A stretch of DNA of 64,000 nt from Pseudoalteromonas ruthenica (GTDB taxonomy: Bacteria; Pseudomonadota; Gammaproteobacteria; Enterobacterales; Alteromonadaceae): assembly GCF_008808095.1 (NCBI RefSeq), contig NZ_CP023396.1, forward strand, positions 558,001 through 622,000, read 5' to 3'. Below the pieces are notes generated by a model, which ran no database searches, was not told the origin of the DNA, and saw only the letters and a program-made list of their open reading frames with translations. A program made the position numbers and the translations under genes. Shown one piece after another: positions 1 through 64,000 of this stretch. Position 1 is the stretch's first letter; the number at the start of each line of letters is the position of its first letter.

Positions 1-1
1 C

Positions 2-466
2 ATTTTAGAACATTGTCGCTTTAACGCCGATATTGCACTGATTGATCAAAGTGTTATGGTGCAGGTATCGTTTAGTGCGCAGGAATACTACCTCATAGAA
101 CCCGCCTCTGGGCAACAGATATGGCATTTACAGCCTGAAAACGCGGAAACTGATAATGAGACATTACCTGAGATGGTGTTTGATGAAGAGGCATATAAGC
201 TGTATCTGGCGCATCAAAAATGGGCTTTTATCGGTGCTGAACGTTTTGGCGACGCGCTTGCCTGTGTGGAATTACTGATTGAACTACTCGGTGATGATCC
301 CTATGAGCGGCGCGACAGAGGGTACTTGCTCAACCAAATTGACCGACCAGAACTGGCCAAGGCTGATTTACGTTTTTTTGTCGATGAATGTCCCGACGAC
401 CCGGCCATTGAGCTAGTCCGTCATCAAATTGACGAGCTGGATAACAATAACAACACACTCCATTAG
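2..466 (+). CDS. SirB1-like protein, C-terminal part (5' end outside window)
   Basis: The reading frame is open to the left edge of the window (first codon ATT at base 2), so only the C-terminal ~154 residues are visible and the ATG at 56 is probably internal. The visible part has the TPR-like end of SirB1/transglutaminase-like proteins: an alanine- and leucine-rich helix pair followed by DDPYERRDRGYLL and a second helical repeat. The catalytic transglutaminase-like domain would lie upstream. Placement ahead of kdsA matches the gammaproteobacterial order sirB1-kdsA. The molecular function of SirB1 is not well established. Family assignment is good; exact role is unknown. Confidence 0.7.
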   Translation: MLEHCRFNADIALIDQSVMVQVSFSAQEYYLIEPASGQQIWHLQPENAETDNETLPEMVFDEEAYKLYLAHQKWAFIGAERFGDALACVELLIELLGDDPYERRDRGYLLNQIDRPELAKADLRFFVDECPDDPAIELVRHQIDELDNNNNTLH

Positions 467-480
467 GGTAAGGATTTTTT

Positions 481-2599
<2,119 letters not shown>

Positions 2600-2603
2600 T
2601 GTC

Positions 2604-3491
2604 TCAGTTTGTATTGCGTTTTTCAGAGCCAGCGTGTTGCGCTGGCTTTTTTGTTAATAAGTGTTTTTCATATACTTGGGAAAAATCGTTGAAGTATTCA
2701 CTTAACCAATTACTTTGATGTTGTCGGTACGACTCGCTGGGTAAAATATGGTCGCGGATAATAGGGTTAATACGGTTGATAAAGGTCGTAGCAAAGTCAT
2801 TATCAGCGCGCTTGGCACAGCCGATAGCACCAAACACGAGACTTTCTTGGTTATTGGCTATGGGTAAAGTGACAAGCTGAGCGTCATGATGACGGTTGTA
2901 ATAAGTGGCGATAAAGGGGTAGTCGATGCCGAAGTCGATGCGTTCGTTGACTAACATATCGCCTAACACCGAGGCCTGATCGGCACCACGGTAATTAAGC
3001 GTCACCGCTTGATTATTTTGTACTCGCGATTTGATTTGCTCAATCCATGGGCTGTATTTCCGTCCGGCACCTTGTCCATAGCGCAAACCTTTATCGTTTA
3101 AGAGCGAGTAAAGGCGCACGGGGCTGCCATGTTTTTCGGTTATAGAGCGCTGTTTCTGCGCTGTGGTGACGATACCCATTGGCGGATAAACGCTGGTGCG
3201 CGTAGAGAATGTCACTAAAGGATGATTGTCGCGTTTGATTAGGCAGGGCACACATACATTTTTGCCTTGTTCAAAATAACTCTTTAAGCGCATTTGCGGT
3301 AAATGAATGGAGTCATGTTTTAAATCCGGAGTCCGGGCGATAATCTCATCAACGATATCATCGCAAATGCCTGAATCAGAGCTGTTGGCGGGCATGGAAA
3401 ATGGTGGCGCATTAATGCGTAACCAAGTCACATCGTAGTCATTGGCAAAAGCTGGAAAAGCAACACTTAGTAGCAAATATAGAAACTTCAT
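2604..3491 (-). CDS. Periplasmic substrate-binding protein, family 3 type (orphan)
   Basis: This 295-residue protein starts with a typical signal peptide (MKFLYLLLSVAFPAFA, cleavage likely before ND). The body resembles the orphan extracellular solute-binding family 3 proteins common in Alteromonadales: a WLRINAPPFSM strand at the N-terminus, a LPQMRLKSYFEQGKNVCVPCLIKR segment, and a C-terminal lobe with IDFGIDYPF. No permease or ATPase gene is next to it, so it is probably not part of a standard ABC importer; related proteins are often of unknown function. It is convergent with kdsA and its end overlaps the kdsA terminator. The ligand is unknown. Confidence 0.7.
   Translation of the reverse strand: MKFLYLLLSVAFPAFANDYDVTWLRINAPPFSMPANSSDSGICDDIVDEIIARTPDLKHDSIHLPQMRLKSYFEQGKNVCVPCLIKRDNHPLVTFSTRTSVYPPMGIVTTAQKQRSITEKHGSPVRLYSLLNDKGLRYGQGAGRKYSPWIEQIKSRVQNNQAVTLNYRGADQASVLGDMLVNERIDFGIDYPFIATYYNRHHDAQLVTLPIANNQESLVFGAIGCAKRADNDFATTFINRINPIIRDHILPSESYRQHQSNWLSEYFNDFSQVYEKHLLTKKPAQHAGSEKRNTN
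2628..2652 (+). terminator. Rho-independent terminator after kdsA
   Basis: A 7-bp stem GCCAGCG/CGCTGGC with a 5-nt loop is followed by six T. It lies inside the last codons of the convergent binding-protein gene, so it serves the plus-strand kdsA transcript. Confidence 0.85.
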
Positions 3492-3599
3492 AAAAGCAGA
3501 TTATGACGTTTTTACTTATTAGTCTAGAGGGAGACGTTCTGTTGCTTTACCGAGCAGTGATTTTGGGCCGTGTTCTTAATCTGTCTTTTATCAAGTTTA

Positions 3600-3627
3600 T
3601 TGTCTGCACCTAATCTAATGTTATACT
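3600..3627 (+). promoter_or_regulatory. Putative sigma70 promoter for the gcvA-like operon
   Basis: TTGTCT and TATACT are separated by 16 nt, about 32 nt before the start codon of the LysR gene. Assigned by consensus match only. Confidence 0.5.
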
Positions 3628-3658
3628 TTACCCACATAAAAAAAACTAATCGTTAGTT

Positions 3659-4558
3659 ATGGCTCGGCGACTCCCCCCTCTAAATTCTCTAAAGGCTTTT
3701 GAAGCAGCGGCAAGGCACTTAAGCTTTACCAAAGCAGCAGAAGAGCTGTATGTAACTCAAGCAGCCGTAAGCCACCAGATCAAAACCCTAGAAGAGCATT
3801 TAGGGTTGAAATTATTTTTGCGAAAAAATCGCTCCTTGCTATTAACTGAAGAGGGGCAAGGGTACTTTCTCGATATTAAAGAGATTTTTGCACAATTAGT
3901 GGATGCTACAGAAAAACTGTTAGCGCGTGGAGCCAAAGGGTCGTTAACGGTGAGCCTGACTCCAAGCTTTGCGATTCAGTGGTTGGTGCCTCGGTTAAGT
4001 TTGTTTAACGAGTTACACCCAGAGATCGATGTGCGTATTAAAGCGCAAGACCAGGACGACAATTCACTTCAAGATGATGTTGATATTGCTATCTATTATG
4101 GTCGCGGTCATTGGAGTGGCGTGGAAACTCATAAGTTGCACACCGAATACTTGGTGCCTTTGTGTAGCCCTATGCTATTGAACGGCCCTAAGCCGCTGAA
4201 CGAGCCACAAGATTTGCAGTACCACACACTGTTGCACGATACCACGCGCCGACCATGGAAGTTATGGATGAAAACCGCTGGAGTACGCAATGTGCAAGTT
4301 AACCAAGGGCCGATATTCTCGCACTCGTCGATGGCGATGCAGGCTGCTGCCCACGGTCAAGGTGTGGCGCTTGGCAACTTGGTGCTGGCGAAACCAGAAA
4401 TTGACGCGGGGCGATTAATTGTGCCGTTTAATCATACCTTAGAAAGTAAAAACGCTTACTACCTAGTCTTTCGCGAGTCGCAATCGGAGCTCGGTAAAAT
4501 CGTCTCATTTAAAGAGTGGATGCTAGGGTTAGTTGAAAAAGAACAGGAGCAGCTTTAA
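3659..4558 (+). CDS. gcvA: LysR-family regulator, GcvA-like
   Basis: This is a 299-residue LysR-type regulator with an N-terminal winged helix-turn-helix (residues ~6-65; SFTKAAEELYVTQAAVSHQIKTLE) and a type-2 periplasmic-binding effector domain from about 90. The start MARRLPPLNSLKAFEAAARH and the downstream ygdD-rlmM genes match the E. coli gcvA neighbourhood, where GcvA controls the glycine cleavage operon; gcvTHP is not in this window, so the target is inferred from homology. Its TAA overlaps the ATG of the next gene (TAATG), indicating translational coupling. It could instead be another GcvA-like paralogue. Confidence 0.82.
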   Translation: MARRLPPLNSLKAFEAAARHLSFTKAAEELYVTQAAVSHQIKTLEEHLGLKLFLRKNRSLLLTEEGQGYFLDIKEIFAQLVDATEKLLARGAKGSLTVSLTPSFAIQWLVPRLSLFNELHPEIDVRIKAQDQDDNSLQDDVDIAIYYGRGHWSGVETHKLHTEYLVPLCSPMLLNGPKPLNEPQDLQYHTLLHDTTRRPWKLWMKTAGVRNVQVNQGPIFSHSSMAMQAAAHGQGVALGNLVLAKPEIDAGRLIVPFNHTLESKNAYYLVFRESQSELGKIVSFKEWMLGLVEKEQEQL

Positions 4559-5175
4559 TGCAGTGGATTGAAGCGCAATCACCGATTGCCCAGTTTATTT
4601 TTGCCCACGGTGCAGGGGCAGGCAGTGACAGTAACTTTATGCAGCAAATGGCAGCGAACATGGCCGCTTTGGGTGTGAGCGTGGGGTTATTCGATTTTCC
4701 ATACATGCAGCGTGCTAAGCAAGAGAACAAACGCCGACCACCGGAAAAAGCCGATAAGCTGTTAGCCAGCTTTAACGAACACCTTGAGCAGAGTCGCTCA
4801 GGCTTGCCGCTGTTTATTGGCGGCAAATCCATGGGCGGGCGCATGGCCAGTATGTTGGTTGCTGAGCACCCAAGTGATGTCCAAGGCGTGATTGCCTTCG
4901 GGTATCCGTTTCACCCGCCAGGAAAAAAAGACAAACTGCGCGTCGCTCATTTTGCCGATATCAAAGTACCTTTTTGTGTGCTGCAAGGAGAGCGCGACAC
5001 TTTTGGCAAGCAATCAGAGTTGCTCGAGCTTGTCGATACGCGTCCCGCTCAGCTCCATTGGTTAGAAGATGGCGATCATTCTTTGGTGCCGCGCAAAAAA
5101 AGTGGCTTTACCCAACAACAGCAATGGCAAAAGGCAGCGGAGCTCGCCGTGAGCTTTATCAAGGAGCATTTATGA
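4558..5175 (+). CDS. Alpha/beta hydrolase, Tex30/dienelactone-hydrolase-like
   Basis: This 205-residue cytoplasmic protein has an alpha/beta-hydrolase layout: FIFAHGAGAGSDS (oxyanion region, ~15-27), nucleophile elbow GGKSMGGRMAS with Ser near residue 95, an LQGERDTFG acid segment, and catalytic His in LEDGDHSLVP near 175. It resembles the Tex30/KANL3-type family of uncharacterised hydrolases. It overlaps the gcvA-like gene by 1 nt and the ygdD gene by 4 nt (ATGA), so it is coupled to both. The substrate is unknown. In E. coli gcvA and ygdD are directly adjacent, so this gene is an insertion into that order. Confidence 0.75.
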   Translation: MQWIEAQSPIAQFIFAHGAGAGSDSNFMQQMAANMAALGVSVGLFDFPYMQRAKQENKRRPPEKADKLLASFNEHLEQSRSGLPLFIGGKSMGGRMASMLVAEHPSDVQGVIAFGYPFHPPGKKDKLRVAHFADIKVPFCVLQGERDTFGKQSELLELVDTRPAQLHWLEDGDHSLVPRKKSGFTQQQQWQKAAELAVSFIKEHL

Positions 5176-5537
5176 GTCAGTTATTTCTTATTAGTGGAGC
5201 GCTTTTCGCGGGGCTCAGTGTTATACTTGGCGCCTTTGCTGCCCATGGCTTAAAAAGTCGCTTATCGGAGTACGCGATTGGCGTTTTCCAAACCGGTGTT
5301 GAATACCAAATGTATCATGCCCTAGGGTTGATTCTGCTTGGCATATTGGCCAAGTTTGGTGTCAACCTTACCATTAGCGGCTACTTTATGATCGCCGGCA
5401 TTGTGCTCTTTAGTGGCAGCTTGTATGCCTTAGCCCTAACAAGTATCAAGTGGTTTGGGCCGATTACTCCGATCGGGGGCCTGTGCTTTATTATCGCTTG
5501 GGCCGCCATGATCATTAAACTGTTACAAATGAAATAA
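5172..5537 (+). CDS. ygdD: DUF423 family small membrane protein (YgdD-like)
   Basis: A 121-residue inner-membrane protein with four predicted membrane helices and the DUF423 hallmark GAFAAHGLKSRL near residues 18-29, followed by FQTGVEYQMYHALGL. The start at 5172 overlaps the previous stop (ATGA); longer upstream extensions in this frame run through the hydrolase gene and lack the family pattern. The gcvA-ygdD-rlmM order matches E. coli. No biochemical role is firmly known. Confidence 0.88.
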   Translation: MSQLFLISGALFAGLSVILGAFAAHGLKSRLSEYAIGVFQTGVEYQMYHALGLILLGILAKFGVNLTISGYFMIAGIVLFSGSLYALALTSIKWFGPITPIGGLCFIIAWAAMIIKLLQMK

Positions 5538-5546
5538 GTCACCACC

Positions 5547-6632
5547 ATGTCCTGTATTGTTATTTATTGTCGCGCTGGTTTCGAAAATGATGCCGCCGCA
5601 GAAATCACCCACCATGCCAGTCAACATGGCGTCGGCGGCTATGTAAAAGCCAAGCCAAACTCGGCATTGGTGGTGTATCACTGCTACAGCCATGATGAAG
5701 CGGAATACCTGCTTAAGAAAATTCCATTTAAAGATATGGTGTTTGCTCGGCAATGGTTTGTCGGCAAGCAAATAGCGCGTATGCCTATCGATGACCGTGT
5801 TACCAGCTTATGTGAAGCGGCCAAAGAGTTTCCATTATGTGGCGAACTGCGCGTGGAAACCTGTGACACCAACGACGGCAAAGAGCTTTCTAAGTTTTGT
5901 AAGAAAATTAGCACGCCACTGGCGAAAGGGTTAGAGAAACAAGAAACCTTACTGCGCCAGCAAGTGAAAAACCGACCGATATTACATGTGTTGTTTATCG
6001 CCAGTGACACAGCTTATGTGGGCTATTCGTTTAGTTTTAATAATTCAGCACTGTATATGGGGATCCCCCGTTTACGTTATCCGAAAGATGCACCGAGCCG
6101 TTCAACGTTGAAACTAGACGAGGCCTTTATGGTGTTCGTTCCAGAAGACGAACAAGAAGACAGGGTGCGCTCCGGAATGAAAGCGGTCGATTTAGGCGCC
6201 TGTCCTGGCGGCTGGACTTATCAGCTAGTACGCCGGGGGATGTTCGTGCAAGCCATTGATAATGGTCCTATGGACCAAGCGTTAATGGAAAGCGGGCAAG
6301 TGAAGCATTACCGCGAGGATGGCTTTAAGTTCCGCCCAGAGCGTCGCAACATCGATTGGTTAGTATGTGACATGGTAGAAAAACCCAGCCGTGTTACCGA
6401 GCTTATGATTGATTGGGCGGTGAATGGCTTCGCCAAAGAGCTCATCTTTAACTTGAAACTGCCAATGAAGAAACGCTTTGACTGTGTATATGAAAATATG
6501 CAGCGCATTGATCAAGAGTTGCGCGAGTATGGAGTGAAGTTTAACTTACAGGCTAAGCACTTATACCATGACCGCGAAGAGGTGACGGTGCATGTACAGG
6601 TGCTGCGCGTACCGCAAAACGTCTATAGCTAG
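5547..6632 (+). CDS. rlmM: 23S rRNA 2'-O-ribose methyltransferase RlmM
   Basis: RlmM methylates the 2'-OH of C2498 in 23S rRNA using S-adenosylmethionine. The 361-residue length matches the E. coli enzyme (~366). An N-terminal THUMP-like region is followed by a Rossmann methyltransferase domain with the SAM motif VDLGACPGGWTYQL near residue 213, an acidic WLVCDMVEKP motif, and the catalytic lysine segment NLKLPMKKR near 305. It starts 9 nt after ygdD and ends the operon, with a terminator 7 nt downstream. Confidence 0.94.
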   Translation: MSCIVIYCRAGFENDAAAEITHHASQHGVGGYVKAKPNSALVVYHCYSHDEAEYLLKKIPFKDMVFARQWFVGKQIARMPIDDRVTSLCEAAKEFPLCGELRVETCDTNDGKELSKFCKKISTPLAKGLEKQETLLRQQVKNRPILHVLFIASDTAYVGYSFSFNNSALYMGIPRLRYPKDAPSRSTLKLDEAFMVFVPEDEQEDRVRSGMKAVDLGACPGGWTYQLVRRGMFVQAIDNGPMDQALMESGQVKHYREDGFKFRPERRNIDWLVCDMVEKPSRVTELMIDWAVNGFAKELIFNLKLPMKKRFDCVYENMQRIDQELREYGVKFNLQAKHLYHDREEVTVHVQVLRVPQNVYS

Positions 6633-6638
6633 TCAACA

Positions 6639-6662
6639 AAAGCCGGGCAATAACCCGGCTTT
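6639..6662. terminator. Bidirectional terminator between rlmM and the vanZ-like gene
   Basis: A 9-bp stem AAAGCCGGG/CCCGGCTTT with a 6-nt loop lies between convergent genes. The T run is short on the plus strand, but A/T ends on both sides suit use in either direction. Confidence 0.7.
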
Positions 6663-6667
6663 AATCT

Positions 6668-7081
6668 TTATCTCTCGGTTGGTTGTGCTTGTCGCTTCAA
6701 TACCCATGCCAGCACCATACTAGCGGCAATAATACCGAGTAAATCGGCGCTTAAATCGACTAAATCAAATGTACGCGTGGCAATAAACGCTTGGCTTATC
6801 TCTTCAATCAGCGCAAATGCAAACACCAAAAGAGCGCCCCAATACACCTTCACTTTACCGTAAAGCGGCACTACTCTCGCGCCGAGCGCAAGCGTAGCTA
6901 ACAGTGTAAAAGTCGCAAAAAGCACAAAGTGGCCAAGTTTGTCGCCGTAAGGTATCGCTGCGACCCATTGGAAGAAAAGGCTGTTTTGGCCGCTATTGGC
7001 CAAATAAATAATCCAGCCCAAGAATGCGGCAAAGGCTATTGCCGCAACAACAAATACAGCAGTGAAGTTCGGCTTTATCAC
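6668..7081 (-). CDS. VanZ-like family membrane protein
   Basis: This 137-residue protein has four predicted membrane helices and the VanZ-family pattern DKLGHFVLFATFTLL near residues 46-60, then EEISQAFIATRTFDLVDLSADLLG near 93-116, where conserved acidic and Asp-Leu residues sit at the membrane edge. The first member was named for teicoplanin resistance in Gram-positive bacteria, but most proteobacterial homologues are uncharacterised. Its start overlaps the stop of cysZ by 4 nt, so it is the distal gene of a cysZ operon. No resistance function should be inferred. Confidence 0.8.
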   Translation of the reverse strand: MIKPNFTAVFVVAAIAFAAFLGWIIYLANSGQNSLFFQWVAAIPYGDKLGHFVLFATFTLLATLALGARVVPLYGKVKVYWGALLVFAFALIEEISQAFIATRTFDLVDLSADLLGIIAASMVLAWVLKRQAQPTER

Positions 7082-7809
7082 AAGTTACGATACTGGCTGC
7101 GATAATTTTCTACCCATAATTTCGTGGCACCACAGACCGCCACAGGCATGATGATCATATTCAAAATAGGCACTGCAGCACATATCATCACTCCGGCACC
7201 AAAGCCGTAAGACAAGCCTTGGTGGGCTTTAAGGTCGCGTTTCATATCCTTGAAGCTGACCTTGTGATTATCAAACGCATAGTCTTTATATTGCACCGCA
7301 AACATCCAACAGGTGAACAGGGCCCAAATGATCTGTCCGATCACCGGTAAAAACCACATGAGGATGAAAAAGCCAAGGGCGCGAGGTAAGTAGTAGCATA
7401 GCTTAGTCCACTCTCGCCCAAGCATACGTGGCACATCGCGCATGGTATCGAGCAAGCCATCATCGTTAATGCGCTGCCCGGTTAAGTGCATCTCCACTTT
7501 TTCCGAGAGAATGCCGTTGAACGGCGCGGCAATAAAGTTAGTGATCACCGTGAACACCATAGAGTAGCTAAACAGCAGCACCAATATAGCCAATGGCCAT
7601 AAAATAAATTCCAGCCAAGTCAGCCATTCCGGTAACTGTGCATTGAGCCAGGCAAACGCATCGGTGAGCCAGCCATAGATAAAGAATAAAGACGTGCCGA
7701 AAATCACTAAGTTGATCAACAGCGGGATAAGAACGAAGCGCTTAAGGCCTTTTTGGGTGATCAGCGTAAAGCCACTAAAAAAGTATTCAAAACCACGACC
7801 TAACTGCAT
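7078..7809 (-). CDS. cysZ: Sulfate transporter CysZ
   Basis: CysZ is an inner-membrane protein that brings sulfate into the cell for cysteine synthesis. The 243-residue product (E. coli 253) has the family pattern from the N-terminus: RGFEYFFSGFTLITQKGLKRFVLIPLLINL, several hydrophobic segments, NFIAAPFNGILSEKVE near 95, and LGREWTKLCYYLPRALGFF near 130. It is followed by the overlapping vanZ-like gene. No other sulfate assimilation genes lie nearby. Confidence 0.9.
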   Translation of the reverse strand: MQLGRGFEYFFSGFTLITQKGLKRFVLIPLLINLVIFGTSLFFIYGWLTDAFAWLNAQLPEWLTWLEFILWPLAILVLLFSYSMVFTVITNFIAAPFNGILSEKVEMHLTGQRINDDGLLDTMRDVPRMLGREWTKLCYYLPRALGFFILMWFLPVIGQIIWALFTCWMFAVQYKDYAFDNHKVSFKDMKRDLKAHQGLSYGFGAGVMICAAVPILNMIIMPVAVCGATKLWVENYRSQYRNL

Positions 7810-7895
7810 GGCATACCTCTACTATTTGGATCTCGATGGTTCCGCAGTATAACTAAGGCGTAAACAAATAACAGACTCTATTCATGCTTTGTTGC

Positions 7896-7920
7896 AAAAA
7901 GGCCCAACTTGAGTTGGGCC
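7896..7920 (-). terminator. Terminator of the DUF898/M48/membrane-protein operon
   Basis: On the minus strand a 9-bp stem GGCCCAACT/AGTTGGGCC with a 2-nt centre is followed by TTTTT, just after the stop codon of the 637-residue membrane-protein gene. The next gene in that direction (cysZ) starts about 90 nt further on. Confidence 0.85.
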
Positions 7921-7927
7921 ATGGCCA

Positions 7928-9841
7928 TTATTTATTTTCTTCTAGTTGCTGGGTGTCTTGGCGTTCACGAAAGCCGCCCGCTTTATCATCGCTCAGCTTA
8001 GGCGTGCCATCTTCGGCGCGCGAGGCTTGGTTCACCTTGAGTATATTTTCTGCGTGCTGGAGGTCGGCTGTATTGGAAAAACCAGCGATGGTCTCACGGC
8101 CTTTTAAGAAGCCATCTATTTCATCAACGATGGTATTGAGCTCTTGCTCGTTTTTCTCCATGGTCATCACATAACGCGGCATTTCCACATTGTCGCTGCC
8201 ACTACTGGCAAAGGTGCTAGTGTGGATACGCGAGCTAACAATCCATGGCGTGATTGATGATTTAACAATGACATTTTCACTGCGAGTGGAATCGTGAATG
8301 GACATACCGGTTGAGATCTTAGACTCGGTAAAGGTGCCTTCCGTTTTCATATACAGCAGCAGCGAACTAAAGCGCAACTCGGCCCAAAATACATGGCTAA
8401 AGTTCTCCAGCATACGTCCGATGGTGCTGAATATTTGCCAGAAGAAAAAGCCACTGAGTAACGTCACGACCAATGCTGATAACTGCCCAAGCCACTGCTG
8501 CATTGCAGCACCGTCGCCTCGTTCGGCACTGCGCACAAAGCTGTCTACGTTGTCCCATGACTGGGCTAGAAAGTCGTACAAGCCCTGAACTTTTGCGGCC
8601 AAAGCAAACAACAAGCAGGCGCCGATGACCACGCAAAGTTGCGCCGCGATGGTGCTAAATAAGCGCGTCGCTTTGAACCCTTGCGGCGCTGGAGTTGGCG
8701 TGAACTCAGGCTGAGTTTCGATTAACAGCTCACCACGAAAATCGCCTTTGCCCTGCGACTGCTCATTCAGCGTGGGATCAAAGTCAATGTAGGTGCGGTT
8801 GGGGATCTCTCGATAGCGTCGATTGGCCAGCACGATATTTTCAATGTTGATAAAAATTTCATTTGGGTGCACCGACTCTTGTAAATTGGCGCGGTACTCA
8901 CTTACTTCCGTTTGCGCGTTGCTTTGCTGCGCTCTCGTCGTCAACAAGTAAAACAGCGCGATACTGGCTATGGCACCCAGTGCCAATAAGGTGATAAGGC
9001 TAGGCCAGGCAGAAAAGCTAACGACTTGCTCGGTCACACTTTGCCATCGCTGCAACTCATGGGCTGAGGGAGCAAATACATGATGATAAATAAGACCGAT
9101 GACCACGGGGAAAATCACCGAAAAGGCGATGACTTTCGCCAATGATGCGGCGCCCACATCTTTGAGCTGTTTAACGCGTTTAAGACTGACGGCCTTGGCT
9201 GCACTGCGCCAACATAGCAGTAGGTAGACTAAAATAAGCGCTGAAAAAATAGGAATAATGATATGGCCCGCTTTCCCGGCAAGCCCAGAAGAAGACACAA
9301 AATACGTCAATGCGAAGGCAATAAGCGCGAGTACTGTCTGCAACAGCACTGCGACAATTTCTTGTGCGACATTACGCATTGGATAAGGTAAAAACACCAG
9401 CTTTGGCATAATCGAATGCACCAAGCGGCCAACCCAACCTTTGGGTTCGCTAAACGTGGTGTTTTTGCGGCCCATCAGCATCGACTCTAGGGTTTTTGCG
9501 CTGTAGGCTAACGATCCCTTTCGGCGCTCCAACTCTGCGTTTTCTTGCTCGCTTTTAGTGAGGTTTAGCGCCAAGGAGCTAGGCACAGAACGACCAACAA
9601 AAAACTTAAACAACTGGAACAAGCCACTGCCACAGCGCTGTAACCCCATAATCAACAGCACAAGGCCAAAGCCAGCGTAGATCCAAGCCGCGACCAAGTT
9701 GTGCTCGGTGAGGGTGGTTACTTTAAAGAGGCTATATAGGCCTAATAGGGCGATACACAGGCCGCCGATGGAGCGAATTAACCCTTCCGCTTTAAAGGGG
9801 TTGGTTATGCCTAAGCCTTTTGAACCAAAATCATACGCCAT
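7928..9841 (-). CDS. Large uncharacterised multi-pass membrane protein
   Basis: I do not recognise a named family for this 637-residue protein. It has about eight predicted membrane helices in pairs (roughly residues 25-42, 50-70, 160-186, 190-210, 232-252, 275-298, 390-412 and 455-480) and a soluble C-terminal part (about 490-637) ending in a hydrophilic Gln- and Glu-rich tail. A cytoplasmic segment before the third helix contains ELERRKGSLAYSAKTLESM. It lies 11 nt after the M48 peptidase gene and a DUF898 gene, all on the same strand, and a strong terminator follows. The conserved-looking trio suggests a membrane quality-control or envelope function, but this is inference. Confidence 0.6.
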   Translation of the reverse strand: MAYDFGSKGLGITNPFKAEGLIRSIGGLCIALLGLYSLFKVTTLTEHNLVAAWIYAGFGLVLLIMGLQRCGSGLFQLFKFFVGRSVPSSLALNLTKSEQENAELERRKGSLAYSAKTLESMLMGRKNTTFSEPKGWVGRLVHSIMPKLVFLPYPMRNVAQEIVAVLLQTVLALIAFALTYFVSSSGLAGKAGHIIIPIFSALILVYLLLCWRSAAKAVSLKRVKQLKDVGAASLAKVIAFSVIFPVVIGLIYHHVFAPSAHELQRWQSVTEQVVSFSAWPSLITLLALGAIASIALFYLLTTRAQQSNAQTEVSEYRANLQESVHPNEIFINIENIVLANRRYREIPNRTYIDFDPTLNEQSQGKGDFRGELLIETQPEFTPTPAPQGFKATRLFSTIAAQLCVVIGACLLFALAAKVQGLYDFLAQSWDNVDSFVRSAERGDGAAMQQWLGQLSALVVTLLSGFFFWQIFSTIGRMLENFSHVFWAELRFSSLLLYMKTEGTFTESKISTGMSIHDSTRSENVIVKSSITPWIVSSRIHTSTFASSGSDNVEMPRYVMTMEKNEQELNTIVDEIDGFLKGRETIAGFSNTADLQHAENILKVNQASRAEDGTPKLSDDKAGGFRERQDTQQLEENK

Positions 9842-9852
9842 AAGGGTTCCTT

Positions 9853-10866
9853 TTATTCTTGGGCTTGTTGAGCCCGTTCAATACGTTCAGAAATAGCAGG
9901 GTGAGACGATAAGTACTCCCACTGCGAATCTTGCTGAGGGTCCAACTCATGAGCCTGTGCGAGCGCTTCCATGGCCTCAGCAAAGGCTTTCGATGAATAG
10001 CCTAAGCGTTTAAGTTCGCGTAATGCGTAATCATCGGCTTGGCGCTCCATATCGCGGGAAAATTGCTGTTGTAGCAACGTCGAGCCGGTGCCCATGATAA
10101 TCTCAGCAAACCCTTGCAAGTCGCCAAATAAGAGCGCCAACGATACCGAGGCACCCGCTGATTGCGCCGCTAAGGTGAGACCGTGCTGATACTCGACATG
10201 ACCAATTTCATGCAACAGCACCGCCAGCAATGCGGTGTCGTTCTCTTTTAATGCATCGGCCAACTCATCAGTTAGCACGACTTGCCCGTCGGGCAGAGCA
10301 AAGGCATTGGCTCCGATTTTCGGTGCGCTAAAAAAGTGCAATTGTAAATGCGAAGGTGGATTCTCTATTTTCTTTATATGATTATGCCACAGAGTGCGAA
10401 TATGCTGTTTACGCGCGTCACTCAGTTCGCTGGGTTCAAGGTAAAGGTATTTAACCGCTTCGAAACTTTGTTCAGAGGCAGCATGGACAATGGGTTCAGG
10501 CAGGGCGCGAGCCACCGTTGCAGCGGTGCTGGGAATAATTTTGAAAAATAAGGCCCAGCACAGTAAGGCAGCGGCCAAAACACAGACGCAAAGGGCCAAC
10601 TTATGGCGCTCAATAGCTTCCAATGCTTTGTCCCAGCGCGACTCACTCGGCCAGCGATGCTGAGCGTCGTGAGGCACAAAGCGACTGCCATCGGCAAAGG
10701 TCAATTCCACCGGTAGGCCTGTTATTTGTTGCCCTTGCTGATAATCATCAAACTGCGCGATGAGCTCATCATCACTGAGCAGTTGCACACCAGCATCACA
10801 AAGCCAAAGCGTGGCGTGCACACTTTGGCTTTGCTTATGCAAGTAATAAACGCCCGTTACTTGCAT
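9853..10866 (-). CDS. M48-family zinc metallopeptidase, membrane-anchored
   Basis: The zinc-binding helix HEIGHVEYQHG (HExxH) lies near residue 217 and the third-ligand helix ERQADDYALRELKRLG near 272, as in M48 (HtpX/BepA/LoiP-like) peptidases. One membrane helix near residues 95-117 (CVCVLAAALLCWALFFKII) would place the protease domain outside the cytoplasm. The N-terminal ~90 residues form a small soluble domain of unknown type. It is 337 residues, with the stop of the DUF898 gene 3 nt upstream, so the two are cotranscribed. The substrate is unknown. Confidence 0.85.
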   Translation of the reverse strand: MQVTGVYYLHKQSQSVHATLWLCDAGVQLLSDDELIAQFDDYQQGQQITGLPVELTFADGSRFVPHDAQHRWPSESRWDKALEAIERHKLALCVCVLAAALLCWALFFKIIPSTAATVARALPEPIVHAASEQSFEAVKYLYLEPSELSDARKQHIRTLWHNHIKKIENPPSHLQLHFFSAPKIGANAFALPDGQVVLTDELADALKENDTALLAVLLHEIGHVEYQHGLTLAAQSAGASVSLALLFGDLQGFAEIIMGTGSTLLQQQFSRDMERQADDYALRELKRLGYSSKAFAEAMEALAQAHELDPQQDSQWEYLSSHPAISERIERAQQAQE

Positions 10867-10869
10867 GGC

Positions 10870-11979
10870 TTATCCTAATGAAAGGTCAACATCAAAGAAA
10901 TCAGCTGCTTCTTCAGCAAATGATGAGTTTTGCTCACCTTGCGCGTCAGTCAGTGTTTGTGGATCGCATAAGAAGGTGATCTCAGTGGCTCGGCATAGCA
11001 TTTTTGCAGTGCGCACTTTTGCCCACGGGATGGCTAAACCGAGAGTACATAACACGGCAAGGGCATTGGTGAGAGTCAGTAAGGTGTAATCCACTATGCG
11101 TAAGTCGGATTTAAAACTGGCGATACCTTCGATCTCACTGCTATTGAGCAAGTGGTTACGAACATGAGTTTGATACACACCCATGTAAACGGCAAAAATA
11201 GCGGTATAGCCAACAACGAATAAGATGATTAATGCCACTGCGCTAATGGCGGTGAGCGATTGTTCAAACCCTTCAGGGTCCAGCATCATGGTTTGTAAAC
11301 TCAAACCAAATACGCCAGCGATAGTCATGACTATTACACCGACAATGGCACAGGCAACATAGGCCAAAATTACAGCCAAGTAATACTCACCGCCTTTGGT
11401 GTTCACAGTGATGGGTTTATCGGCATAGCTAATTTCGCTATGTAGGTATTTATCAATGCGCTTGAGTACGTAAGGCAGCAACAAATAAAGCGTGAATACA
11501 CTTACGATAGGCAACACGATAAAATTCAAAAATGCATCGCCATAGTTACCGTTAAACGCAAAGCGTACATTGCGATAGCGACTCATGCGCATATTAAAAC
11601 GCATGCCTTGATTGACCATCCACGGCATTAAAAATAGCAATCCGAACACCGCTAAAACACCGAGAATAGGCACAAATTGAGTACAAAACATATAAATAAC
11701 AAATAAAATAAAGGCGAGAATGCGGCCTTTTAAAATTTGTATAGGCGATGCAAGGTAATCAAAACGGTGACCATCAAGCTGGGTGTGACCATAAAAATAG
11801 CGATAAGTGCGCACTTTGGCCCAAGCGGAGTATATGCCTAGCGTCAACAACGTGAGCACGATGTTAACGATCCAAATTGAGAAAAACTCTTTCCCGGAGC
11901 CGGAAAATTCTACGCGCCGAGAGTAGGCTTCAAACTCTTGCGAGCGCGCGGATGGGGTGGGGGTAGTATCTAAGTCCAT
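10870..11979 (-). CDS. DUF898 family membrane protein (YjgN-like)
   Basis: This 369-residue inner-membrane protein has the DUF898 pattern twice: WIVNIVLTLLTLGIYSAWAKVRTYRYFY near residue 35 and LTNALAVLCTLGLAIPWAKVRTAKM near 310, with the repeated IYSAWAKVRT / IPWAKVRT motif after a helix. Between them are five or six hydrophobic helices. It is the first gene of a three-gene minus-strand operon with an M48 peptidase and a large membrane protein. YjgN and its relatives have no established function. Confidence 0.85.
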   Translation of the reverse strand: MDLDTTPTPSARSQEFEAYSRRVEFSGSGKEFFSIWIVNIVLTLLTLGIYSAWAKVRTYRYFYGHTQLDGHRFDYLASPIQILKGRILAFILFVIYMFCTQFVPILGVLAVFGLLFLMPWMVNQGMRFNMRMSRYRNVRFAFNGNYGDAFLNFIVLPIVSVFTLYLLLPYVLKRIDKYLHSEISYADKPITVNTKGGEYYLAVILAYVACAIVGVIVMTIAGVFGLSLQTMMLDPEGFEQSLTAISAVALIILFVVGYTAIFAVYMGVYQTHVRNHLLNSSEIEGIASFKSDLRIVDYTLLTLTNALAVLCTLGLAIPWAKVRTAKMLCRATEITFLCDPQTLTDAQGEQNSSFAEEAADFFDVDLSLG

Positions 11980-12139
11980 TTAAACGTCCATAAGTCCTAA
12001 GTAAATTTAAGAGCGTTAATTTAGCGTTAAGCTTAAAATATTGCAACCTGTGCAATGCAACCTTTGATCAGGGCTCCGCTTTATGCTCGCGCATGTGTAT
12101 AATCGCGACTATTGTCTAGGGGAATGACGAAGGCACTGT

Positions 12140-12883
12140 ATGCTGTCCAAAAACCAACAAAAATATTTGCGCCAGTTAGGGCAAAAGAAATATCGCCGTC
12201 AACATCATATGTTTTTAGTACAAGGGGCGAAAAACGTCCTTGAGCTATTGCAAAGCGACCATGATATTGACAGTGTCTTTGCCAGCGAAAGTTTTTTAGC
12301 GCAGCATCACCAACTGCTGGGCTCTCGTCTCGATGCCCGCCATATTCACCAAAGCGATGAGGGGAGTCTCTCGAAAGTCAGTACGCTGGTGACCAATAAC
12401 GAGGTTATTGCTGTTGCACCTATGCGCGATGTCACTATTCAGGAAACACCTTGGCAATTGGCCCTTGATGGTGTTAGCGACCCTGGCAACTTAGGCACCC
12501 TGATCCGTTTAGCGGATTGGTATGGCTTTTCGCAGATTTTACTTTCACCGAATTGTGCCGACCCATACAACCCTAAGGTGATCAGTGCCACTATGGGTTC
12601 ATTTACGCGTGTGTCGTGCGCCACAGTTGATTTACCTGAGTACCTGCAACAGCTTGATAAACCTGTTTACGGTGCATTTCTAGGTGGCACTAACGTGCAC
12701 CATGTCGAATTTGCTCAGCAAGGGGTGCTCGTTATGGGCAGTGAGTCTCATGGTATCAGTGAGGCGGTGGGTCAAGCTATCACAGAACGCATTACCATTA
12801 ACGGGTACGGCGGGGCAGAGTCGCTGAATGTGGCTATTGCCAGTGGCATAATTTTAGATAATATAAAGCGTTGTAGCGGTTAG
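12140..12883 (+). CDS. TrmH/SpoU-family RNA 2'-O-methyltransferase
   Basis: This 247-residue protein begins with a small substrate-binding domain (residues ~1-95; MLSKNQQKYLRQLGQKKYR...FLVQGAKNVLELL) followed by a knotted SPOUT domain. The three SPOUT motifs are visible: LDGVSDPGNLGTLIRLADW near 110, VLVMGSESHGIS near 200, and GGAESLNVAIASGIIL near 224. These are typical of TrmH-like enzymes that methylate the ribose of rRNA or tRNA; the target nucleotide cannot be told from sequence. It precedes smc by 42 nt. Confidence 0.88.
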   Translation: MLSKNQQKYLRQLGQKKYRRQHHMFLVQGAKNVLELLQSDHDIDSVFASESFLAQHHQLLGSRLDARHIHQSDEGSLSKVSTLVTNNEVIAVAPMRDVTIQETPWQLALDGVSDPGNLGTLIRLADWYGFSQILLSPNCADPYNPKVISATMGSFTRVSCATVDLPEYLQQLDKPVYGAFLGGTNVHHVEFAQQGVLVMGSESHGISEAVGQAITERITINGYGGAESLNVAIASGIILDNIKRCSG

Positions 12884-12925
12884 GCCGCAGCCACCAAACA
12901 TAAAATCATAATAACTGGGGCATCA

Positions 12926-15900
12926 ATGCGCTTAAGCAGCATTAAGCTGGCGGGGTTTAAGTCCTTCGTCGAGGCAACAAAAATACCTTTTCCCGACGCC
13001 ATGACCTGTGTCGTCGGTCCTAACGGCTGTGGCAAATCGAATGTGATTGATGCCGTGCGTTGGGTGTTAGGAGAAAGCTCGGCAAAGAATTTACGTGGCG
13101 ACGCGATGAGCGACGTTATTTTTAATGGTGCAGCCACCCGAAAGCCGGTCTCCCAAGCCGCCGTTGAACTCATTTTTGATAACACCCAAGGGCGTTTGCC
13201 CGGCACTATGGCATCACGTAACCAAGTAGCCATTAAGCGTGTTGTTACCCGCGATGGTCAATCCCTGTATTACCTCAATGGCAGTAAATGTCGCAAGCGA
13301 GATATTACCGATATTTTCCTTGGCACCGGCTTGGGCCCACGCAGTTACGCCATTATCGAGCAAGGGATGATTTCTCGGCTTATCGAAAGTAAACCTCATG
13401 AGCTGCGGGTGTTTATCGAAGAAGCCGCTGGCGTGTCGAAATACAAAGAGCGCCGCAGAGAGACACAGACCCGCATTCGCAGCACCCGCGAAAACCTTGA
13501 GCGCTTGCTTGATGTGCGTAGTGAACTGCAAGCTCAACTCGATAAACTTGATACTCAGGCGCAGCAAGCCCAGCAATACCGTGAACTCAAAGCCCGGCAA
13601 CGACAGCTAAAAAGTGAACTGGCGGTGTTGAAATGGCAAAAACTGCATGCCCAGCAACTGGAAAAATCGCAACAACTCGCGCAGTTAAAAGAGCAGCTCA
13701 CCTTTATTAAAGAAGCACACAGTGGTGAGCAAGATGTACTCAGCGCCTATCAACAGCAAGTTGATGATACCCAGCACGCTTTAGCCGCTGCACAGCAACA
13801 GCAGTTCCAAACCGATAATCAGTTGGCGCGAGTCGAGCAGCAACATATTCATAGCAAACAGCAGCTGCAGCAGTTGCATGCAACATTGCAGCAAAGTGAT
13901 GAAAAGCACCAAGCGCTGGTGGTTGATAAGCGCCAGCAAAACGACGCGGTGGCGCAAAAACAGCAAGAGTTAGCGCAGGTGCGTGAACAGTTGGAATTAC
14001 TGCAAGCACAAGCAGAGCAGTTAACTGAGCAGCACCTTGTCGCGCAAGAACAATTTGAGCAACTGCAAAACCAGCAACATCAACAGCGTGAGCAGCTGTA
14101 CCAAAACCAGCAGCAAGTCCAACAAAGCCAGCATGAGTTGCACGCACTGAGCGCGGAGCAACGAAGTAACACTGAGCAACTGCAAGAAGTGCAAGAGCAA
14201 CTCAAGGCGCACCACGAGCAACCTATTAATCAACAGCTGCAAGATAGTGAAGCTGAGGTCAAAACCTTGACCACCCAGTTAGCCAGTGCCAAAAGTGAGC
14301 AGCAGCGTGTCGAAAAGCAATTAACTGCGGCGCAACAGGCCTATCAACAGGGCAAAAACGAATATCAACAACACCAAGATCAAGCGCGTCAACTGAGTGC
14401 CAAACAACAAGCGATGGCGGAGTTGCTCGCACAGCACCAAGAGCAACAAAGTTTACTGTTTCAGCTCGAGGTGCAAAGCGGTTATGAAGCGATAATTGAG
14501 GCGGCACTGATGCAGTTACAGCATTTGCAGTTAACTGAGCAGCGCCAGGGGAGTTGGCTACAGCCCACCGAGCACCAGGTTAAAGCCGAGGCCGTCAGTG
14601 CGTTTATCCAGCAAGGCGAGTACCCGGACCTGCTTGACCGTATCGCTTATGTCGAAAATGGTGATGTTACGCTGTTGGCAGATGACTATTGGTTTGCGGT
14701 GGTTGACAGCCAAGGTACATTGCATGGTCGTCATTGGGCACTCGAAAATGAGCAAGCACAACAAGGCATCTTAGCTAAGCGTCAGCAACTGGCGCAACTT
14801 GATAGCCAGCTTGAGAGTGCACAGCGACAGCAACAACAAAGTGAGCAATATCTACAACAGCTGCATGAGGAGCGAGGGCAGTATACGCAGCAACTGGACA
14901 ATAGTAAGAAGCAAGTGCATGAGCTTTCACGTAGCCATGCCAGCATGCAAACCCGTTTAGAATTATTGCGCGAGCAGCAACAACAATGGCAACAGCAACA
15001 ACAACGCCTCAGTGAAAAACAACAAGCGTTGATGACCCGAGACCGTGAGCTTCAAGATAAGTATGCACTTACTGATGAGCAGTTCCAGCAGGCACAGGAA
15101 CTGTTGGAACAAGCGCAGCAGCACAATGAGCAATTGCAGGGTCAGTACGAGCAGGGTCAACAGCACCTGCGCCAATGCGAGCAGCAGTTGCGGGAGCATC
15201 AAGCTCGAGTCGCAGATATGCGTCTTAGCGCAGAGCGTCAGCAAAGTGAGTTGTCCCTCAGTGAGAATAAGCTGGCACACATCGACAATGAGTTAAGCCG
15301 CTTGGCGTTAACGGTGGAGCAGGCTCAGGAGCAGCAGCAAGCGCTGGAGCAGCCGCTTGAGCAAATGGCCGAGCAAATTGAAACCTTGTTGCAGGAAAAA
15401 GAGCGCCTGAGCGAGCAGCAGGTTGATTTGCGCCATCAGCTTGATTCAGTACAGCAAAACTATGAGCAAAATAAGTCACGCTTAGCCCAAGGTGAGCAGC
15501 AGCGTGAGCAATTGCAAGAGCAGATTCAGCAGGCGCTATTAGCGGATCAAACCCTGACACTGAAAGCGCAGCAGGCGCTAGCACCATTAGAAGAGCTCAA
15601 AGTCACGCTCAAAGAGGTACTCGAAAGCCTTGATGACGATGCCGCAGTGGGTCGCTGGCAAGCGCAACTCACGCAAATTGATAAGCAGTTAGACACGCTT
15701 GGCGCTGTTAACCTGGCGGCGATTGATGAGTTTGCCAGTGCCAAGCAGCGCAAAGCTTACCTTGATGAGCAGCTACAAGATTTAACCGATGCCTTGGAGA
15801 TTTTAGAGTCGGCGATTGCTAAAATTGACCGCCAGACCAAAGCGCAATTTAAAAGTACCTTTGATCAGATCAATGACGATCTCAAAGAGTTGTTCCCCAA

Positions 15901-16315
15901 GGTCTTTGGCGGCGGCTCAGCCTATTTGGAATTAACCAGCGATGATTTGCTGGAAAGCGGGGTCGCTATTATGGCTCGTCCGCCAGGCAAGAAAAATTCA
16001 ACGATCCATTTGCTAAGTGGTGGAGAAAAAGCGCTGACCGCATTATCATTGGTGTTTTCAATATTCAGGCTCAATCCAGCCCCGTTTTGTATGCTTGATG
16101 AGGTGGATGCACCTCTGGATGATGCCAATGTCGGTCGTTTTTGTCGTTTGGTCGAGGAAATGTCGCAAACAGTGCAGTTTATTTATATAAGTCATAACAA
16201 AATAGCCATGGAGATGGCAGGGCGTTTAACCGGCGTGACCATGGCTGAGCCTGGTGTGTCGCGTATGGTTGCGGTGGATATTGAGCAAGCAGTGGAAATG
16301 GCTCAAGCCAGTTAA
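12926..16315 (+). CDS. smc: Chromosome segregation ATPase SMC
   Basis: SMC dimers with ScpA/ScpB organise and segregate the chromosome. The 1129-residue protein has all ABC-type elements: Walker A GPNGCGKSN near 31-39, a long coiled coil to about 510, a hinge region about 515-640, a second coiled coil, the signature LLSGGEKALTALSL near 1030, and Walker B FCMLDEVDAPLDD near 1055. The coils are unusually rich in Gln. Many gammaproteobacteria use MukBEF instead, so this marks a lineage with SMC. The smc-zipA-ligA order is conserved in Alteromonadales. scpA and scpB are not in the window. Confidence 0.95.
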   Translation: MRLSSIKLAGFKSFVEATKIPFPDAMTCVVGPNGCGKSNVIDAVRWVLGESSAKNLRGDAMSDVIFNGAATRKPVSQAAVELIFDNTQGRLPGTMASRNQVAIKRVVTRDGQSLYYLNGSKCRKRDITDIFLGTGLGPRSYAIIEQGMISRLIESKPHELRVFIEEAAGVSKYKERRRETQTRIRSTRENLERLLDVRSELQAQLDKLDTQAQQAQQYRELKARQRQLKSELAVLKWQKLHAQQLEKSQQLAQLKEQLTFIKEAHSGEQDVLSAYQQQVDDTQHALAAAQQQQFQTDNQLARVEQQHIHSKQQLQQLHATLQQSDEKHQALVVDKRQQNDAVAQKQQELAQVREQLELLQAQAEQLTEQHLVAQEQFEQLQNQQHQQREQLYQNQQQVQQSQHELHALSAEQRSNTEQLQEVQEQLKAHHEQPINQQLQDSEAEVKTLTTQLASAKSEQQRVEKQLTAAQQAYQQGKNEYQQHQDQARQLSAKQQAMAELLAQHQEQQSLLFQLEVQSGYEAIIEAALMQLQHLQLTEQRQGSWLQPTEHQVKAEAVSAFIQQGEYPDLLDRIAYVENGDVTLLADDYWFAVVDSQGTLHGRHWALENEQAQQGILAKRQQLAQLDSQLESAQRQQQQSEQYLQQLHEERGQYTQQLDNSKKQVHELSRSHASMQTRLELLREQQQQWQQQQQRLSEKQQALMTRDRELQDKYALTDEQFQQAQELLEQAQQHNEQLQGQYEQGQQHLRQCEQQLREHQARVADMRLSAERQQSELSLSENKLAHIDNELSRLALTVEQAQEQQQALEQPLEQMAEQIETLLQEKERLSEQQVDLRHQLDSVQQNYEQNKSRLAQGEQQREQLQEQIQQALLADQTLTLKAQQALAPLEELKVTLKEVLESLDDDAAVGRWQAQLTQIDKQLDTLGAVNLAAIDEFASAKQRKAYLDEQLQDLTDALEILESAIAKIDRQTKAQFKSTFDQINDDLKELFPKVFGGGSAYLELTSDDLLESGVAIMARPPGKKNSTIHLLSGGEKALTALSLVFSIFRLNPAPFCMLDEVDAPLDDANVGRFCRLVEEMSQTVQFIYISHNKIAMEMAGRLTGVTMAEPGVSRMVAVDIEQAVEMAQAS

Positions 16316-16345
16316 GTTAAACAAACACAGAATAAAGGTGAGGGG

Positions 16346-17086
16346 ATGGCCGAAAATCTCAGATGGGTATTAATTTTAATCAGTGCAGTGGTCATTGGTG
16401 GTTTGCTAGTTCATGGCTTGTGGTCAGTACGCAAACGCTCTCAAGCAGTCGAGAACAAACCAGCTAAAGCTAAACCACAGCCAAAGGCAGAGCCCCATGA
16501 ACCGCACAACACGCAAGACACGGTGAGTCGTTCTGAACCTGAGCCAGCATCAGTGCAGCATGACGAGCCCAGCTTTGGTGCTATCGACGATGAACCAAGC
16601 ATTGGCGAAATTAACATTGATGACGAGCCCGCAACGGCGCGTGAAGAAACTGAAGCGAATAGTGACAGCGAGCAGCCAGCAGAAGATTTTGTGATCATTC
16701 ACGTGCATATGCCTGAAGGGCTGCAAATGCAAGGGGCTAAGTTATTACCCTTAGTGCTGACCTTAGGGTTTAAGTATTCCGACGATGGCTTTTTCCACCG
16801 TCACGAGCAAGCCAGCGGTCAGGGCCCGGTGTTGTTCCGTATGGTTAACATGTACAACCCAGGCACGTTTGACGTCGACAATATGGAGCAGTTCAGCACT
16901 GCAGGCGTGAGCTTATTTATGACTTTGCCTAACGATGGTGAAGCCATGGCCACCTTTAATATGTTGCACAGCGCGGCAAAGAAAGTGGCAGATGAGTTTG
17001 GCGCTGAGTTATTAGATCATAACCGCCAGCCACTGAGCGTCAGCACCGTGCGTGAATACGTCGAAAAAGTACGTGAATACGCTTAA
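16346..17086 (+). CDS. zipA: Cell division protein ZipA
   Basis: ZipA anchors the FtsZ ring to the inner membrane. The 246-residue protein has an N-terminal membrane helix (about residues 4-24), a charged, Pro- and Glu-rich linker (25-110) and a C-terminal FtsZ-binding domain (about 112-246) with VIIHVHMPEGLQMQG, FKYSDDGFFHRHE and VSLFMTLPNDGEAMATFNML. It starts 30 nt after smc with a GGTGAGGGG ribosome site and ends before a terminator that separates it from ligA. Confidence 0.94.
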   Translation: MAENLRWVLILISAVVIGGLLVHGLWSVRKRSQAVENKPAKAKPQPKAEPHEPHNTQDTVSRSEPEPASVQHDEPSFGAIDDEPSIGEINIDDEPATAREETEANSDSEQPAEDFVIIHVHMPEGLQMQGAKLLPLVLTLGFKYSDDGFFHRHEQASGQGPVLFRMVNMYNPGTFDVDNMEQFSTAGVSLFMTLPNDGEAMATFNMLHSAAKKVADEFGAELLDHNRQPLSVSTVREYVEKVREYA

Positions 17087-17101
17087 TATCACATTCTGTA
17101 A

Positions 17102-19168
<2,067 letters not shown>

Positions 19169-19169
19169 T

Positions 19170-19514
19170 ATGAGTGACTTCAGTAACTGGCTGAAATCAG
19201 GCCTTTATCAACTGGGACAATGGCTATCGCCTTATCTTGGTGATATTGCCTTGGTGTTTGTAGTGTGCATTATCGGCCTGTATGCCGCTGATGTGATCAA
19301 GGCGGTGAAAAAAGTAGTTGCTGCGAAGCACTTTATGCTGCGCACCTTAGTGTTTGTGCTGGTGAGTGCATTCGGCTTGGGAGCGCTTACGCTGTGGGTA
19401 AGTCCTCTGATCGCTAAATTATTGATGCTCTTTGGCAGCACTTATCTGCCACTGACGGTACTGGTGGCGTTTATATTGGTGGGTTTGTTAGCCGATAGGA
19501 AGTCGCAGCTGTGA
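19170..19514 (+). CDS. DUF3392-like small membrane protein
   Basis: A 114-residue protein with three predicted membrane helices (about 22-40, 57-80 and 88-108). The N-terminal GQWLSPYLGDIAL and the central FMLRTLVFVLVSAFGLGALTLW resemble the DUF3392 family found in Vibrio, Shewanella and Pseudoalteromonas. The ATG at 19170, 1 nt after the ligA stop, is preferred to the overlapping ATG at 19158. No function is known; the context of three consecutive small membrane proteins gives no clear hint. Confidence 0.65.
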   Translation: MSDFSNWLKSGLYQLGQWLSPYLGDIALVFVVCIIGLYAADVIKAVKKVVAAKHFMLRTLVFVLVSAFGLGALTLWVSPLIAKLLMLFGSTYLPLTVLVAFILVGLLADRKSQL

Positions 19515-20008
19515 ATCGCTATGGCCCCGAGTACTGGGATAAACACGGTGCTTATCGCACCCCTATAGGCTTTACTTTGTCCCTACTGGTGCTGCTTCGG
19601 GCTTATCTAATTTGGGCGTTTGCAGCGATTTCGCGACGCCCCGAGCTTGATTTAGTCGCCTTGGTATACCAACAAAAACGTGACTTCTTTATTGCCTTAG
19701 GGATTGGTGCCATTGCCTTAGTCCCTGCGGTGCTTTACTCATTGCGCCGACCTAGCTCGAGCCTGAAACTCAAACCCCTATGGCGGTTTATGCGTTGGCC
19801 GTTATTAGTGTGCGCGATATTGGATTTTACTTGGATCATGCTTCAAGCCGCTCAGCAGTATTATCAGTTCTCCCTCCATTTAGCCCTACAGGGAGTCATG
19901 GTTGCGTGGGTCATACTGTATTTATTGCGTAGTCGCTACCTCAAAGTCTTTTTCGCTGACTGGCCGGATGAACTGGAAAGCAAAAAAGACGGTGCAGATA
20001 AGCGCTAA
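19511..20008 (+). CDS. DUF2919 family membrane protein
   Basis: This 165-residue protein uses a GTG start that overlaps the preceding TGA (GTGA), implying translational coupling. It has four predicted membrane segments. The opening YGPEYWDKHGAYRTPIGF and the hydrophobic pattern match the DUF2919 (YfeZ-like) family of inner-membrane proteins without known function. It is between the DUF3392-like gene and another small membrane protein gene. Confidence 0.7.
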   Translation: MNRYGPEYWDKHGAYRTPIGFTLSLLVLLRAYLIWAFAAISRRPELDLVALVYQQKRDFFIALGIGAIALVPAVLYSLRRPSSSLKLKPLWRFMRWPLLVCAILDFTWIMLQAAQQYYQFSLHLALQGVMVAWVILYLLRSRYLKVFFADWPDELESKKDGADKR

Positions 20009-20012
20009 CCAG

Positions 20013-20456
20013 ATGAAGGTCGTCAACGCCGCCCGAGCTGTGGATGTAATGCTTGCTAAATACACCTTATTGGCTCTACCCGTGGTGGCGTTAATTATGT
20101 TTTTGACCTTATCTTGGCCTTGGTTAACACTGATCATCGGGGGTGGCTACTTGGTGGCGCTAAGCTCAAGCTTTTATCGGCTCACGGCGCTGTTCAGGAC
20201 GCGCAACCCCATTAGCAATTTTATTCATCGTCAGCAGGGTCAACTCAGAGTGTGCTCACTAGCAGGAGTTTATGATCTCCATGGCCCGTGGCAGAGTATT
20301 CCCTTACATAATATCAGACACATTAGGGTGTACGACCATCGAATATGCATTGTCACTAGCAATAGCGAGTGTGAGCTGAGTTTAGTCGCTACGCGTGACG
20401 CGCTATTGGCATACATGCGCGCTATTATGGCCGATACACAGGTCGATATTACATAG
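20013..20456 (+). CDS. Hypothetical membrane protein with PH-like C-terminal part
   Basis: I do not recognise a family. From the ATG at 20013, 4 nt after the previous stop, the product is 147 residues. Two adjacent hydrophobic helices (about residues 14-32 and 36-52) are followed by a soluble region with beta-strand pattern (GQLRVCSLAGVYDLHGPWQSIPLHNIRHIRVYDHRI, in part), resembling the small membrane-bound PH-like proteins. No strong ribosome site is visible, consistent with coupling to the upstream gene. Longer starts in this frame run inside the DUF2919 gene and are unlikely. Confidence 0.55.
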   Translation: MKVVNAARAVDVMLAKYTLLALPVVALIMFLTLSWPWLTLIIGGGYLVALSSSFYRLTALFRTRNPISNFIHRQQGQLRVCSLAGVYDLHGPWQSIPLHNIRHIRVYDHRICIVTSNSECELSLVATRDALLAYMRAIMADTQVDIT

Positions 20457-20553
20457 CTCATGTGGCTAAGCAGTGGCCCTAAAAGCAGCCTCGCTGTGGC
20501 GTTAGCTTTGCTGTTCTATCATCTTAAGGCATTATCAAATTTAAGGAGTGTTT

Positions 20554-21000
20554 ATGCTTAATTGGCAAGACATCATGCGTATGAGTGAAAAAGGCAATCC
20601 CGAGCCTCCTTATCGTGTGGAAAAAAGCGATGAACAGTGGCGGCAGCAACTCAGTGACGAAGCGTTTTATGTGACTCGCCAAAAAGGCACTGAACGTCCA
20701 TATAGTAGCGATTCATGTACGCTTTTTGAGCCAGGGCGTTACCTTTGTGTGTGCTGCGATAACGTTTTATTCGCCGGTGATGAGAAATTCGACAGCGGCA
20801 GCGGTTGGCCTTCTTTTACGCAACCTGCACAAGCCAATGCTATCGCCTACATCAGTGATAGTAGCCATGGGATGCAGCGGATTGAAGCGGTGTGCAATGT
20901 GTGTGATGCACATTTGGGGCATGTGTTCCCGGATGGCCCGCCACCGTCTCACCTGCGCTACTGTATTAACGCAGTGGCCATTTATAAAGGCGAGGATTAA
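20554..21000 (+). CDS. msrB: Peptide methionine (R)-S-oxide reductase
   Basis: MsrB reduces methionine-R-sulfoxide in proteins, repairing oxidative damage in the cytoplasm. The 148-residue protein carries the zinc-binding Cys pairs (CVCC near 64, CNVC near 112), the conserved FDSGSGWPSFT and HLGHVFPDGP motifs, and the catalytic Cys in RYCINAVAI near 137. TAAGGAG at 20541-20547 sits correctly before the ATG at 20554, so the in-frame GTG at 20548 is not the start. Confidence 0.95.
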   Translation: MLNWQDIMRMSEKGNPEPPYRVEKSDEQWRQQLSDEAFYVTRQKGTERPYSSDSCTLFEPGRYLCVCCDNVLFAGDEKFDSGSGWPSFTQPAQANAIAYISDSSHGMQRIEAVCNVCDAHLGHVFPDGPPPSHLRYCINAVAIYKGED

Positions 21001-21008
21001 AGGAGTAC

Positions 21009-21028
21009 GGGGCGAGCGCTCTCGCCCC
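21009..21028. terminator. Hairpin between msrB and the DUF885 gene, no U-tract
   Basis: An 8-bp perfect stem GGGGCGAG/CTCGCCCC with a CGCT loop lies between convergent genes. Neither strand has a T run after it, so intrinsic termination is uncertain; it may simply protect 3' ends. Confidence 0.45.
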
Positions 21029-21037
21029 ATGCAAAGG

Positions 21038-22906
21038 TTATTGTTGACTGGCTATCCAAGCATCAATGTCTTGCTCAACAATCGCCATGGGACGTGCCCC
21101 AGGAGTGAGAATAACATCGTGAAACGCTTTTATGTCGAACTTGTCGCCTAGTGCTGTACGCGCTTTATCACGCAGCTCGACCAGTTTGATCATACCTAGT
21201 TTGTAACCCAAGGCCTGACCTGGCCACGCAATATAGCGGTCAATGGCAGAGACAACATCACTCATAGCGGTGCCTGTGGCCTCGGCAAAATAATCAATGG
21301 CTTGCTGGCGTGTCCATTTTTTATAGTGCAGGCCGGTGTCTACCACCAAACGTGCAGCGCGGTATACTTCAGCCTGTAATCGTCCTAAGTCACCAAACGG
21401 GTCGTCCTGATACATCCCCATCTCATAAGCGACGAGCTCGGAGTAAAGCGCCCAGCCCTCGACATAGGCATTAAAGGAGGCATTTTGGCGCATCAGGCCA
21501 ATATCTTGTTGCAACATATTCAATGCGATTTGGAAATGGTGTCCCGGTACGGCCTCATGGTATGTGAGTGTTTTCATGCCGAAGCTGGGAACTGCTTTCA
21601 TATCCTTGAGGTTAATAAAGAATACACCAGGGCGTGAACCGTCCAGCGATGGGCCGTTATAATAGCCGCCGGCGGAGCCTGCCTCAACAGCGACAGGAAT
21701 ACGACGCACCTCTACTTTTTGTGGTGGTAAGGTGGAGAAATACTGCGGCGCCTTGGCGACAATTTTGCTTATCTCACCGCGTAAAAAGGTGAGTAGCTCG
21801 GCTCGCCCTGCATCGCTATCTTCATATAAAAAGCGAGGTTCGTTATTGAGTTGCTGCATGCGCTTGCCAACGCTGCCTTCACTGTAGCCGTTGGCTTTAA
21901 GGATTTCATCCATACGTTCGGTAATGCGCGCGACCTCATCAAGGCCTAGCTGGTGGATTTGCTCGGCAGTGAGCGTGGAGTCCCCTAAGTAAGTGATTTC
22001 ATGCTGATAGAAAGCATCGCCATTTGGTTGCGCCCAAATACCGACATCAGTGGGCGCGTGCTCTTCAAGCGCCGCCATGTCTTTGCTTACACCCGCAAAC
22101 CCAGGATAAATCTCAGTGCGTACGAGTGTCTCGGCAGTGTTTATGTAATCCTGGCGTTGGCGCTCATCAAGACCGTCGATAGCACTTAGCTTGTCGGCGA
22201 ATGAGGCAACAAGCGGGTGCTCGCTGGGTTGCACAGCGGTAAAATTAGTTAAATAACCCAATGTGTTTGCAAACAAGGGTTTCGGTAATATGACTCCAAG
22301 CTTGGCGTCGGCTTTAAGTTTTTCTCTGACCTGTGCAATAACCTCGGCAAAACCACTTAGACGAGCAAGGTAATTGTCAGCATCTTCAATGTCTGAGACC
22401 TCATGCTGATCTTTAAGCAGGTTGGGTAAATCGATGAGCGGGCCGGACAGTTGGTTGACCACGTAAGGTAGGTGCCCGCCCCAGGTATCGATATAGCCCG
22501 CTGCAAAGTCTTCGTCACCAGCATAATAGCGAGCAATTACCTCATTGACGCGCAGGTGCAATAACTCATCCGCAGCCAGATCAGGGTGTTGCAGTGCTGC
22601 TAATTGCTCGCCAGCGCGGCGCATATCTTTTTGCAGTTGCTGCATACCGGCTACCGAATAATCAGGGAGCTGGCGGTTATAGTCACCATAACTTTGCTCT
22701 GGTAGCTTAAGCGACGTGGCTAGGGCGCTTTGATGGCTGATAAAGGTTTTGGTGTATTGCTCTACGGCATTATGAACTTGTTCAGACGTTGGCGCTTGAT
22801 TGCGTTGCTGAGTTGGTTGCTCTGCTTTTACAATGGTTTGGGGGGCTTCAGAGCAGCCTACTAAGGCCAAAGTGATGGCAAGAGCAAGGGTGTTGATTGG
22901 CTTCAT
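21038..22906 (-). CDS. DUF885 family lipoprotein, probable zinc peptidase
   Basis: The 622-residue product begins with a lipoprotein signal (lipobox LVGC, Cys near residue 18), so it is probably lipid-anchored. The body has the DUF885 signature HEAVPGHHFQIALNML near residue 445 and downstream YVEGWALYSELVAYEMG, which fit a gluzincin-type zinc site (HExxxH with a distal Glu). Family members are presumed dipeptidyl or carboxy-peptidases; substrate not known. It is convergent with msrB and probably monocistronic. Confidence 0.8.
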   Translation of the reverse strand: MKPINTLALAITLALVGCSEAPQTIVKAEQPTQQRNQAPTSEQVHNAVEQYTKTFISHQSALATSLKLPEQSYGDYNRQLPDYSVAGMQQLQKDMRRAGEQLAALQHPDLAADELLHLRVNEVIARYYAGDEDFAAGYIDTWGGHLPYVVNQLSGPLIDLPNLLKDQHEVSDIEDADNYLARLSGFAEVIAQVREKLKADAKLGVILPKPLFANTLGYLTNFTAVQPSEHPLVASFADKLSAIDGLDERQRQDYINTAETLVRTEIYPGFAGVSKDMAALEEHAPTDVGIWAQPNGDAFYQHEITYLGDSTLTAEQIHQLGLDEVARITERMDEILKANGYSEGSVGKRMQQLNNEPRFLYEDSDAGRAELLTFLRGEISKIVAKAPQYFSTLPPQKVEVRRIPVAVEAGSAGGYYNGPSLDGSRPGVFFINLKDMKAVPSFGMKTLTYHEAVPGHHFQIALNMLQQDIGLMRQNASFNAYVEGWALYSELVAYEMGMYQDDPFGDLGRLQAEVYRAARLVVDTGLHYKKWTRQQAIDYFAEATGTAMSDVVSAIDRYIAWPGQALGYKLGMIKLVELRDKARTALGDKFDIKAFHDVILTPGARPMAIVEQDIDAWIASQQ

Positions 22907-22999
22907 TGTTGTCCGTGTTTTTTATTGTCGTTGGGTAGTGACTTAATATACACGCTTGGCATAGCAAAGCTAGCAAGGTGCGGGCAACAACCTCGGCGG

Positions 23000-24631
23000 C
23001 TAAGCAATATGTGAGTGCTTGTTAATATATTTCTGCTTTATCTTTTCAAAGCGCTCGCCCATCTCCGCATCTAAATCCGCCTGTTCCAGTAAGCTTACAC
23101 ACTTGTTGGCAAGTTGCTGGTTAAACGTCATGCCTTGGCGGGTGCTGCCTTCATACAAGCACTGCAATAAGTTTAGGGCAATACTGCGGTTTTTCGGCAT
23201 CACCCGAAAAGCCTGAGTAAAAGCTTCTAGTGCCAATAAGTAATTGCCCTGTTTAAATTTCTCTACCGCATGGTTGTTCAACTCACGCGGCCCCATGCGT
23301 AAATCTCGGCGCTCACTTTGCTGTTGAATGACGCTTTTTAGTTGCAATTCAGAGCGTCTCTCAGGGTAGCGCTCACAATGATCGATAATCTTGTTAAACA
23401 ATGCCTGGGCTTGCGTGTGAAAGCCTAGCTCATGGTATGCCTTGGCTTGATCAAGGGCACCATCAATAGAGCGAATAGGGGAGTCATCAATGACCAGCTG
23501 CTCGATAAGCATTTTGGCTTTGTGGTGTTCATCTTTTAAATAATGAAGCCGCGCGTTAAGAACATCCACCTGGGTTTGTTGCTGGGCATCAGGAAACTGC
23601 TTTTTTAGGTCATTAAGGTATTTGGTTGTTTGTCGGGTAACGCGGGATATTTGCTCGCCTTGATCGGTTGTCAGGGCATAATCAATACCTGCTCGAGCGG
23701 CATTAAGGTAGACCTCTGGGTTATCGTGTACTGAGTGGCGAGCAAACTTAGCAATATCACGTTTAGCTAGGTAGGTTTGTTCATAATCATGATTGATCTG
23801 CGCTACCTGCGACAAACTCTCTTGACGCTCTAGATTGCGCGGAGCCATAGTGGTAGCCGCACTTAAGTACTCTTGGGCCTGCTCGAATTGATTCAGTTTT
23901 ATCTCTAACTGCCCTAATAAGTCATAAGCAACAAGACGGGTTTCAGTGCGCTCTAGCAGGGTTTTGAGCATGCGGTGGGCGAGGTTATGCTCGTTGTTTC
24001 CAATAAGCGCTTCAACTAAGCCAATGCGCGCCCAGGTAAATTTCTGAATATCCAATACAGATTTAAAGAAGGTTTTTGCCTGCTCATATTGCTGCTGCAG
24101 TAGCAGTGCATCTCCCTTAAGGCGCAGTAGCACAGCCGCATAACCTTGTTGGCTCGCAAGTTTAGTATCGATCATCTTCACCGCTTTGGAGTAATTCTCA
24201 TCATCCATAAGCTGGAAAATATCCTTGAGCGCGCGTTTGCGTTTCACTACGCGCTCGATACGGCTTTTCAGTTCTAGGGTATTGAAGGGTTTTACTAAAA
24301 AGTCATCGGGATGTAGCTCAAGCACACTGTGTACTAATGCCCCCGAAGTTTCTGCAGAAATAAAAATAAAGCCGGTGGCGCCCTTGACCAGCTTATTTAC
24401 CTTGAGCTCTTCATATAATTGATAGCCATCTTGGTGCTTGCTTAAGTTAAACGCACAGATGATCAAGTCGAAAGCGTCTTCTTTACATAATGTCTTGGCG
24501 ACAACGGCATTTTCAGCAAAGCGTAAGCGTCTGTAGCCCAAACGCTCTAAAGATTGCTTCATATAGCTAAGTGCTAATGGCTGCTCTTCAATGATTAATA
24601 TATGCGCTGAGCTGGAAACTTGCTGGGCCAT
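23000..24631 (-). CDS. Receiver-domain protein with TPR repeats, phospho-acceptor Asp missing
   Basis: This 543-residue protein has an N-terminal CheY-like receiver domain (about 10-130) and a long helical C-terminal part with tetratricopeptide-type repeats (about 150-530). In the receiver the acidic pair is E15-E16 and the conserved lysine is present in DDFLVKPF, but the position where the phosphorylated Asp should lie is Ala60 (DLIICAFNL; codon GCG at 24452-24454). It is therefore likely a pseudo-receiver that does not accept phosphate in the usual way. No kinase gene is adjacent. Function is unknown; it is probably a protein-interaction hub. Confidence 0.8.
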   Translation of the reverse strand: MAQQVSSSAHILIIEEQPLALSYMKQSLERLGYRRLRFAENAVVAKTLCKEDAFDLIICAFNLSKHQDGYQLYEELKVNKLVKGATGFIFISAETSGALVHSVLELHPDDFLVKPFNTLELKSRIERVVKRKRALKDIFQLMDDENYSKAVKMIDTKLASQQGYAAVLLRLKGDALLLQQQYEQAKTFFKSVLDIQKFTWARIGLVEALIGNNEHNLAHRMLKTLLERTETRLVAYDLLGQLEIKLNQFEQAQEYLSAATTMAPRNLERQESLSQVAQINHDYEQTYLAKRDIAKFARHSVHDNPEVYLNAARAGIDYALTTDQGEQISRVTRQTTKYLNDLKKQFPDAQQQTQVDVLNARLHYLKDEHHKAKMLIEQLVIDDSPIRSIDGALDQAKAYHELGFHTQAQALFNKIIDHCERYPERRSELQLKSVIQQQSERRDLRMGPRELNNHAVEKFKQGNYLLALEAFTQAFRVMPKNRSIALNLLQCLYEGSTRQGMTFNQQLANKCVSLLEQADLDAEMGERFEKIKQKYINKHSHIA

Positions 24632-24855
24632 ACCGCTACTAGGGAGATGTTATTTAAACCGACTATATAAACTAGTCTAGCTGCTGACAAGTAAATCGCG
24701 AATAAAGCCAGAAAATGCTGGTGAAGAGAGTAAAAACTGTGCAGTCATGGTTAATGTGCAGGCGTTGGGTAATAAGAAGGTGGCATGTTGAGTACCTAAG
24801 GCTTTATATTACAAGGCGTTTATATATTGTGCTTTATATCTAAAGAGCATCTATA

Positions 24856-25553
24856 TGGTGGGTTGTACTGGTTTTGAGCCAGTGATTTTTGCTTTGGAAT
24901 AGGGAACGAGTGCAATGCTGAGCATCGAGGATTTTATATCTGGTGAGTGTCTATATGGTGGGTTGTACTGGGTTTGAGCCAGTGATTCTAGCCTTGGAAT
25001 AGGACTGAGTGCGATGCCGAGCATCGAGGGTTTTATATCTGGTGAGTGTCTATATGGTGGGTTGTACTGGGTTTGAGCCAGTGATTCTAGCCTTGGAATA
25101 GGACTGAGTGCGATGCCGAGCATCGAGGGTTTTATATCTGGTGAGTGTCTATATGGTGGGTTGTACTGGGTTTGAGCCAGTGATTTTTGCCTTGGAATAG
25201 GGGCTGAGTGCGATGCCGAGCATCGAGGGTTTTATATCTGCTGAGTGTCTATATGGTGGGTTGTACTGGGTTTGAGCCAGTGATTCTAGCCTTGGAATAG
25301 GGAACGAGTGCGATGCCGAGCATCGAGAGTTTTATATCTGGTGAGTGTCTATATGGTGGGTTGTACTGGGTTTGAGCCAGTGATTTTTGCCTTGGAATAG
25401 GGGTTGAGTGCGATGCCGAGCATCGAAGGTTTTATATCTAAAGAGTATCTATATAGTGGGTTTTACTGGGTTTGAGCCAGTGATTTTTGCCTTGGAATAG
25501 GGAACGAGTGCGATGCCGAGCATCGAGGATTTTATATCTGGTGAGTGTCTATA
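24856..25553 (-). repeat. Tandem array of seven ~100-bp units each carrying the 3' part of tRNA-Val
   Basis: Seven units of 99 or 100 bp begin at 24856, 24956, 25055, 25154, 25254, 25354 and 25454 and run directly into the first functional tRNA-Val gene at 25554. On the minus strand each ends with a copy of the tRNA-Val T-arm, acceptor 3' strand and CCA (about 30 nt); the T-stem ACTGG/CCAGT is kept, while the T-loop differs (CTCAAAC instead of TTCAAGT). Unit 7 has changes in the acceptor and CCA. Each unit also holds a hairpin CGATGC-CGA-GCATCG or near copy (for example 25012-25026), and weaker similarity to the anticodon-stem region (GCATCGC, CAAGGC). The layout resembles the repeats behind tRNA-Tyr in the E. 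coli tyrT operon. Confidence 0.9.
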
Positions 25554-25629
25554 TGGTGGGTTGTACTGGACTTGAACCAGTGACCCTCGCCTTGTAAGGG
25601 CGATGCTCTCCCAACTGAGCTAACAACCC
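25554..25629 (-). tRNA. tRNA-Val (anticodon UAC), copy 1 of 6 by position
   Basis: 76 nt with CCA encoded. Acceptor stem GGGTTGT/ACAACCC, T-loop TTCAAGT, anticodon loop CTTACAA. It is the distal gene of the minus-strand array and borders the degenerate repeat units. Confidence 0.97.
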
Positions 25630-25661
25630 ATATAGAGTGGTGCACATGAAGCACGGTAGAA

Positions 25662-25737
25662 TGGTGGGTTGTACTGGACTTGAACCAGTGACCCTCGCCT
25701 TGTAAGGGCGATGCTCTCCCAACTGAGCTAACAACCC
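25662..25737 (-). tRNA. tRNA-Val (anticodon UAC), copy 2
   Basis: Identical in sequence to the other copies; 76 nt with CCA. The first of four copies spaced at exactly 118 bp (25662, 25780, 25898, 26016). Confidence 0.97.
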
Positions 25738-25779
25738 GGGTCTAAGTTATTCTATATGCGATACTCGAAGATGAGTAAA

Positions 25780-25855
25780 TGGTGGGTTGTACTGGACTTG
25801 AACCAGTGACCCTCGCCTTGTAAGGGCGATGCTCTCCCAACTGAGCTAACAACCC
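25780..25855 (-). tRNA. tRNA-Val (anticodon UAC), copy 3
   Basis: Identical 76-nt tRNA gene; flanked on both sides by the same 42-nt spacer (TCTAAGTTATTCTATATGCG and following), part of a 118-bp tandem duplication. Confidence 0.97.
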
Positions 25856-25897
25856 GGGTCTAAGTTATTCTATATGCGATACTCGAAGATGAGTAAA

Positions 25898-25973
25898 TGG
25901 TGGGTTGTACTGGACTTGAACCAGTGACCCTCGCCTTGTAAGGGCGATGCTCTCCCAACTGAGCTAACAACCC
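25898..25973 (-). tRNA. tRNA-Val (anticodon UAC), copy 4
   Basis: Identical 76-nt tRNA gene within the 118-bp tandem duplication. Confidence 0.97.
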
Positions 25974-26015
25974 GGGTCTAAGTTATTCTATATGCGATAC
26001 TCGAAGATGAGTAAA

Positions 26016-26091
26016 TGGTGGGTTGTACTGGACTTGAACCAGTGACCCTCGCCTTGTAAGGGCGATGCTCTCCCAACTGAGCTAACAACCC
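26016..26091 (-). tRNA. tRNA-Val (anticodon UAC), copy 5
   Basis: Identical 76-nt tRNA gene; the spacer to copy 6 is a different 32-nt sequence. Confidence 0.97.
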
Positions 26092-26123
26092 ATATAGAAT
26101 AAACAGATGCGTCACTTAAAAAG

Positions 26124-26199
26124 TGGTGGGTTGTACTGGACTTGAACCAGTGACCCTCGCCTTGTAAGGGCGATGCTCTCCCAACTGAGCTAACAACCC
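26124..26199 (-). tRNA. tRNA-Val (anticodon UAC), copy 6, promoter-proximal
   Basis: Identical 76-nt tRNA gene; first transcribed of the array, about 50 nt downstream of a strong promoter at 26250-26277. Confidence 0.97.
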
Positions 26200-26249
26200 A
26201 CATCTGGCAACAAAGAGTGAGGAAACCTCTCTCGCTGTTGTGGGGCGCT

Positions 26250-26277
26250 ATTATAGATAGAGACGAAAGACTGTCAA
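26250..26277 (-). promoter_or_regulatory. Strong sigma70 promoter of the tRNA-Val array, GC-rich discriminator
   Basis: On the minus strand TTGACA and TATAAT are perfect consensus hexamers 16 nt apart, followed by AGCGCCCCAC. A GC-rich discriminator is the known hallmark of promoters repressed by ppGpp and DksA in stable RNA genes. Confidence 0.9.
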
Positions 26278-26468
26278 CACTTGAGTTGCACATTTTGTTT
26301 TATATGCGGGTTTTATAAACAACCTGTTCATCAACTACGCACGCGAAGCCAGCACTCCCGCTTATGTGAGTCATAGTTGTGCGCGTGGTAACAAGGGATG
26401 TGCGTTCATAGGGCTATATAGGTATCGATACCAGCGCAATAATGAAGGTCTTATTTATGGAGCGCATT

Positions 26469-27275
26469 ATGAATCACAGTCTTTTTATCTCCCACGGGGG
26501 AGGGCCGTTACCTCTATTGGCTGAACCAAGTCACACAGGTATGTGTGATGCATTAGCAAAACTAGCGACTCAAATCCCTAAGCCTCAGCTTGTTATTGTA
26601 ATAAGCGCGCATTGGCTTTCACAGGAGGGAGTTGCTATTAATACCCAGCAACAGCCCAACTTACTCTATGACTATTACGGTTTTGATAGGGCGGCCTATG
26701 ATATTGCTTATCCTTGCACGGGTCATACTCGAGTTGCCAACTACTTAGCCAGTTATTTACAACACCAAGGTATACCTATTCTTATTGAGCAGCAACGAGG
26801 GCTAGATCATGGTGTCTTTGTACCGTTAAAGTTAATGTATCCAGATGCAGACGTCCCTTGTGTACAAATATCATTGCATGGCGGTTTAGATGAGCGCTTT
26901 CACGTAGAGTTAGGGCAACACCTCGCAAATGCTGTTGCTGATCTTGATAACGTATTATTGCTTGGTTCAGGTTTCACCTTTCATAATATGGCTGCATTTA
27001 AAAAAGGGCCGATTGATGATACTCAGGGGTATAATCGACAGTTTGAAGATTGGCTCATACACACTTTGCAGGCGCCAATGAGTGAAAAGCAGCGCCAACA
27101 GCAGTTAATTGCGTGGCGAACAGCACCTGGTGCACTTTATTGTCAGCCCACGTCAGAACACTTGTTGCCTTTACACTGTGCATATGGAGCAGCTCGATGT
27201 CGACCTGATACCCATATCTCAACGGAAATTATGGGGTGGCAAGCCAGCTTTTTATTATGGCAACTAGAGGCATAA
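26469..27275 (+). CDS. DODA-type extradiol ring-opening dioxygenase family protein
   Basis: This 268-residue protein belongs to the LigB/DODA (YgiD-like) family of non-haem iron or zinc enzymes that open catechol rings next to the hydroxyls. Likely metal ligands are His in FISHGGGPLPL near residue 9, His in VISAHWLS near 48, and His in RGLDHGVFVPLKLMYPDADVP near 112; a further His is in SLHGGLDERFHVELG. The start at 26469 was chosen because GGAG lies 6 nt upstream; an earlier in-frame ATG at 26442 has none. It stands alone between the two tRNA arrays; the natural substrate is unknown. Confidence 0.8.
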   Translation: MNHSLFISHGGGPLPLLAEPSHTGMCDALAKLATQIPKPQLVIVISAHWLSQEGVAINTQQQPNLLYDYYGFDRAAYDIAYPCTGHTRVANYLASYLQHQGIPILIEQQRGLDHGVFVPLKLMYPDADVPCVQISLHGGLDERFHVELGQHLANAVADLDNVLLLGSGFTFHNMAAFKKGPIDDTQGYNRQFEDWLIHTLQAPMSEKQRQQQLIAWRTAPGALYCQPTSEHLLPLHCAYGAARCRPDTHISTEIMGWQASFLLWQLEA

Positions 27276-27453
27276 GTGCTCGTTGCGATTAAGGTGATAC
27301 GTTGGCTGACGAAATAACCACAATAGATACCGATATTTGCCTGTCTCAAAGTAGGTAAGTGGTTAATAAAGAGCCATATTTGACTGTTTTTGTCTAACCT
27401 TTACGCGTCTTGGCTAAAATTGCTTCGGTCAGTAAAAAGTTACTTAAAAAGTG

Positions 27454-27482
27454 TTGACTTTGTTTAGGGGGGTGCATAGAAT
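27454..27482 (+). promoter_or_regulatory. Promoter of the tRNA-Ala/tRNA-Glu operon, GC-rich discriminator
   Basis: TTGACT and TAGAAT are 17 nt apart and followed by GCGCCCCG, 58 nt before tRNA-Ala. The same GCGCCCC element follows the -10 box of the tRNA-Val promoter. Confidence 0.85.
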
Positions 27483-27540
27483 GCGCCCCGCACTCAACGA
27501 GATGAACACCGCAAGTTTGGCAGTTTATCTCAAGCTGTTT

Positions 27541-27616
<76 letters not shown>

Positions 27617-27816
27617 AATTCTATAGTGCAACACACGTTTCTATCTCGGTAGGCTAAACTTCGAATGTTTAGGTGTGATACTCGTATGGTAAGAGTTTAA
27701 ATAACCAGTCCTAGTGACATTAAATTCAGCGTTTTTGCTAAGGCCGCTTCGCCTCACTGGTTCGGCTCAGCCTTTACAAAAATTTATCGAAGTTATACTT
27801 CGATAGCGAAATTTGT

Positions 27817-27892
27817 GTCCCCTTCGTCTAGAGGCCTAGGACACCGCCCTTTCACGGCGGTAACAGGGGTTCGAATCCCCTAGGGGACGCCA
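27817..27892 (+). tRNA. tRNA-Glu (anticodon UUC), copy 1
   Basis: 76 nt with CCA; acceptor GTCCCCT/AGGGGAC, anticodon loop CTTTCAC, T-loop TTCGAAT. Type A spacer upstream. Confidence 0.97.
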
Positions 27893-28059
27893 CTTTACTC
27901 GTATGGTAAGAGTCTAAATAACCAGTCCTAGTGACACAGAATGTAGTGAGCTTGTTGCTCTTACAGGTTCTGCTTGGATGAATAAGGCCATTCGCTTTCG
28001 CGGGCTCAAGCTCATCTTACGCAGAATAAGCAAAGTACACTTTGCTAAACCAATTCTGC

Positions 28060-28135
28060 GTCCCCTTCGTCTAGAGGCCTAGGACACCGCCCTTTCACGG
28101 CGGTAACAGGGGTTCGAATCCCCTAGGGGACGCCA
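28060..28135 (+). tRNA. tRNA-Glu (anticodon UUC), copy 2
   Basis: Identical to copy 1; type B spacer upstream. Confidence 0.97.
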
Positions 28136-28302
28136 CTCTACTCGTATGGTAAGAGTTTAAATAACCAGTCCTAGTGACACAGAATGCAGTGAGCTTAGTG
28201 CTCGTACAGGTTCTGCTTGGATGAATAAGGCCATTCGCTTTCGCGGGCTCAAGCTCATCTTACGCAGAATAAGCAAAGTACACTTTGCTGAACCAATTCT
28301 GC

Positions 28303-28378
28303 GTCCCCTTCGTCTAGAGGCCTAGGACACCGCCCTTTCACGGCGGTAACAGGGGTTCGAATCCCCTAGGGGACGCCA
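28303..28378 (+). tRNA. tRNA-Glu (anticodon UUC), copy 3
   Basis: Identical to copy 1; type B spacer upstream, nearly identical to the one before copy 2. Confidence 0.97.
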
Positions 28379-28519
28379 CTTTACTCGTATGGTAAGAGTT
28401 TAAATAATCAGTCCTAGTGACATTAAATTCAGCGTTTTTGCTAAGGCCGCTTCGCCGCACTGGTTCGGCTCAGCCTTTACAAAAATTTATCGAAGTTATA
28501 CTTCGATAGCGAAATTTGT

Positions 28520-28595
28520 GTCCCCTTCGTCTAGAGGCCTAGGACACCGCCCTTTCACGGCGGTAACAGGGGTTCGAATCCCCTAGGGGACGCCA
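28520..28595 (+). tRNA. tRNA-Glu (anticodon UUC), copy 4
   Basis: Identical to copy 1; type A spacer upstream. Confidence 0.97.
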
Positions 28596-28762
28596 CTTTA
28601 CTCGTATGGTAAGAGTATAAATAACCAGTCCTAGTGGCACAGAATGTAATGAGCTTGCTGCTCTTACAGGTTCTGCTTGGATGAATAAGGCCATTCGCTT
28701 TCGCGGGCTCAAGCTCATCTTACGCAGAATAAGCAAAGTACACTTTGCTGAATCAATTCTGC

Positions 28763-28838
28763 GTCCCCTTCGTCTAGAGGCCTAGGACACCGCCCTTTCA
28801 CGGCGGTAACAGGGGTTCGAATCCCCTAGGGGACGCCA
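28763..28838 (+). tRNA. tRNA-Glu (anticodon UUC), copy 5
   Basis: Identical to copy 1; type B spacer upstream. The downstream inverted repeat TTCAAGT/ACTTGAA has no T run, so no intrinsic terminator is evident. Confidence 0.97.
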
Positions 28839-29002
28839 CTTTCTTCAAGTACTCACTTGAAAAAAAACATCTCTTCATAGCTATTAATATCCATCGCTTA
28901 TAAAAAATTCCCGTTATTTTTTCTTGCCACAGAAGTGCGAATTAAAGCGTGGTTTATGGGAAGGATAGGAGCCAAGGGACAACCTTGACTCAGGAGCGTA
29001 GC

Positions 29003-29402
29003 TTAAAAGCTGTTATCAGCCTTTTTCTGGATCAGTTCAATTGCATAGCCATCAGGGTCTTTAACGAAGGCTATTTCTGTAGTGCCTCCTTTTACCGGAC
29101 CCGGTTTCGCGGCTTACTACGCCACCGGCGGCACGAATTTGCTCGCAAGCCTGGTAAATGTCGTCATACTCAATGGCAATATGGCCATAAGCATTGCCGA
29201 GATCGTAGCTATCTTCATCCCAGTTATACGTAAGCTCTAACACGGTAGTGTCTTTCTCCTCACCATAACCGACGAAGGCGAGGGTGTAGCGGTATTGCTC
29301 GTTGTCAGCACGGCGTAGCTCTTTCATGCCCAGTACATTGGTATAAAACTCGATCGAGCGCTCTAAGTTGCCAACACGCAACATGGTGTGTAATAAACGC
29401 AT
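29003..29402 (-). pseudogene. gloA: Lactoylglutathione lyase (glyoxalase I), apparent 1-nt frameshift
   Basis: GloA converts the methylglyoxal-glutathione hemithioacetal to S-lactoylglutathione. The uninterrupted frame (29061-29402) codes for 113 residues and carries metal ligands His5, Glu56 and His74, but ends in an unrelated tail after SRETG. Dropping one C from the CCC at 29100-29102 (plus strand) restores [25 protein letters not shown] in two pieces up to a stop at 29003-29005, giving 132 residues with the fourth metal ligand at Glu122, as in E. coli. So either the gene is disrupted or the read has an extra base. It directly follows nth with no gap, as the last gene of the rnf-nth operon. 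Confidence 0.88.
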
Positions 29403-30041
29403 TTATGCTACCTCAGTCTTGTCTTTAAATTCACATAAGTCTTCGATAATACAGCTGCCGCAGCGCGGTTTGCGCGCCACGCAGGTATAGCGGCCATGGA
29501 GAATAAGCCAGTGGTGTACATCAACCTTAAATTCTTTCGGCACGACTTTTTCAAGCTTTTGCTCCACCGCGACCACATCTTTACCCATAGCAAACTTGGT
29601 ACGGTTAGAGACACGGAAAATGTGGGTGTCAACGGCAATGGTTGGCCAGCCAAAGGCGGTATTAAGCACGACATTTGCGGTTTTGCGACCAACGCCGGGT
29701 AATGCTTCTAGGGCCTCACGGTTTTCAGGGACTTCCCCCCCATGTTGTGACACCAAAATCTCGCACATTTTGTACACATTATTGGCTTTGGAATTATATA
29801 AGCCGATGGTTTTGATACTCTCACGCAGCGCATCAAGACCGATATCCAAGATAGCTTGCGGCGTATTGGCATGCGGAAAAAGTTTTCTGGTCGCCTTGTT
29901 GACGCCGACATCAGTGGCCTGTGCAGATAAAGTCACTGCCACTAAGAGCTCAAAAGGAGAGCTATATTCCAGCTCGGTTTCTGGGTGCGGATTGGCTTCG
30001 CGCAACCGCTCAAGGATGAGTCGGCGCTTATCTTTGTTCAT
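29403..30041 (-). CDS. nth: Endonuclease III
   Basis: Nth is a bifunctional DNA glycosylase and AP lyase that removes oxidised pyrimidines. The 212-residue protein has the helix-hairpin-helix LPGVGRKTANVVL with catalytic Lys120, catalytic Asp138 in AVDTHIFRVSNR, and the [4Fe-4S] cluster Cys pattern C-x6-C-x2-C-x5-C near the C-terminus. It follows rnfE by 34 nt as in E. coli (rsxABCDGE-nth) and abuts gloA. Confidence 0.97.
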   Translation of the reverse strand: MNKDKRRLILERLREANPHPETELEYSSPFELLVAVTLSAQATDVGVNKATRKLFPHANTPQAILDIGLDALRESIKTIGLYNSKANNVYKMCEILVSQHGGEVPENREALEALPGVGRKTANVVLNTAFGWPTIAVDTHIFRVSNRTKFAMGKDVVAVEQKLEKVVPKEFKVDVHHWLILHGRYTCVARKPRCGSCIIEDLCEFKDKTEVA

Positions 30042-30075
30042 TGTTGCCCCTTGATTGTATGTCGTTAAAACGAGC

Positions 30076-30774
30076 CTAATCTAAACTGGTCACTCGTGCT
30101 CGTGGACCTTTGACTTCCTCAGCGCTAGGCGCGTGTTTGGCTTTAAGCTGCGCGTCAATTAAGTTTTTAGCTGCAATCAGCAAGCCTAAACCAATAAATG
30201 CTCCCGGAGGTAAGATCGCCAGCAAGAATTGGTTATCAAAGTGAATAATGTCTAGACGCAGGCTTTGTGCCCATGGCCCCAGCAGTAAGTCGGCGCCATC
30301 GAATAAGGTACCTTGACCAATGAGTTCACGCATAGCACCCAATAGCACTAGGATCATGGCAAAGCCTAGGCCCATCATGAGCCCATCCCATGCACTCAAC
30401 AACGCATTGTTTTTAGAAGCAAACGCTTCTGCGCGGCCGATAATGGCACAGTTAGTGACTATCAGAGGGATGAAAATCCCTAAAGACTGGTATAAACCAA
30501 AGGTAAAAGCGTTCATCAGCAATTGGATAATGGTTACAAACGCGGCGATGATCATCACAAACACGGGAATGCGGATATCTTTAGGCACCCATTGGCGCAC
30601 CAGGGAGACCGTTACATTAGAGCCCACTAATACCAGTAATGTCGCTATTCCCAGTCCCAATGCGTTAGTGACTGTGCTGCTGACTGCCAGCAGCGGACAA
30701 AGGCCCAGCAATTGCACTAGCGCTGGGTTGTTGCCCCATACACCTTCTTTAAATAAGGTTTTATATTGGCTCAT
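30076..30774 (-). CDS. rnfE: Rnf electron transport complex subunit E
   Basis: Integral membrane subunit of the Rnf/Rsx ion-translocating complex, which passes electrons between NADH and ferredoxin-like acceptors; in E. coli the Rsx complex also reduces SoxR. The 232-residue protein has six predicted helices and the family motifs [17 protein letters not shown] near 17 and [18 protein letters not shown] near 100. Its start overlaps the rnfG stop by 4 nt. Confidence 0.95.
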
Positions 30775-31412
30775 GATTGCTCCTCAGCTAAGCAATGATT
30801 GTCTGCTGTTGCGAGCGTGTCAAAGTGTTGTTGTGCATATAAAACGGTGCTTTTCACTGTTGTCACCACTGCGCGAGGAGTAATGGTTGCGCCGGTGAAC
30901 TGATCAAACATGCCGCCATCTTTTTTCACTGCCCAACGCTCATCGTCTGCGCCTTGCACTTGCTTATTGGCAAACGAGTAAATCCAATCACTGCGTTTAG
31001 TTTCTACTTTATCGCCGAGCCCTGGGGTTTCGTTGTGTTTGGTAACTCGCACTCCACTGACGGTGCCATCAGGGTAAACGGCACTGATCATATCTATATT
31101 GCCACTGTAGCCATTTGCGGCGGTACTTTGTAGCACTAAGGCGATGACCTCACCTTGCCTGCGAGCACGATACACTGTGTAGCCCTCACGCGGGCCTAAC
31201 TGCGGGGTATTGACGGTGGTGCAGTCTAAATAAAGATCGTTGTCATATTGCGATGCCGGCAACACTTGTTGTAACAAGCCTTGTAACTGCTTTTTCTCTT
31301 GGATCGCAATTTTGGGCGCGGTGTATTGCTGCACTAAGGTCACAGCACCTGTAGTAATAAGCGCGAATGCAGCTAAAATCCCACCATTTTTCGCCATCGA
31401 AGAAATAATCAT
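30771..31412 (-). CDS. rnfG: Rnf electron transport complex subunit G
   Basis: RnfG is a periplasm-facing subunit that carries covalently bound FMN. The 213-residue protein has one N-terminal membrane helix (about 10-30) and the flavin attachment motif [10 protein letters not shown] near 175, where the second Thr is the expected attachment site. The start overlaps the rnfD stop by 4 nt. Confidence 0.94.
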
Positions 31413-32467
31413 GATTTTGCTCCGTGACCATAAGTACGAGGCTGGGTGTAATGATCTATGAGTGGCACTGCCATATTCATCAGTAACACCGCAAAGGCGA
31501 CGGCATCGGGGTAGCCACCAAAGCTACGAATAAGATACACAATAACGCCTATGGCGGCGCCATAAATTAACCGGCCGCGATTCGTGGTTGATGCCGAAAC
31601 CGGGTCGGTAGCAATGAAAAACGCACCGAGCATAGTGGCTCCGCTTAACATATGAAATGCCAGCCCAGGTTGGTTGCCCGAGTCGAAGATATAGCCGATG
31701 CTTGCACACACAGCCAAGGCACTGAGCATCGCCACCGGAATGTGCCAATTGATCACGCGTTGTTGTAGCAATAACACGCCACCAACGAGATAGGCCATGT
31801 TGACCCATTGCCAAGCGATCCCAGCGTACTCGCCAAACACAGGTTTTTCCATGCTCTCGGCTACAGTTAGGCCATGGCTAATATCGGTGCGTAGGGTATC
31901 CAGTGGCGTGGCCATGGTAACGCCATCAACACCGACACGGATCTGTTCGAGGCTAAAGCCGGCTTCGGTATAGTGTGTGAAGATGAGTGACAGCTCATCG
32001 CTAAAACTTAGCGTGTGCTGCATAAGCTCGCTAGGCGGCACCCATAAGGTCATTTGCACCGGGAAGGAAACAAGCAGTAGCACATAGCCTGCCATGGCTG
32101 GATTAAATAAATTAAAGCCCAGTCCGCCATAGAGCTGCTTAACAAAGACAATGGCAAAAAAACAGCCAATGACAATAACCCACCACGGGGCGAGGGGAGG
32201 AATACTGATAGCCAGCAGAAGTCCCGTGAGCCAAGCACTGCCATCTTGCAAGGTTGGCCAAATTTTACGCCCGCGAATCGCCAGCATAGCGGCTTCGAAT
32301 ACACTCACGCACACTAAGGCTAAAACTAATTGCACCACCACACCCGCGCCGAAAAAATACCACTGTGTGGCAATGCCTGGAAGCGCCGCGAGCGCCACCA
32401 AAAGCATTAATTCCGTCACTGATTTATGGCTGTGCTTATAAGGTGAACTCATCATATTGAGCTTCAT
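31409..32467 (-). CDS. rnfD: Rnf electron transport complex subunit D
   Basis: Membrane subunit of Rnf with a second covalent FMN. The 352-residue protein has about nine helices; the motif DGVTMATPLD near 183 holds the expected FMN-Thr, and the N-terminal SPYKHSHKSVTELML matches the family. It overlaps rnfC by 4 nt. Confidence 0.95.
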   Translation of the reverse strand: MKLNMMSSPYKHSHKSVTELMLLVALAALPGIATQWYFFGAGVVVQLVLALVCVSVFEAAMLAIRGRKIWPTLQDGSAWLTGLLLAISIPPLAPWWVIVIGCFFAIVFVKQLYGGLGFNLFNPAMAGYVLLLVSFPVQMTLWVPPSELMQHTLSFSDELSLIFTHYTEAGFSLEQIRVGVDGVTMATPLDTLRTDISHGLTVAESMEKPVFGEYAGIAWQWVNMAYLVGGVLLLQQRVINWHIPVAMLSALAVCASIGYIFDSGNQPGLAFHMLSGATMLGAFFIATDPVSASTTNRGRLIYGAAIGVIVYLIRSFGGYPDAVAFAVLLMNMAVPLIDHYTQPRTYGHGAKS

Positions 32468-34920
32468 GATGACTCCTCATCATCGTTTTTATCGGCTTCT
32501 CGGGCGGCTTTCTTGGCTTTGGCGCGAGCTATTGCGGCGGCCACAGCGGCTTTTTTCTTATCCTCAGGGGAGGGTGCCTCGGTCTCGCTTTCAACATTTT
32601 CAGCTGCCCCATCGGGCTGCTGCGTAGGTGCATCGGCTTTCGTGGCTTTCTTGGCTTTGGCTCGAGCTATTGCGGCGGCTACAGCAGCTTTTTTCTTATC
32701 CTCAGGGGAGGGTGCCTCAGTCTCGCTTTCAACATTTTCAGCTGCCCCATCGGGCTGCTGCGTAGGTGCATTCGCTTTTGCCGCCTTTTTCGCTTTGGCG
32801 CGAGCTATTGCGGCGGCCACAGCGGCTTTTTTCTTATCCTCAGCAGAGGATGCCTCGGTCTCGCTTTCAACATTTTCAGCTGCCCCATCGGGCTGCTGCG
32901 CAGATGCATCGGCTTCTCGGGCGGCTTTCTTGGCTTTGGCGCGAGCAATAGCAGCGGCCACAGCGGCCTTTTTGTTATCCTCAGCAGAGGATGCCTCGGT
33001 CTCGCTTTCGACATTTTCAGCTGCCTCGTTGGGCTGCTGCGTAGGTGCATCGGCTTTTGCCGCCTTTTTCGCTTTGGCGCGAGCAATAGCAGCGGCTACG
33101 GCAGCTTTTTTGTCTTCTGCGGCTGTGGGCTGGCTATCGCTTTGTTCACCTTGCTGGGCTTTTTTCGCCTTAGCACGAGCAACAGCTGCAGCGACTGCGG
33201 CTTTTTTGTCATCCGCTGTTGCGCTTGGCGCTTGCTCAGGCTGTTGTTTTTGTGCCTTGTATGCACGAGCCTGCTCTTTTCTTTGCGCACGAGCTTGAGC
33301 AACCTCTGAGTTATCTGGCTCAGGGGCTTCACCTTGCGCTTTTTTGGCTTTGGCGCGGGCAATCGCTTCGGCGACTTTTGCCTTGTTATCACCTGGCTCT
33401 GTTTTCTTTGCTTTCACGCGAGCCAGGGCTTCAGCCACTTTTTCCTTACTTTCACTGCTTTTAGCAGCGCTTCGGCTGGGCCGTTTGTGGCGGTTACGGC
33501 GCTCTTCTTGCTCGCGCTCTAAGCGTGCTTTTCTCGCTTCGAAGCGTTCGCGTGCACGCTCAGCTTTTACTTGCTCTATCTGTTGTTCGCGAATTTCAGC
33601 TTTTGCGACTCTGTAATACTGTACCAGCGGAATTTCACTTGGGCATACGTAGGCGCAAGCACCGCACTCAATACAATCAAATAACTTATGTTCTTCGAGT
33701 TTTTGGTACTCTTTGGTTTTGGCAAACCATTGCAGCTGCTGGGGTAATAAGCTAGCAGGGCAGGCGTCTGCGCAGGCACTGCAGCGAATGCAAGCACGCT
33801 CATCACCGGGCGCTGGCATTTCTTGGTTACTGGGAGCTAATATACAGTTGGTGGTTTTGACTACAGGTATGCGCACACTGGGCAAGGTAAAGCCCATCAT
33901 TGGCCCACCCATAATCACGCGCTGCATTGGCTCAGGATTAAAACCTTGGAAAGCTAATAAATGCTTTATTTCCGTTCCCAGTAAAGCCCAGACGTTACCT
34001 TGTTGCTCAAGGGTTTCGCCTGCAAGGGTGACAACGCGTTCGATCAGCGGCTTGCCGAGCTCGACAGCTTGCTGTATCGCATATAAGGTGCCCACATTTT
34101 GTACCAGCACACCGATATCGGCAGGGATCCCGCCAGCAGGCACCTCTTTGGAGGTGAGTATCTGAATAAGCTGCTTTTCGCCGCCCGAAGGATATTTGGT
34201 TTCAATCGCTCGGACGATAATATTGTCGTAGTCGGCGCAGGCCTGAGTCATCGCCTCAATGGCCTTTGGCTTATCATCTTCAATACCAATGATAGTCAAC
34301 TCAGGGCCCAGTAAGTGCTGGATGATATGGATACCGCGTACGATTTCTTCGCTGTGCGCTTGCATAAGCACATCATCGGCGCTGATATAAGGTTCACATT
34401 CGGCGCCATTAACAATCAAAATATCGATTGGCTGTTTGCTTGCGGTTTTAACATAGGTCGGAAAACCCGCACCGCCCATGCCAGAAATACCAGCATAATG
34501 AATGATATCAACTAGTCGCTCGGCACTAAGCTGCTGATAATTAGGGTGAGGCACAAGCTCACACCAAGTCTCTTGGCCATCGGGTTCAATAATAATACTC
34601 AGCTCAGGAATGGCTGAAGGGTGCGCCGAGGGCATAGGCGTGATATCCACTATACGCCCCGAGGTTGGTGCATGCACGGGCACTGACCAATTGGCATTGG
34701 GGCGAGTGAGAGCCTGGCCTTTTAATACCTGCTCACCTGCGTTTACTAATAACTGCCCCTCAGCACCAATGTGCTGTTTGATTGGCAGCACCAGTTTTTC
34801 GGGCAAAGGTAAGCTGTGAATAGGGAGCGAGTTCGTTTTATGTTTATGGGTAGGCGGGTGAATGCCACCAGGGCTTTGCCATAACTCACCGCGACGAATA
34901 CGTGATAATAAAGAGTCCAC
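32464..34920 (-). CDS. rnfC: Rnf electron transport complex subunit C, with long Ala/Lys repeat tail
   Basis: RnfC is the NADH-oxidising peripheral subunit. Residues ~1-440 carry the conserved core: GGIHPPTHK near 17, NGAECEPYISAD near 170, and two [4Fe-4S] ferredoxin clusters (CIRCSACADACPASLLP near 377 and CIECGACAYVCPSEIPL near 416). From about 450 the protein is a charged helical tail; the last ~250 residues consist of repeats of AVAAAIARAKAKKA joined by acidic linkers, including several near-identical 46-residue (138-bp) copies. At 818 residues it is longer than E. coli RsxC (~740). The tail is probably variable in length. Confidence 0.95.
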   Translation of the reverse strand: MDSLLSRIRRGELWQSPGGIHPPTHKHKTNSLPIHSLPLPEKLVLPIKQHIGAEGQLLVNAGEQVLKGQALTRPNANWSVPVHAPTSGRIVDITPMPSAHPSAIPELSIIIEPDGQETWCELVPHPNYQQLSAERLVDIIHYAGISGMGGAGFPTYVKTASKQPIDILIVNGAECEPYISADDVLMQAHSEEIVRGIHIIQHLLGPELTIIGIEDDKPKAIEAMTQACADYDNIIVRAIETKYPSGGEKQLIQILTSKEVPAGGIPADIGVLVQNVGTLYAIQQAVELGKPLIERVVTLAGETLEQQGNVWALLGTEIKHLLAFQGFNPEPMQRVIMGGPMMGFTLPSVRIPVVKTTNCILAPSNQEMPAPGDERACIRCSACADACPASLLPQQLQWFAKTKEYQKLEEHKLFDCIECGACAYVCPSEIPLVQYYRVAKAEIREQQIEQVKAERARERFEARKARLEREQEERRNRHKRPSRSAAKSSESKEKVAEALARVKAKKTEPGDNKAKVAEAIARAKAKKAQGEAPEPDNSEVAQARAQRKEQARAYKAQKQQPEQAPSATADDKKAAVAAAVARAKAKKAQQGEQSDSQPTAAEDKKAAVAAAIARAKAKKAAKADAPTQQPNEAAENVESETEASSAEDNKKAAVAAAIARAKAKKAAREADASAQQPDGAAENVESETEASSAEDKKKAAVAAAIARAKAKKAAKANAPTQQPDGAAENVESETEAPSPEDKKKAAVAAAIARAKAKKATKADAPTQQPDGAAENVESETEAPSPEDKKKAAVAAAIARAKAKKAAREADKNDDEESS
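32510..33110 (-). repeat. 138-bp coding tandem repeats in the rnfC tail
   Basis: Four or more near-identical 138-bp copies in phase with rnfC encode AVAAAIARAKAKKA followed by an acidic linker with TQQP.GAAENVESETEA. The long plus-strand open frame over the same bases is a by-product of the repeat. Confidence 0.85.
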
Positions 34921-34930
34921 ACTACACCTC

Positions 34931-35485
34931 TTAATCTATCTGAGTCACGGGGATGGCATCGAGCTGCCATTTCCACGTTTGTTTACTTTGCGCTAGAGGA
35001 ATCATATCTATGCAATCCACCGGGCAGGGCTCAACACACAAATCACAGCCAGTGCACTCATCTTTGAGTACGGTATGCATTTGTCGTGTTGCCCCAACAA
35101 TGGCGTCAACCGGGCATGCTTGGATACACTTAGTGCAGCCAATGCATTCGTCCTCGCGAATGTAGGCAACTTTTTTCTCTGGCTCTGCTTCCTCGCCACC
35201 GGCGAGTGGCTTCGCTTCTACCCCCATTAAGTCGGCTAGCTTTTTAACAGTTGCTTCACCCCCTGGCGGGCATTTATTGACATCATCACCGTTGGCAATG
35301 GCTTCGGCATAAGGGCGACAGCCAGGGTAGCCGCATTGACCACATTGAGTTTGTGGCAAAATGGCATCAATTTGCTCGACAACAGGATCGCTCTCAACTC
35401 GGTAGCGCACAGCAGCAAAACCGAGGATCACGCCAAAAATAAGGGCCAGTACACCCAGGGCGATTAAGGCATAAAATAAGGTCAT
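34931..35485 (-). CDS. rnfB: Rnf electron transport complex subunit B
   Basis: RnfB is a membrane-anchored multi-cluster ferredoxin that accepts electrons in the Rnf complex. The 184-residue protein has one N-terminal helix (3-27), a four-Cys cluster motif [17 protein letters not shown] near 48, and two ferredoxin motifs ([16 protein letters not shown] and [16 protein letters not shown], near 115 and 145). It starts 1 nt after rnfA. Confidence 0.96.
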
Positions 35486-35486
35486 A

Positions 35487-36068
35487 TTAAAACGTTACCA
35501 ATCCGCTGAAGCCCATAAAGGCCATCGACATAAGTCCCGCCGTTACCATAGCGATTGCTGCACCTTTGAATGGCACAGGTACATCGGCACCGGCCAAACG
35601 CTCACGCATGGCGGCGAATAAAACCAGTACCAGAGAAAAACCAACGGCAGCACCAAAGCCATATACGGCAGATTCAACAAAACTATGCTGCTCTTTGATA
35701 TTTAACAGGGCAACGCCGAGTACGGCGCAGTTAGTGGTAATTAACGGCAAAAAGATACCTAACAAGCGATAGAGCGTCGGCGAAGTCTTCTGCACCACCA
35801 TTTCGGTAAACTGCACCACCACGGCGATCACCAAGATGAAACTCATAGTACGCAAAAAGGTGAGCTCTAAGGGCAGCAAAATATATTGATTAACCAGGTA
35901 GCTGGTGACGGAGGCCAGTGTCAATACAAAGGTGGTGGCCATAGACATGCCCACGGCGGTGTCCAGCTTACTTGATACGCCCATAAAGGGGCATAGGCCA
36001 AGAAACTGTACGAGCACGAAATTGTTTACCAACACGGTACTGACGAGCAGTAAGAGATATTCCGTCAT
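35487..36068 (-). CDS. rnfA: Rnf electron transport complex subunit A
   Basis: First gene of the minus-strand rnfABCDGE-nth-gloA operon. The 193-residue protein has six membrane helices, the family motif [18 protein letters not shown] near 15 and [17 protein letters not shown] near 105, matching the pseudo-symmetric RnfA/RnfE pair. Confidence 0.96.
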
Positions 36069-36099
36069 AGCTACCCAAAAAACTGAAAAGAACCCGCGT

Positions 36100-36128
36100 A
36101 TTATCCTTATTTCTCGGTCATTTCACAA
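36100..36128 (-). promoter_or_regulatory. Putative promoter of the rnf operon
   Basis: On the minus strand TTGTGA and GATAAT are 17 nt apart, about 32 nt before the rnfA start codon. Confidence 0.6.
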
Positions 36129-36156
36129 CAGTTGTAAGGGCTTATACGAACAATAC

Positions 36157-36175
36157 AGCGGTGACGAGCACCGCT
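36157..36175. terminator. Hairpin between the lacI-family gene and the rnf promoter
   Basis: Stem AGCGGTG/CACCGCT with a 5-nt loop. Four T follow on the plus strand but only a poor run on the minus strand, where it would end the LacI-family gene; its use is uncertain. Confidence 0.4.
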
Positions 36176-36189
36176 TTTAAGGCGTATAC

Positions 36190-37218
36190 CTAGCTCAATG
36201 GGCCTGAGCTGTCGCGCATCACTAATGAGGGGGTAAAAGTGCGAATAATTTCTTTATCTTGATTACGGGCTCCCCGAGTCTTACTAAAAAGCAAGCGTGC
36301 GGCATGCTGAGAGATAACATCGTTATCCTGATGCGCGGTGGTCAGCTTTGGCCAAGTTTGTTTGGAGAAGGGCGAGTCTTCAAACCCCGTGATCGATAAC
36401 TCATCGGGAATAGCCATATCCATAAGGCGTGCTGCAAAGAGTGCACCTGCTGCAATTTCATCGTTACCACCCATCACCGCACTGATATTCAAACGGTTCC
36501 CTTCTTTAAGCAGTGCTTTAGCACCATTGACGCCAGATTCAAATGAGTAATCGCCGCGATAAATTAGCTCTTCACGCACCTTGATACTATGATCTTGCAA
36601 GGCTTGCTCATAACCAGCGAGTCGTTCGGTGGTTGATTTGTGCCCTTGATCACCACAAATGAAAGCGATGTTACGGTGTCCTAAACTTATTAAGTGAGAC
36701 GTAATTTCGTATGCAGCAGCGTAGTCATTTACATATATACACGGGCTAGTCTGTTCGCTATCACCACGGCCAGAGAGAATGCGCACATAATGCATACCCA
36801 TCTCATCGAGCATATCAATCAATGCTTGCTGTTCTGAAAGGGGTGGGGTTAACACTAGGCCTGCGATACGCGAGCGCTTGATCATGGTTTTTAGTTCTTC
36901 TTGCATAGTGCTATCGGCATAACTGCAAGGGTGAATGACCAACTCATAACCCTCCTTTCGACAGTGAGACAACACCCCGTTTTGCATATCAATTACATAA
37001 TAGGCGTTGGGGTTATCATACACTAGGCCAATGGCATAAGAGGATGTTCCTGCAAGGTTGCGGGCAGCTAGGTTAGGTTGGTAGTTTAATTCGTTTACAG
37101 CGGCCATAACGATATCGTGCGTTTTCTTGCGCACGGACGGCTCGTTATTTATTACTCGCGAAACCGTTTTCATTGATACACCAGCTAGTTTCGCGACATC
37201 ATTTATCGTTACTTTCAT
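36190..37218 (-). CDS. LacI-family transcriptional regulator
   Basis: This 342-residue repressor-type protein has an N-terminal helix-turn-helix (TINDVAKLAGVSMKTVSRVINNE, in part; residues 3-25), the hinge LAARNLAGTSSYAIGLV near 52-66 and a periplasmic-binding-type sugar domain to the end. It is divergent from pgi. Palindromes TGACAGCGTTGTCA, with the central CG typical of LacI-family operators, lie before pgi and before the TonB receptor gene, so it probably responds to a sugar or its phosphate and controls uptake and glycolytic genes. The effector is unknown. Its own promoter region has only a half-site (GTTGTCA near 37254). Confidence 0.88.
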   Translation of the reverse strand: MKVTINDVAKLAGVSMKTVSRVINNEPSVRKKTHDIVMAAVNELNYQPNLAARNLAGTSSYAIGLVYDNPNAYYVIDMQNGVLSHCRKEGYELVIHPCSYADSTMQEELKTMIKRSRIAGLVLTPPLSEQQALIDMLDEMGMHYVRILSGRGDSEQTSPCIYVNDYAAAYEITSHLISLGHRNIAFICGDQGHKSTTERLAGYEQALQDHSIKVREELIYRGDYSFESGVNGAKALLKEGNRLNISAVMGGNDEIAAGALFAARLMDMAIPDELSITGFEDSPFSKQTWPKLTTAHQDNDVISQHAARLLFSKTRGARNQDKEIIRTFTPSLVMRDSSGPLS

Positions 37219-37461
37219 GTTCTTTTCTTATTATGTCTGTGTTGGCACACAGGTGTTGTCATTAAGAGTAGCAGACACAGAGGTCACTATCGCGGTGGAC
37301 CTGTTTTGCTTAAGCGTGCTCTATTATTTCCTTGCCGATAAAATCGCTTTGGCGTTGCTGTAGAGCATTTACATCGCTTAAAACGCATACATAGCCATGC
37401 TTCTCCATGAGTGTATCTAAAGTTAAATGCAAATAGCAGAGAAAATTTTAAATTTTCCTCA

Positions 37462-37475
37462 TGATACCGGTGTCA
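37462..37475. promoter_or_regulatory. LacI-type palindrome TGATACCGGTGTCA
   Basis: A 14-bp near-palindrome with central CG, differing from the TGACAGCGYTGTCA set at the inner positions. It may bind the same or another LacI-family protein. Confidence 0.4.
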
Positions 37476-37527
37476 AAGACGAAATTATGCGCTATGATCC
37501 CTCCACTAAAATCGCAAATTAGCAGAT

Positions 37528-37541
37528 TGACAGCGTTGTCA
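37528..37541. promoter_or_regulatory. Candidate LacI-family operator upstream of pgi (TGACAGCGTTGTCA)
   Basis: 14 bp, one mismatch from a perfect palindrome, overlapping a consensus -35 TTGACA. The same sequence recurs at 42659-42672 and a perfect version at 42187-42200. Placement fits repression of pgi. Confidence 0.7.
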
Positions 37542-37705
37542 TTTTAACTTAGTGTTAACGCCGTTAGGTTGAATTTCGTATATTTGCAGGTAAAAAAGTA
37601 TCTTCGCTGACAATTCACTTTTTCACAGCGAGCCTTTCATATTTTTACCTAGCGCTAATGATAGTAACAATAGCCCCATAAGCAAGGACTTAAAGGAAGT
37701 ACAAA

Positions 37706-39346
37706 ATGGTAGCAAGTCGTTCACAACTAGCGAGCTGGCAGAGCCTAGAAAAGCGCGCTCAGGAATTACAAAACACCCATTTGAAAACGCTTTTTGCAAA
37801 CGATGATGCGCGTTTCAACACTTTCTCCGTTCAGGCTCCTGGCATTTTATTCGATTATTCTAAGCAGCTAATTAACCAGCCGGTGAAGGACGATTTACTT
37901 CGTTTAGCAGAGGACTGTGAATTAGCGCAGTGGCGCGACAAGATGTTCGCGGGTGAAAAAATTAATTTTACCGAACAGCGCGCCGTTTTGCATAGCGCGC
38001 TGCGCAACCGTGACCAATCGGCGATTATCGTTGATGGCGAAAATGTGAGCGAGCAAGTCGAGACTGAATTGAAGAAAATGCGCGCCTTTGTTGCCAAAGT
38101 GCGCTCAGGTGAATGGCTCGGATTTAGCGGCAAGGCTATTCGCCATGTTGTGAGTATAGGCGTGGGTGGCTCAAACCTGGGTCCACAAATGGCCACTGAG
38201 GCTCTCGCAAGCTTTGCCGATGACACCCTAGACGTACATTATGTTTCCAACGCCGATGGTGTACAAATTGCGAAAGTATTGGATGCAGTTGACCCTGAAA
38301 CCACACTGTTCGTTATTTCCTCAAAGACTTTTACCACCTCTGAAACCATGACCAACGCCCAAACAGCGGTGCAATGGTTACAAGATGCTACGAGCGAAGC
38401 GGGTGCAATTGCTAAGCACTTCGTTGCTGTGAGCACCAATTTAGAGAAAACCTCTGCATTTGGCATTGCGCCTGAGAATGTATTTACCATGTGGGATTGG
38501 GTTGGTGGTCGATTTTCAATGTGGAGCGCAATTGGTTTACCTATCGCTTTATATTTAGGTTTCGATGCCTTTATCGAGTTGCTTGAAGGGGCATTTGAAA
38601 TTGACCAACACTTTAAAAACCAGCCAATGGCGAACAACATCCCGGTGCTGATGGGGTTATTAAGTGTCTGGAATACCACTTTCTTAGACCATAAGGCGCA
38701 AGCTATTTTACCCTATGACCAAGCATTGCATATGCTCCCCGCCTATTTGCAGCAGGGGGAAATGGAAAGTAACGGTAAGTCAGTTAATTTTTCCGGTTCT
38801 CGCGTTAATTACACCACAGTCCCGTTAATTTGGGGCATGACGGGAATAAATGGTCAGCACGCGTTTTATCAATATTTACATCAAGGCACCACCATCGTTC
38901 CCGCTGATTTTATTGGCTCGATTAAGCCGCAAGTGGAAGTGGGTGAGCATCACCGCGTATTGATGTCGAACTTTTTTGCGCAGACCGAAGCCATGATGAA
39001 TGGTGTCAGCGCTGAGCAAATCCGCGATGAGCTTAAAGCAAAAGGGATCAGCTCCGAGGAAATTGACCAATTGGTTGCTCACAAAGTACATCAAGGCAAT
39101 CGTCCTACTTCTTCGATACTGTTAGACACCGTGGATGCGAGAGGACTTGGCCGCCTCATTGCGTTGTATGAACATAAAATTTTTGTCCAAGGTATCATCC
39201 TTGAAATTTGCTCTTTTGATCAGTGGGGTGTGGAATTAGGCAAAGGATTGGCTAAAAGCATTGAAGCTGAGCTGAGCGATGGCCAAGTCGGCGATCACGA
39301 TAGTTCGACAGCCGGATTAATGAATTATTATCAAAGTAAACGATAA
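37706..39346 (+). CDS. pgi: Glucose-6-phosphate isomerase
   Basis: Pgi interconverts glucose 6-phosphate and fructose 6-phosphate in the cytoplasm. The 546-residue protein (E. coli 549) has the sugar-isomerase domains with GVGGSNLGPQMATEAL near 150, SSKTFTTSETMTNA near 208, catalytic Glu in QQGEMESNGKSV near 352, catalytic His in GMTGINGQHAFYQ near 383 and catalytic Lys in WGVELGKGLAK near 510. It stands apart from zwf by 439 nt of structured sequence. Confidence 0.97.
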   Translation: MVASRSQLASWQSLEKRAQELQNTHLKTLFANDDARFNTFSVQAPGILFDYSKQLINQPVKDDLLRLAEDCELAQWRDKMFAGEKINFTEQRAVLHSALRNRDQSAIIVDGENVSEQVETELKKMRAFVAKVRSGEWLGFSGKAIRHVVSIGVGGSNLGPQMATEALASFADDTLDVHYVSNADGVQIAKVLDAVDPETTLFVISSKTFTTSETMTNAQTAVQWLQDATSEAGAIAKHFVAVSTNLEKTSAFGIAPENVFTMWDWVGGRFSMWSAIGLPIALYLGFDAFIELLEGAFEIDQHFKNQPMANNIPVLMGLLSVWNTTFLDHKAQAILPYDQALHMLPAYLQQGEMESNGKSVNFSGSRVNYTTVPLIWGMTGINGQHAFYQYLHQGTTIVPADFIGSIKPQVEVGEHHRVLMSNFFAQTEAMMNGVSAEQIRDELKAKGISSEEIDQLVAHKVHQGNRPTSSILLDTVDARGLGRLIALYEHKIFVQGIILEICSFDQWGVELGKGLAKSIEAELSDGQVGDHDSSTAGLMNYYQSKR

Positions 39347-39785
39347 ACAGAATTTGCTGCCTAGGCAGCACAGCCGAGTAGCGCTGGAGGGCTTAGAGGG
39401 GCAGTGTGGTTTTACTGACCCTCTAAGACTCTATTTCCTTTACGGACCAGCACAAAAGAATACCTTTGAACGGGTAGCGCTGGAGTCTTTAGGGCCTGTA
39501 TGTTTGTGAGAGGACGTATGGTTACCCTAAGACTCATTTATTCTAAAGCTCCGATAACACGAAAACTGTGTCGGAGCTTTGCCATTTTCATTTAGGTGGA
39601 TTTGGCTGCTGACTTCGTATTCATCGATGTCAGTGTGAAAACTGTCACAGGATAGAGCCGCGAAAGGTTATACTGTCCTCATAATAACAAGTATTATTGG
39701 CTCGATAGATAGCCGATGAGAGCAGCCCCTAGGGTGTGAATCTGCATCCACACGAAATGGGCACCAAACAGGTAGAGAGTAAATC
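39347..39785 (+). other. pgi-zwf intergenic region with paired hairpin elements
   Basis: No gene seen. Two related elements each start with GTAGCGCTGGAG (39378-39389 and 39474-39485), continue into a stem with TTAG(A)GGG on one side and CCCT(CT)AAG on the other (39392-39400/39419-39427; about 39488-39494/39525-39530) and end with TAAGACTC. A third hairpin, AAAGCTCCGA/TCGGAGCTTT at 39545-39580, may be the pgi terminator. The rest is the zwf leader. Confidence 0.6.
39545..39580 (+). terminator. Probable terminator downstream of pgi
   Basis: A 10-bp stem AAAGCTCCGA/TCGGAGCTTT with a loop that can pair further (ACAC/GTGT). The T run is short (TTT, then ATTTT), so confidence is moderate. Confidence 0.55.
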
Positions 39786-41258
39786 ATGCTAAATCCTTTT
39801 GATATTATCATTTTTGGCGGCGGTGGCGATTTGGCCTTGCGCAAATTGCTTCCGGCGATGTATCGCGCTTATCAGGAAGGGAACCTACCACAAGGGACAC
39901 GCATCCTCCCCACTGTTCGTGGCGCTGATAAACGTGACGAATATATTGATACCGCTCATAAAGCAATGAAAGAGTACTTGGCCAAAGGTGAGTACAACGC
40001 CAAAGATTGGAAGGCGTTCGCAGAGTTCTTAGTGCCAGTCGTTGTCAATGTGACCGAGGCTGACAGTCATTGGGATGAGCTAAAAACGATTTTAGATGAG
40101 CACGAAGCAGATAAATCACGTGTATTCTACTTATCATTGCCGCCAGCAGTGTATGGCACCTGCTGTGAAATTCTCTCTGCTAAAGAGTTGATTACTGATA
40201 CCTCGCGTGTGGTGGTTGAAAAGCCCATCGGCTACTGCGGTAAGTCAGCAGAAGAGATCAACGCGAAAATTGCACAATTCTTCAGTGAAGAGCAGATTTT
40301 CCGTATTGACCACTATTTAGGTAAAGAGACGGTTCAAAACCTGATGGCGTTGCGCTTCTCTAACTCTTTGTTTGAGAATTTATGGGATGCCAAGTCGATT
40401 GATAATATTCAAATTAGCATCTCGGAAACGGTGGGCCTTGAAAGCCGCGCGGGCTTCTATGATAAAGCCGGCGCGCTGCGTGATATGGTGCAGAACCACT
40501 TGTTACAATTACTTTGCTTGGTGGCGATGGAGTCGCCGCATAAGCTCAATGCGAACTCCATTCGCACTGAAAAATTAAAAGTGCTTGAGGCGCTAAGGCC
40601 GTTGGTGGGTGAGCAAGTCGATGAAAATATCGTACGTGGCCAATATGTACCAGGCGATCTCGACGGTAAACTCGTACCGGGGTATTTAGAAGAGCTGGGC
40701 GAAGGCTCAAGCGCGACAGAAACTTTTGTCGCTATCAAAGCGCATATCGATAACTGGCGTTGGGCTGGCGTGCCATTTTATTTGCGCACAGGCAAGCGTA
40801 TGCATAAGCGTTGTGCGGAGATTGTTGTTGAATACAAGCCGGTCTCGCACAATGTGTATGAGCAAGATGTCGGTCCTATCCAGCCTAATCGCCTGGTGAT
40901 CCGCCTGCAACCAGAGGAAAGCATCCAACTTACGCTGATGTCTAAGCGTTTGGACAATCTAGAAATGCAACTAGAGCCTGTTACGTTAAATATCGAGCTT
41001 TCAGAAACCTACTCAAAGGGTTTCCATTCAGATGCCTATAAGCGCTTAATGTTGGATGCGGCGGCCAATAACCCAGCGCTATTTATTCATCGTGATGAAG
41101 TGCGTCAAGCATGGAAATGGATTGATCCTATTATCGAACGTTGGCAGGAAAAAGGGATCCCGTCCCTATACCGAGCTGGCTCATGGGGCCCAGATGATGC
41201 AGATGAGCTTTTAGCAACAAATAATCACCGTTGGTTTAACACCGGGGGGGGCGCGTAA
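39786..41258 (+). CDS. zwf: Glucose-6-phosphate 1-dehydrogenase
   Basis: Zwf oxidises glucose 6-phosphate to 6-phosphogluconolactone with NADP+, the entry to the pentose phosphate and Entner-Doudoroff routes. The 490-residue protein has the nucleotide motif FGGGGDLALRKLLPA near 10, the active-site signature RIDHYLGKETVQNL near 174 and VVEKPIGY near 145. Its last base overlaps the pgl start (TAATG), so the two are coupled. No edd or eda follows in the window. Confidence 0.97.
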   Translation: MLNPFDIIIFGGGGDLALRKLLPAMYRAYQEGNLPQGTRILPTVRGADKRDEYIDTAHKAMKEYLAKGEYNAKDWKAFAEFLVPVVVNVTEADSHWDELKTILDEHEADKSRVFYLSLPPAVYGTCCEILSAKELITDTSRVVVEKPIGYCGKSAEEINAKIAQFFSEEQIFRIDHYLGKETVQNLMALRFSNSLFENLWDAKSIDNIQISISETVGLESRAGFYDKAGALRDMVQNHLLQLLCLVAMESPHKLNANSIRTEKLKVLEALRPLVGEQVDENIVRGQYVPGDLDGKLVPGYLEELGEGSSATETFVAIKAHIDNWRWAGVPFYLRTGKRMHKRCAEIVVEYKPVSHNVYEQDVGPIQPNRLVIRLQPEESIQLTLMSKRLDNLEMQLEPVTLNIELSETYSKGFHSDAYKRLMLDAAANNPALFIHRDEVRQAWKWIDPIIERWQEKGIPSLYRAGSWGPDDADELLATNNHRWFNTGGGA

Positions 41259-41968
41259 TGGCGAATATTACAGAACACTTCTTTGATTCCAAAGAGCAGA
41301 TGACCGCCAGTTTGGCAGAGTCACTAGAGCAGCGCTTAACCCAAGGTTTAGCTGAGAATAGCCGTGCAGCGCTGATGGTATCTGGCGGCTCATCGCCGGC
41401 TCCGGCCTATAAGTACCTATCAAACCTTGATATTGATTGGCACAAAGTGGATGTTGCTATGGTTGATGAGCGCTGGGTTGATGCCAGCCATGAGAAAAGT
41501 AACGAGACTTTCATCAACAATACCTTGCTACAAAATAAGGCTGCGCGCGCTAACTTTATCACCATGAAAAACGCAGCCCCGACTGCTGAGCAAGGCGTTG
41601 AGGCATGTGAGCAGCACTATCAGCAAGTGCACCGCCCTTATGATGTAACCATTTTGGGCATGGGACCGGATGGTCATACTGCGTCTCTTTTCCCGCACGC
41701 GCAGGGTTTAGAAATTGGGCTTCAAGCAGAGCAACTGGTATGTGCTATTAATGCGATTGAAAGTGAGGTGACAGGAGCGATTACCGAGCGAATGACATTA
41801 ACGGTGCATGCTATTGCCCAATCAAAGGTCGTGAAGTTACTTATCAGTGGTGAGCAGAAGCTTGCAACTTATAAAGCGGCTAAGCAGCAAGGAGATGTTG
41901 CAGAGATGCCGCTGCGAGCAATATTGCAGCATCCCGATATTGAGCTCGAGGTGTATTGGGCTCCTTAA
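41258..41968 (+). CDS. pgl: 6-phosphogluconolactonase
   Basis: Pgl hydrolyses 6-phosphogluconolactone, the Zwf product. The 236-residue DevB-type enzyme shows VSGGSSPAPAYKYLS near 41, MVDERWVDASHEKSNETF near 69 and LGMGPDGHTASLFP near 134. It overlaps zwf by 1 nt and is followed by a strong terminator. Confidence 0.95.
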   Translation: MANITEHFFDSKEQMTASLAESLEQRLTQGLAENSRAALMVSGGSSPAPAYKYLSNLDIDWHKVDVAMVDERWVDASHEKSNETFINNTLLQNKAARANFITMKNAAPTAEQGVEACEQHYQQVHRPYDVTILGMGPDGHTASLFPHAQGLEIGLQAEQLVCAINAIESEVTGAITERMTLTVHAIAQSKVVKLLISGEQKLATYKAAKQQGDVAEMPLRAILQHPDIELEVYWAP

Positions 41969-41991
41969 CCGTATGACTATCAATAATGAAT

Positions 41992-42027
41992 AACAAAAGC
42001 GCGGCAATAGCCGCGCTTTTGTTTTTT
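41992..42027 (+). terminator. Terminator of zwf-pgl
   Basis: A 14-bp stem AACAAAAGCGCGGC/GCCGCGCTTTTGTT with an AATA loop, then TTTTT. Confidence 0.92.
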
Positions 42028-42178
42028 AGGGATGTAAGCTAAATGGCTGACAGTTTAGCTTTTGGTATCCTGCTAGAAGGCGCTAATCAATGGCTGCAAA
42101 ATCGTGCCTCCAAGTTTTTGTAAGCAAATATAGATTTAATTGCAATGGGCACTAGACGGCAGCAGAATATTTGCATAG

Positions 42179-42208
42179 AATAACAATGACAGCGCTGTCA
42201 TTGTTATT
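42179..42208. promoter_or_regulatory. 30-bp perfect palindrome containing TGACAGCGCTGTCA
   Basis: Each arm reads AATAACAATGACAGC and its complement. The core is the symmetric form of the operator seen upstream of pgi and of the TonB receptor. It is far from both start codons (about 520 bp before the receptor). Confidence 0.75.
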
Positions 42209-42658
42209 GATAATTAATTGTGACCCCTGAAAAGATACAAACGCTTCTGCCCGATGCTCTGTATTAAAGCGCCGCTCAACTAATATCTTTTGTATAAAAA
42301 TAGTGCTATGAGAATAGTTGTTGTTAAAGTTATCCAACTGGGAGTAGAACAGGGGATACTTTAAGCATTTTAAAATTATTCTTACTTTTACAGGTACTTA
42401 GTCGCTCACTTAGCGGTAAGTAGAATCAAAACTGCCCTCTTATTTACCTTAATCAGAAACCAAGTTGCCAATTAGGCTTTACTTTTGTTGTCACATTTGT
42501 GTTATATTCATCTCGATTTCACACTAGCAGAGCTAAATTCACCTCTATTAAATGTTCACTAAATCATAGAGTTAAAGATTAACTCGCGGTTTTTTTAAAC
42601 AAAAAAGCCAAAAAGATGTAGCGAAATTGTAATTTAGGGTGTATGGTTTGTTAGTAGA

Positions 42659-42672
42659 TGACAGCGTTGTCA
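42659..42672. promoter_or_regulatory. Candidate LacI-family operator upstream of the TonB receptor (TGACAGCGTTGTCA)
   Basis: Identical 14 bp to the site upstream of pgi, 55 bp before the receptor start codon. Confidence 0.7.
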
Positions 42673-42727
42673 TCATCACTGGGCAGAAGTGATAAAAAAA
42701 TCAACAAAATGATTCAAGGGGAATCCT

Positions 42728-45376
42728 GTGTTAGCTAAAAATTTTAAAAAAAGCTTATTAGCAGTGAATATCGGCCTTGCTATGGGTGCTGGTTTTTCCG
42801 GCGCAGCAGTAGCGGCTGATGCACAAACTCAAGCAAAAGAAGATGTTGAAGTCATTGAAGTGCGCGGTATCCGCCGCTCATTAGAAGCGTCAATGAATAC
42901 CAAACGCTTTGCTAATGCCGTGGTAGACGCGGTGTCAGCAGAAGACATTGGTGAATTTCCTGATAATAACCTTGCCGAGGCTCTAGGTCGTGTACCTGGT
43001 GTTACTGTTTCTCGTCAGTTTGGTGAAGGTTCAGCCGTCTCTATTCGTGGTGCGTCAAACTCGCTGACATTAACCACGCTAAATGGTCAGAATGTGGCCT
43101 CTACGGGTTGGTATTCACAACAAGCCATTGACCGTACCTTCAACTACTCTATGCTTCCACCAGAAATGATCGCTGATATGGAAGTGTACAAGTCATCGCA
43201 AGCAGACCTGTTAGAAGGTGGTGTTGGCGGTACTGTAATCGTAAATACCCGCAAGCCTCTAGATTTAGAGCCAATGACTATTTTTGGCAGCGTTAAAGGT
43301 TCGGGTTCTAGCCAGTCAGATGAAATTGATCCAACCGTTTCAGGGTTAGTCAGTTGGAAAAACGAAGCTGAGAATTTTGGTGCATTAATTTCTGTTGCAC
43401 AATCGGACTATACACTGGAACGTCGCGGTGATGAGGCGTTACCCATTTGGGGTGGTCGTATTGCGCCAACTGCTTTTGTGCAAGAGCGTGAGCGCACAGC
43501 CTATGATATCCAGCTCCAATACGCACCAACTGATGCACTTGAGTTCGGCGTACACTATATGAACCTTGAGTTGGGTGCTGATGGCGTAAATAACCAAGTA
43601 TGGATCCCACAAGATACGTCTAACTGCGAAGCGCTGAATGCCGATGGTGTGCCAGAGCGTTGTACTTCATCGCAACAGTGGTTTGACGACACAGGTTTAG
43701 GTGCAAACAGCTATTGGGACGTGCGTCCACGTAACGCAACAATGGAAACTGAACTGATTGCCGCAGACATGAAGTTCTTAGGCGATGGCTTCACGGTTGA
43801 AGTTCAAGTGGGTACATCAGAAGCCACGGGCGGTACCAATTTTGAAACCAACGTTGCTTATATTTCGGGCCTAGGCGGTTCGGTAGGCACACTTGATGGC
43901 ACGGGCACGAATTGGATTTTTGATACCGAAGATCAATCTTATCCATTGCCTGCGGCTGGCGAGTATGTTGGCTGGGAAGGCTTACAGCCGGGCGCGATTG
44001 TTAATGAGCCGCGTACGGATGAAGAAACGTATGCACAGGTAGATGTTGAGTTCGAAACAGACTTTGAATACATCACGTCAATTAAAACCGGTTTACGTTG
44101 GTCAGATCACGATGTTGTTCGTGACAAAAACCGTCCAAACTTGAACTTTGATGGTGCCGCAGAGGCCGAAATCGTTGATGCTGACCGCTTCACCGATGGC
44201 CGAATTGATGCTGGCATGAGCGATATCTCTATCCCTAATGGTGATGGCGCTGAGATGATTGCTTATACTCAAGAGTTCATAGAAAGCTGGGCTCGTGAAC
44301 GCTCAGGGTATGCATCACTAAATGAAGAAACGGTTGCTGCCTATGTAATGGCTAATTACTCAGGTGAAAATTTCCGTGGTAACTTCGGTTTACGTTATGT
44401 GTCAACTGAAGCAACCTCGCAAGCCTATGCTTTAGCACCTGGTTTTGTCGACCCAACGCATGCATTTAATAATGGTTACTCGACAGCTTTAACAACTGAA
44501 GAACATGACCATTCAGAGGTTTTACCTAGCTTTAACTTGGCTTATGACCTTTCTCAAGACATGATCTTACGTGTATCTGCTGCGACCGTTATTTCTCGTC
44601 CAAACTACAATGACATGTTCAGTAACGCTGCATTAGCAGGTTATGACGACAACGACGATAACAACCAGTCGGTCACCAAAGGTACTCCGTCACTGAGCCC
44701 ATTTAAAGCGAACCAAGCTGATGTTGGTGTTGAGTATTACTACGCACCGTCTAGCTTAATTGCAGGTAGCTTCTTTTGGAAAGACGTTGACACCTTTACC
44801 ACAAATACAGAACAACCAGGTCAAAGTATTGGTATCGTTGACCCAGGAACAAACACCGACAACTGGCGTGTAGAAACGTACACAGACGGTGACGGTGGCA
44901 CCATTTATGGTGCAGAGTTCCAGTTGCAGCATACGTTTGATAACGGTTTCGGGGCTGTTGTAAACTACACTTACTCTGATTCAGATGCCAATGCAGAGAA
45001 CTTCGTAGATGGCAACTCTGTATTCTCTGATGCATCAGAGCACACAGTGAATACAGTGGCGTTTTATGAGACCGACGCACTATCATTACGTGCAGCCTAT
45101 ACTTGGCGTTCAGAGTACATGATTCGTGAAACGGGTTTCTACGGTAGTCGTCTACACGAAGACTTTGGAACATTGGACTTAAGTGCGAGTTACGATATCA
45201 ACGAGAACTTCACTATTATCGCCGATGTTACAAACCTTCTAGAGGAAGACAGCATCCAGGTTGGTAACCACCAAAACTGGACTGACACTGATAACCCACG
45301 CTTCAGTCGTGGATACCCAGCGTATAATTATCAGGGTGAGTCGCGTTACTCTGTTGGTTTACAATTCCGCTTCTAA
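42728..45376 (+). CDS. TonB-dependent outer-membrane receptor
   Basis: This 882-residue protein begins at a GTG with AAGGGG 6 nt upstream. A signal peptide ends near residue 29 (AAVAADAQ). The plug domain follows, with the TonB-box-like EVIEVRGIRRSLEASMNTK near 41-59 and the GVTVSRQFGEG and EVYKSSQADLLEGGVGGTV motifs; the C-terminus ends with aromatic Phe (LQFRF) as in outer-membrane barrels. It resembles the Xanthomonas/Caulobacter type (TIGR01782) used for carbohydrates. A LacI-type operator lies upstream and a tryptophan-halogenase-like gene follows after a terminator. The sugar is unknown. Confidence 0.93.
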   Translation: MLAKNFKKSLLAVNIGLAMGAGFSGAAVAADAQTQAKEDVEVIEVRGIRRSLEASMNTKRFANAVVDAVSAEDIGEFPDNNLAEALGRVPGVTVSRQFGEGSAVSIRGASNSLTLTTLNGQNVASTGWYSQQAIDRTFNYSMLPPEMIADMEVYKSSQADLLEGGVGGTVIVNTRKPLDLEPMTIFGSVKGSGSSQSDEIDPTVSGLVSWKNEAENFGALISVAQSDYTLERRGDEALPIWGGRIAPTAFVQERERTAYDIQLQYAPTDALEFGVHYMNLELGADGVNNQVWIPQDTSNCEALNADGVPERCTSSQQWFDDTGLGANSYWDVRPRNATMETELIAADMKFLGDGFTVEVQVGTSEATGGTNFETNVAYISGLGGSVGTLDGTGTNWIFDTEDQSYPLPAAGEYVGWEGLQPGAIVNEPRTDEETYAQVDVEFETDFEYITSIKTGLRWSDHDVVRDKNRPNLNFDGAAEAEIVDADRFTDGRIDAGMSDISIPNGDGAEMIAYTQEFIESWARERSGYASLNEETVAAYVMANYSGENFRGNFGLRYVSTEATSQAYALAPGFVDPTHAFNNGYSTALTTEEHDHSEVLPSFNLAYDLSQDMILRVSAATVISRPNYNDMFSNAALAGYDDNDDNNQSVTKGTPSLSPFKANQADVGVEYYYAPSSLIAGSFFWKDVDTFTTNTEQPGQSIGIVDPGTNTDNWRVETYTDGDGGTIYGAEFQLQHTFDNGFGAVVNYTYSDSDANAENFVDGNSVFSDASEHTVNTVAFYETDALSLRAAYTWRSEYMIRETGFYGSRLHEDFGTLDLSASYDINENFTIIADVTNLLEEDSIQVGNHQNWTDTDNPRFSRGYPAYNYQGESRYSVGLQFRF

Positions 45377-45391
45377 AGCGATATTGTTGAT

Positions 45392-45419
45392 AAAACCCGA
45401 GCTCATGCTCGGGTTTTTT
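45392..45419 (+). terminator. Terminator after the TonB-dependent receptor gene
   Basis: Stem AAACCCGAGC/GCTCGGGTTT with a TCAT loop, then T residues. It lies 25 nt before the halogenase start. Confidence 0.9.
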
Positions 45420-45443
45420 GTTTAGGCAAGTGGCAGTTTGAAA

Positions 45444-46964
45444 ATGAAAAAATTGAGAAAAGTCGTTATTGTCGGTGGTGGTACATCTGGCTGGTTGGCT
45501 GCGAATCACATTGGCAAGAGACTATTAGGCAGCGATATTGAGGTGTGCTTAATTGAGTCACCTACTATTCCAACCATTGGCGTCGGTGAGGGCACTGTGC
45601 CGATGATGGTCAGTACCTTACAAAGTTTTGGTATTTCCGAGCAAACCTTTATTACCCAGTGCGATGCGACGTTTAAACAATCAATAAAGTTCATAAACTG
45701 GCTTGATAAACACCACCATGGTGAACACAACTATTATCATCACTTGTTCGAATACCCCTTTCCAAATAATCAAGATGTCACGCAAACTTGGCTCAGTGAC
45801 ACAACAACCGCCTCATTCGCCGAAACCGTTTCGTTTCAACACATGCTCTGTGAGCACGGTGTCGGCCCTAAGGCGATAACTCAAGCGCAATACACTGGCC
45901 ACGCCAGTTATGCCTATCACCTTAATGCGCTCAAGTTTGCCCAACTATTAAAGGACAATGCCACATCTCGGTTTAACGTGAAGTTACTGAAAACCAACGT
46001 AACAGCGGTAAAGTGCAATGATGAAGGCCATATCAGTGAGCTGCAAACTGACGATAGTGGCCAAGTCAGCGGCGATTTTTTTGTTGATTGCAGTGGCTTT
46101 TCGAGCATTTTGCATCGACAAGCCTTGGGCGTTAAATCAGTGGATGTAAGTGATCAGCTGTCGATTGATAAAGCCATTACGGCCCAAGTCCCGACCTCTG
46201 CAGATGATGCGATCCCTCCTTACACGCTGGCCACAGCACATCAGGCCGGGTGGATATGGGACATTGCCCTGACCACACGACGTGGAACCGGCTTTGTGTA
46301 TGCCAGTGACTACTTAACAAAAGAGCAGGCATATACCAAATTTGAACGTTATTTAGGTCAGCCGTTATCTGGCTTAAAAGTACGGGAAATTGACATGAAA
46401 GCGGGGTTCGCTGAGCGGGCTTGGCATAAGAATTGTGTGGCTTTAGGGCTTGCTCAAGGCTTTGTTGAGCCTTTAGAGGCAACCTCCATTCTGCTGACTG
46501 ACTTTAGTGCAAAGCTGTTGGCCGAGAATTTGCCAGTGCAGCATCATGCGCTAGCGTTAGCCGCTAAGAAGTATAACGAAATTGTCGATTATGCATGGCG
46601 CCGAGTCGTCGACTTTATCCAATTGCACTATTATCTTTCAGATCGTCAAGACTCTGCGTTCTGGCGGGCAATGAAGTCAACTGACAGCATGTCTGTGGTG
46701 CTCAAAGAACGTCTTGCGTTGTGGCAATACCAAGTCCCTAAAAAGTCTGACTTTAACTCTAAATATGAAGTGTTTGAGCTAGAGAACTACTTGTACATTC
46801 TTTATGGTATGCATTTTAAGCCATGCGCTCATTTAGTTGCCAAGGCTGAGCATAAAGAATTGATTGCTATGTTAACAAGCTATGGTGAGCAGCTGCTAAA
46901 GCAGCTGCCTAAGCACCGAGCCTTGCTTCACAATATAGCCCAACATGGGCTGCAGAAAATTTAG
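45444..46964 (+). CDS. Tryptophan-halogenase-family flavoprotein (copy 1)
   Basis: This 506-residue protein has the FAD-binding VVIVGGGTSGWLAA near 9-22, GVGEGT near 50 and the catalytic-type Lys in CDATFKQSIKF near 76, with GFVEPLEATSI (Glu) near 340, as in flavin-dependent tryptophan halogenases. The usual WxWxIP motif is replaced by GWIWDIAL. Such genes often accompany TonB receptors in marine bacteria without proven halogenase activity. The ATG at 45444 was preferred to an in-frame TTG at 45438. It is convergent with copy 2, the stops overlapping by 3-4 nt. Confidence 0.82.
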   Translation: MKKLRKVVIVGGGTSGWLAANHIGKRLLGSDIEVCLIESPTIPTIGVGEGTVPMMVSTLQSFGISEQTFITQCDATFKQSIKFINWLDKHHHGEHNYYHHLFEYPFPNNQDVTQTWLSDTTTASFAETVSFQHMLCEHGVGPKAITQAQYTGHASYAYHLNALKFAQLLKDNATSRFNVKLLKTNVTAVKCNDEGHISELQTDDSGQVSGDFFVDCSGFSSILHRQALGVKSVDVSDQLSIDKAITAQVPTSADDAIPPYTLATAHQAGWIWDIALTTRRGTGFVYASDYLTKEQAYTKFERYLGQPLSGLKVREIDMKAGFAERAWHKNCVALGLAQGFVEPLEATSILLTDFSAKLLAENLPVQHHALALAAKKYNEIVDYAWRRVVDFIQLHYYLSDRQDSAFWRAMKSTDSMSVVLKERLALWQYQVPKKSDFNSKYEVFELENYLYILYGMHFKPCAHLVAKAEHKELIAMLTSYGEQLLKQLPKHRALLHNIAQHGLQKI

Positions 46965-48508
46965 CTTTTACACGATGCACCAAACGCTTCGAGCAATGCT
47001 CTATTTGACAAGAGCTTGCTTGCGGCACTGCGTTTTTGTGCGGCGATTGAGGCAAATGCCTTGTCGATGATCTCCTCGTTGATTGGCGCTTTTTCAACGT
47101 AGTTAGGTAAAAACTCTAATCCATAGAGAATGTATTGCCAACTAGCGAGAGTGAACAGGTCGTATTTGTAGGGTAAGTCGCCATCGGTAATACCATAATG
47201 CTGCCAAGCCTTGAGCTTTTCCTGTAGTGAGGCAGGAATGGTCTCGGGGTTTTTCTGCTCTCGCCAAAAAGGGGTATCATCGCGCTTGGTGAGACAATAA
47301 TGCAGCTTAATGAAATCGATAATGTTGTCCCAACGGGATGTGAAAATACGATTGTATTGCTTTTCTCTCTCGAGCATTGCTTCTCGAGTTGCAGGGAAAC
47401 GGGCGGCAAGAGAGCGCACTCCCGCCTCAACCATGGCTATAGCAGTTGCTTCCAAAGGCTCGACAAAGCCACTGGAAAAACCGATAGCACAGCAGTTCTT
47501 GGCCCACGATTTTTCTCGGTAGCCGGTTTTGAAGCTGATATGACGATAGCGCTTCTCACTATCATGGGCAATACCATGATAATCGCACAAGGTTTTCTCA
47601 GCCTGCTCTTTGGAGCAGTAGTGTGAATTGTAAACATAACCGGTGCCTCGGCGATTTTGTAAGGCAATATCCCAAATCCATCCGGCGTCTTGCGCCGTGG
47701 ACACCGTATGGGTCGTGATAGGGGTCTCGGCATCGGCATATTCCACAGGTAACACAACGGCGGTATCGACTGTGAGGTAGTGGCTCTTATCAACAAAGGG
47801 CACGTTTAGAGCTTTTGCTAACAGCAAAGAGGAGAAGCCCGTACAGTCGACAAAAAAATCAGCGTCATGCTGGCGTTGCTGCTTATCAACTAAGTGCGCG
47901 ATGAAACCTTGCTCATCAAGCTCTACTTGCTCAATATCTGCAACAATATGCTCAACCTGTAACTTGTTCATTGCATGCTTTTTGAGTAACTGGCCCAGCT
48001 TGGCGGCATCAAGGTGGTATGCATACTTGGCAAGCCAAGCATATTCTCCCGTCTCAGGTGTCTTAGGTGCGAGGTTTTCGTCGCACAGGAATGACTGCAC
48101 CGACGTCGCGTGGGCAAAATCTTGCTGCATCGTGCCTTGGTGTTTTCGGCTCACCCAATATGCGCTCAAATCAAGGCCTTTTGGTTTGGCGGGGGGATCA
48201 AAAGGGTGGTAATAGGCATGAGGTTTTTCGTTTGGGTTATACAGCCAATTTTTAAAAAGAGCACCTTGCTTAAAGCTGGCGTCACACTCAGCGATAAACT
48301 CTTTTTCAGAAAGGCCAATCTCATACAAGGTATTGACGATAGTAGGGAAGGTGCCTTCGCCAACGCCAATTGTGGGGATAGTGTCTGACTCAATAATACT
48401 GACTTTAATATCCCGTCCGGTTCGCTTAAAACTACTGGCTAAGTAGGCTGCGCTAAGCCAGCCAGAAGTGCCACCGCCAACGACAATAACACGTGATAAA
48501 TCTTTCAT
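46961..48508 (-). CDS. Tryptophan-halogenase-family flavoprotein (copy 2)
   Basis: A 515-residue homologue of copy 1 with the same landmarks: VIVVGGGTSGWLSA near 8, GVGEGTFPTIV near 50, Lys in CDASFKQGALFKNW near 76, AGWIWDIALQNRRGTGYVY near 276 (again lacking WxWxIP), and GFVEPLEATAIAM near 345. It is 17 nt downstream of the DUF6445 gene, so these form a two-gene minus operon. True halogenation is unproven; a role in modifying or sensing the imported substrate is possible. Confidence 0.82.
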   Translation of the reverse strand: MKDLSRVIVVGGGTSGWLSAAYLASSFKRTGRDIKVSIIESDTIPTIGVGEGTFPTIVNTLYEIGLSEKEFIAECDASFKQGALFKNWLYNPNEKPHAYYHPFDPPAKPKGLDLSAYWVSRKHQGTMQQDFAHATSVQSFLCDENLAPKTPETGEYAWLAKYAYHLDAAKLGQLLKKHAMNKLQVEHIVADIEQVELDEQGFIAHLVDKQQRQHDADFFVDCTGFSSLLLAKALNVPFVDKSHYLTVDTAVVLPVEYADAETPITTHTVSTAQDAGWIWDIALQNRRGTGYVYNSHYCSKEQAEKTLCDYHGIAHDSEKRYRHISFKTGYREKSWAKNCCAIGFSSGFVEPLEATAIAMVEAGVRSLAARFPATREAMLEREKQYNRIFTSRWDNIIDFIKLHYCLTKRDDTPFWREQKNPETIPASLQEKLKAWQHYGITDGDLPYKYDLFTLASWQYILYGLEFLPNYVEKAPINEEIIDKAFASIAAQKRSAASKLLSNRALLEAFGASCKS

Positions 48509-48525
48509 TCTTATTCCTTTATTTT

Positions 48526-49221
48526 TTATTCTAAGTAGAAAAAGGAAGCGACACTCAGGCGACCATTATCTATATCATCCTGCTGATTATGTTGTCCCTT
48601 TAAATCAGCGCTGTGCAATATATTGCCCTGATAAATAATGATTCTATTGAATTTCGCCGGCACACTCAGTACTCGCTCGAAAAGGTCAGAGTCGCCCTGA
48701 ATATAACCATCAAAACTATGCGCATGATGCTGAATTGATTTAAGCATGTTTTTGACAGCGTTGTCATCATTAAACTGCGCCATCCCCGTTGGCCGGTAGC
48801 AGTAAAAGGAGGTGCCGCCATGTTGCTCAGAGTATAAATAGTGCACGGTTGCATAGTCTTTATTATCTAAGCTATCGATATGGGGGGCTTTTTGAAAGAG
48901 CGAAAGTTGAGACTCTTTCACCGTGGTCAGAGATAACTCGTTTCTGTAAATATCTACTTTACCGTCAAGTTGCAACACTCCTCTGTCGCGCAGACTATTG
49001 AGTAATTCTGATAGCGCGCGTTTATAGGGCAAAGGCATTTTGTCGCGTTTACCTGGATAAAAAGAGCGGTCCGTTCCCGGAGGGTTAAAGTATGCGGTGG
49101 TTTTGGCATAGTGAATGACTTGTTCAGGGTTAGCTAAGAAGTCATCAACGACGACCACGCTTTCATTGGTTGCAGGAATTGCAATGACGTTCGCTTGGTA
49201 ATCTAAATTCAGTGTATACAT
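48526..49221 (-). CDS. DUF6445 family protein
   Basis: This 231-residue soluble protein matches the uncharacterised DUF6445 family that accompanies tryptophan-halogenase and TonB-receptor genes. Visible landmarks are VVVVDDFLANPEQVIHYAK near 21, PPGTDRSFYPGKRD near 47, HIDSLDNKDYATVHYLYSEQHGG near 118 and GNILHSADLKGQH near 203; the H-x-D...H arrangement recalls Fe/2-oxoglutarate oxygenases, but that is inference. It is upstream of halogenase copy 2 and divergent from sapC. Confidence 0.7.
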   Translation of the reverse strand: MYTLNLDYQANVIAIPATNESVVVVDDFLANPEQVIHYAKTTAYFNPPGTDRSFYPGKRDKMPLPYKRALSELLNSLRDRGVLQLDGKVDIYRNELSLTTVKESQLSLFQKAPHIDSLDNKDYATVHYLYSEQHGGTSFYCYRPTGMAQFNDDNAVKNMLKSIQHHAHSFDGYIQGDSDLFERVLSVPAKFNRIIIYQGNILHSADLKGQHNQQDDIDNGRLSVASFFYLE

Positions 49222-49389
49222 TGGTTTTAGCTTGTAACGGGTTAGACAGCATTATGTTAGCCAAAATCAATTAGAGTCAAATGCGATGTTCCGTTGCCAC
49301 AAAATTTTCACTTCCTTTTTCCTAGTAAAACCGCTAGCCTTAGTGCCACTAGATAAGTAACAAATACGTAAAATTAATGGAGCAGTAAT

Positions 49390-50103
49390 ATGGCGGAGCA
49401 ACAAGTGCAGCCTTTGCATAACGAAAAACATGCCAACACAAAAATCAAAAATGGCATTAACCTAGAATTTTTGAAAACTCAGCACCTCGTTCCTGTAGTT
49501 GCTCACGAGTTTGGTCGTGTTGCTAACGAATTTCCGATGGCATTCGTAAAAAATAATGAAACGGGTAAATTCCAAGCGGTAGCGATTTTTGGACTTGAAC
49601 CAGGTGAAAACCTATTTGTAGATGGCGATCAGTGGGTAGCAGGTTTTGCCCCATTAGCTGTGACTCGCTATCCGCTAGGTCTTGTTAAGCACCCAGAAGA
49701 AGAGCAGTACGGTGTAGTTATCGATGAAGCTAGCCCGTTGGTAGGCGAGGAAGACGGTAATGCGCTATTTGAAAATGGCGAAGAAACTGAATACCTGAAG
49801 CGTCGCAAAGATGCACTTGTGTCGTTCATTGAATTCTCTGGCGTGACTGAAACCTTCACTCAGTATCTTGCAGATAAAGAGCTATTGGTACCACAAACGC
49901 TGACTGTGGATATCAAAGGCGAAAAGAAAGATATCTCAGGTATCTATCTAATTGATGAGAAAAAGTTAAATGAGCTAAGCGACGAAGCTTTCTTAGAGCT
50001 TCGCAAGCGCGGTTACTTAGCGCCTATTTATTCGTTCCTAACGTCTACTCACCAAGTGGGCCGTCTGGCGCGTTTAAAAGCTCAGCGTGATGCTGACGCA
50101 TAA
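49390..50103 (+). CDS. SapC family protein
   Basis: This 237-residue protein matches the SapC family: FLKTQHLVPVVAHEFGRVANEFPMAFV near 30 and a long soluble body with FAPLAVTRYPLGLV near 90 and GIYLIDEKKLNELSDEAF near 185. The first member is linked to S-layer genes in Campylobacter, but homologues in marine Alteromonadales and Caulobacter sit beside TonB receptors and halogenase-like genes, as here. GGAG at 49379-49382 precedes the ATG. A terminator follows. Function is unknown. Confidence 0.85.
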   Translation: MAEQQVQPLHNEKHANTKIKNGINLEFLKTQHLVPVVAHEFGRVANEFPMAFVKNNETGKFQAVAIFGLEPGENLFVDGDQWVAGFAPLAVTRYPLGLVKHPEEEQYGVVIDEASPLVGEEDGNALFENGEETEYLKRRKDALVSFIEFSGVTETFTQYLADKELLVPQTLTVDIKGEKKDISGIYLIDEKKLNELSDEAFLELRKRGYLAPIYSFLTSTHQVGRLARLKAQRDADA

Positions 50104-50120
50104 ATCGTATAAAGCGTGAA

Positions 50121-50147
50121 AAAGCCCAGCAATTGCTGGGCTTTTTT
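50121..50147 (+). terminator. Terminator after sapC
   Basis: Stem AGCCCAGC/GCTGGGCT with an AATT loop, then TTTTTT. Confidence 0.93.
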
Positions 50148-50256
50148 GTACCCGCTTGTTCAGTTATTACACGAATATGAAAATTGGACCAAAGTTTTAT
50201 CTCTTTACCCTTGAGTAACGTCGGCCCATGTGAAAAAATTTGAGTTTATTTTGTAA

Positions 50257-50928
<672 letters not shown>

Positions 50929-50937
50929 CCCCGCACT

Positions 50938-50966
50938 AAAAAAACCGCCTGAAGGCGGTTTTTTTT
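50938..50966 (+). terminator. Terminator after adk
   Basis: Stem AAAACCGCC/GGCGGTTTT with a TGAA loop and eight T. Confidence 0.94.
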
Positions 50967-51028
50967 GATCTTAGCGATTGTTTTCAAAGTATAATCACTT
51001 TTAATTTAGCGTTTAGGACTTCATTGCT

Positions 51029-52033
51029 ATGTCACTTGCTTTATCGCAAAGCGCCAGCCGTTACGGGGTGCTGTTAGTTAATCTTGGTACCCCTGATGCG
51101 CCCACGTCAAAAGCCGTTCGTGTTTATTTGCGCGAGTTTTTATCCGACACTCGCGTCGTAGAGATACCGCCAGCTGTGTGGTTTTTTATTCTCAACGGCA
51201 TCATTCTTCCTATTCGCTCGCCCAAGGTGGCTAAAGCATACGCATCAATATGGCAGGAGCAAGGCTCGCCGCTGCGCGCAATTACCGAGCAACAAAGCAT
51301 TGCCTTACGGCAGCACTTAGAACAAGGGACGGGAGAGGCCATTCACGTCGACTATGCCATGACCTATGGCAACCCCAGCATCGCTAGCCGTATTAAAGAT
51401 ATGCAGGCGCGTGGCATCGATAAAATAGCGGTGTTGCCGCTTTATCCACAGTACTCTGCGACAACCACGGCTGCGGTATTCGACAAGCTGATGGCGCATC
51501 TAAAAACCGTGCGTAACTTACCGGAAATTCGTTTCCTTAAGCACTACTACGAGAAGCCTAGCTATATTAATGCATTGGCGCAATCTATTGCCGATTACCG
51601 CGCTCAGCATGGCGAGGCGGATAAACTGATTTTCTCTTTTCATGGCATTCCTAAGCGCTGTGTTAAAAAAGGCGATCCTTACTTTGAGCATTGCCAGGCT
51701 ACGGCGCAAAATACAGCAGCCAAGTTGGGGCTCAGTGATGAGCAATGGATGATGACCTTCCAATCGCGTTTTGGTGCTGAAGAGTGGTTAAAACCCTATA
51801 CCGATGAGACTTTGGAAGCGTTGCCAGAGCAAGGGGTGAAAACAGTGCAGGTGGTTTGCCCGGCTTTTGCTGCAGACTGCTTAGAAACCTTGGAAGAGAT
51901 TTCCGTGGAAAACGCCGAAGTGTTTAAAGAGGCGGGAGGCGAGAGCCTAGACTACATTCCCGCGCTTAATGATAGCGAGGCTCATATCACCTTACTGTCT
52001 GAGCTAGCCCAGCAGCAATTGCAGAATTGGTAA
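51029..52033 (+). CDS. hemH: Ferrochelatase
   Basis: HemH inserts Fe2+ into protoporphyrin IX, the last step of haem synthesis. The 334-residue protein has GVLLVNLGTPDAPT near 13, the PLYPQYSATTTAAVF segment near 137, the catalytic His in FSFHGIPKRCVKKGDPYF near 203 and the second conserved region VVCPAFAADCLETLEEI near 274. A terminator shared with the convergent tpx follows. Confidence 0.96.
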   Translation: MSLALSQSASRYGVLLVNLGTPDAPTSKAVRVYLREFLSDTRVVEIPPAVWFFILNGIILPIRSPKVAKAYASIWQEQGSPLRAITEQQSIALRQHLEQGTGEAIHVDYAMTYGNPSIASRIKDMQARGIDKIAVLPLYPQYSATTTAAVFDKLMAHLKTVRNLPEIRFLKHYYEKPSYINALAQSIADYRAQHGEADKLIFSFHGIPKRCVKKGDPYFEHCQATAQNTAAKLGLSDEQWMMTFQSRFGAEEWLKPYTDETLEALPEQGVKTVQVVCPAFAADCLETLEEISVENAEVFKEAGGESLDYIPALNDSEAHITLLSELAQQQLQNW

Positions 52034-52037
52034 TACG

Positions 52038-52063
52038 AAAGGCGCCACATAAGGCGCCTTTTT
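52038..52063. terminator. Bidirectional terminator between hemH and tpx
   Basis: Stem AAAGGCGCC/GGCGCCTTT with a 6-nt loop; T run on the plus strand, A before it on the other side. Confidence 0.85.
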
Positions 52064-52085
52064 ACTATCACCAATAAAACTGAGT

Positions 52086-52673
52086 CTATAAGCTATTCAG
52101 TGCTCTGATCGCATGATCGTAATTAGGCTCTTTGGATAGGTCGCTAACAAGTTGTTTGTAGATGACTTTGTGGTCTTTGTCCAACACCAAGACGGCACGG
52201 CTAAGCAAGCCCATATCTTTGATAAGTAAACCATACTGCTCACCGAAATCTCGCCATACTGCATCTGAGAGAGTCTCTAGCTTGTCAATTCCCTCTGCGG
52301 CGCAGTAACGTTTTTGCGCAAAAGGTAAATCAGTGCTGACAGTTAACATAGCGACTTGAGGGAATTCGCTGGCCACTTTTTCATTGAAGTGCTTTGTTTG
52401 AATACTGCACACGCCAGTGTCTAAGCTCGGAACTACACTCAATAGAACCGCTTTGCCTTGGTAGTCATTTAAGCTGCGTGGTTCAAATTGGGCATTCACG
52501 GTACGAAAATCCGGTGCGGCATCACCCACTTTGACTCCTTTGCCTAACAGGGTGACAGGCTTTCCTTGGGCTGTGACTTTACCAGCATCAATGGTATTGA
52601 TAGTCTCGCTTTGCTGAGCTAGCGCCACAGTGCTGCAGGTCAACAGGGTGCACAGTGCTAATTTCTTAAACAT
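52086..52673 (-). CDS. tpx: Thiol peroxidase with signal peptide
   Basis: Tpx is a 2-Cys peroxiredoxin that reduces peroxides. The 195-residue protein carries the peroxidatic Cys89 in VPSLDTGVCSIQTKHF and the resolving Cys124 in KRYCAAEG. It has an extra N-terminal signal peptide (MFKKLALCTLLTCSTVALA) compared with the 168-residue E. coli enzyme, so it is predicted to be exported to the periplasm. It is convergent with hemH. Confidence 0.92.
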   Translation of the reverse strand: MFKKLALCTLLTCSTVALAQQSETINTIDAGKVTAQGKPVTLLGKGVKVGDAAPDFRTVNAQFEPRSLNDYQGKAVLLSVVPSLDTGVCSIQTKHFNEKVASEFPQVAMLTVSTDLPFAQKRYCAAEGIDKLETLSDAVWRDFGEQYGLLIKDMGLLSRAVLVLDKDHKVIYKQLVSDLSKEPNYDHAIRALNSL

Positions 52674-52886
52674 AACGCTCTCTTTTCTATTTTCTGCAAA
52701 ATCCTATGAACTATTATATCTATACGCCAGTACAAAAGGATATAGCGGCGGTGGATATTTAAATTGTGTTTATTGTTATCTTTTATTAACATTAATACAG
52801 GCTAGTTTGCGATCAACAACAATAACAACGCATTCCGATACGACTAACCACCATTCAACGATCATGCGAGTGAGGTACTGCCTGTC

Positions 52887-53891
52887 ATGAAAACACCAGT
52901 GTTAATTTGTGATGACTCCACAGTTGCTCGCAGGCAGTTAGCCCGATCCCTACCCGAAGATTGGGAAATAAAACTGGAATACGCCGTCAACGGCGAAGAC
53001 TGCCTAGATAAATTGCAGTCGTTTTCACCGGAAATCTTGTTTCTAGACCTCAACATGCCAGGCATGGATGGTTATCAAGTCTTGCAGGCCATCAAAGAGC
53101 GTAATATTCAGGTGCTCGTTGTGGTGGTCTCTGGTGATATCCAACCGACAGCGCACGAGCGTGTCCTTGCGCTTGGTGCGATTGATTTCATTGCTAAACC
53201 GTGCGATGCCAGCAAATTAGAGCAAATTATTGATCAGCACGGCATAAAAGATAAGGCGGCACGCCAACGTTTAGCCTTGCAGCTCGGGGAACAGCTTGAC
53301 CCGGATATTCGTGACATTTATCAAGAGATCACCAATGTGGCGATGGGGCAAGCGGGTGACTTGCTCGCGCGGCTACTTAATGTATTCGTAAAGCTGCCCA
53401 TTCCTAATGTAAACGTACTTGAAGTGAATGAGCTGGCAATGGCACTTCGCTCAATCGACCAAAATGCGGCAACTTCAGGCATCTGTCAGGGCTTTATTGG
53501 TGGGGGGATCTCGGGCGAGGCGTTGTTATTGCTTAATGACTCCAGCTTTAAAGAAATTGCTTCACTGATGAATTACGAGGGAGAGATCACCGATGCGGTC
53601 GAGCTCGAACTATTAATGGATGTCAGCAATATTTTAGTGGGCTCGGTACTTACCGGCTTAGCCAAGCAGCTTGATGTGGGTTTTTCCCAAGGCCACCCAG
53701 TGGTGCTCGGTCAGCATCGTGAAGTTGAAGAATTGGTCTCGGCCAATCGCTCGCGTTGGTAACGTACATTGGCGATAGAAATCAGCTATGGAATCGAGGA
53801 CCACGATATAAATTGCGACCTCATGTTGTTGTTCACAGAAGATTCCCTGAAAACTCTCAAATACAAAGTCGAATACCTATTGGAAGATTAA
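52887..53891 (+). pseudogene. Receiver plus CheC-like protein interrupted by an in-frame TAA
   Basis: The uninterrupted part (52887-53762) has a CheY-like receiver (Asp9/Asp10, phospho-acceptor Asp54 in LFLDLNMPGMDGY, Lys in FIAKPCD) and a CheC-like domain from about 130. At 53760-53762 a TAA follows RSRW; continuing in the same frame, TLAIEISYGIEDHDINCD and LLFTEDSLKTLKYK lead to a natural stop at 53889-53891, 3 nt before the diguanylate cyclase start. The continuation fits the end of a CheC/CheX-type domain, so the stop most likely replaced a Lys codon (AAA to TAA). Full length would be 334 residues. It could be a recent nonsense mutation, a sequencing error, or readthrough. Confidence 0.82.
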
Positions 53892-53894
53892 TTT

Positions 53895-54860
53895 ATGCCT
53901 GCAGCTGATTTTAATATGCACGAAATACACTGGCTCATGGATATGTTTAATACCGTGGATGTGGGCCTTGTGGTATTGGACCGCAAATACCGGGTGTGCA
54001 TATGGAATGGCTTTATGGAGAATCACTCTGGGCTGCTGCCTAGTGCAGTGAAAGACAAAGACTTATTCGACTTGTTCCCCAGCATTGATGAGAAGTGGTT
54101 TCGAACCAAAACCGAGTCAGTGTTTGTACTGAAAAATCGCTCATTCACTATTTGGGAGCAAAAGCCCTATATTTTTCGCTTTAAGAACTACCGTCCGATC
54201 ACTGGTAAAGCGAACCATATGTACCAAAATGCGACTTTCATCCCGTTAACCAGTACCACCGGAGATGTGACTCACGTATGCATCATTATTTATGATGTAA
54301 CCGACGAGGCAGTGAATAAAATCGAATTGGAAGAAGCCAATCGTATGCTAGAGCAAATCAGTCGCACTGACGGGTTAACACAATTACCTAATCGCAGCTT
54401 TTGGGAAGAAAGTCTGCAAAAAGAGTTTAAGCGTGTGAGTCGCTCACAAGGGCATGATAGCTTGTTAATGCTAGATATCGATCACTTCAAAAATATTAAC
54501 GACAGTCATGGCCATGCGGCAGGAGATGAGGCGTTAAGACACATAGCCAACATTATAAGCAACACCTTGCGCGAAAGTGACATGGCTGGGCGTTATGGCG
54601 GTGAAGAGTTTGCTATTACTTTATATGATACAGATGCAGAAGGCGCCAAAGTATTTGCCGAGCGCTTGCGGGCACAGGTTGAAAGTTCGCAAGTGGTTGT
54701 TGACGAGGAAGTCATTAAAATGACTATCAGTGTAGGGATCGCTCAGTACGACAGCACTTTTGAGCAACATGAGCAGTGGGTCGCCGCAGCAGACAAAGCG
54801 CTGTACAAGTCGAAACAAGAAGGGCGAAACCGCATTTCTATCGCTAACAACGGCGCTTAA
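53895..54860 (+). CDS. PAS-GGDEF diguanylate cyclase
   Basis: This 321-residue cytoplasmic protein makes cyclic di-GMP. An N-terminal PAS-type sensor (about 10-140; GLVVLDRKYRVCIWNGFME) is followed by a GGDEF domain from about 155, with the active-site loop GRYGGEEFAITL near 235 and an inhibitory RxxD site (RESD) 5 residues before it. It starts 3 nt after the end of the interrupted receiver-CheC gene, so the two were an operon pair, with the receiver protein a likely regulator or partner. Its stop forms TTAATTAA with the convergent spoVR-like gene. Confidence 0.93.
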   Translation: MPAADFNMHEIHWLMDMFNTVDVGLVVLDRKYRVCIWNGFMENHSGLLPSAVKDKDLFDLFPSIDEKWFRTKTESVFVLKNRSFTIWEQKPYIFRFKNYRPITGKANHMYQNATFIPLTSTTGDVTHVCIIIYDVTDEAVNKIELEEANRMLEQISRTDGLTQLPNRSFWEESLQKEFKRVSRSQGHDSLLMLDIDHFKNINDSHGHAAGDEALRHIANIISNTLRESDMAGRYGGEEFAITLYDTDAEGAKVFAERLRAQVESSQVVVDEEVIKMTISVGIAQYDSTFEQHEQWVAAADKALYKSKQEGRNRISIANNGA

Positions 54861-56369
54861 TTAAGCGTCGCTGTTTTGCGCTGCAGGGCACTGACTAAGC
54901 AGTTGGGTGCTGCCATCTTGTTGCTCTTGCTCTAACCTCACCGCAAACCCCCATAACCGGTATAGGTGCTTCATCACTTCATCGCTTGAGTCCGCTAAAG
55001 GAATCGATTGATGTGGTACATAACGTAAAGTTAAAGAACGATCCCCTCTAATATCAACATCATAGATCTGAATATTAGGCTCATGATTACTGAGGTTGTA
55101 CTGCGCTGATAGGGTTTCCCTAATTGCTTGGTAACCCGCTTCATCGTGAATAGCCCCGACTTCCAAGTGAGGTTGTTGAGCATCATCAACGATGGAAAAC
55201 AATTTGAACTCCCGCATCATACGAGGAGAAAGGAATTGGCTGATGAAGCTCTCATCTTTGAAGTTTTGCATGGCAAAGTGCAGGGTCTCCAGCCAGTCAC
55301 TGCCAGCATACTCCGGAAACCATTGTTTATCCTCATCCGTTGGGTTTTCGCAGATTCGGCGAATATCCGTCATCATGTTAAACCCTAAGGCGTAAGGGTT
55401 AATCCCCGAGTAGTAGTTACTGTTGTAGGGAGGTTGATACACCACATTAGTGTGGCTTTGCAGTACTTCGAGCATAAAGCCGTCGGTGACCTTTCCTTCA
55501 TCATACAGGTGATTAAGTATGGTGTAATGCCAAAAAGTAGCCCAGCCTTCATTCATTACTTGGGTTTGTTTTTGTGGATAAAAGTACTGCGAGATTTTGC
55601 GTACAATACGCACAATTTCTCGTTGCCACGGTTCCAGTAAAGGCGCATTTTTTTCGATGAAATAAAGAATATTTTCTTGCGGCTCACGAGGAAAACGCTC
55701 GCGCTTTTGTTTACTGTGCGACTCAGCCTCTGGAATTGTGCGCCATAACTCATTAACCTGAGACTGTAAGTAGTCTGCTCGCTCTTTCTGTCGTCTCTTT
55801 TCTTCGAACAAAGAGATTTGCTGTGGCCTTTTATAGCGATCCACACCGTAATTCATTAGCGCATGGCAGGAGTCGAGAATATTCTCCACTTCATCAATAC
55901 CGTATTTTTGCTCGCATTCGGCAATGTAGTTTTTGGCAAAGAGTAAATAGTCAATAATGGAACCAGCATCCGTCCAGGTTTTAAACAGATAGTTACCCTT
56001 AAAAAATGAGTTGTGGCCATAGCAGGCATGAGCCATGACTAGGGCCTGCATCGGCATGGTGTTTTCTTCCATCAGGTATGCGATACAAGGGTTCGAGTTA
56101 ATCACAATCTCATAGGCCAGTCCCATTTGTCCGCGCTTATAGTTTTGCTCAGTTTGGATAAATTTCTTACCGTACGACCAATGGTTGTAGCCAATAGGCA
56201 TACCGACACTGGAGTACGCATCCATCATTTGCTCAGCGGTGATCACTTCAATTTGGTTCGGGTAAGTATCAAGCTTATAGTGTTGTGCAACGCGTTTTAT
56301 TTCGTCGCGGTATTGCTCAAGCAAATCAAAGGTCCAATCTGGACCATCACTTAATGGCTTTCGAGTCAT
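54861..56369 (-). CDS. SpoVR family protein (YcgB-like)
   Basis: This 502-residue protein matches the SpoVR/YcgB family: DWTFDLLEQYRDEIKRVAQHYKLDTYPNQIE (in part, near 10), YNHWSYGKKF near 61, AHACYGHNSFFKGNYLFKTWTD near 113 and NEGWATFWHY near 272. The first member is needed for spore cortex formation in Bacillus, but proteobacterial homologues act in stress or stationary phase with PrkA and YeaH. It is the last of the minus-strand set prkA-yeaH-spoVR and lies 15 nt after yeaH. Confidence 0.92.
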   Translation of the reverse strand: MTRKPLSDGPDWTFDLLEQYRDEIKRVAQHYKLDTYPNQIEVITAEQMMDAYSSVGMPIGYNHWSYGKKFIQTEQNYKRGQMGLAYEIVINSNPCIAYLMEENTMPMQALVMAHACYGHNSFFKGNYLFKTWTDAGSIIDYLLFAKNYIAECEQKYGIDEVENILDSCHALMNYGVDRYKRPQQISLFEEKRRQKERADYLQSQVNELWRTIPEAESHSKQKRERFPREPQENILYFIEKNAPLLEPWQREIVRIVRKISQYFYPQKQTQVMNEGWATFWHYTILNHLYDEGKVTDGFMLEVLQSHTNVVYQPPYNSNYYSGINPYALGFNMMTDIRRICENPTDEDKQWFPEYAGSDWLETLHFAMQNFKDESFISQFLSPRMMREFKLFSIVDDAQQPHLEVGAIHDEAGYQAIRETLSAQYNLSNHEPNIQIYDVDIRGDRSLTLRYVPHQSIPLADSSDEVMKHLYRLWGFAVRLEQEQQDGSTQLLSQCPAAQNSDA

Positions 56370-56384
56370 AATCGCCCCTCATTA

Positions 56385-57671
56385 CTAGGCGCTACGCGCC
56401 GTTTTGTTGGCGTTTTTCTTAAATAGCTCTCGGAAAATAGGATAAATATCATCAACAGCACGAATGTGCTCTATGGCAAAGTTGCCGAATTGAGCCGCGA
56501 GTTGCTCATATTCTCGCCACAAGCTTTGGTGTGCACGATTGGTGATTTCGACATAGGCATAGTATCGCACCATGGGTAAGATTTTGTTGCTCAGCAAATC
56601 GGCGCATTGCGGTGAATCATCTGCCCAATTGTCGCCATCGGACGCCTGCGCTGCGTAGATATTCCATTCACTGGATGCGTATCGCTCACTCACTATTTGA
56701 TGCATCAGTTTTAATGCGCTGGAGACGATGGTGCCGCCAGTCTCTTGCGAGTAAAAAAACTCTTGTTCGTCGACCTCCTTGGCTTGAGTATGATGGCGGA
56801 TATACACCACCTCAATGTTTTCATAGCTGCGGGTAAGAAATAGGTAGAGAAGAATATAAAAGCGTTTCGCCATGTCTTTGGTGGCTTGATCCATCGAACC
56901 AGAGACATCCATAAGGCAAAACATAACGGCCTTAGAAGTAGGGTGCGGACGCTTTTCGTAGTTGCGAAAGCGTAAGTCGTAATTATCAATAAAAGGTACC
57001 GCAGATATCTTTCGCTCAAGCACTTCTATCTGCTCAAGGAGCGCGTTAATTTTGGTTTGCTCTGGTACGGGGGCATGCTCAAGTTCAATCAATTGCGCTT
57101 TTAGTTCAGCGAGCTCGCGTCGCTTTGCTGCGGTCATCGCCACTCTTCGGGCAAGCGAGCCTTGTAAAGAACGAACAATATCAATATTGCTTGGCATGCC
57201 ATCGCTGCAAAAACCAGCTCGGTGCGTTTTCATTTGTACCAGCTTATCGACACTGGTTTCTTGTAAGTTCGGTAGTTCTAAATCTTCAAATAATAAGTCT
57301 AGATACTCATCCTTTGAAATTGAGAATACAAACTCATCTTGCCCTTCACCTTGATCGCTGGCTTCGCCCTCACCAGCGCCGCCGCCTTGACCCTGCGGCG
57401 GGCGTTTTATTTTATCGCCTTTATTAAATTGGTCGTTGCCCGGGTGCACCTGCTCACGATGCCCCCCGCGACCTTGATGAAAAAAAGGCTCCTTGATGTC
57501 TTTGGCGGGGATAGAAATGCTTTCCCCGCTAGAGACATCAGTAACACTGCGTTTATTTATAGCGTCTGAAACGGCTTCTTTAATTTGCTTTTTATAGCGG
57601 CGAATAAAGCGCTGTCTATTTAACGTGCTTTTATTCTTGCCGTTCAGGCGCCTGTCGATAAAGTGCGCCAT
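56385..57671 (-). CDS. yeaH: YeaH family protein (DUF444)
   Basis: This 428-residue protein is the YeaH/DUF444 partner of the PrkA kinase. N-terminal residues are basic ([27 protein letters not shown], in part); a Gly-rich linker follows near 85-110, then a von Willebrand A-like domain with the MIDAS-type motif [19 protein letters not shown] near 247. YeaH and PrkA (YeaG) are coexpressed and induced under nutrient stress in E. coli. The gap to prkA is 29 nt. Confidence 0.94.
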
Positions 57672-57700
57672 AAAACCTCCCTCAACTCACTACGTGCTGG

Positions 57701-59623
57701 TTACTGCGATTTGCGAACGCGCAAATACCACTCAGACAGTAAGCGCACTTGTTTCTGGGTGTAGCCTTTTTCAACCATTCGGTTAACGAAGTCTTCGTGT
57801 TTTTTCTGATCCTCTGCTGATGTCTTGGTATTAAATGAGATAACCGGCAGTAAGTCCTCGGTGTTGGAGAACATTTTTTTCTCAATCACTGTGCGCAGTT
57901 TCTCGTAGCTAGTCCAAAGCGGATTCTTACCGTTGTTGTGAGCGCGCGCTCGTAAAACAAAATTAACGATCTCATTGCGGAAGTCTTTGGGGTTAGAAAT
58001 ACCCGCAGGTTTTTCGATCTTCTCCAGCTCAGCATTGAGTGCGGCGCGGTCGAATAGCTGTCCGGTGTCAGGGTCGCGGTATTCTTGATCTTGGATCCAA
58101 AAGTCGGCATAGGTGACGTAGCGATCGAAGATATTTTGCCCGTACTCGGAGTACGACTCTAAATAAGCTGTTTGTAGCTCTTTACCGATAAATTCGACAT
58201 ATTGAGGGATCAGGTAGCCTTTTAAGTGCGACAAGTAACGTTCTTGCACTTCGGCGCTGTATTGCTCCCGCTCTATCTGCTGTTCCAATACATAGAAAAG
58301 GTGGACCGGGTTGGCAGCCACTTCACTGTGATCAAAGTTAAACACGCGCGACAAGATTTTAAATGCAAAGCGGGTTGATAACCCAGTCATGCCCTCATCG
58401 ACGCCGGCATAGTCGCGGTACTCTTGGTAGGATTTGGCTTTAGGGTCGGTATCTTTCAGGCTTTCACCATCGTAGACCCGCATTTTTGAGTAAATGCTGG
58501 AGTTTTCAGGCTCTTTTAGCCGCGATAACACCGAGAACTTGGCTAAGGTTTCTAAGGTGCCTGGAGCACACGGAGCGTCGCTTAGCTCGCTGTTGTGTAG
58601 TAACTTATCGTAGATTTTTACCTCTTCAGTGACGCGTAAGCAATACGGCACTTTCACAATGTAAACCCTGTCTAAAAAGGCTTCATTATTCTTATTATTC
58701 TTAAACGTTTGCCACTCTGATTCATTTGAGTGAGCCAAAATAATGCCATTAAAGGGCAGGGCGGAAATCCCCTCAGTACCGTTGTAGTTGCCTTCTTGGG
58801 TGGCAGTTAGCAGCGGATGCAGTACTTTAATGGGCGCTTTGAACATTTCGACGAATTCCATCAAGCCTTGGTTGGCAAGACATAAAGCGCCTGAGTACGC
58901 GTACGCATCTGGATCGTTTTGCGCGTAATGTTCAAGTTTACGAATATCAACTTTACCCACTAGGGCGGAGATATCTTGGTTGTTTTCATCACCAGGCTCA
59001 GTTTTGGCAATGGCCACTTGATTTAAAATAGAGGGGTAGCGCTTTACCACCTTAAATTGACTGATGTCACCATTGTATTCTTTTAATCTTTTCGCTGCCC
59101 AAGGCGACATGATGGTACGCAAATAACGCTTTTTAATGCCGTATTCTTTTTCTAGCAGTTCGCCGTCTTCAATGGCATTAAAAAGGCTCAGGGGGTGATC
59201 ATTCACCGGTGAGCCTTTAAGACAGTAAATAGGCACTTGTTGCATCAAGTACTTAAGCTTTTCAGCAATCGATGATTTACCACCGCCCACAGGACCAAGC
59301 AAGTATAATACTTGTTTACACTCCTCTAGGCCTTGTGCGGCGTGTTTTAGGTAGGAAACAATCTGCTCAATGGCATCTTCCATTCCATAAAACTCATTGA
59401 ATGCGGGGTATCTTGGTACAACTCGGTTAGAGAAAAGCCGACTTAACACCGCATCTTGCGATGTATCGACCATTTCTGGCTCGCCTATGGCTGTTAGCAG
59501 GCGCTCTGGTGCCGTGACATAGGCTGTCTTGTCTTTTTTGCACAGCTCTAGAAACTCGCTAATGCTGTACTCTTCTTCCTGGGATGCTTCAAATCGTGAT
59601 TGATAATGCTCGAAAATTGTCAT
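57701..59623 (-). CDS. prkA: PrkA/YeaG serine protein kinase
   Basis: PrkA is a Ser/Thr protein kinase with an AAA+-like ATP-binding region. The 640-residue protein (E. coli YeaG 644) has Walker A LLGPVGGGKSSIAEKL near 105-120 and the conserved PKA-like C-terminal region. GGAGG sits 5 nt before the ATG at 59623; an in-frame TTG at 59635 was rejected as start. It leads the prkA-yeaH-spoVR operon. Confidence 0.95.
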   Translation of the reverse strand: MTIFEHYQSRFEASQEEEYSISEFLELCKKDKTAYVTAPERLLTAIGEPEMVDTSQDAVLSRLFSNRVVPRYPAFNEFYGMEDAIEQIVSYLKHAAQGLEECKQVLYLLGPVGGGKSSIAEKLKYLMQQVPIYCLKGSPVNDHPLSLFNAIEDGELLEKEYGIKKRYLRTIMSPWAAKRLKEYNGDISQFKVVKRYPSILNQVAIAKTEPGDENNQDISALVGKVDIRKLEHYAQNDPDAYAYSGALCLANQGLMEFVEMFKAPIKVLHPLLTATQEGNYNGTEGISALPFNGIILAHSNESEWQTFKNNKNNEAFLDRVYIVKVPYCLRVTEEVKIYDKLLHNSELSDAPCAPGTLETLAKFSVLSRLKEPENSSIYSKMRVYDGESLKDTDPKAKSYQEYRDYAGVDEGMTGLSTRFAFKILSRVFNFDHSEVAANPVHLFYVLEQQIEREQYSAEVQERYLSHLKGYLIPQYVEFIGKELQTAYLESYSEYGQNIFDRYVTYADFWIQDQEYRDPDTGQLFDRAALNAELEKIEKPAGISNPKDFRNEIVNFVLRARAHNNGKNPLWTSYEKLRTVIEKKMFSNTEDLLPVISFNTKTSAEDQKKHEDFVNRMVEKGYTQKQVRLLSEWYLRVRKSQ

Positions 59624-59762
59624 ACCGACCTCCAAGTTACCCGAAGCTGAGATGAAAGGGTGGAAAGATGCGACTCGGTACTTAAAGCGTAGACAGTAAA
59701 GTGAAATTTTGCGAAATATATTAGGAATTTAGTTATTCATATTTAGCGCTATGAACAGCCAC

Positions 59763-59800
59763 AAAAAAGCCGCATGAGCATGGTGCGCACACGGCTTTTA
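59763..59800 (-). terminator. Terminator of sodB
   Basis: On the minus strand AAAGCCG pairs with CGGCTTT around a 24-nt loop that can pair partly, then TTTTTT. It lies about 55 nt after the sodB stop. Confidence 0.75.
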
Positions 59801-59854
59801 TCAACTTAGAACAAGCAGGTGAAAAAATTTCACCTATTTATATCAGCGGTTAAA

Positions 59855-60439
59855 TTAAGCGCTGAAGTTCTGGTTTGCGAAGTCCCAGTTTACTAGCGAC
59901 CAGAAGCCTTTAAGGTAATCTGGACGTACATTGCGGTAGTCAATGTAGTAAGCATGTTCCCAAAGATCAACGGTCAGAATTGGAGTTACGCCTTGCTCAG
60001 TTAGAGGCGTAGCTGCATTTGAGGTGTTAACGATATCCAATGAACCGTCTGCAGTTTTAACTAGCCAAGTCCAGCTCGAACCGAAGTTGTTTACTGCTTT
60101 GTCATTGAATGCTTCTTGGAACGCTTCAAAAGAGCCCCATTTAGCGTTAATCGCATCGGCTACAGCGCCGGTTGGTGCACCACCACCGTTTGGAGAAAGG
60201 CTGTGCCAGTAGAACGTGTGGTTCCAGATCTGAGCAGCATTATTGAAAACACCGCCTTCAGATGAGCATACGATTTCTTCGAGAGATTTACCTTCGAAAT
60301 CAGTACCAGCAATAAGGCCATTTAGCTTTTGCACGTAGGTGTTGTGGTGTTTACCGTGGTGATACTCAAGCGTCTCTTGAGAGATATGTGGCTCTAATGC
60401 ATTGATTTCGTATGGTAGTGACGGTAGTTCAAATGCCAT
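59855..60439 (-). CDS. sodB: Iron superoxide dismutase
   Basis: SodB removes superoxide in the cytoplasm. The 194-residue protein (E. coli 193) has metal ligands His27, His in [10 protein letters not shown] near 74, and Asp and His in [11 protein letters not shown] near 157-161. The Fe-type signature [11 protein letters not shown] is present. The ATG at 60439 follows GGAG (minus strand) and gives the standard [10 protein letters not shown] start; an in-frame ATG at 60451 is upstream of that ribosome site. Confidence 0.96.
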
Positions 60440-60514
60440 GTTTTTCTCCATCTATCATTATTTGAAAAAAGGGCAAGCAGCTGCGCGCGGACTGCGCAAA
60501 GTGTACTGAATGCC

Positions 60515-60533
60515 ATTATAGTGGTACTATAAT
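60515..60533 (-). promoter_or_regulatory. Inverted repeat ATTATAGT-N3-ACTATAAT upstream of sodB
   Basis: A perfect 8-bp inverted repeat about 76-95 bp before the sodB start. It contains a TATAAT on the minus strand, so it probably overlaps the promoter; the binding protein is not recognisable. Confidence 0.5.
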
Positions 60534-60793
60534 TCCTGAGTATTTTACTCAAGTTTTAGCAAACAGCAACGCCAAAACGGCGACAAGTGCCTGATCCTGC
60601 GTTTACAGTAAACGTCTTATACGACGATTTTGCTACATCAGAGCAAAAAATATCGTGGTTGCCTTCATCACCGTCATGCTACGGTATCAACAGCGCGCTG
60701 TTTGCTTTAAAATTACTGCTAACGATAGACATTGTGGTCAAAGTGATGGATTTCAACACTTACCGTCACATTTAACAGAAATTGAGGTTGTAC

Positions 60794-61132
60794 ATGGAAA
60801 CCGTTGAAAAGATTAAACAGCAAATTGCTGAAAATCCCATTCTGCTTTATATGAAAGGCTCTCCAAAACTACCAAGCTGTGGCTTTTCTTCTCAAGCAGC
60901 GCAAGCGATGATTTCTTGCGGCGAGCAGTTTGCTTACGTTGATATCCTACAAAACCCGGATATTCGTGCTGAGTTACCAAAATATGCGAACTGGCCAACT
61001 TTTCCGCAGTTATGGGTGGAAGGTGAGTTAGTCGGTGGTTGCGACATTATTATTGAGATGTTCCAACGCGGCGAGTTGCAGCCTCTTATTGAGCAAACAG
61101 CAGCAAAGTACAAAGACGCTGATAGCGAATAA
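60794..61132 (+). CDS. grxD: Monothiol glutaredoxin, Grx4 type
   Basis: GrxD carries Fe-S clusters with glutathione and transfers them to target proteins. The 112-residue protein has the CGFS active site at 29-32 (SPKLPSCGFSSQAAQA) and the glutathione-binding TFPQLWVEGELVGGCDII near 73-90. GAGG at 60784-60787 precedes the ATG at 60794; an upstream in-frame TTG is not used. A terminator follows. Confidence 0.95.
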   Translation: METVEKIKQQIAENPILLYMKGSPKLPSCGFSSQAAQAMISCGEQFAYVDILQNPDIRAELPKYANWPTFPQLWVEGELVGGCDIIIEMFQRGELQPLIEQTAAKYKDADSE

Positions 61133-61136
61133 GAGT

Positions 61137-61164
61137 AAAAAAGCCAGGTTCTCCTGGCTTTTTT
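61137..61164 (+). terminator. Terminator after grxD
   Basis: Stem AAAAAGCCAGG/CCTGGCTTTTTT with a TTCT loop; ends with T residues. Confidence 0.92.
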
Positions 61165-61321
61165 ATTAAGAGCCCTGTTCAGAGGCTTTGACTGATACCA
61201 TCGATCAGCAACGCATTTCTCACTAAAAAAGCAATTTTTCGAATCCCTCGGTAAAAACTTTCTATCTGCACATCTTCGGTTAAACTTTGTTATTAATAGC
61301 AGTTTATTGGGCGTGCCTTGT

Positions 61322-62236
61322 ATGTTCATGCTTTATATTCGTATGACCGTTTTAATTTTGGCAGTGGCCTTACTCCCCGCTAGCTACTCCTACGCGCAGC
61401 GTCAATCTATTACGATTGACTATCAAGTAAATGATGCAACCATGAGTTACACAGGCTTTTGGCGCGGCAGTACCTTTATTGTCGATGCAGGGTTCGAGCG
61501 TAATGTGATTGTCGCGACGCTTGATTGGCCTCCTTACTTGGGGCGTAATCAATGTCAGGGTGGCTGGCTATTGCATTATATGGCGGCGTTGCTATTGCAG
61601 GCTGGGTATAATCCTGAGTTCAGGTTTTTGCCTTGGGCTCGAGCGGTGCGCATGACTGAATTGGGTCATGCGGACATTTTAGCTCCTGAGTATGAAATAG
61701 AATCATCCGCGCCCTCAGACGTCATCCCTGGCAGCACGCGGCTTAATCACCTCGCATTGTCCTTAGCATTAGCGCATGCACCGGTGCATTATGTGGCTGC
61801 AGCAGACAGTGCTATCACCCAGGCCCCGCAAATATCGGAATTGCCCAATTACTCTCTTGGTATCGTTCGTGGCTATCAAAATGCCCCCCAGGTAGATCAA
61901 GTGATCGACAGTGGCCAAGTCATTGTTCAACAAGCTATAGATGATGCGCAAAACCTTAACTTAGTGGTTAACGGGCGCGTTAACCTCATTATTGGCGATC
62001 CCTTAGTATTACATACCGTTGCCAGTGCAAACGGTATTGACCGCGCTGCCTATCGAGTATTGCAACCAAGCATAACCAATCAGCCATTGTATTTTGCGCT
62101 ATCGAAAACGCGGCCACAGTGGCAAGTGTTGATGCAAGATATCAATCAAACCATTCCTGTTGCCAATGCTCAGCAATTGCGCCAACAGCTTACTGAGCGT
62201 ATTGACGAGCACTGTGCAGCTCAGGGCACATATTAA
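61322..62236 (+). CDS. Periplasmic substrate-binding protein, family 3 type (orphan)
   Basis: This 304-residue protein has a signal peptide (about residues 1-27, ending near SYSYA) and a solute-binding family 3-like body: TLDWPPYLGRNQCQGGWLLHYMAALLLQAGYNPEF near 60, WARAVRMTELGHADILAPEYE near 103, and a second lobe with LGIVRGYQNAPQVDQV near 180. No permease genes adjoin it. The ATG at 61322 was chosen because it gives a complete signal peptide; ATG 61328 or 61343 are possible, and no clear ribosome site decides. Ligand and role are unknown. Confidence 0.68.
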   Translation: MFMLYIRMTVLILAVALLPASYSYAQRQSITIDYQVNDATMSYTGFWRGSTFIVDAGFERNVIVATLDWPPYLGRNQCQGGWLLHYMAALLLQAGYNPEFRFLPWARAVRMTELGHADILAPEYEIESSAPSDVIPGSTRLNHLALSLALAHAPVHYVAAADSAITQAPQISELPNYSLGIVRGYQNAPQVDQVIDSGQVIVQQAIDDAQNLNLVVNGRVNLIIGDPLVLHTVASANGIDRAAYRVLQPSITNQPLYFALSKTRPQWQVLMQDINQTIPVANAQQLRQQLTERIDEHCAAQGTY

Positions 62237-62238
62237 GG

Positions 62239-62252
62239 TGAATTTTTATTCG
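62239..62252. promoter_or_regulatory. ARG-box-like site (TGAATTTTTATTCG)
   Basis: One base from the symmetric TGAATNNNNATTCA core of the ArgR box; its centre is 19 bp from the next site. Confidence 0.45.
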
Positions 62253-62256
62253 CAAC

Positions 62257-62272
62257 ATGAATAATTATTCAT
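62257..62272. promoter_or_regulatory. Perfect ARG-box-like palindrome (ATGAATAATTATTCAT)
   Basis: A perfect 16-bp palindrome matching the ArgR consensus, ~300 bp before gltB. Paired boxes are typical of ArgR targets. Confidence 0.6.
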
Positions 62273-62444
62273 GCTTGTCCCATCTTTACGTTAACGTAAA
62301 CGTCCGTTTTTAGGGTCGCTATTTACACGATTTGTAAATATGACACTGGTGTCATATAAAAAATAACGAGTATAAATAGTAAAAATACCTCTATACCCCC
62401 TTGCTTCGCATATGTTTACAAAGCGTGAAAAATATTCAAGAATG

Positions 62445-62458
62445 TGAATATGTATTCA
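62445..62458. promoter_or_regulatory. ARG-box-like site (TGAATATGTATTCA)
   Basis: Matches the TGAATNNNNATTCA core exactly; about 116 bp before the gltB start. Confidence 0.5.
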
Positions 62459-62573
62459 TAATTTCATTGACACTCTGTTTGCAAAGCGTTAGCGTTGACG
62501 GTCTGCTAGGCCGCCTGTGAGGGTTGCTTGCAACGCGGTTAGCACGCAGTAGCAAGGGGAGAGGAGTCCGCAA

Positions 62574-64000
62574 ATGTTATATGACTCAGCATTAGAAAAA
62601 GATAATTGTGGCTTTGGCTTGATAGCCCAAGTCAATGGGCAAGCCAGCCATAAGTTGATTCGCACCGCGATCACGGGTCTTGCCCGTATGGAACACCGGG
62701 GTGGTATTTCTGCAGACGGTAAAACCGGTGATGGTTGTGGCTTGCTGATGCAAAAGCCAGACAGCTTTTTTCGAGCTGTAGCCAAAGAAAACAACTGGTT
62801 ACTGGGCAAGAACTATGCTGTGGGAATGGTTTTTCTAAGCCAAGATCCGGTTCAAGCCGAAGCGGCAAAACGCGTTATCACCAAAGAATTAGAACAAGAA
62901 ACACTGACCCTACAAGGGTGGCGTGAAGTGCCGACCGATACCAGTTACTTAGGCGATATTGCCTTGAAGCAATTGCCACAGTTTATGCAGGTTTTTGTCA
63001 GCGCCCCGGAAGGATGGCGACCAAAAGATTTGGAACGTCGGCTGTACATTGCCCGCCGACGTATCGAAAAACAGTTAGAACAGGATAAGGATTTTTACAT
63101 TGCTAGCCTGTCTGGGTTAGTCACTGTATACAAAGGCTTGATGATGCCAGAGGACTTGCCAAATTTTTATCTCGATTTAGCAGATATCCGCATGACCTCG
63201 GCAATTTGTGTTTTTCACCAACGTTTTTCCACCAATACCCAGCCGCGATGGCCTCTAGCACAGCCGTTCCGCTATTTGGCTCATAACGGTGAAATCAACA
63301 CCATAACGGGCAATCGACAATGGGCTCGGGCTCGTGCTTATAAGTTTTCCTCACCACTGCTGCCTGATTTGCAAAGTGCCGCCCCTTTTGTCAACGAGAG
63401 TGGCTCAGACTCCTCAAGCTTGGACAACATGTTGGAGTTGTTTTTAGCCGGGGGGATGGACCTGTTCCGCGCGATGCGTATGTTAGTGCCACCGGCATGG
63501 CAAAAGAACCGAGCGATGGATGATGATCTGCGCGCATTTTATGATTTCAACTCTATGCATATGGAGCCTTGGGATGGACCTGCAGGCATTGTGATGTCCG
63601 ATGGTCGCTTTGCGGCATGTAACCTCGACCGTAACGGCTTGCGACCTGCTCGCTATGTGGTGACCCAAGACGGGTTTATCACCTTGGCCTCAGAGGTCGG
63701 GATTTGGGATTATGCCGCCGATGAGGTGGTGGAGAAGGGCCGTGTTGGTCCCGGTGAACTGATGGTGGTTGATACCTTGCATGGCAAGGTATGGCACTCA
63801 GGAGAAATCGATCAAGACCTCAAAGCAAGGCACCCTTACAAACAATGGCTGGAGCAAAACGTTAAGCGCCTCACGCCTTTTGAGAAGCTGACCGACAAAG
63901 AAGCCGGTAACCGTTCGTTTGACGCTGATACGCTACTGATTTACCAGAAAATGTTTGCGTACACCAATGAGGAGTTGGACCAGGTCATTCGGGTGATGGG
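62574..64000 (+). CDS. gltB: Glutamate synthase (NADPH) large subunit, N-terminal part
   Basis: GltB makes glutamate from glutamine and 2-oxoglutarate. The gene runs off the right edge, so about 475 residues are seen. The N-terminal glutamine amidotransferase domain starts with MLYDSALEKDN before CGFGLIA, where Cys12 would become the N-terminal nucleophile after removal of an 11-residue propeptide. Further landmarks: GLARMEHRGGISADGKTGDGCG near 36, HQRFSTNTQPRWPLAQPFRYLAHNGEINTI near 218, and SDGRFAACNLDRNGLRPARY near 342. ARG-box-like sites upstream suggest ArgR control, known for E. coli gltBD. Confidence 0.96.
   Translation, partial: MLYDSALEKDNCGFGLIAQVNGQASHKLIRTAITGLARMEHRGGISADGKTGDGCGLLMQKPDSFFRAVAKENNWLLGKNYAVGMVFLSQDPVQAEAAKRVITKELEQETLTLQGWREVPTDTSYLGDIALKQLPQFMQVFVSAPEGWRPKDLERRLYIARRRIEKQLEQDKDFYIASLSGLVTVYKGLMMPEDLPNFYLDLADIRMTSAICVFHQRFSTNTQPRWPLAQPFRYLAHNGEINTITGNRQWARARAYKFSSPLLPDLQSAAPFVNESGSDSSSLDNMLELFLAGGMDLFRAMRMLVPPAWQKNRAMDDDLRAFYDFNSMHMEPWDGPAGIVMSDGRFAACNLDRNGLRPARYVVTQDGFITLASEVGIWDYAADEVVEKGRVGPGELMVVDTLHGKVWHSGEIDQDLKARHPYKQWLEQNVKRLTPFEKLTDKEAGNRSFDADTLLIYQKMFAYTNEELDQVIRVM

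Follow-up and report, generated by a model that had tools for sequence, protein, structure and literature searches.

A tandem array of tRNA-Val tails behind a tRNA-Val operon of Pseudoalteromonas ruthenica, with the layout of the E. coli tyrT repeats

The closest described layout is that of the tyrT-tyrV operon of Escherichia coli K-12, where one repeat unit lies between the tRNA genes and three lie behind, each ending in a tRNA-Tyr tail. The tRNA tail of these repeats is said to be shorter than the one described here, at 19 bp, and in Photobacterium phosphoreum a tRNA-Pro/tRNA-His cluster is reportedly accompanied by tRNA pseudogenes. For the rtT RNA of Salmonella, one study lists a 175-bp VNTR difference (PMC2658671), so copy number varies there too. 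Another describes an RNA antisense to tRNA-Tyr that is located next to the repeats of E. coli (PMC11623569) and has no bearing on the units themselves. A search by title and abstract start, in which older tRNA papers are thinly covered, found no literature on such arrays in Pseudoalteromonas. Here, we describe an array of this layout in a 64,000-nucleotide stretch of P. ruthenica DNA (hereafter the window). We lean, with some reserve, towards regarding it as an rtT-like tail array whose uniformity is maintained by recombination with the tRNA gene next to it and which is tolerated as a by-product.

The tRNA-Val operon of P. ruthenica and its seven units

ARAGORN and Rfam identified six identical 76-nt tRNA-Val(TAC) genes with encoded CCA on the minus strand (26199..25554), and seven units follow the sixth gene without a gap (Table 1). 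An earlier sequence-only reading had proposed seven tail units of 99-100 bp behind a tRNA-Val array, and the sequence, ARAGORN, Rfam and TRF bear this out; the extent that it gave, 24856..25629, contains the array and also takes in the last tRNA gene, the units proper covering 24856-25553. TRF reported a period of 100 with 7.4 copies and 92% matches (24850-25583), its start falling inside gene 6, whose tail forms the first copy of the repeat. Each unit opens with a copy of the tRNA trailer (TATAGACACTC...), runs through an AT-rich stretch into a CGATGC-TCG-GCATCG hairpin, and then carries an anticodon-region remnant, a T-arm, the acceptor 3′ strand and CCA. An alignment with tRNA-Val shows the unit to be a trailer joined to a 5′-truncated tRNA-Val, from about position 33 to 76. 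The tail reads AAAACCCACTA in unit 1, where CTA replaces the CCA found in 6 of the 7 units, and ACAACCCACCA in the other six. The altered T-loop CTCAAAC and the hairpin were earlier ascribed to all seven units; the loop is present, and the hairpin perfect, in six, while unit 7 departs in both respects. Amplification from one changed ancestor, as had also been proposed, agrees with a mean within-array identity of 0.93 and with the complete identity of units 5 and 6.

ARAGORN and the RF00005 model reported only the six genes and no functional tRNA in the units, none of which contains a complete cloverleaf. In its own genome, the unit query matched these seven places alone (E <= 0.001). A 16-nt tail pattern with up to 2 mismatches found the six genes, the seven units and three other 2-mismatch places; the reversed control gave 2. 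No displaced tail units occur in the tRNA-Glu array of the window.

Several further features of the window were recorded. A 90-aa open frame runs across units 5-7 (24851-25123, minus strand) and brings to mind the tpr frame of the tyrT repeats in E. coli; protein coding by this frame was rejected, as the 100-bp period breaks it in the other units. On the plus strand, 24500-26500 contains ten terminator-like hairpins against 1.3 expected, because the unit hairpins are repeated. Elsewhere, TRF located a 138-bp tandem repeat of 4.4 copies at 32504-33111, with Ala/Lys-rich codons by eye and possibly encoding a repetitive protein.

Table 1. Features of the tRNA-Val operon, its array and the downstream gene (positions in the window).
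Feature	Position	Strand	Support
Promoter-like site, tRNA-Val operon, TTGACA-16-TATAAT	26250..26277	-	12/12 consensus match
tRNA-Val(TAC) gene 1	26124..26199	-	ARAGORN, Rfam
tRNA-Val(TAC) gene 2	26016..26091	-	ARAGORN, Rfam
tRNA-Val(TAC) gene 3	25898..25973	-	ARAGORN, Rfam
tRNA-Val(TAC) gene 4	25780..25855	-	ARAGORN, Rfam
tRNA-Val(TAC) gene 5	25662..25737	-	ARAGORN, Rfam
tRNA-Val(TAC) gene 6, last intact	25554..25629	-	ARAGORN, Rfam, TRF
Unit 1, 100 bp, tail AAAACCCACTA	25454..25553	-	
Unit 2, 100 bp	25354..25453	-	
Unit 3, 100 bp	25254..25353	-	
Unit 4, 100 bp	25154..25253	-	
Unit 5, 99 bp	25055..25153	-	
Unit 6, 99 bp	24956..25054	-	
Unit 7, 100 bp, T-loop CTCAAAA, hairpin with wobble pair	24856..24955	-	
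Partial eighth unit, trailer start only	24832..24855	-	
Promoter-like site of downstream gene, TTGTCA-17-TATAGT	24662..24690	-	10/12 consensus match
Response-regulator/TPR protein gene, synteny anchor	23000..24631	-	Pfam; match in 107/108 genus genomes

Occurrence in Pseudoalteromonas and beyond

The unit DNA, used as a query against 108 genus genomes, matched only one other genome. Unit bodies diverge too fast for such a search, so the downstream gene, whose protein is closest to those of Pseudoalteromonas sp. T1lg75 and T1lg48 (86% and 84% identity), was used as an anchor instead. The regions upstream of it were taken from 98 further genomes (100 regions, two genomes giving two) besides the window and G094, with 7 of the 107 anchor-bearing genomes left out for a contig end near the anchor. 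Among 102 oriented loci, 90 carry tRNA-Val on the anchor's strand, some of them cut by contig ends. Their spacers were scanned by local alignment. Not one of 1152 spacers reached the threshold after single-base shuffling, which rules out chance as the source of the tRNA-Val-like pieces. After removal of 10 assembly-broken or near-intact pieces, the scan gave 309 pieces, 234 of which extend to the CCA end.

The layout is thus present in many Pseudoalteromonas genomes, where the sequence-only reading had suggested looking for it. Of the 90 loci, 68 contain some piece, 61 a tail-bearing displaced unit and 56 a tail-bearing unit after the last gene (a distal unit), and 25 have three or more of the latter; per genome, distal units number from 0 to 8 and differ in sequence. 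The remaining 22 loci have no piece at threshold, which counts against the reading favoured here. Presence of distal units is clustered on a tree built from about 200 nt, which has a long-branch artefact at L012, whose locus ends at another gene position: 13 changes are needed, compared with 27.2 after shuffling (0 of 500 shuffles as low). This clustering speaks against a pure by-product, for which it need not arise. In the nearest relatives, G077 and G079, units stand behind inner genes and the sevenfold array is missing; behind the last gene, a single tail-bearing unit is present in G077 and a decayed one in G079. With only single units there, the sevenfold array appears to have expanded recently from an older element.

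No antisense piece was found downstream in 83 loci, and in 78 of these no piece lies upstream of the first intact gene; both results speak for the recombination reading. Among the five with an upstream piece, L056 and L077 are scan artefacts caused by a contig edge, and the sequence of L126 begins within the array. L054 and L059, which have a degenerate first tRNA-Val copy after the promoter, count against that reading. These first copies and the inner spacers of L083 are near full-length tRNA-Val pseudo-copies with a longer D-loop and anticodon arm, in which a hairpin (TACTATT/AATAGTA and variants) replaces the acceptor end. Three other loci, L087, L120 and L133, contain 23, 15 and 14 intact tRNA-Val genes and no distal tail-bearing unit at threshold; whole-gene and tail amplification may be alternatives.

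Tail arrays also extend to other tRNAs. In the P. ruthenica genome, a Pro-Arg-His-Pro-Pro tRNA operon (L166; G000:C1:1572700-1574500, minus strand) is followed by a second array, of five units of about 82 bp and a partial sixth with the tRNA-Pro tail (scan positions 28-77). A Pro-unit query gave matches outscoring intact tRNA-Pro in 8 of the other 107 genus genomes. When 20 further tRNA regions of this genome were scanned, L166 alone had a distal tail array, 15 had no pieces, and L164, L168, L169 and L182 contained other kinds of tRNA pieces. One of these, the Met-Leu-Gln operon L169 (G000:C1:544600-547600), has three degenerate tRNA-Gln copies between intact genes, spanning positions 1-65 or 13-65 and without CCA. 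At tRNA-Glu arrays, analogous displaced-tail units were found in 16 of 75 genus loci; by eye, the units of L052 and L047 contain a GCGGTG-AA-CACCGC hairpin, and their T-stem is altered on both strands yet still paired. Among 20 loci fetched from other genera, displaced tRNA-Val tails were seen in 5 of the 13 with tRNA-Val, from three genera. Units of about 97 bp number six in L157, and units of 76 bp number at least six in L158; L153 and L147 have displaced tails, and L148 has a 17-nt match only. By eye, L157 and L153 share a GGTGC-AA-GCACC hairpin built on the tRNA segment GCACC of their own genus.

The 3′ part of a tRNA is the usual attachment stretch, and it is this part that the units retain. 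Prokaryotic tRNA fragments are described as often stemming from integration (PMC9897764), and on that view the units would be attachment-site remnants of integrated mobile elements. We regard such an origin as very improbable indeed: the tandem periods are short and regular, arrays stand behind two operons of one genome, and the last tRNA-Val is separated from the anchor gene by 130-1292 nt in 89 of 90 loci (L012, not cut at the gene, being excluded), a distance too short for an element. Phage or plasmid origin was also rejected, with no match in phage or plasmid collections.

Tail matching, unit conservation and the origin of the arrays

The acceptor strands of tRNA-Val in the genus fall into three types, ACAACCC, ATCACCC and ACGACCC. 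Apart from 66 of the 234 tail-bearing units that fit none of them, the tail agrees in type with the tRNA-Val gene directly before it in 166 of 168 typed units. Within the 21 loci of mixed type, agreement with the preceding gene is complete, at 27 of 27 spacers; permutations in which gene types were shuffled within loci gave a mean of 15.2 and a maximum of 23 in 10000. Likewise, all 14 units whose next gene is of another type match the previous gene. Such tail matching is what one would expect if a tRNA gene and the units that follow it evolve in concert. Across the 25 arrays of three or more units, median identity is 0.93 within and 0.64 between arrays. At four of them (L049, L054, L057 and L066), the units resemble the array of another species no less than they resemble one another, which counts against homogenization by recombination.

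That tails follow the preceding and not the next gene is also compatible with pairing in cis. A unit's end, made up of acceptor strand, CCA and trailer, copies the 3′ end of the tRNA; by pairing with the leader and the 5′ acceptor strand of the tRNA, it would compete in folding or maturation of the preceding pre-tRNA. In support of this notion, leader and trailer of the last tRNA-Val are complementary over a mean of 4.66 pairs, compared with 3.55 and a maximum of 3.89 in 300 re-pairings, with at least 5 pairs in 46 of 88. Moreover, an equilibrium fold of an 883-nt RNA pairs the tRNA 5′ strand with unit tails at 0.43, 0.26 and 0.16, versus 0.001 with its own strand, although such a fold of a long RNA ignores folding during transcription. 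However, misfolding the tRNA of its own operon would be costly, the trailer of L157 is repeated in its units though its leader and trailer look non-complementary by eye, and recombination accounts for the same matching; we therefore consider cis-pairing improbable. Still broader, and to our minds a decidedly long shot, is the proposal that a 3′ module of this kind has evolved repeatedly and is general among tRNA operons of gamma-proteobacteria, with Val, Glu and Pro as the cases here and Tyr in E. coli. A unit would then be a spare copy of the tRNA 3′ end, and would have to match the preceding gene because it pairs with the leader and 5′ acceptor strand of that pre-tRNA, and the number of units would tune maturation or yield.

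Between species, unit bodies differ in length and sequence, with lengths of 74-204 bp among the units listed. Identity of distal units (56 loci) to the preceding tRNA is 0.88-1.00 at positions 66-76 and 0.70-0.99 over the first ten trailer bases; it peaks at the CCA junction and declines on both sides, a peak partly built in, since the units were picked for reaching position 74 and the last positions are thereby favoured. In inner units (32 loci), positions 66-76 show 0.56-1.00 and the trailer 0.31-0.73. The latter is no clear conservation, and its absence counts against recombination with the preceding gene. What stays conserved across units is a stretch of about 11 nt ahead of the CCA end; distal units also keep the 10 nt that follow it.

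The T-arm lacks a full stem or canonical loop in 157 of 179 distinct units. CTCAAAC, described by the sequence-only reading as a conserved T-loop, is restricted to the window array among all loci examined and thus gives no sign of constraint. Some T-stem changes affect both strands (e.g. CTGA/TCAG), and the altered 3′ strands form 3.73 of 5 pairs, compared with a mean of 3.21 and a maximum of 3.53 in 500 re-pairings; this value lies only slightly above the re-paired strands and is favoured by the fitting of loop length. The gap between GCATCG and the GGC-like strand, 9 nt in the tRNA, exceeds 10 nt in 201 of the 217 units measured (17 of 234 being unmeasurable), and the 12 listed of the 16 short cases are early motif matches inside enlarged loops. 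The GCATCG hairpin occurs in 83 of 95 units (20 of 21 loci) in the clade with the ACAACCC acceptor strand and in 0 of 139 units elsewhere, compared with 13% when the upstream sequence is shuffled. Both the widely common enlarged anticodon loop and the hairpin kept throughout a clade count against a mere by-product of recombination. The same holds for an inner unit of L110, which folds better than all 200 shuffles (z -2.9), while the RNA of the window units is not unusually stable (z -0.6 to -1.2 against shuffles). A conserved three-helix RNA was set aside as a candidate, given that the hairpin is confined to the ACAACCC clade, the T-arm is mostly degenerate and the z-scores are weak.

These patterns bear most directly on the main rival, a functional small RNA or enzyme decoy, in which units are freed at their CCA ends and bind tRNA enzymes or other RNAs; a similar small-RNA role has reportedly been proposed for E. 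coli rtT. The wide and phylogenetically clustered occurrence, the retention of CCA and acceptor strand while bodies diverge, the clade-wide hairpin, the common enlarged loop and the T-stem changes, whose 3′ strands pair better than in any re-pairing, would all suit a function. Even so, we hold it to be rather unlikely, as body sequence, length, T-arm and fold are not conserved across the genus, the window units fold no better than most shuffles, and their T-loop change recurs nowhere else.

Termination was considered as a further reason for keeping the units. A selected Rho-dependent termination zone, with the units as repeated C-rich loading sites, would agree with a simple scan in which 89 of 90 loci showed no intrinsic terminator on the way from tRNA-Val to the next gene, and neither array operon of the P. 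ruthenica genome had one behind it, as well as with a C/G ratio of 2.5 in the window array; tyrT, too, is reportedly terminated by Rho. Loci without distal units are nevertheless as C-rich downstream (median 2.1 in 33 loci versus 1.8 in 57), and 15 of the 22 tRNA operon ends examined in the genome are without an intrinsic terminator, 13 of those without a tail array. Rho loading as the reason for the units was set aside, since composition does not separate loci with and without them, and we give a selected zone of this kind little credence. As an observation on operon ends in this genome, the Ser-Arg-Arg-Arg operon L174 (G000:C1:213600-215500) is followed at least three times by a hairpin terminator with a T-run, at 126-nt spacing.

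With unit-less operon ends equally C-rich and often terminator-less, the units are not needed for termination, and we therefore take a recombination-driven tail array as the most likely explanation, a functional RNA being its main rival. Under recombination, the tandem units would derive from a tRNA-Val that lost its 5′ half and acquired an enlarged anticodon loop. Copy number would shift whenever tails recombine unequally or slip during replication, while recombination with the tRNA gene directly in front, the presumed event behind the observed matching, would keep the tails like that gene. The units are most likely transcribed as a 3′ extension of the tRNA-Val operon, because there is a promoter, they lie on the same strand and no intrinsic terminator precedes the next gene. 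The RNA is probably cut after each CCA, as at a tRNA 3′ end, and by analogy with tyrT, transcription probably stops by Rho inside or after the array. In our view, the unit RNA most likely arises as a by-product where the end of a strongly transcribed tRNA operon recombines, and it would be tolerated since the site holds nothing essential. Genomes that range from 0 to 8 differing distal units offer a direct test of whether such arrays have a function or are a mere record of recombination at tRNA operon ends.

Comparison with known systems

Partial tRNA genes at attR sites resemble the units in being displaced tRNA 3′ parts away from an intact tRNA. The examples described in PMC9897764 mark the distal end of elements of about 9-23 kb, whereas the window has short tandem units and no element. 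Neither an element nor an integrase stands between tRNA and tail in the window, the units abutting the tRNA gene and each other.

The Rfam RtT covariance model (RF00391) gave no match at E<=1 in window positions 22000-30000. It matched none of the arrays at L166, L157, L112 and L110 either, with one chance-level match elsewhere in L157 (E 0.45); the control, E. coli tyrTV, gave 4 matches of 133-138 bits. The Photobacterium phosphoreum cluster is reportedly likewise a repetitive tRNA operon with degenerate copies, and the Pro operon array of P. ruthenica can be set beside it.

The rtT repeats of E. coli tyrT-tyrV (RF00391, rttR/tpr) are tandem units that each carry the acceptor strand and CCA of the preceding tRNA, as the P. 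ruthenica units do. Unlike these, they belong to tRNA-Tyr and have a 178-bp period, and within the E. coli unit the acceptor strand can pair (GGGGAAGGAT/ATCCTTCCCC, by eye). The likeness to the tyrT layout that the sequence-only reading had pointed out, for another tRNA and another sequence, holds in this comparison. With its tandem, tail-ended units behind a tRNA gene, the window array corresponds to the tyrT repeats in layout and is not a member of the RtT sequence family. The tyrT repeats have so far looked like a curiosity of one E. coli operon; the layout is now seen behind several tRNAs, across Pseudoalteromonas and three other genera, with tails that follow the neighbouring gene, and so becomes a comparative system.
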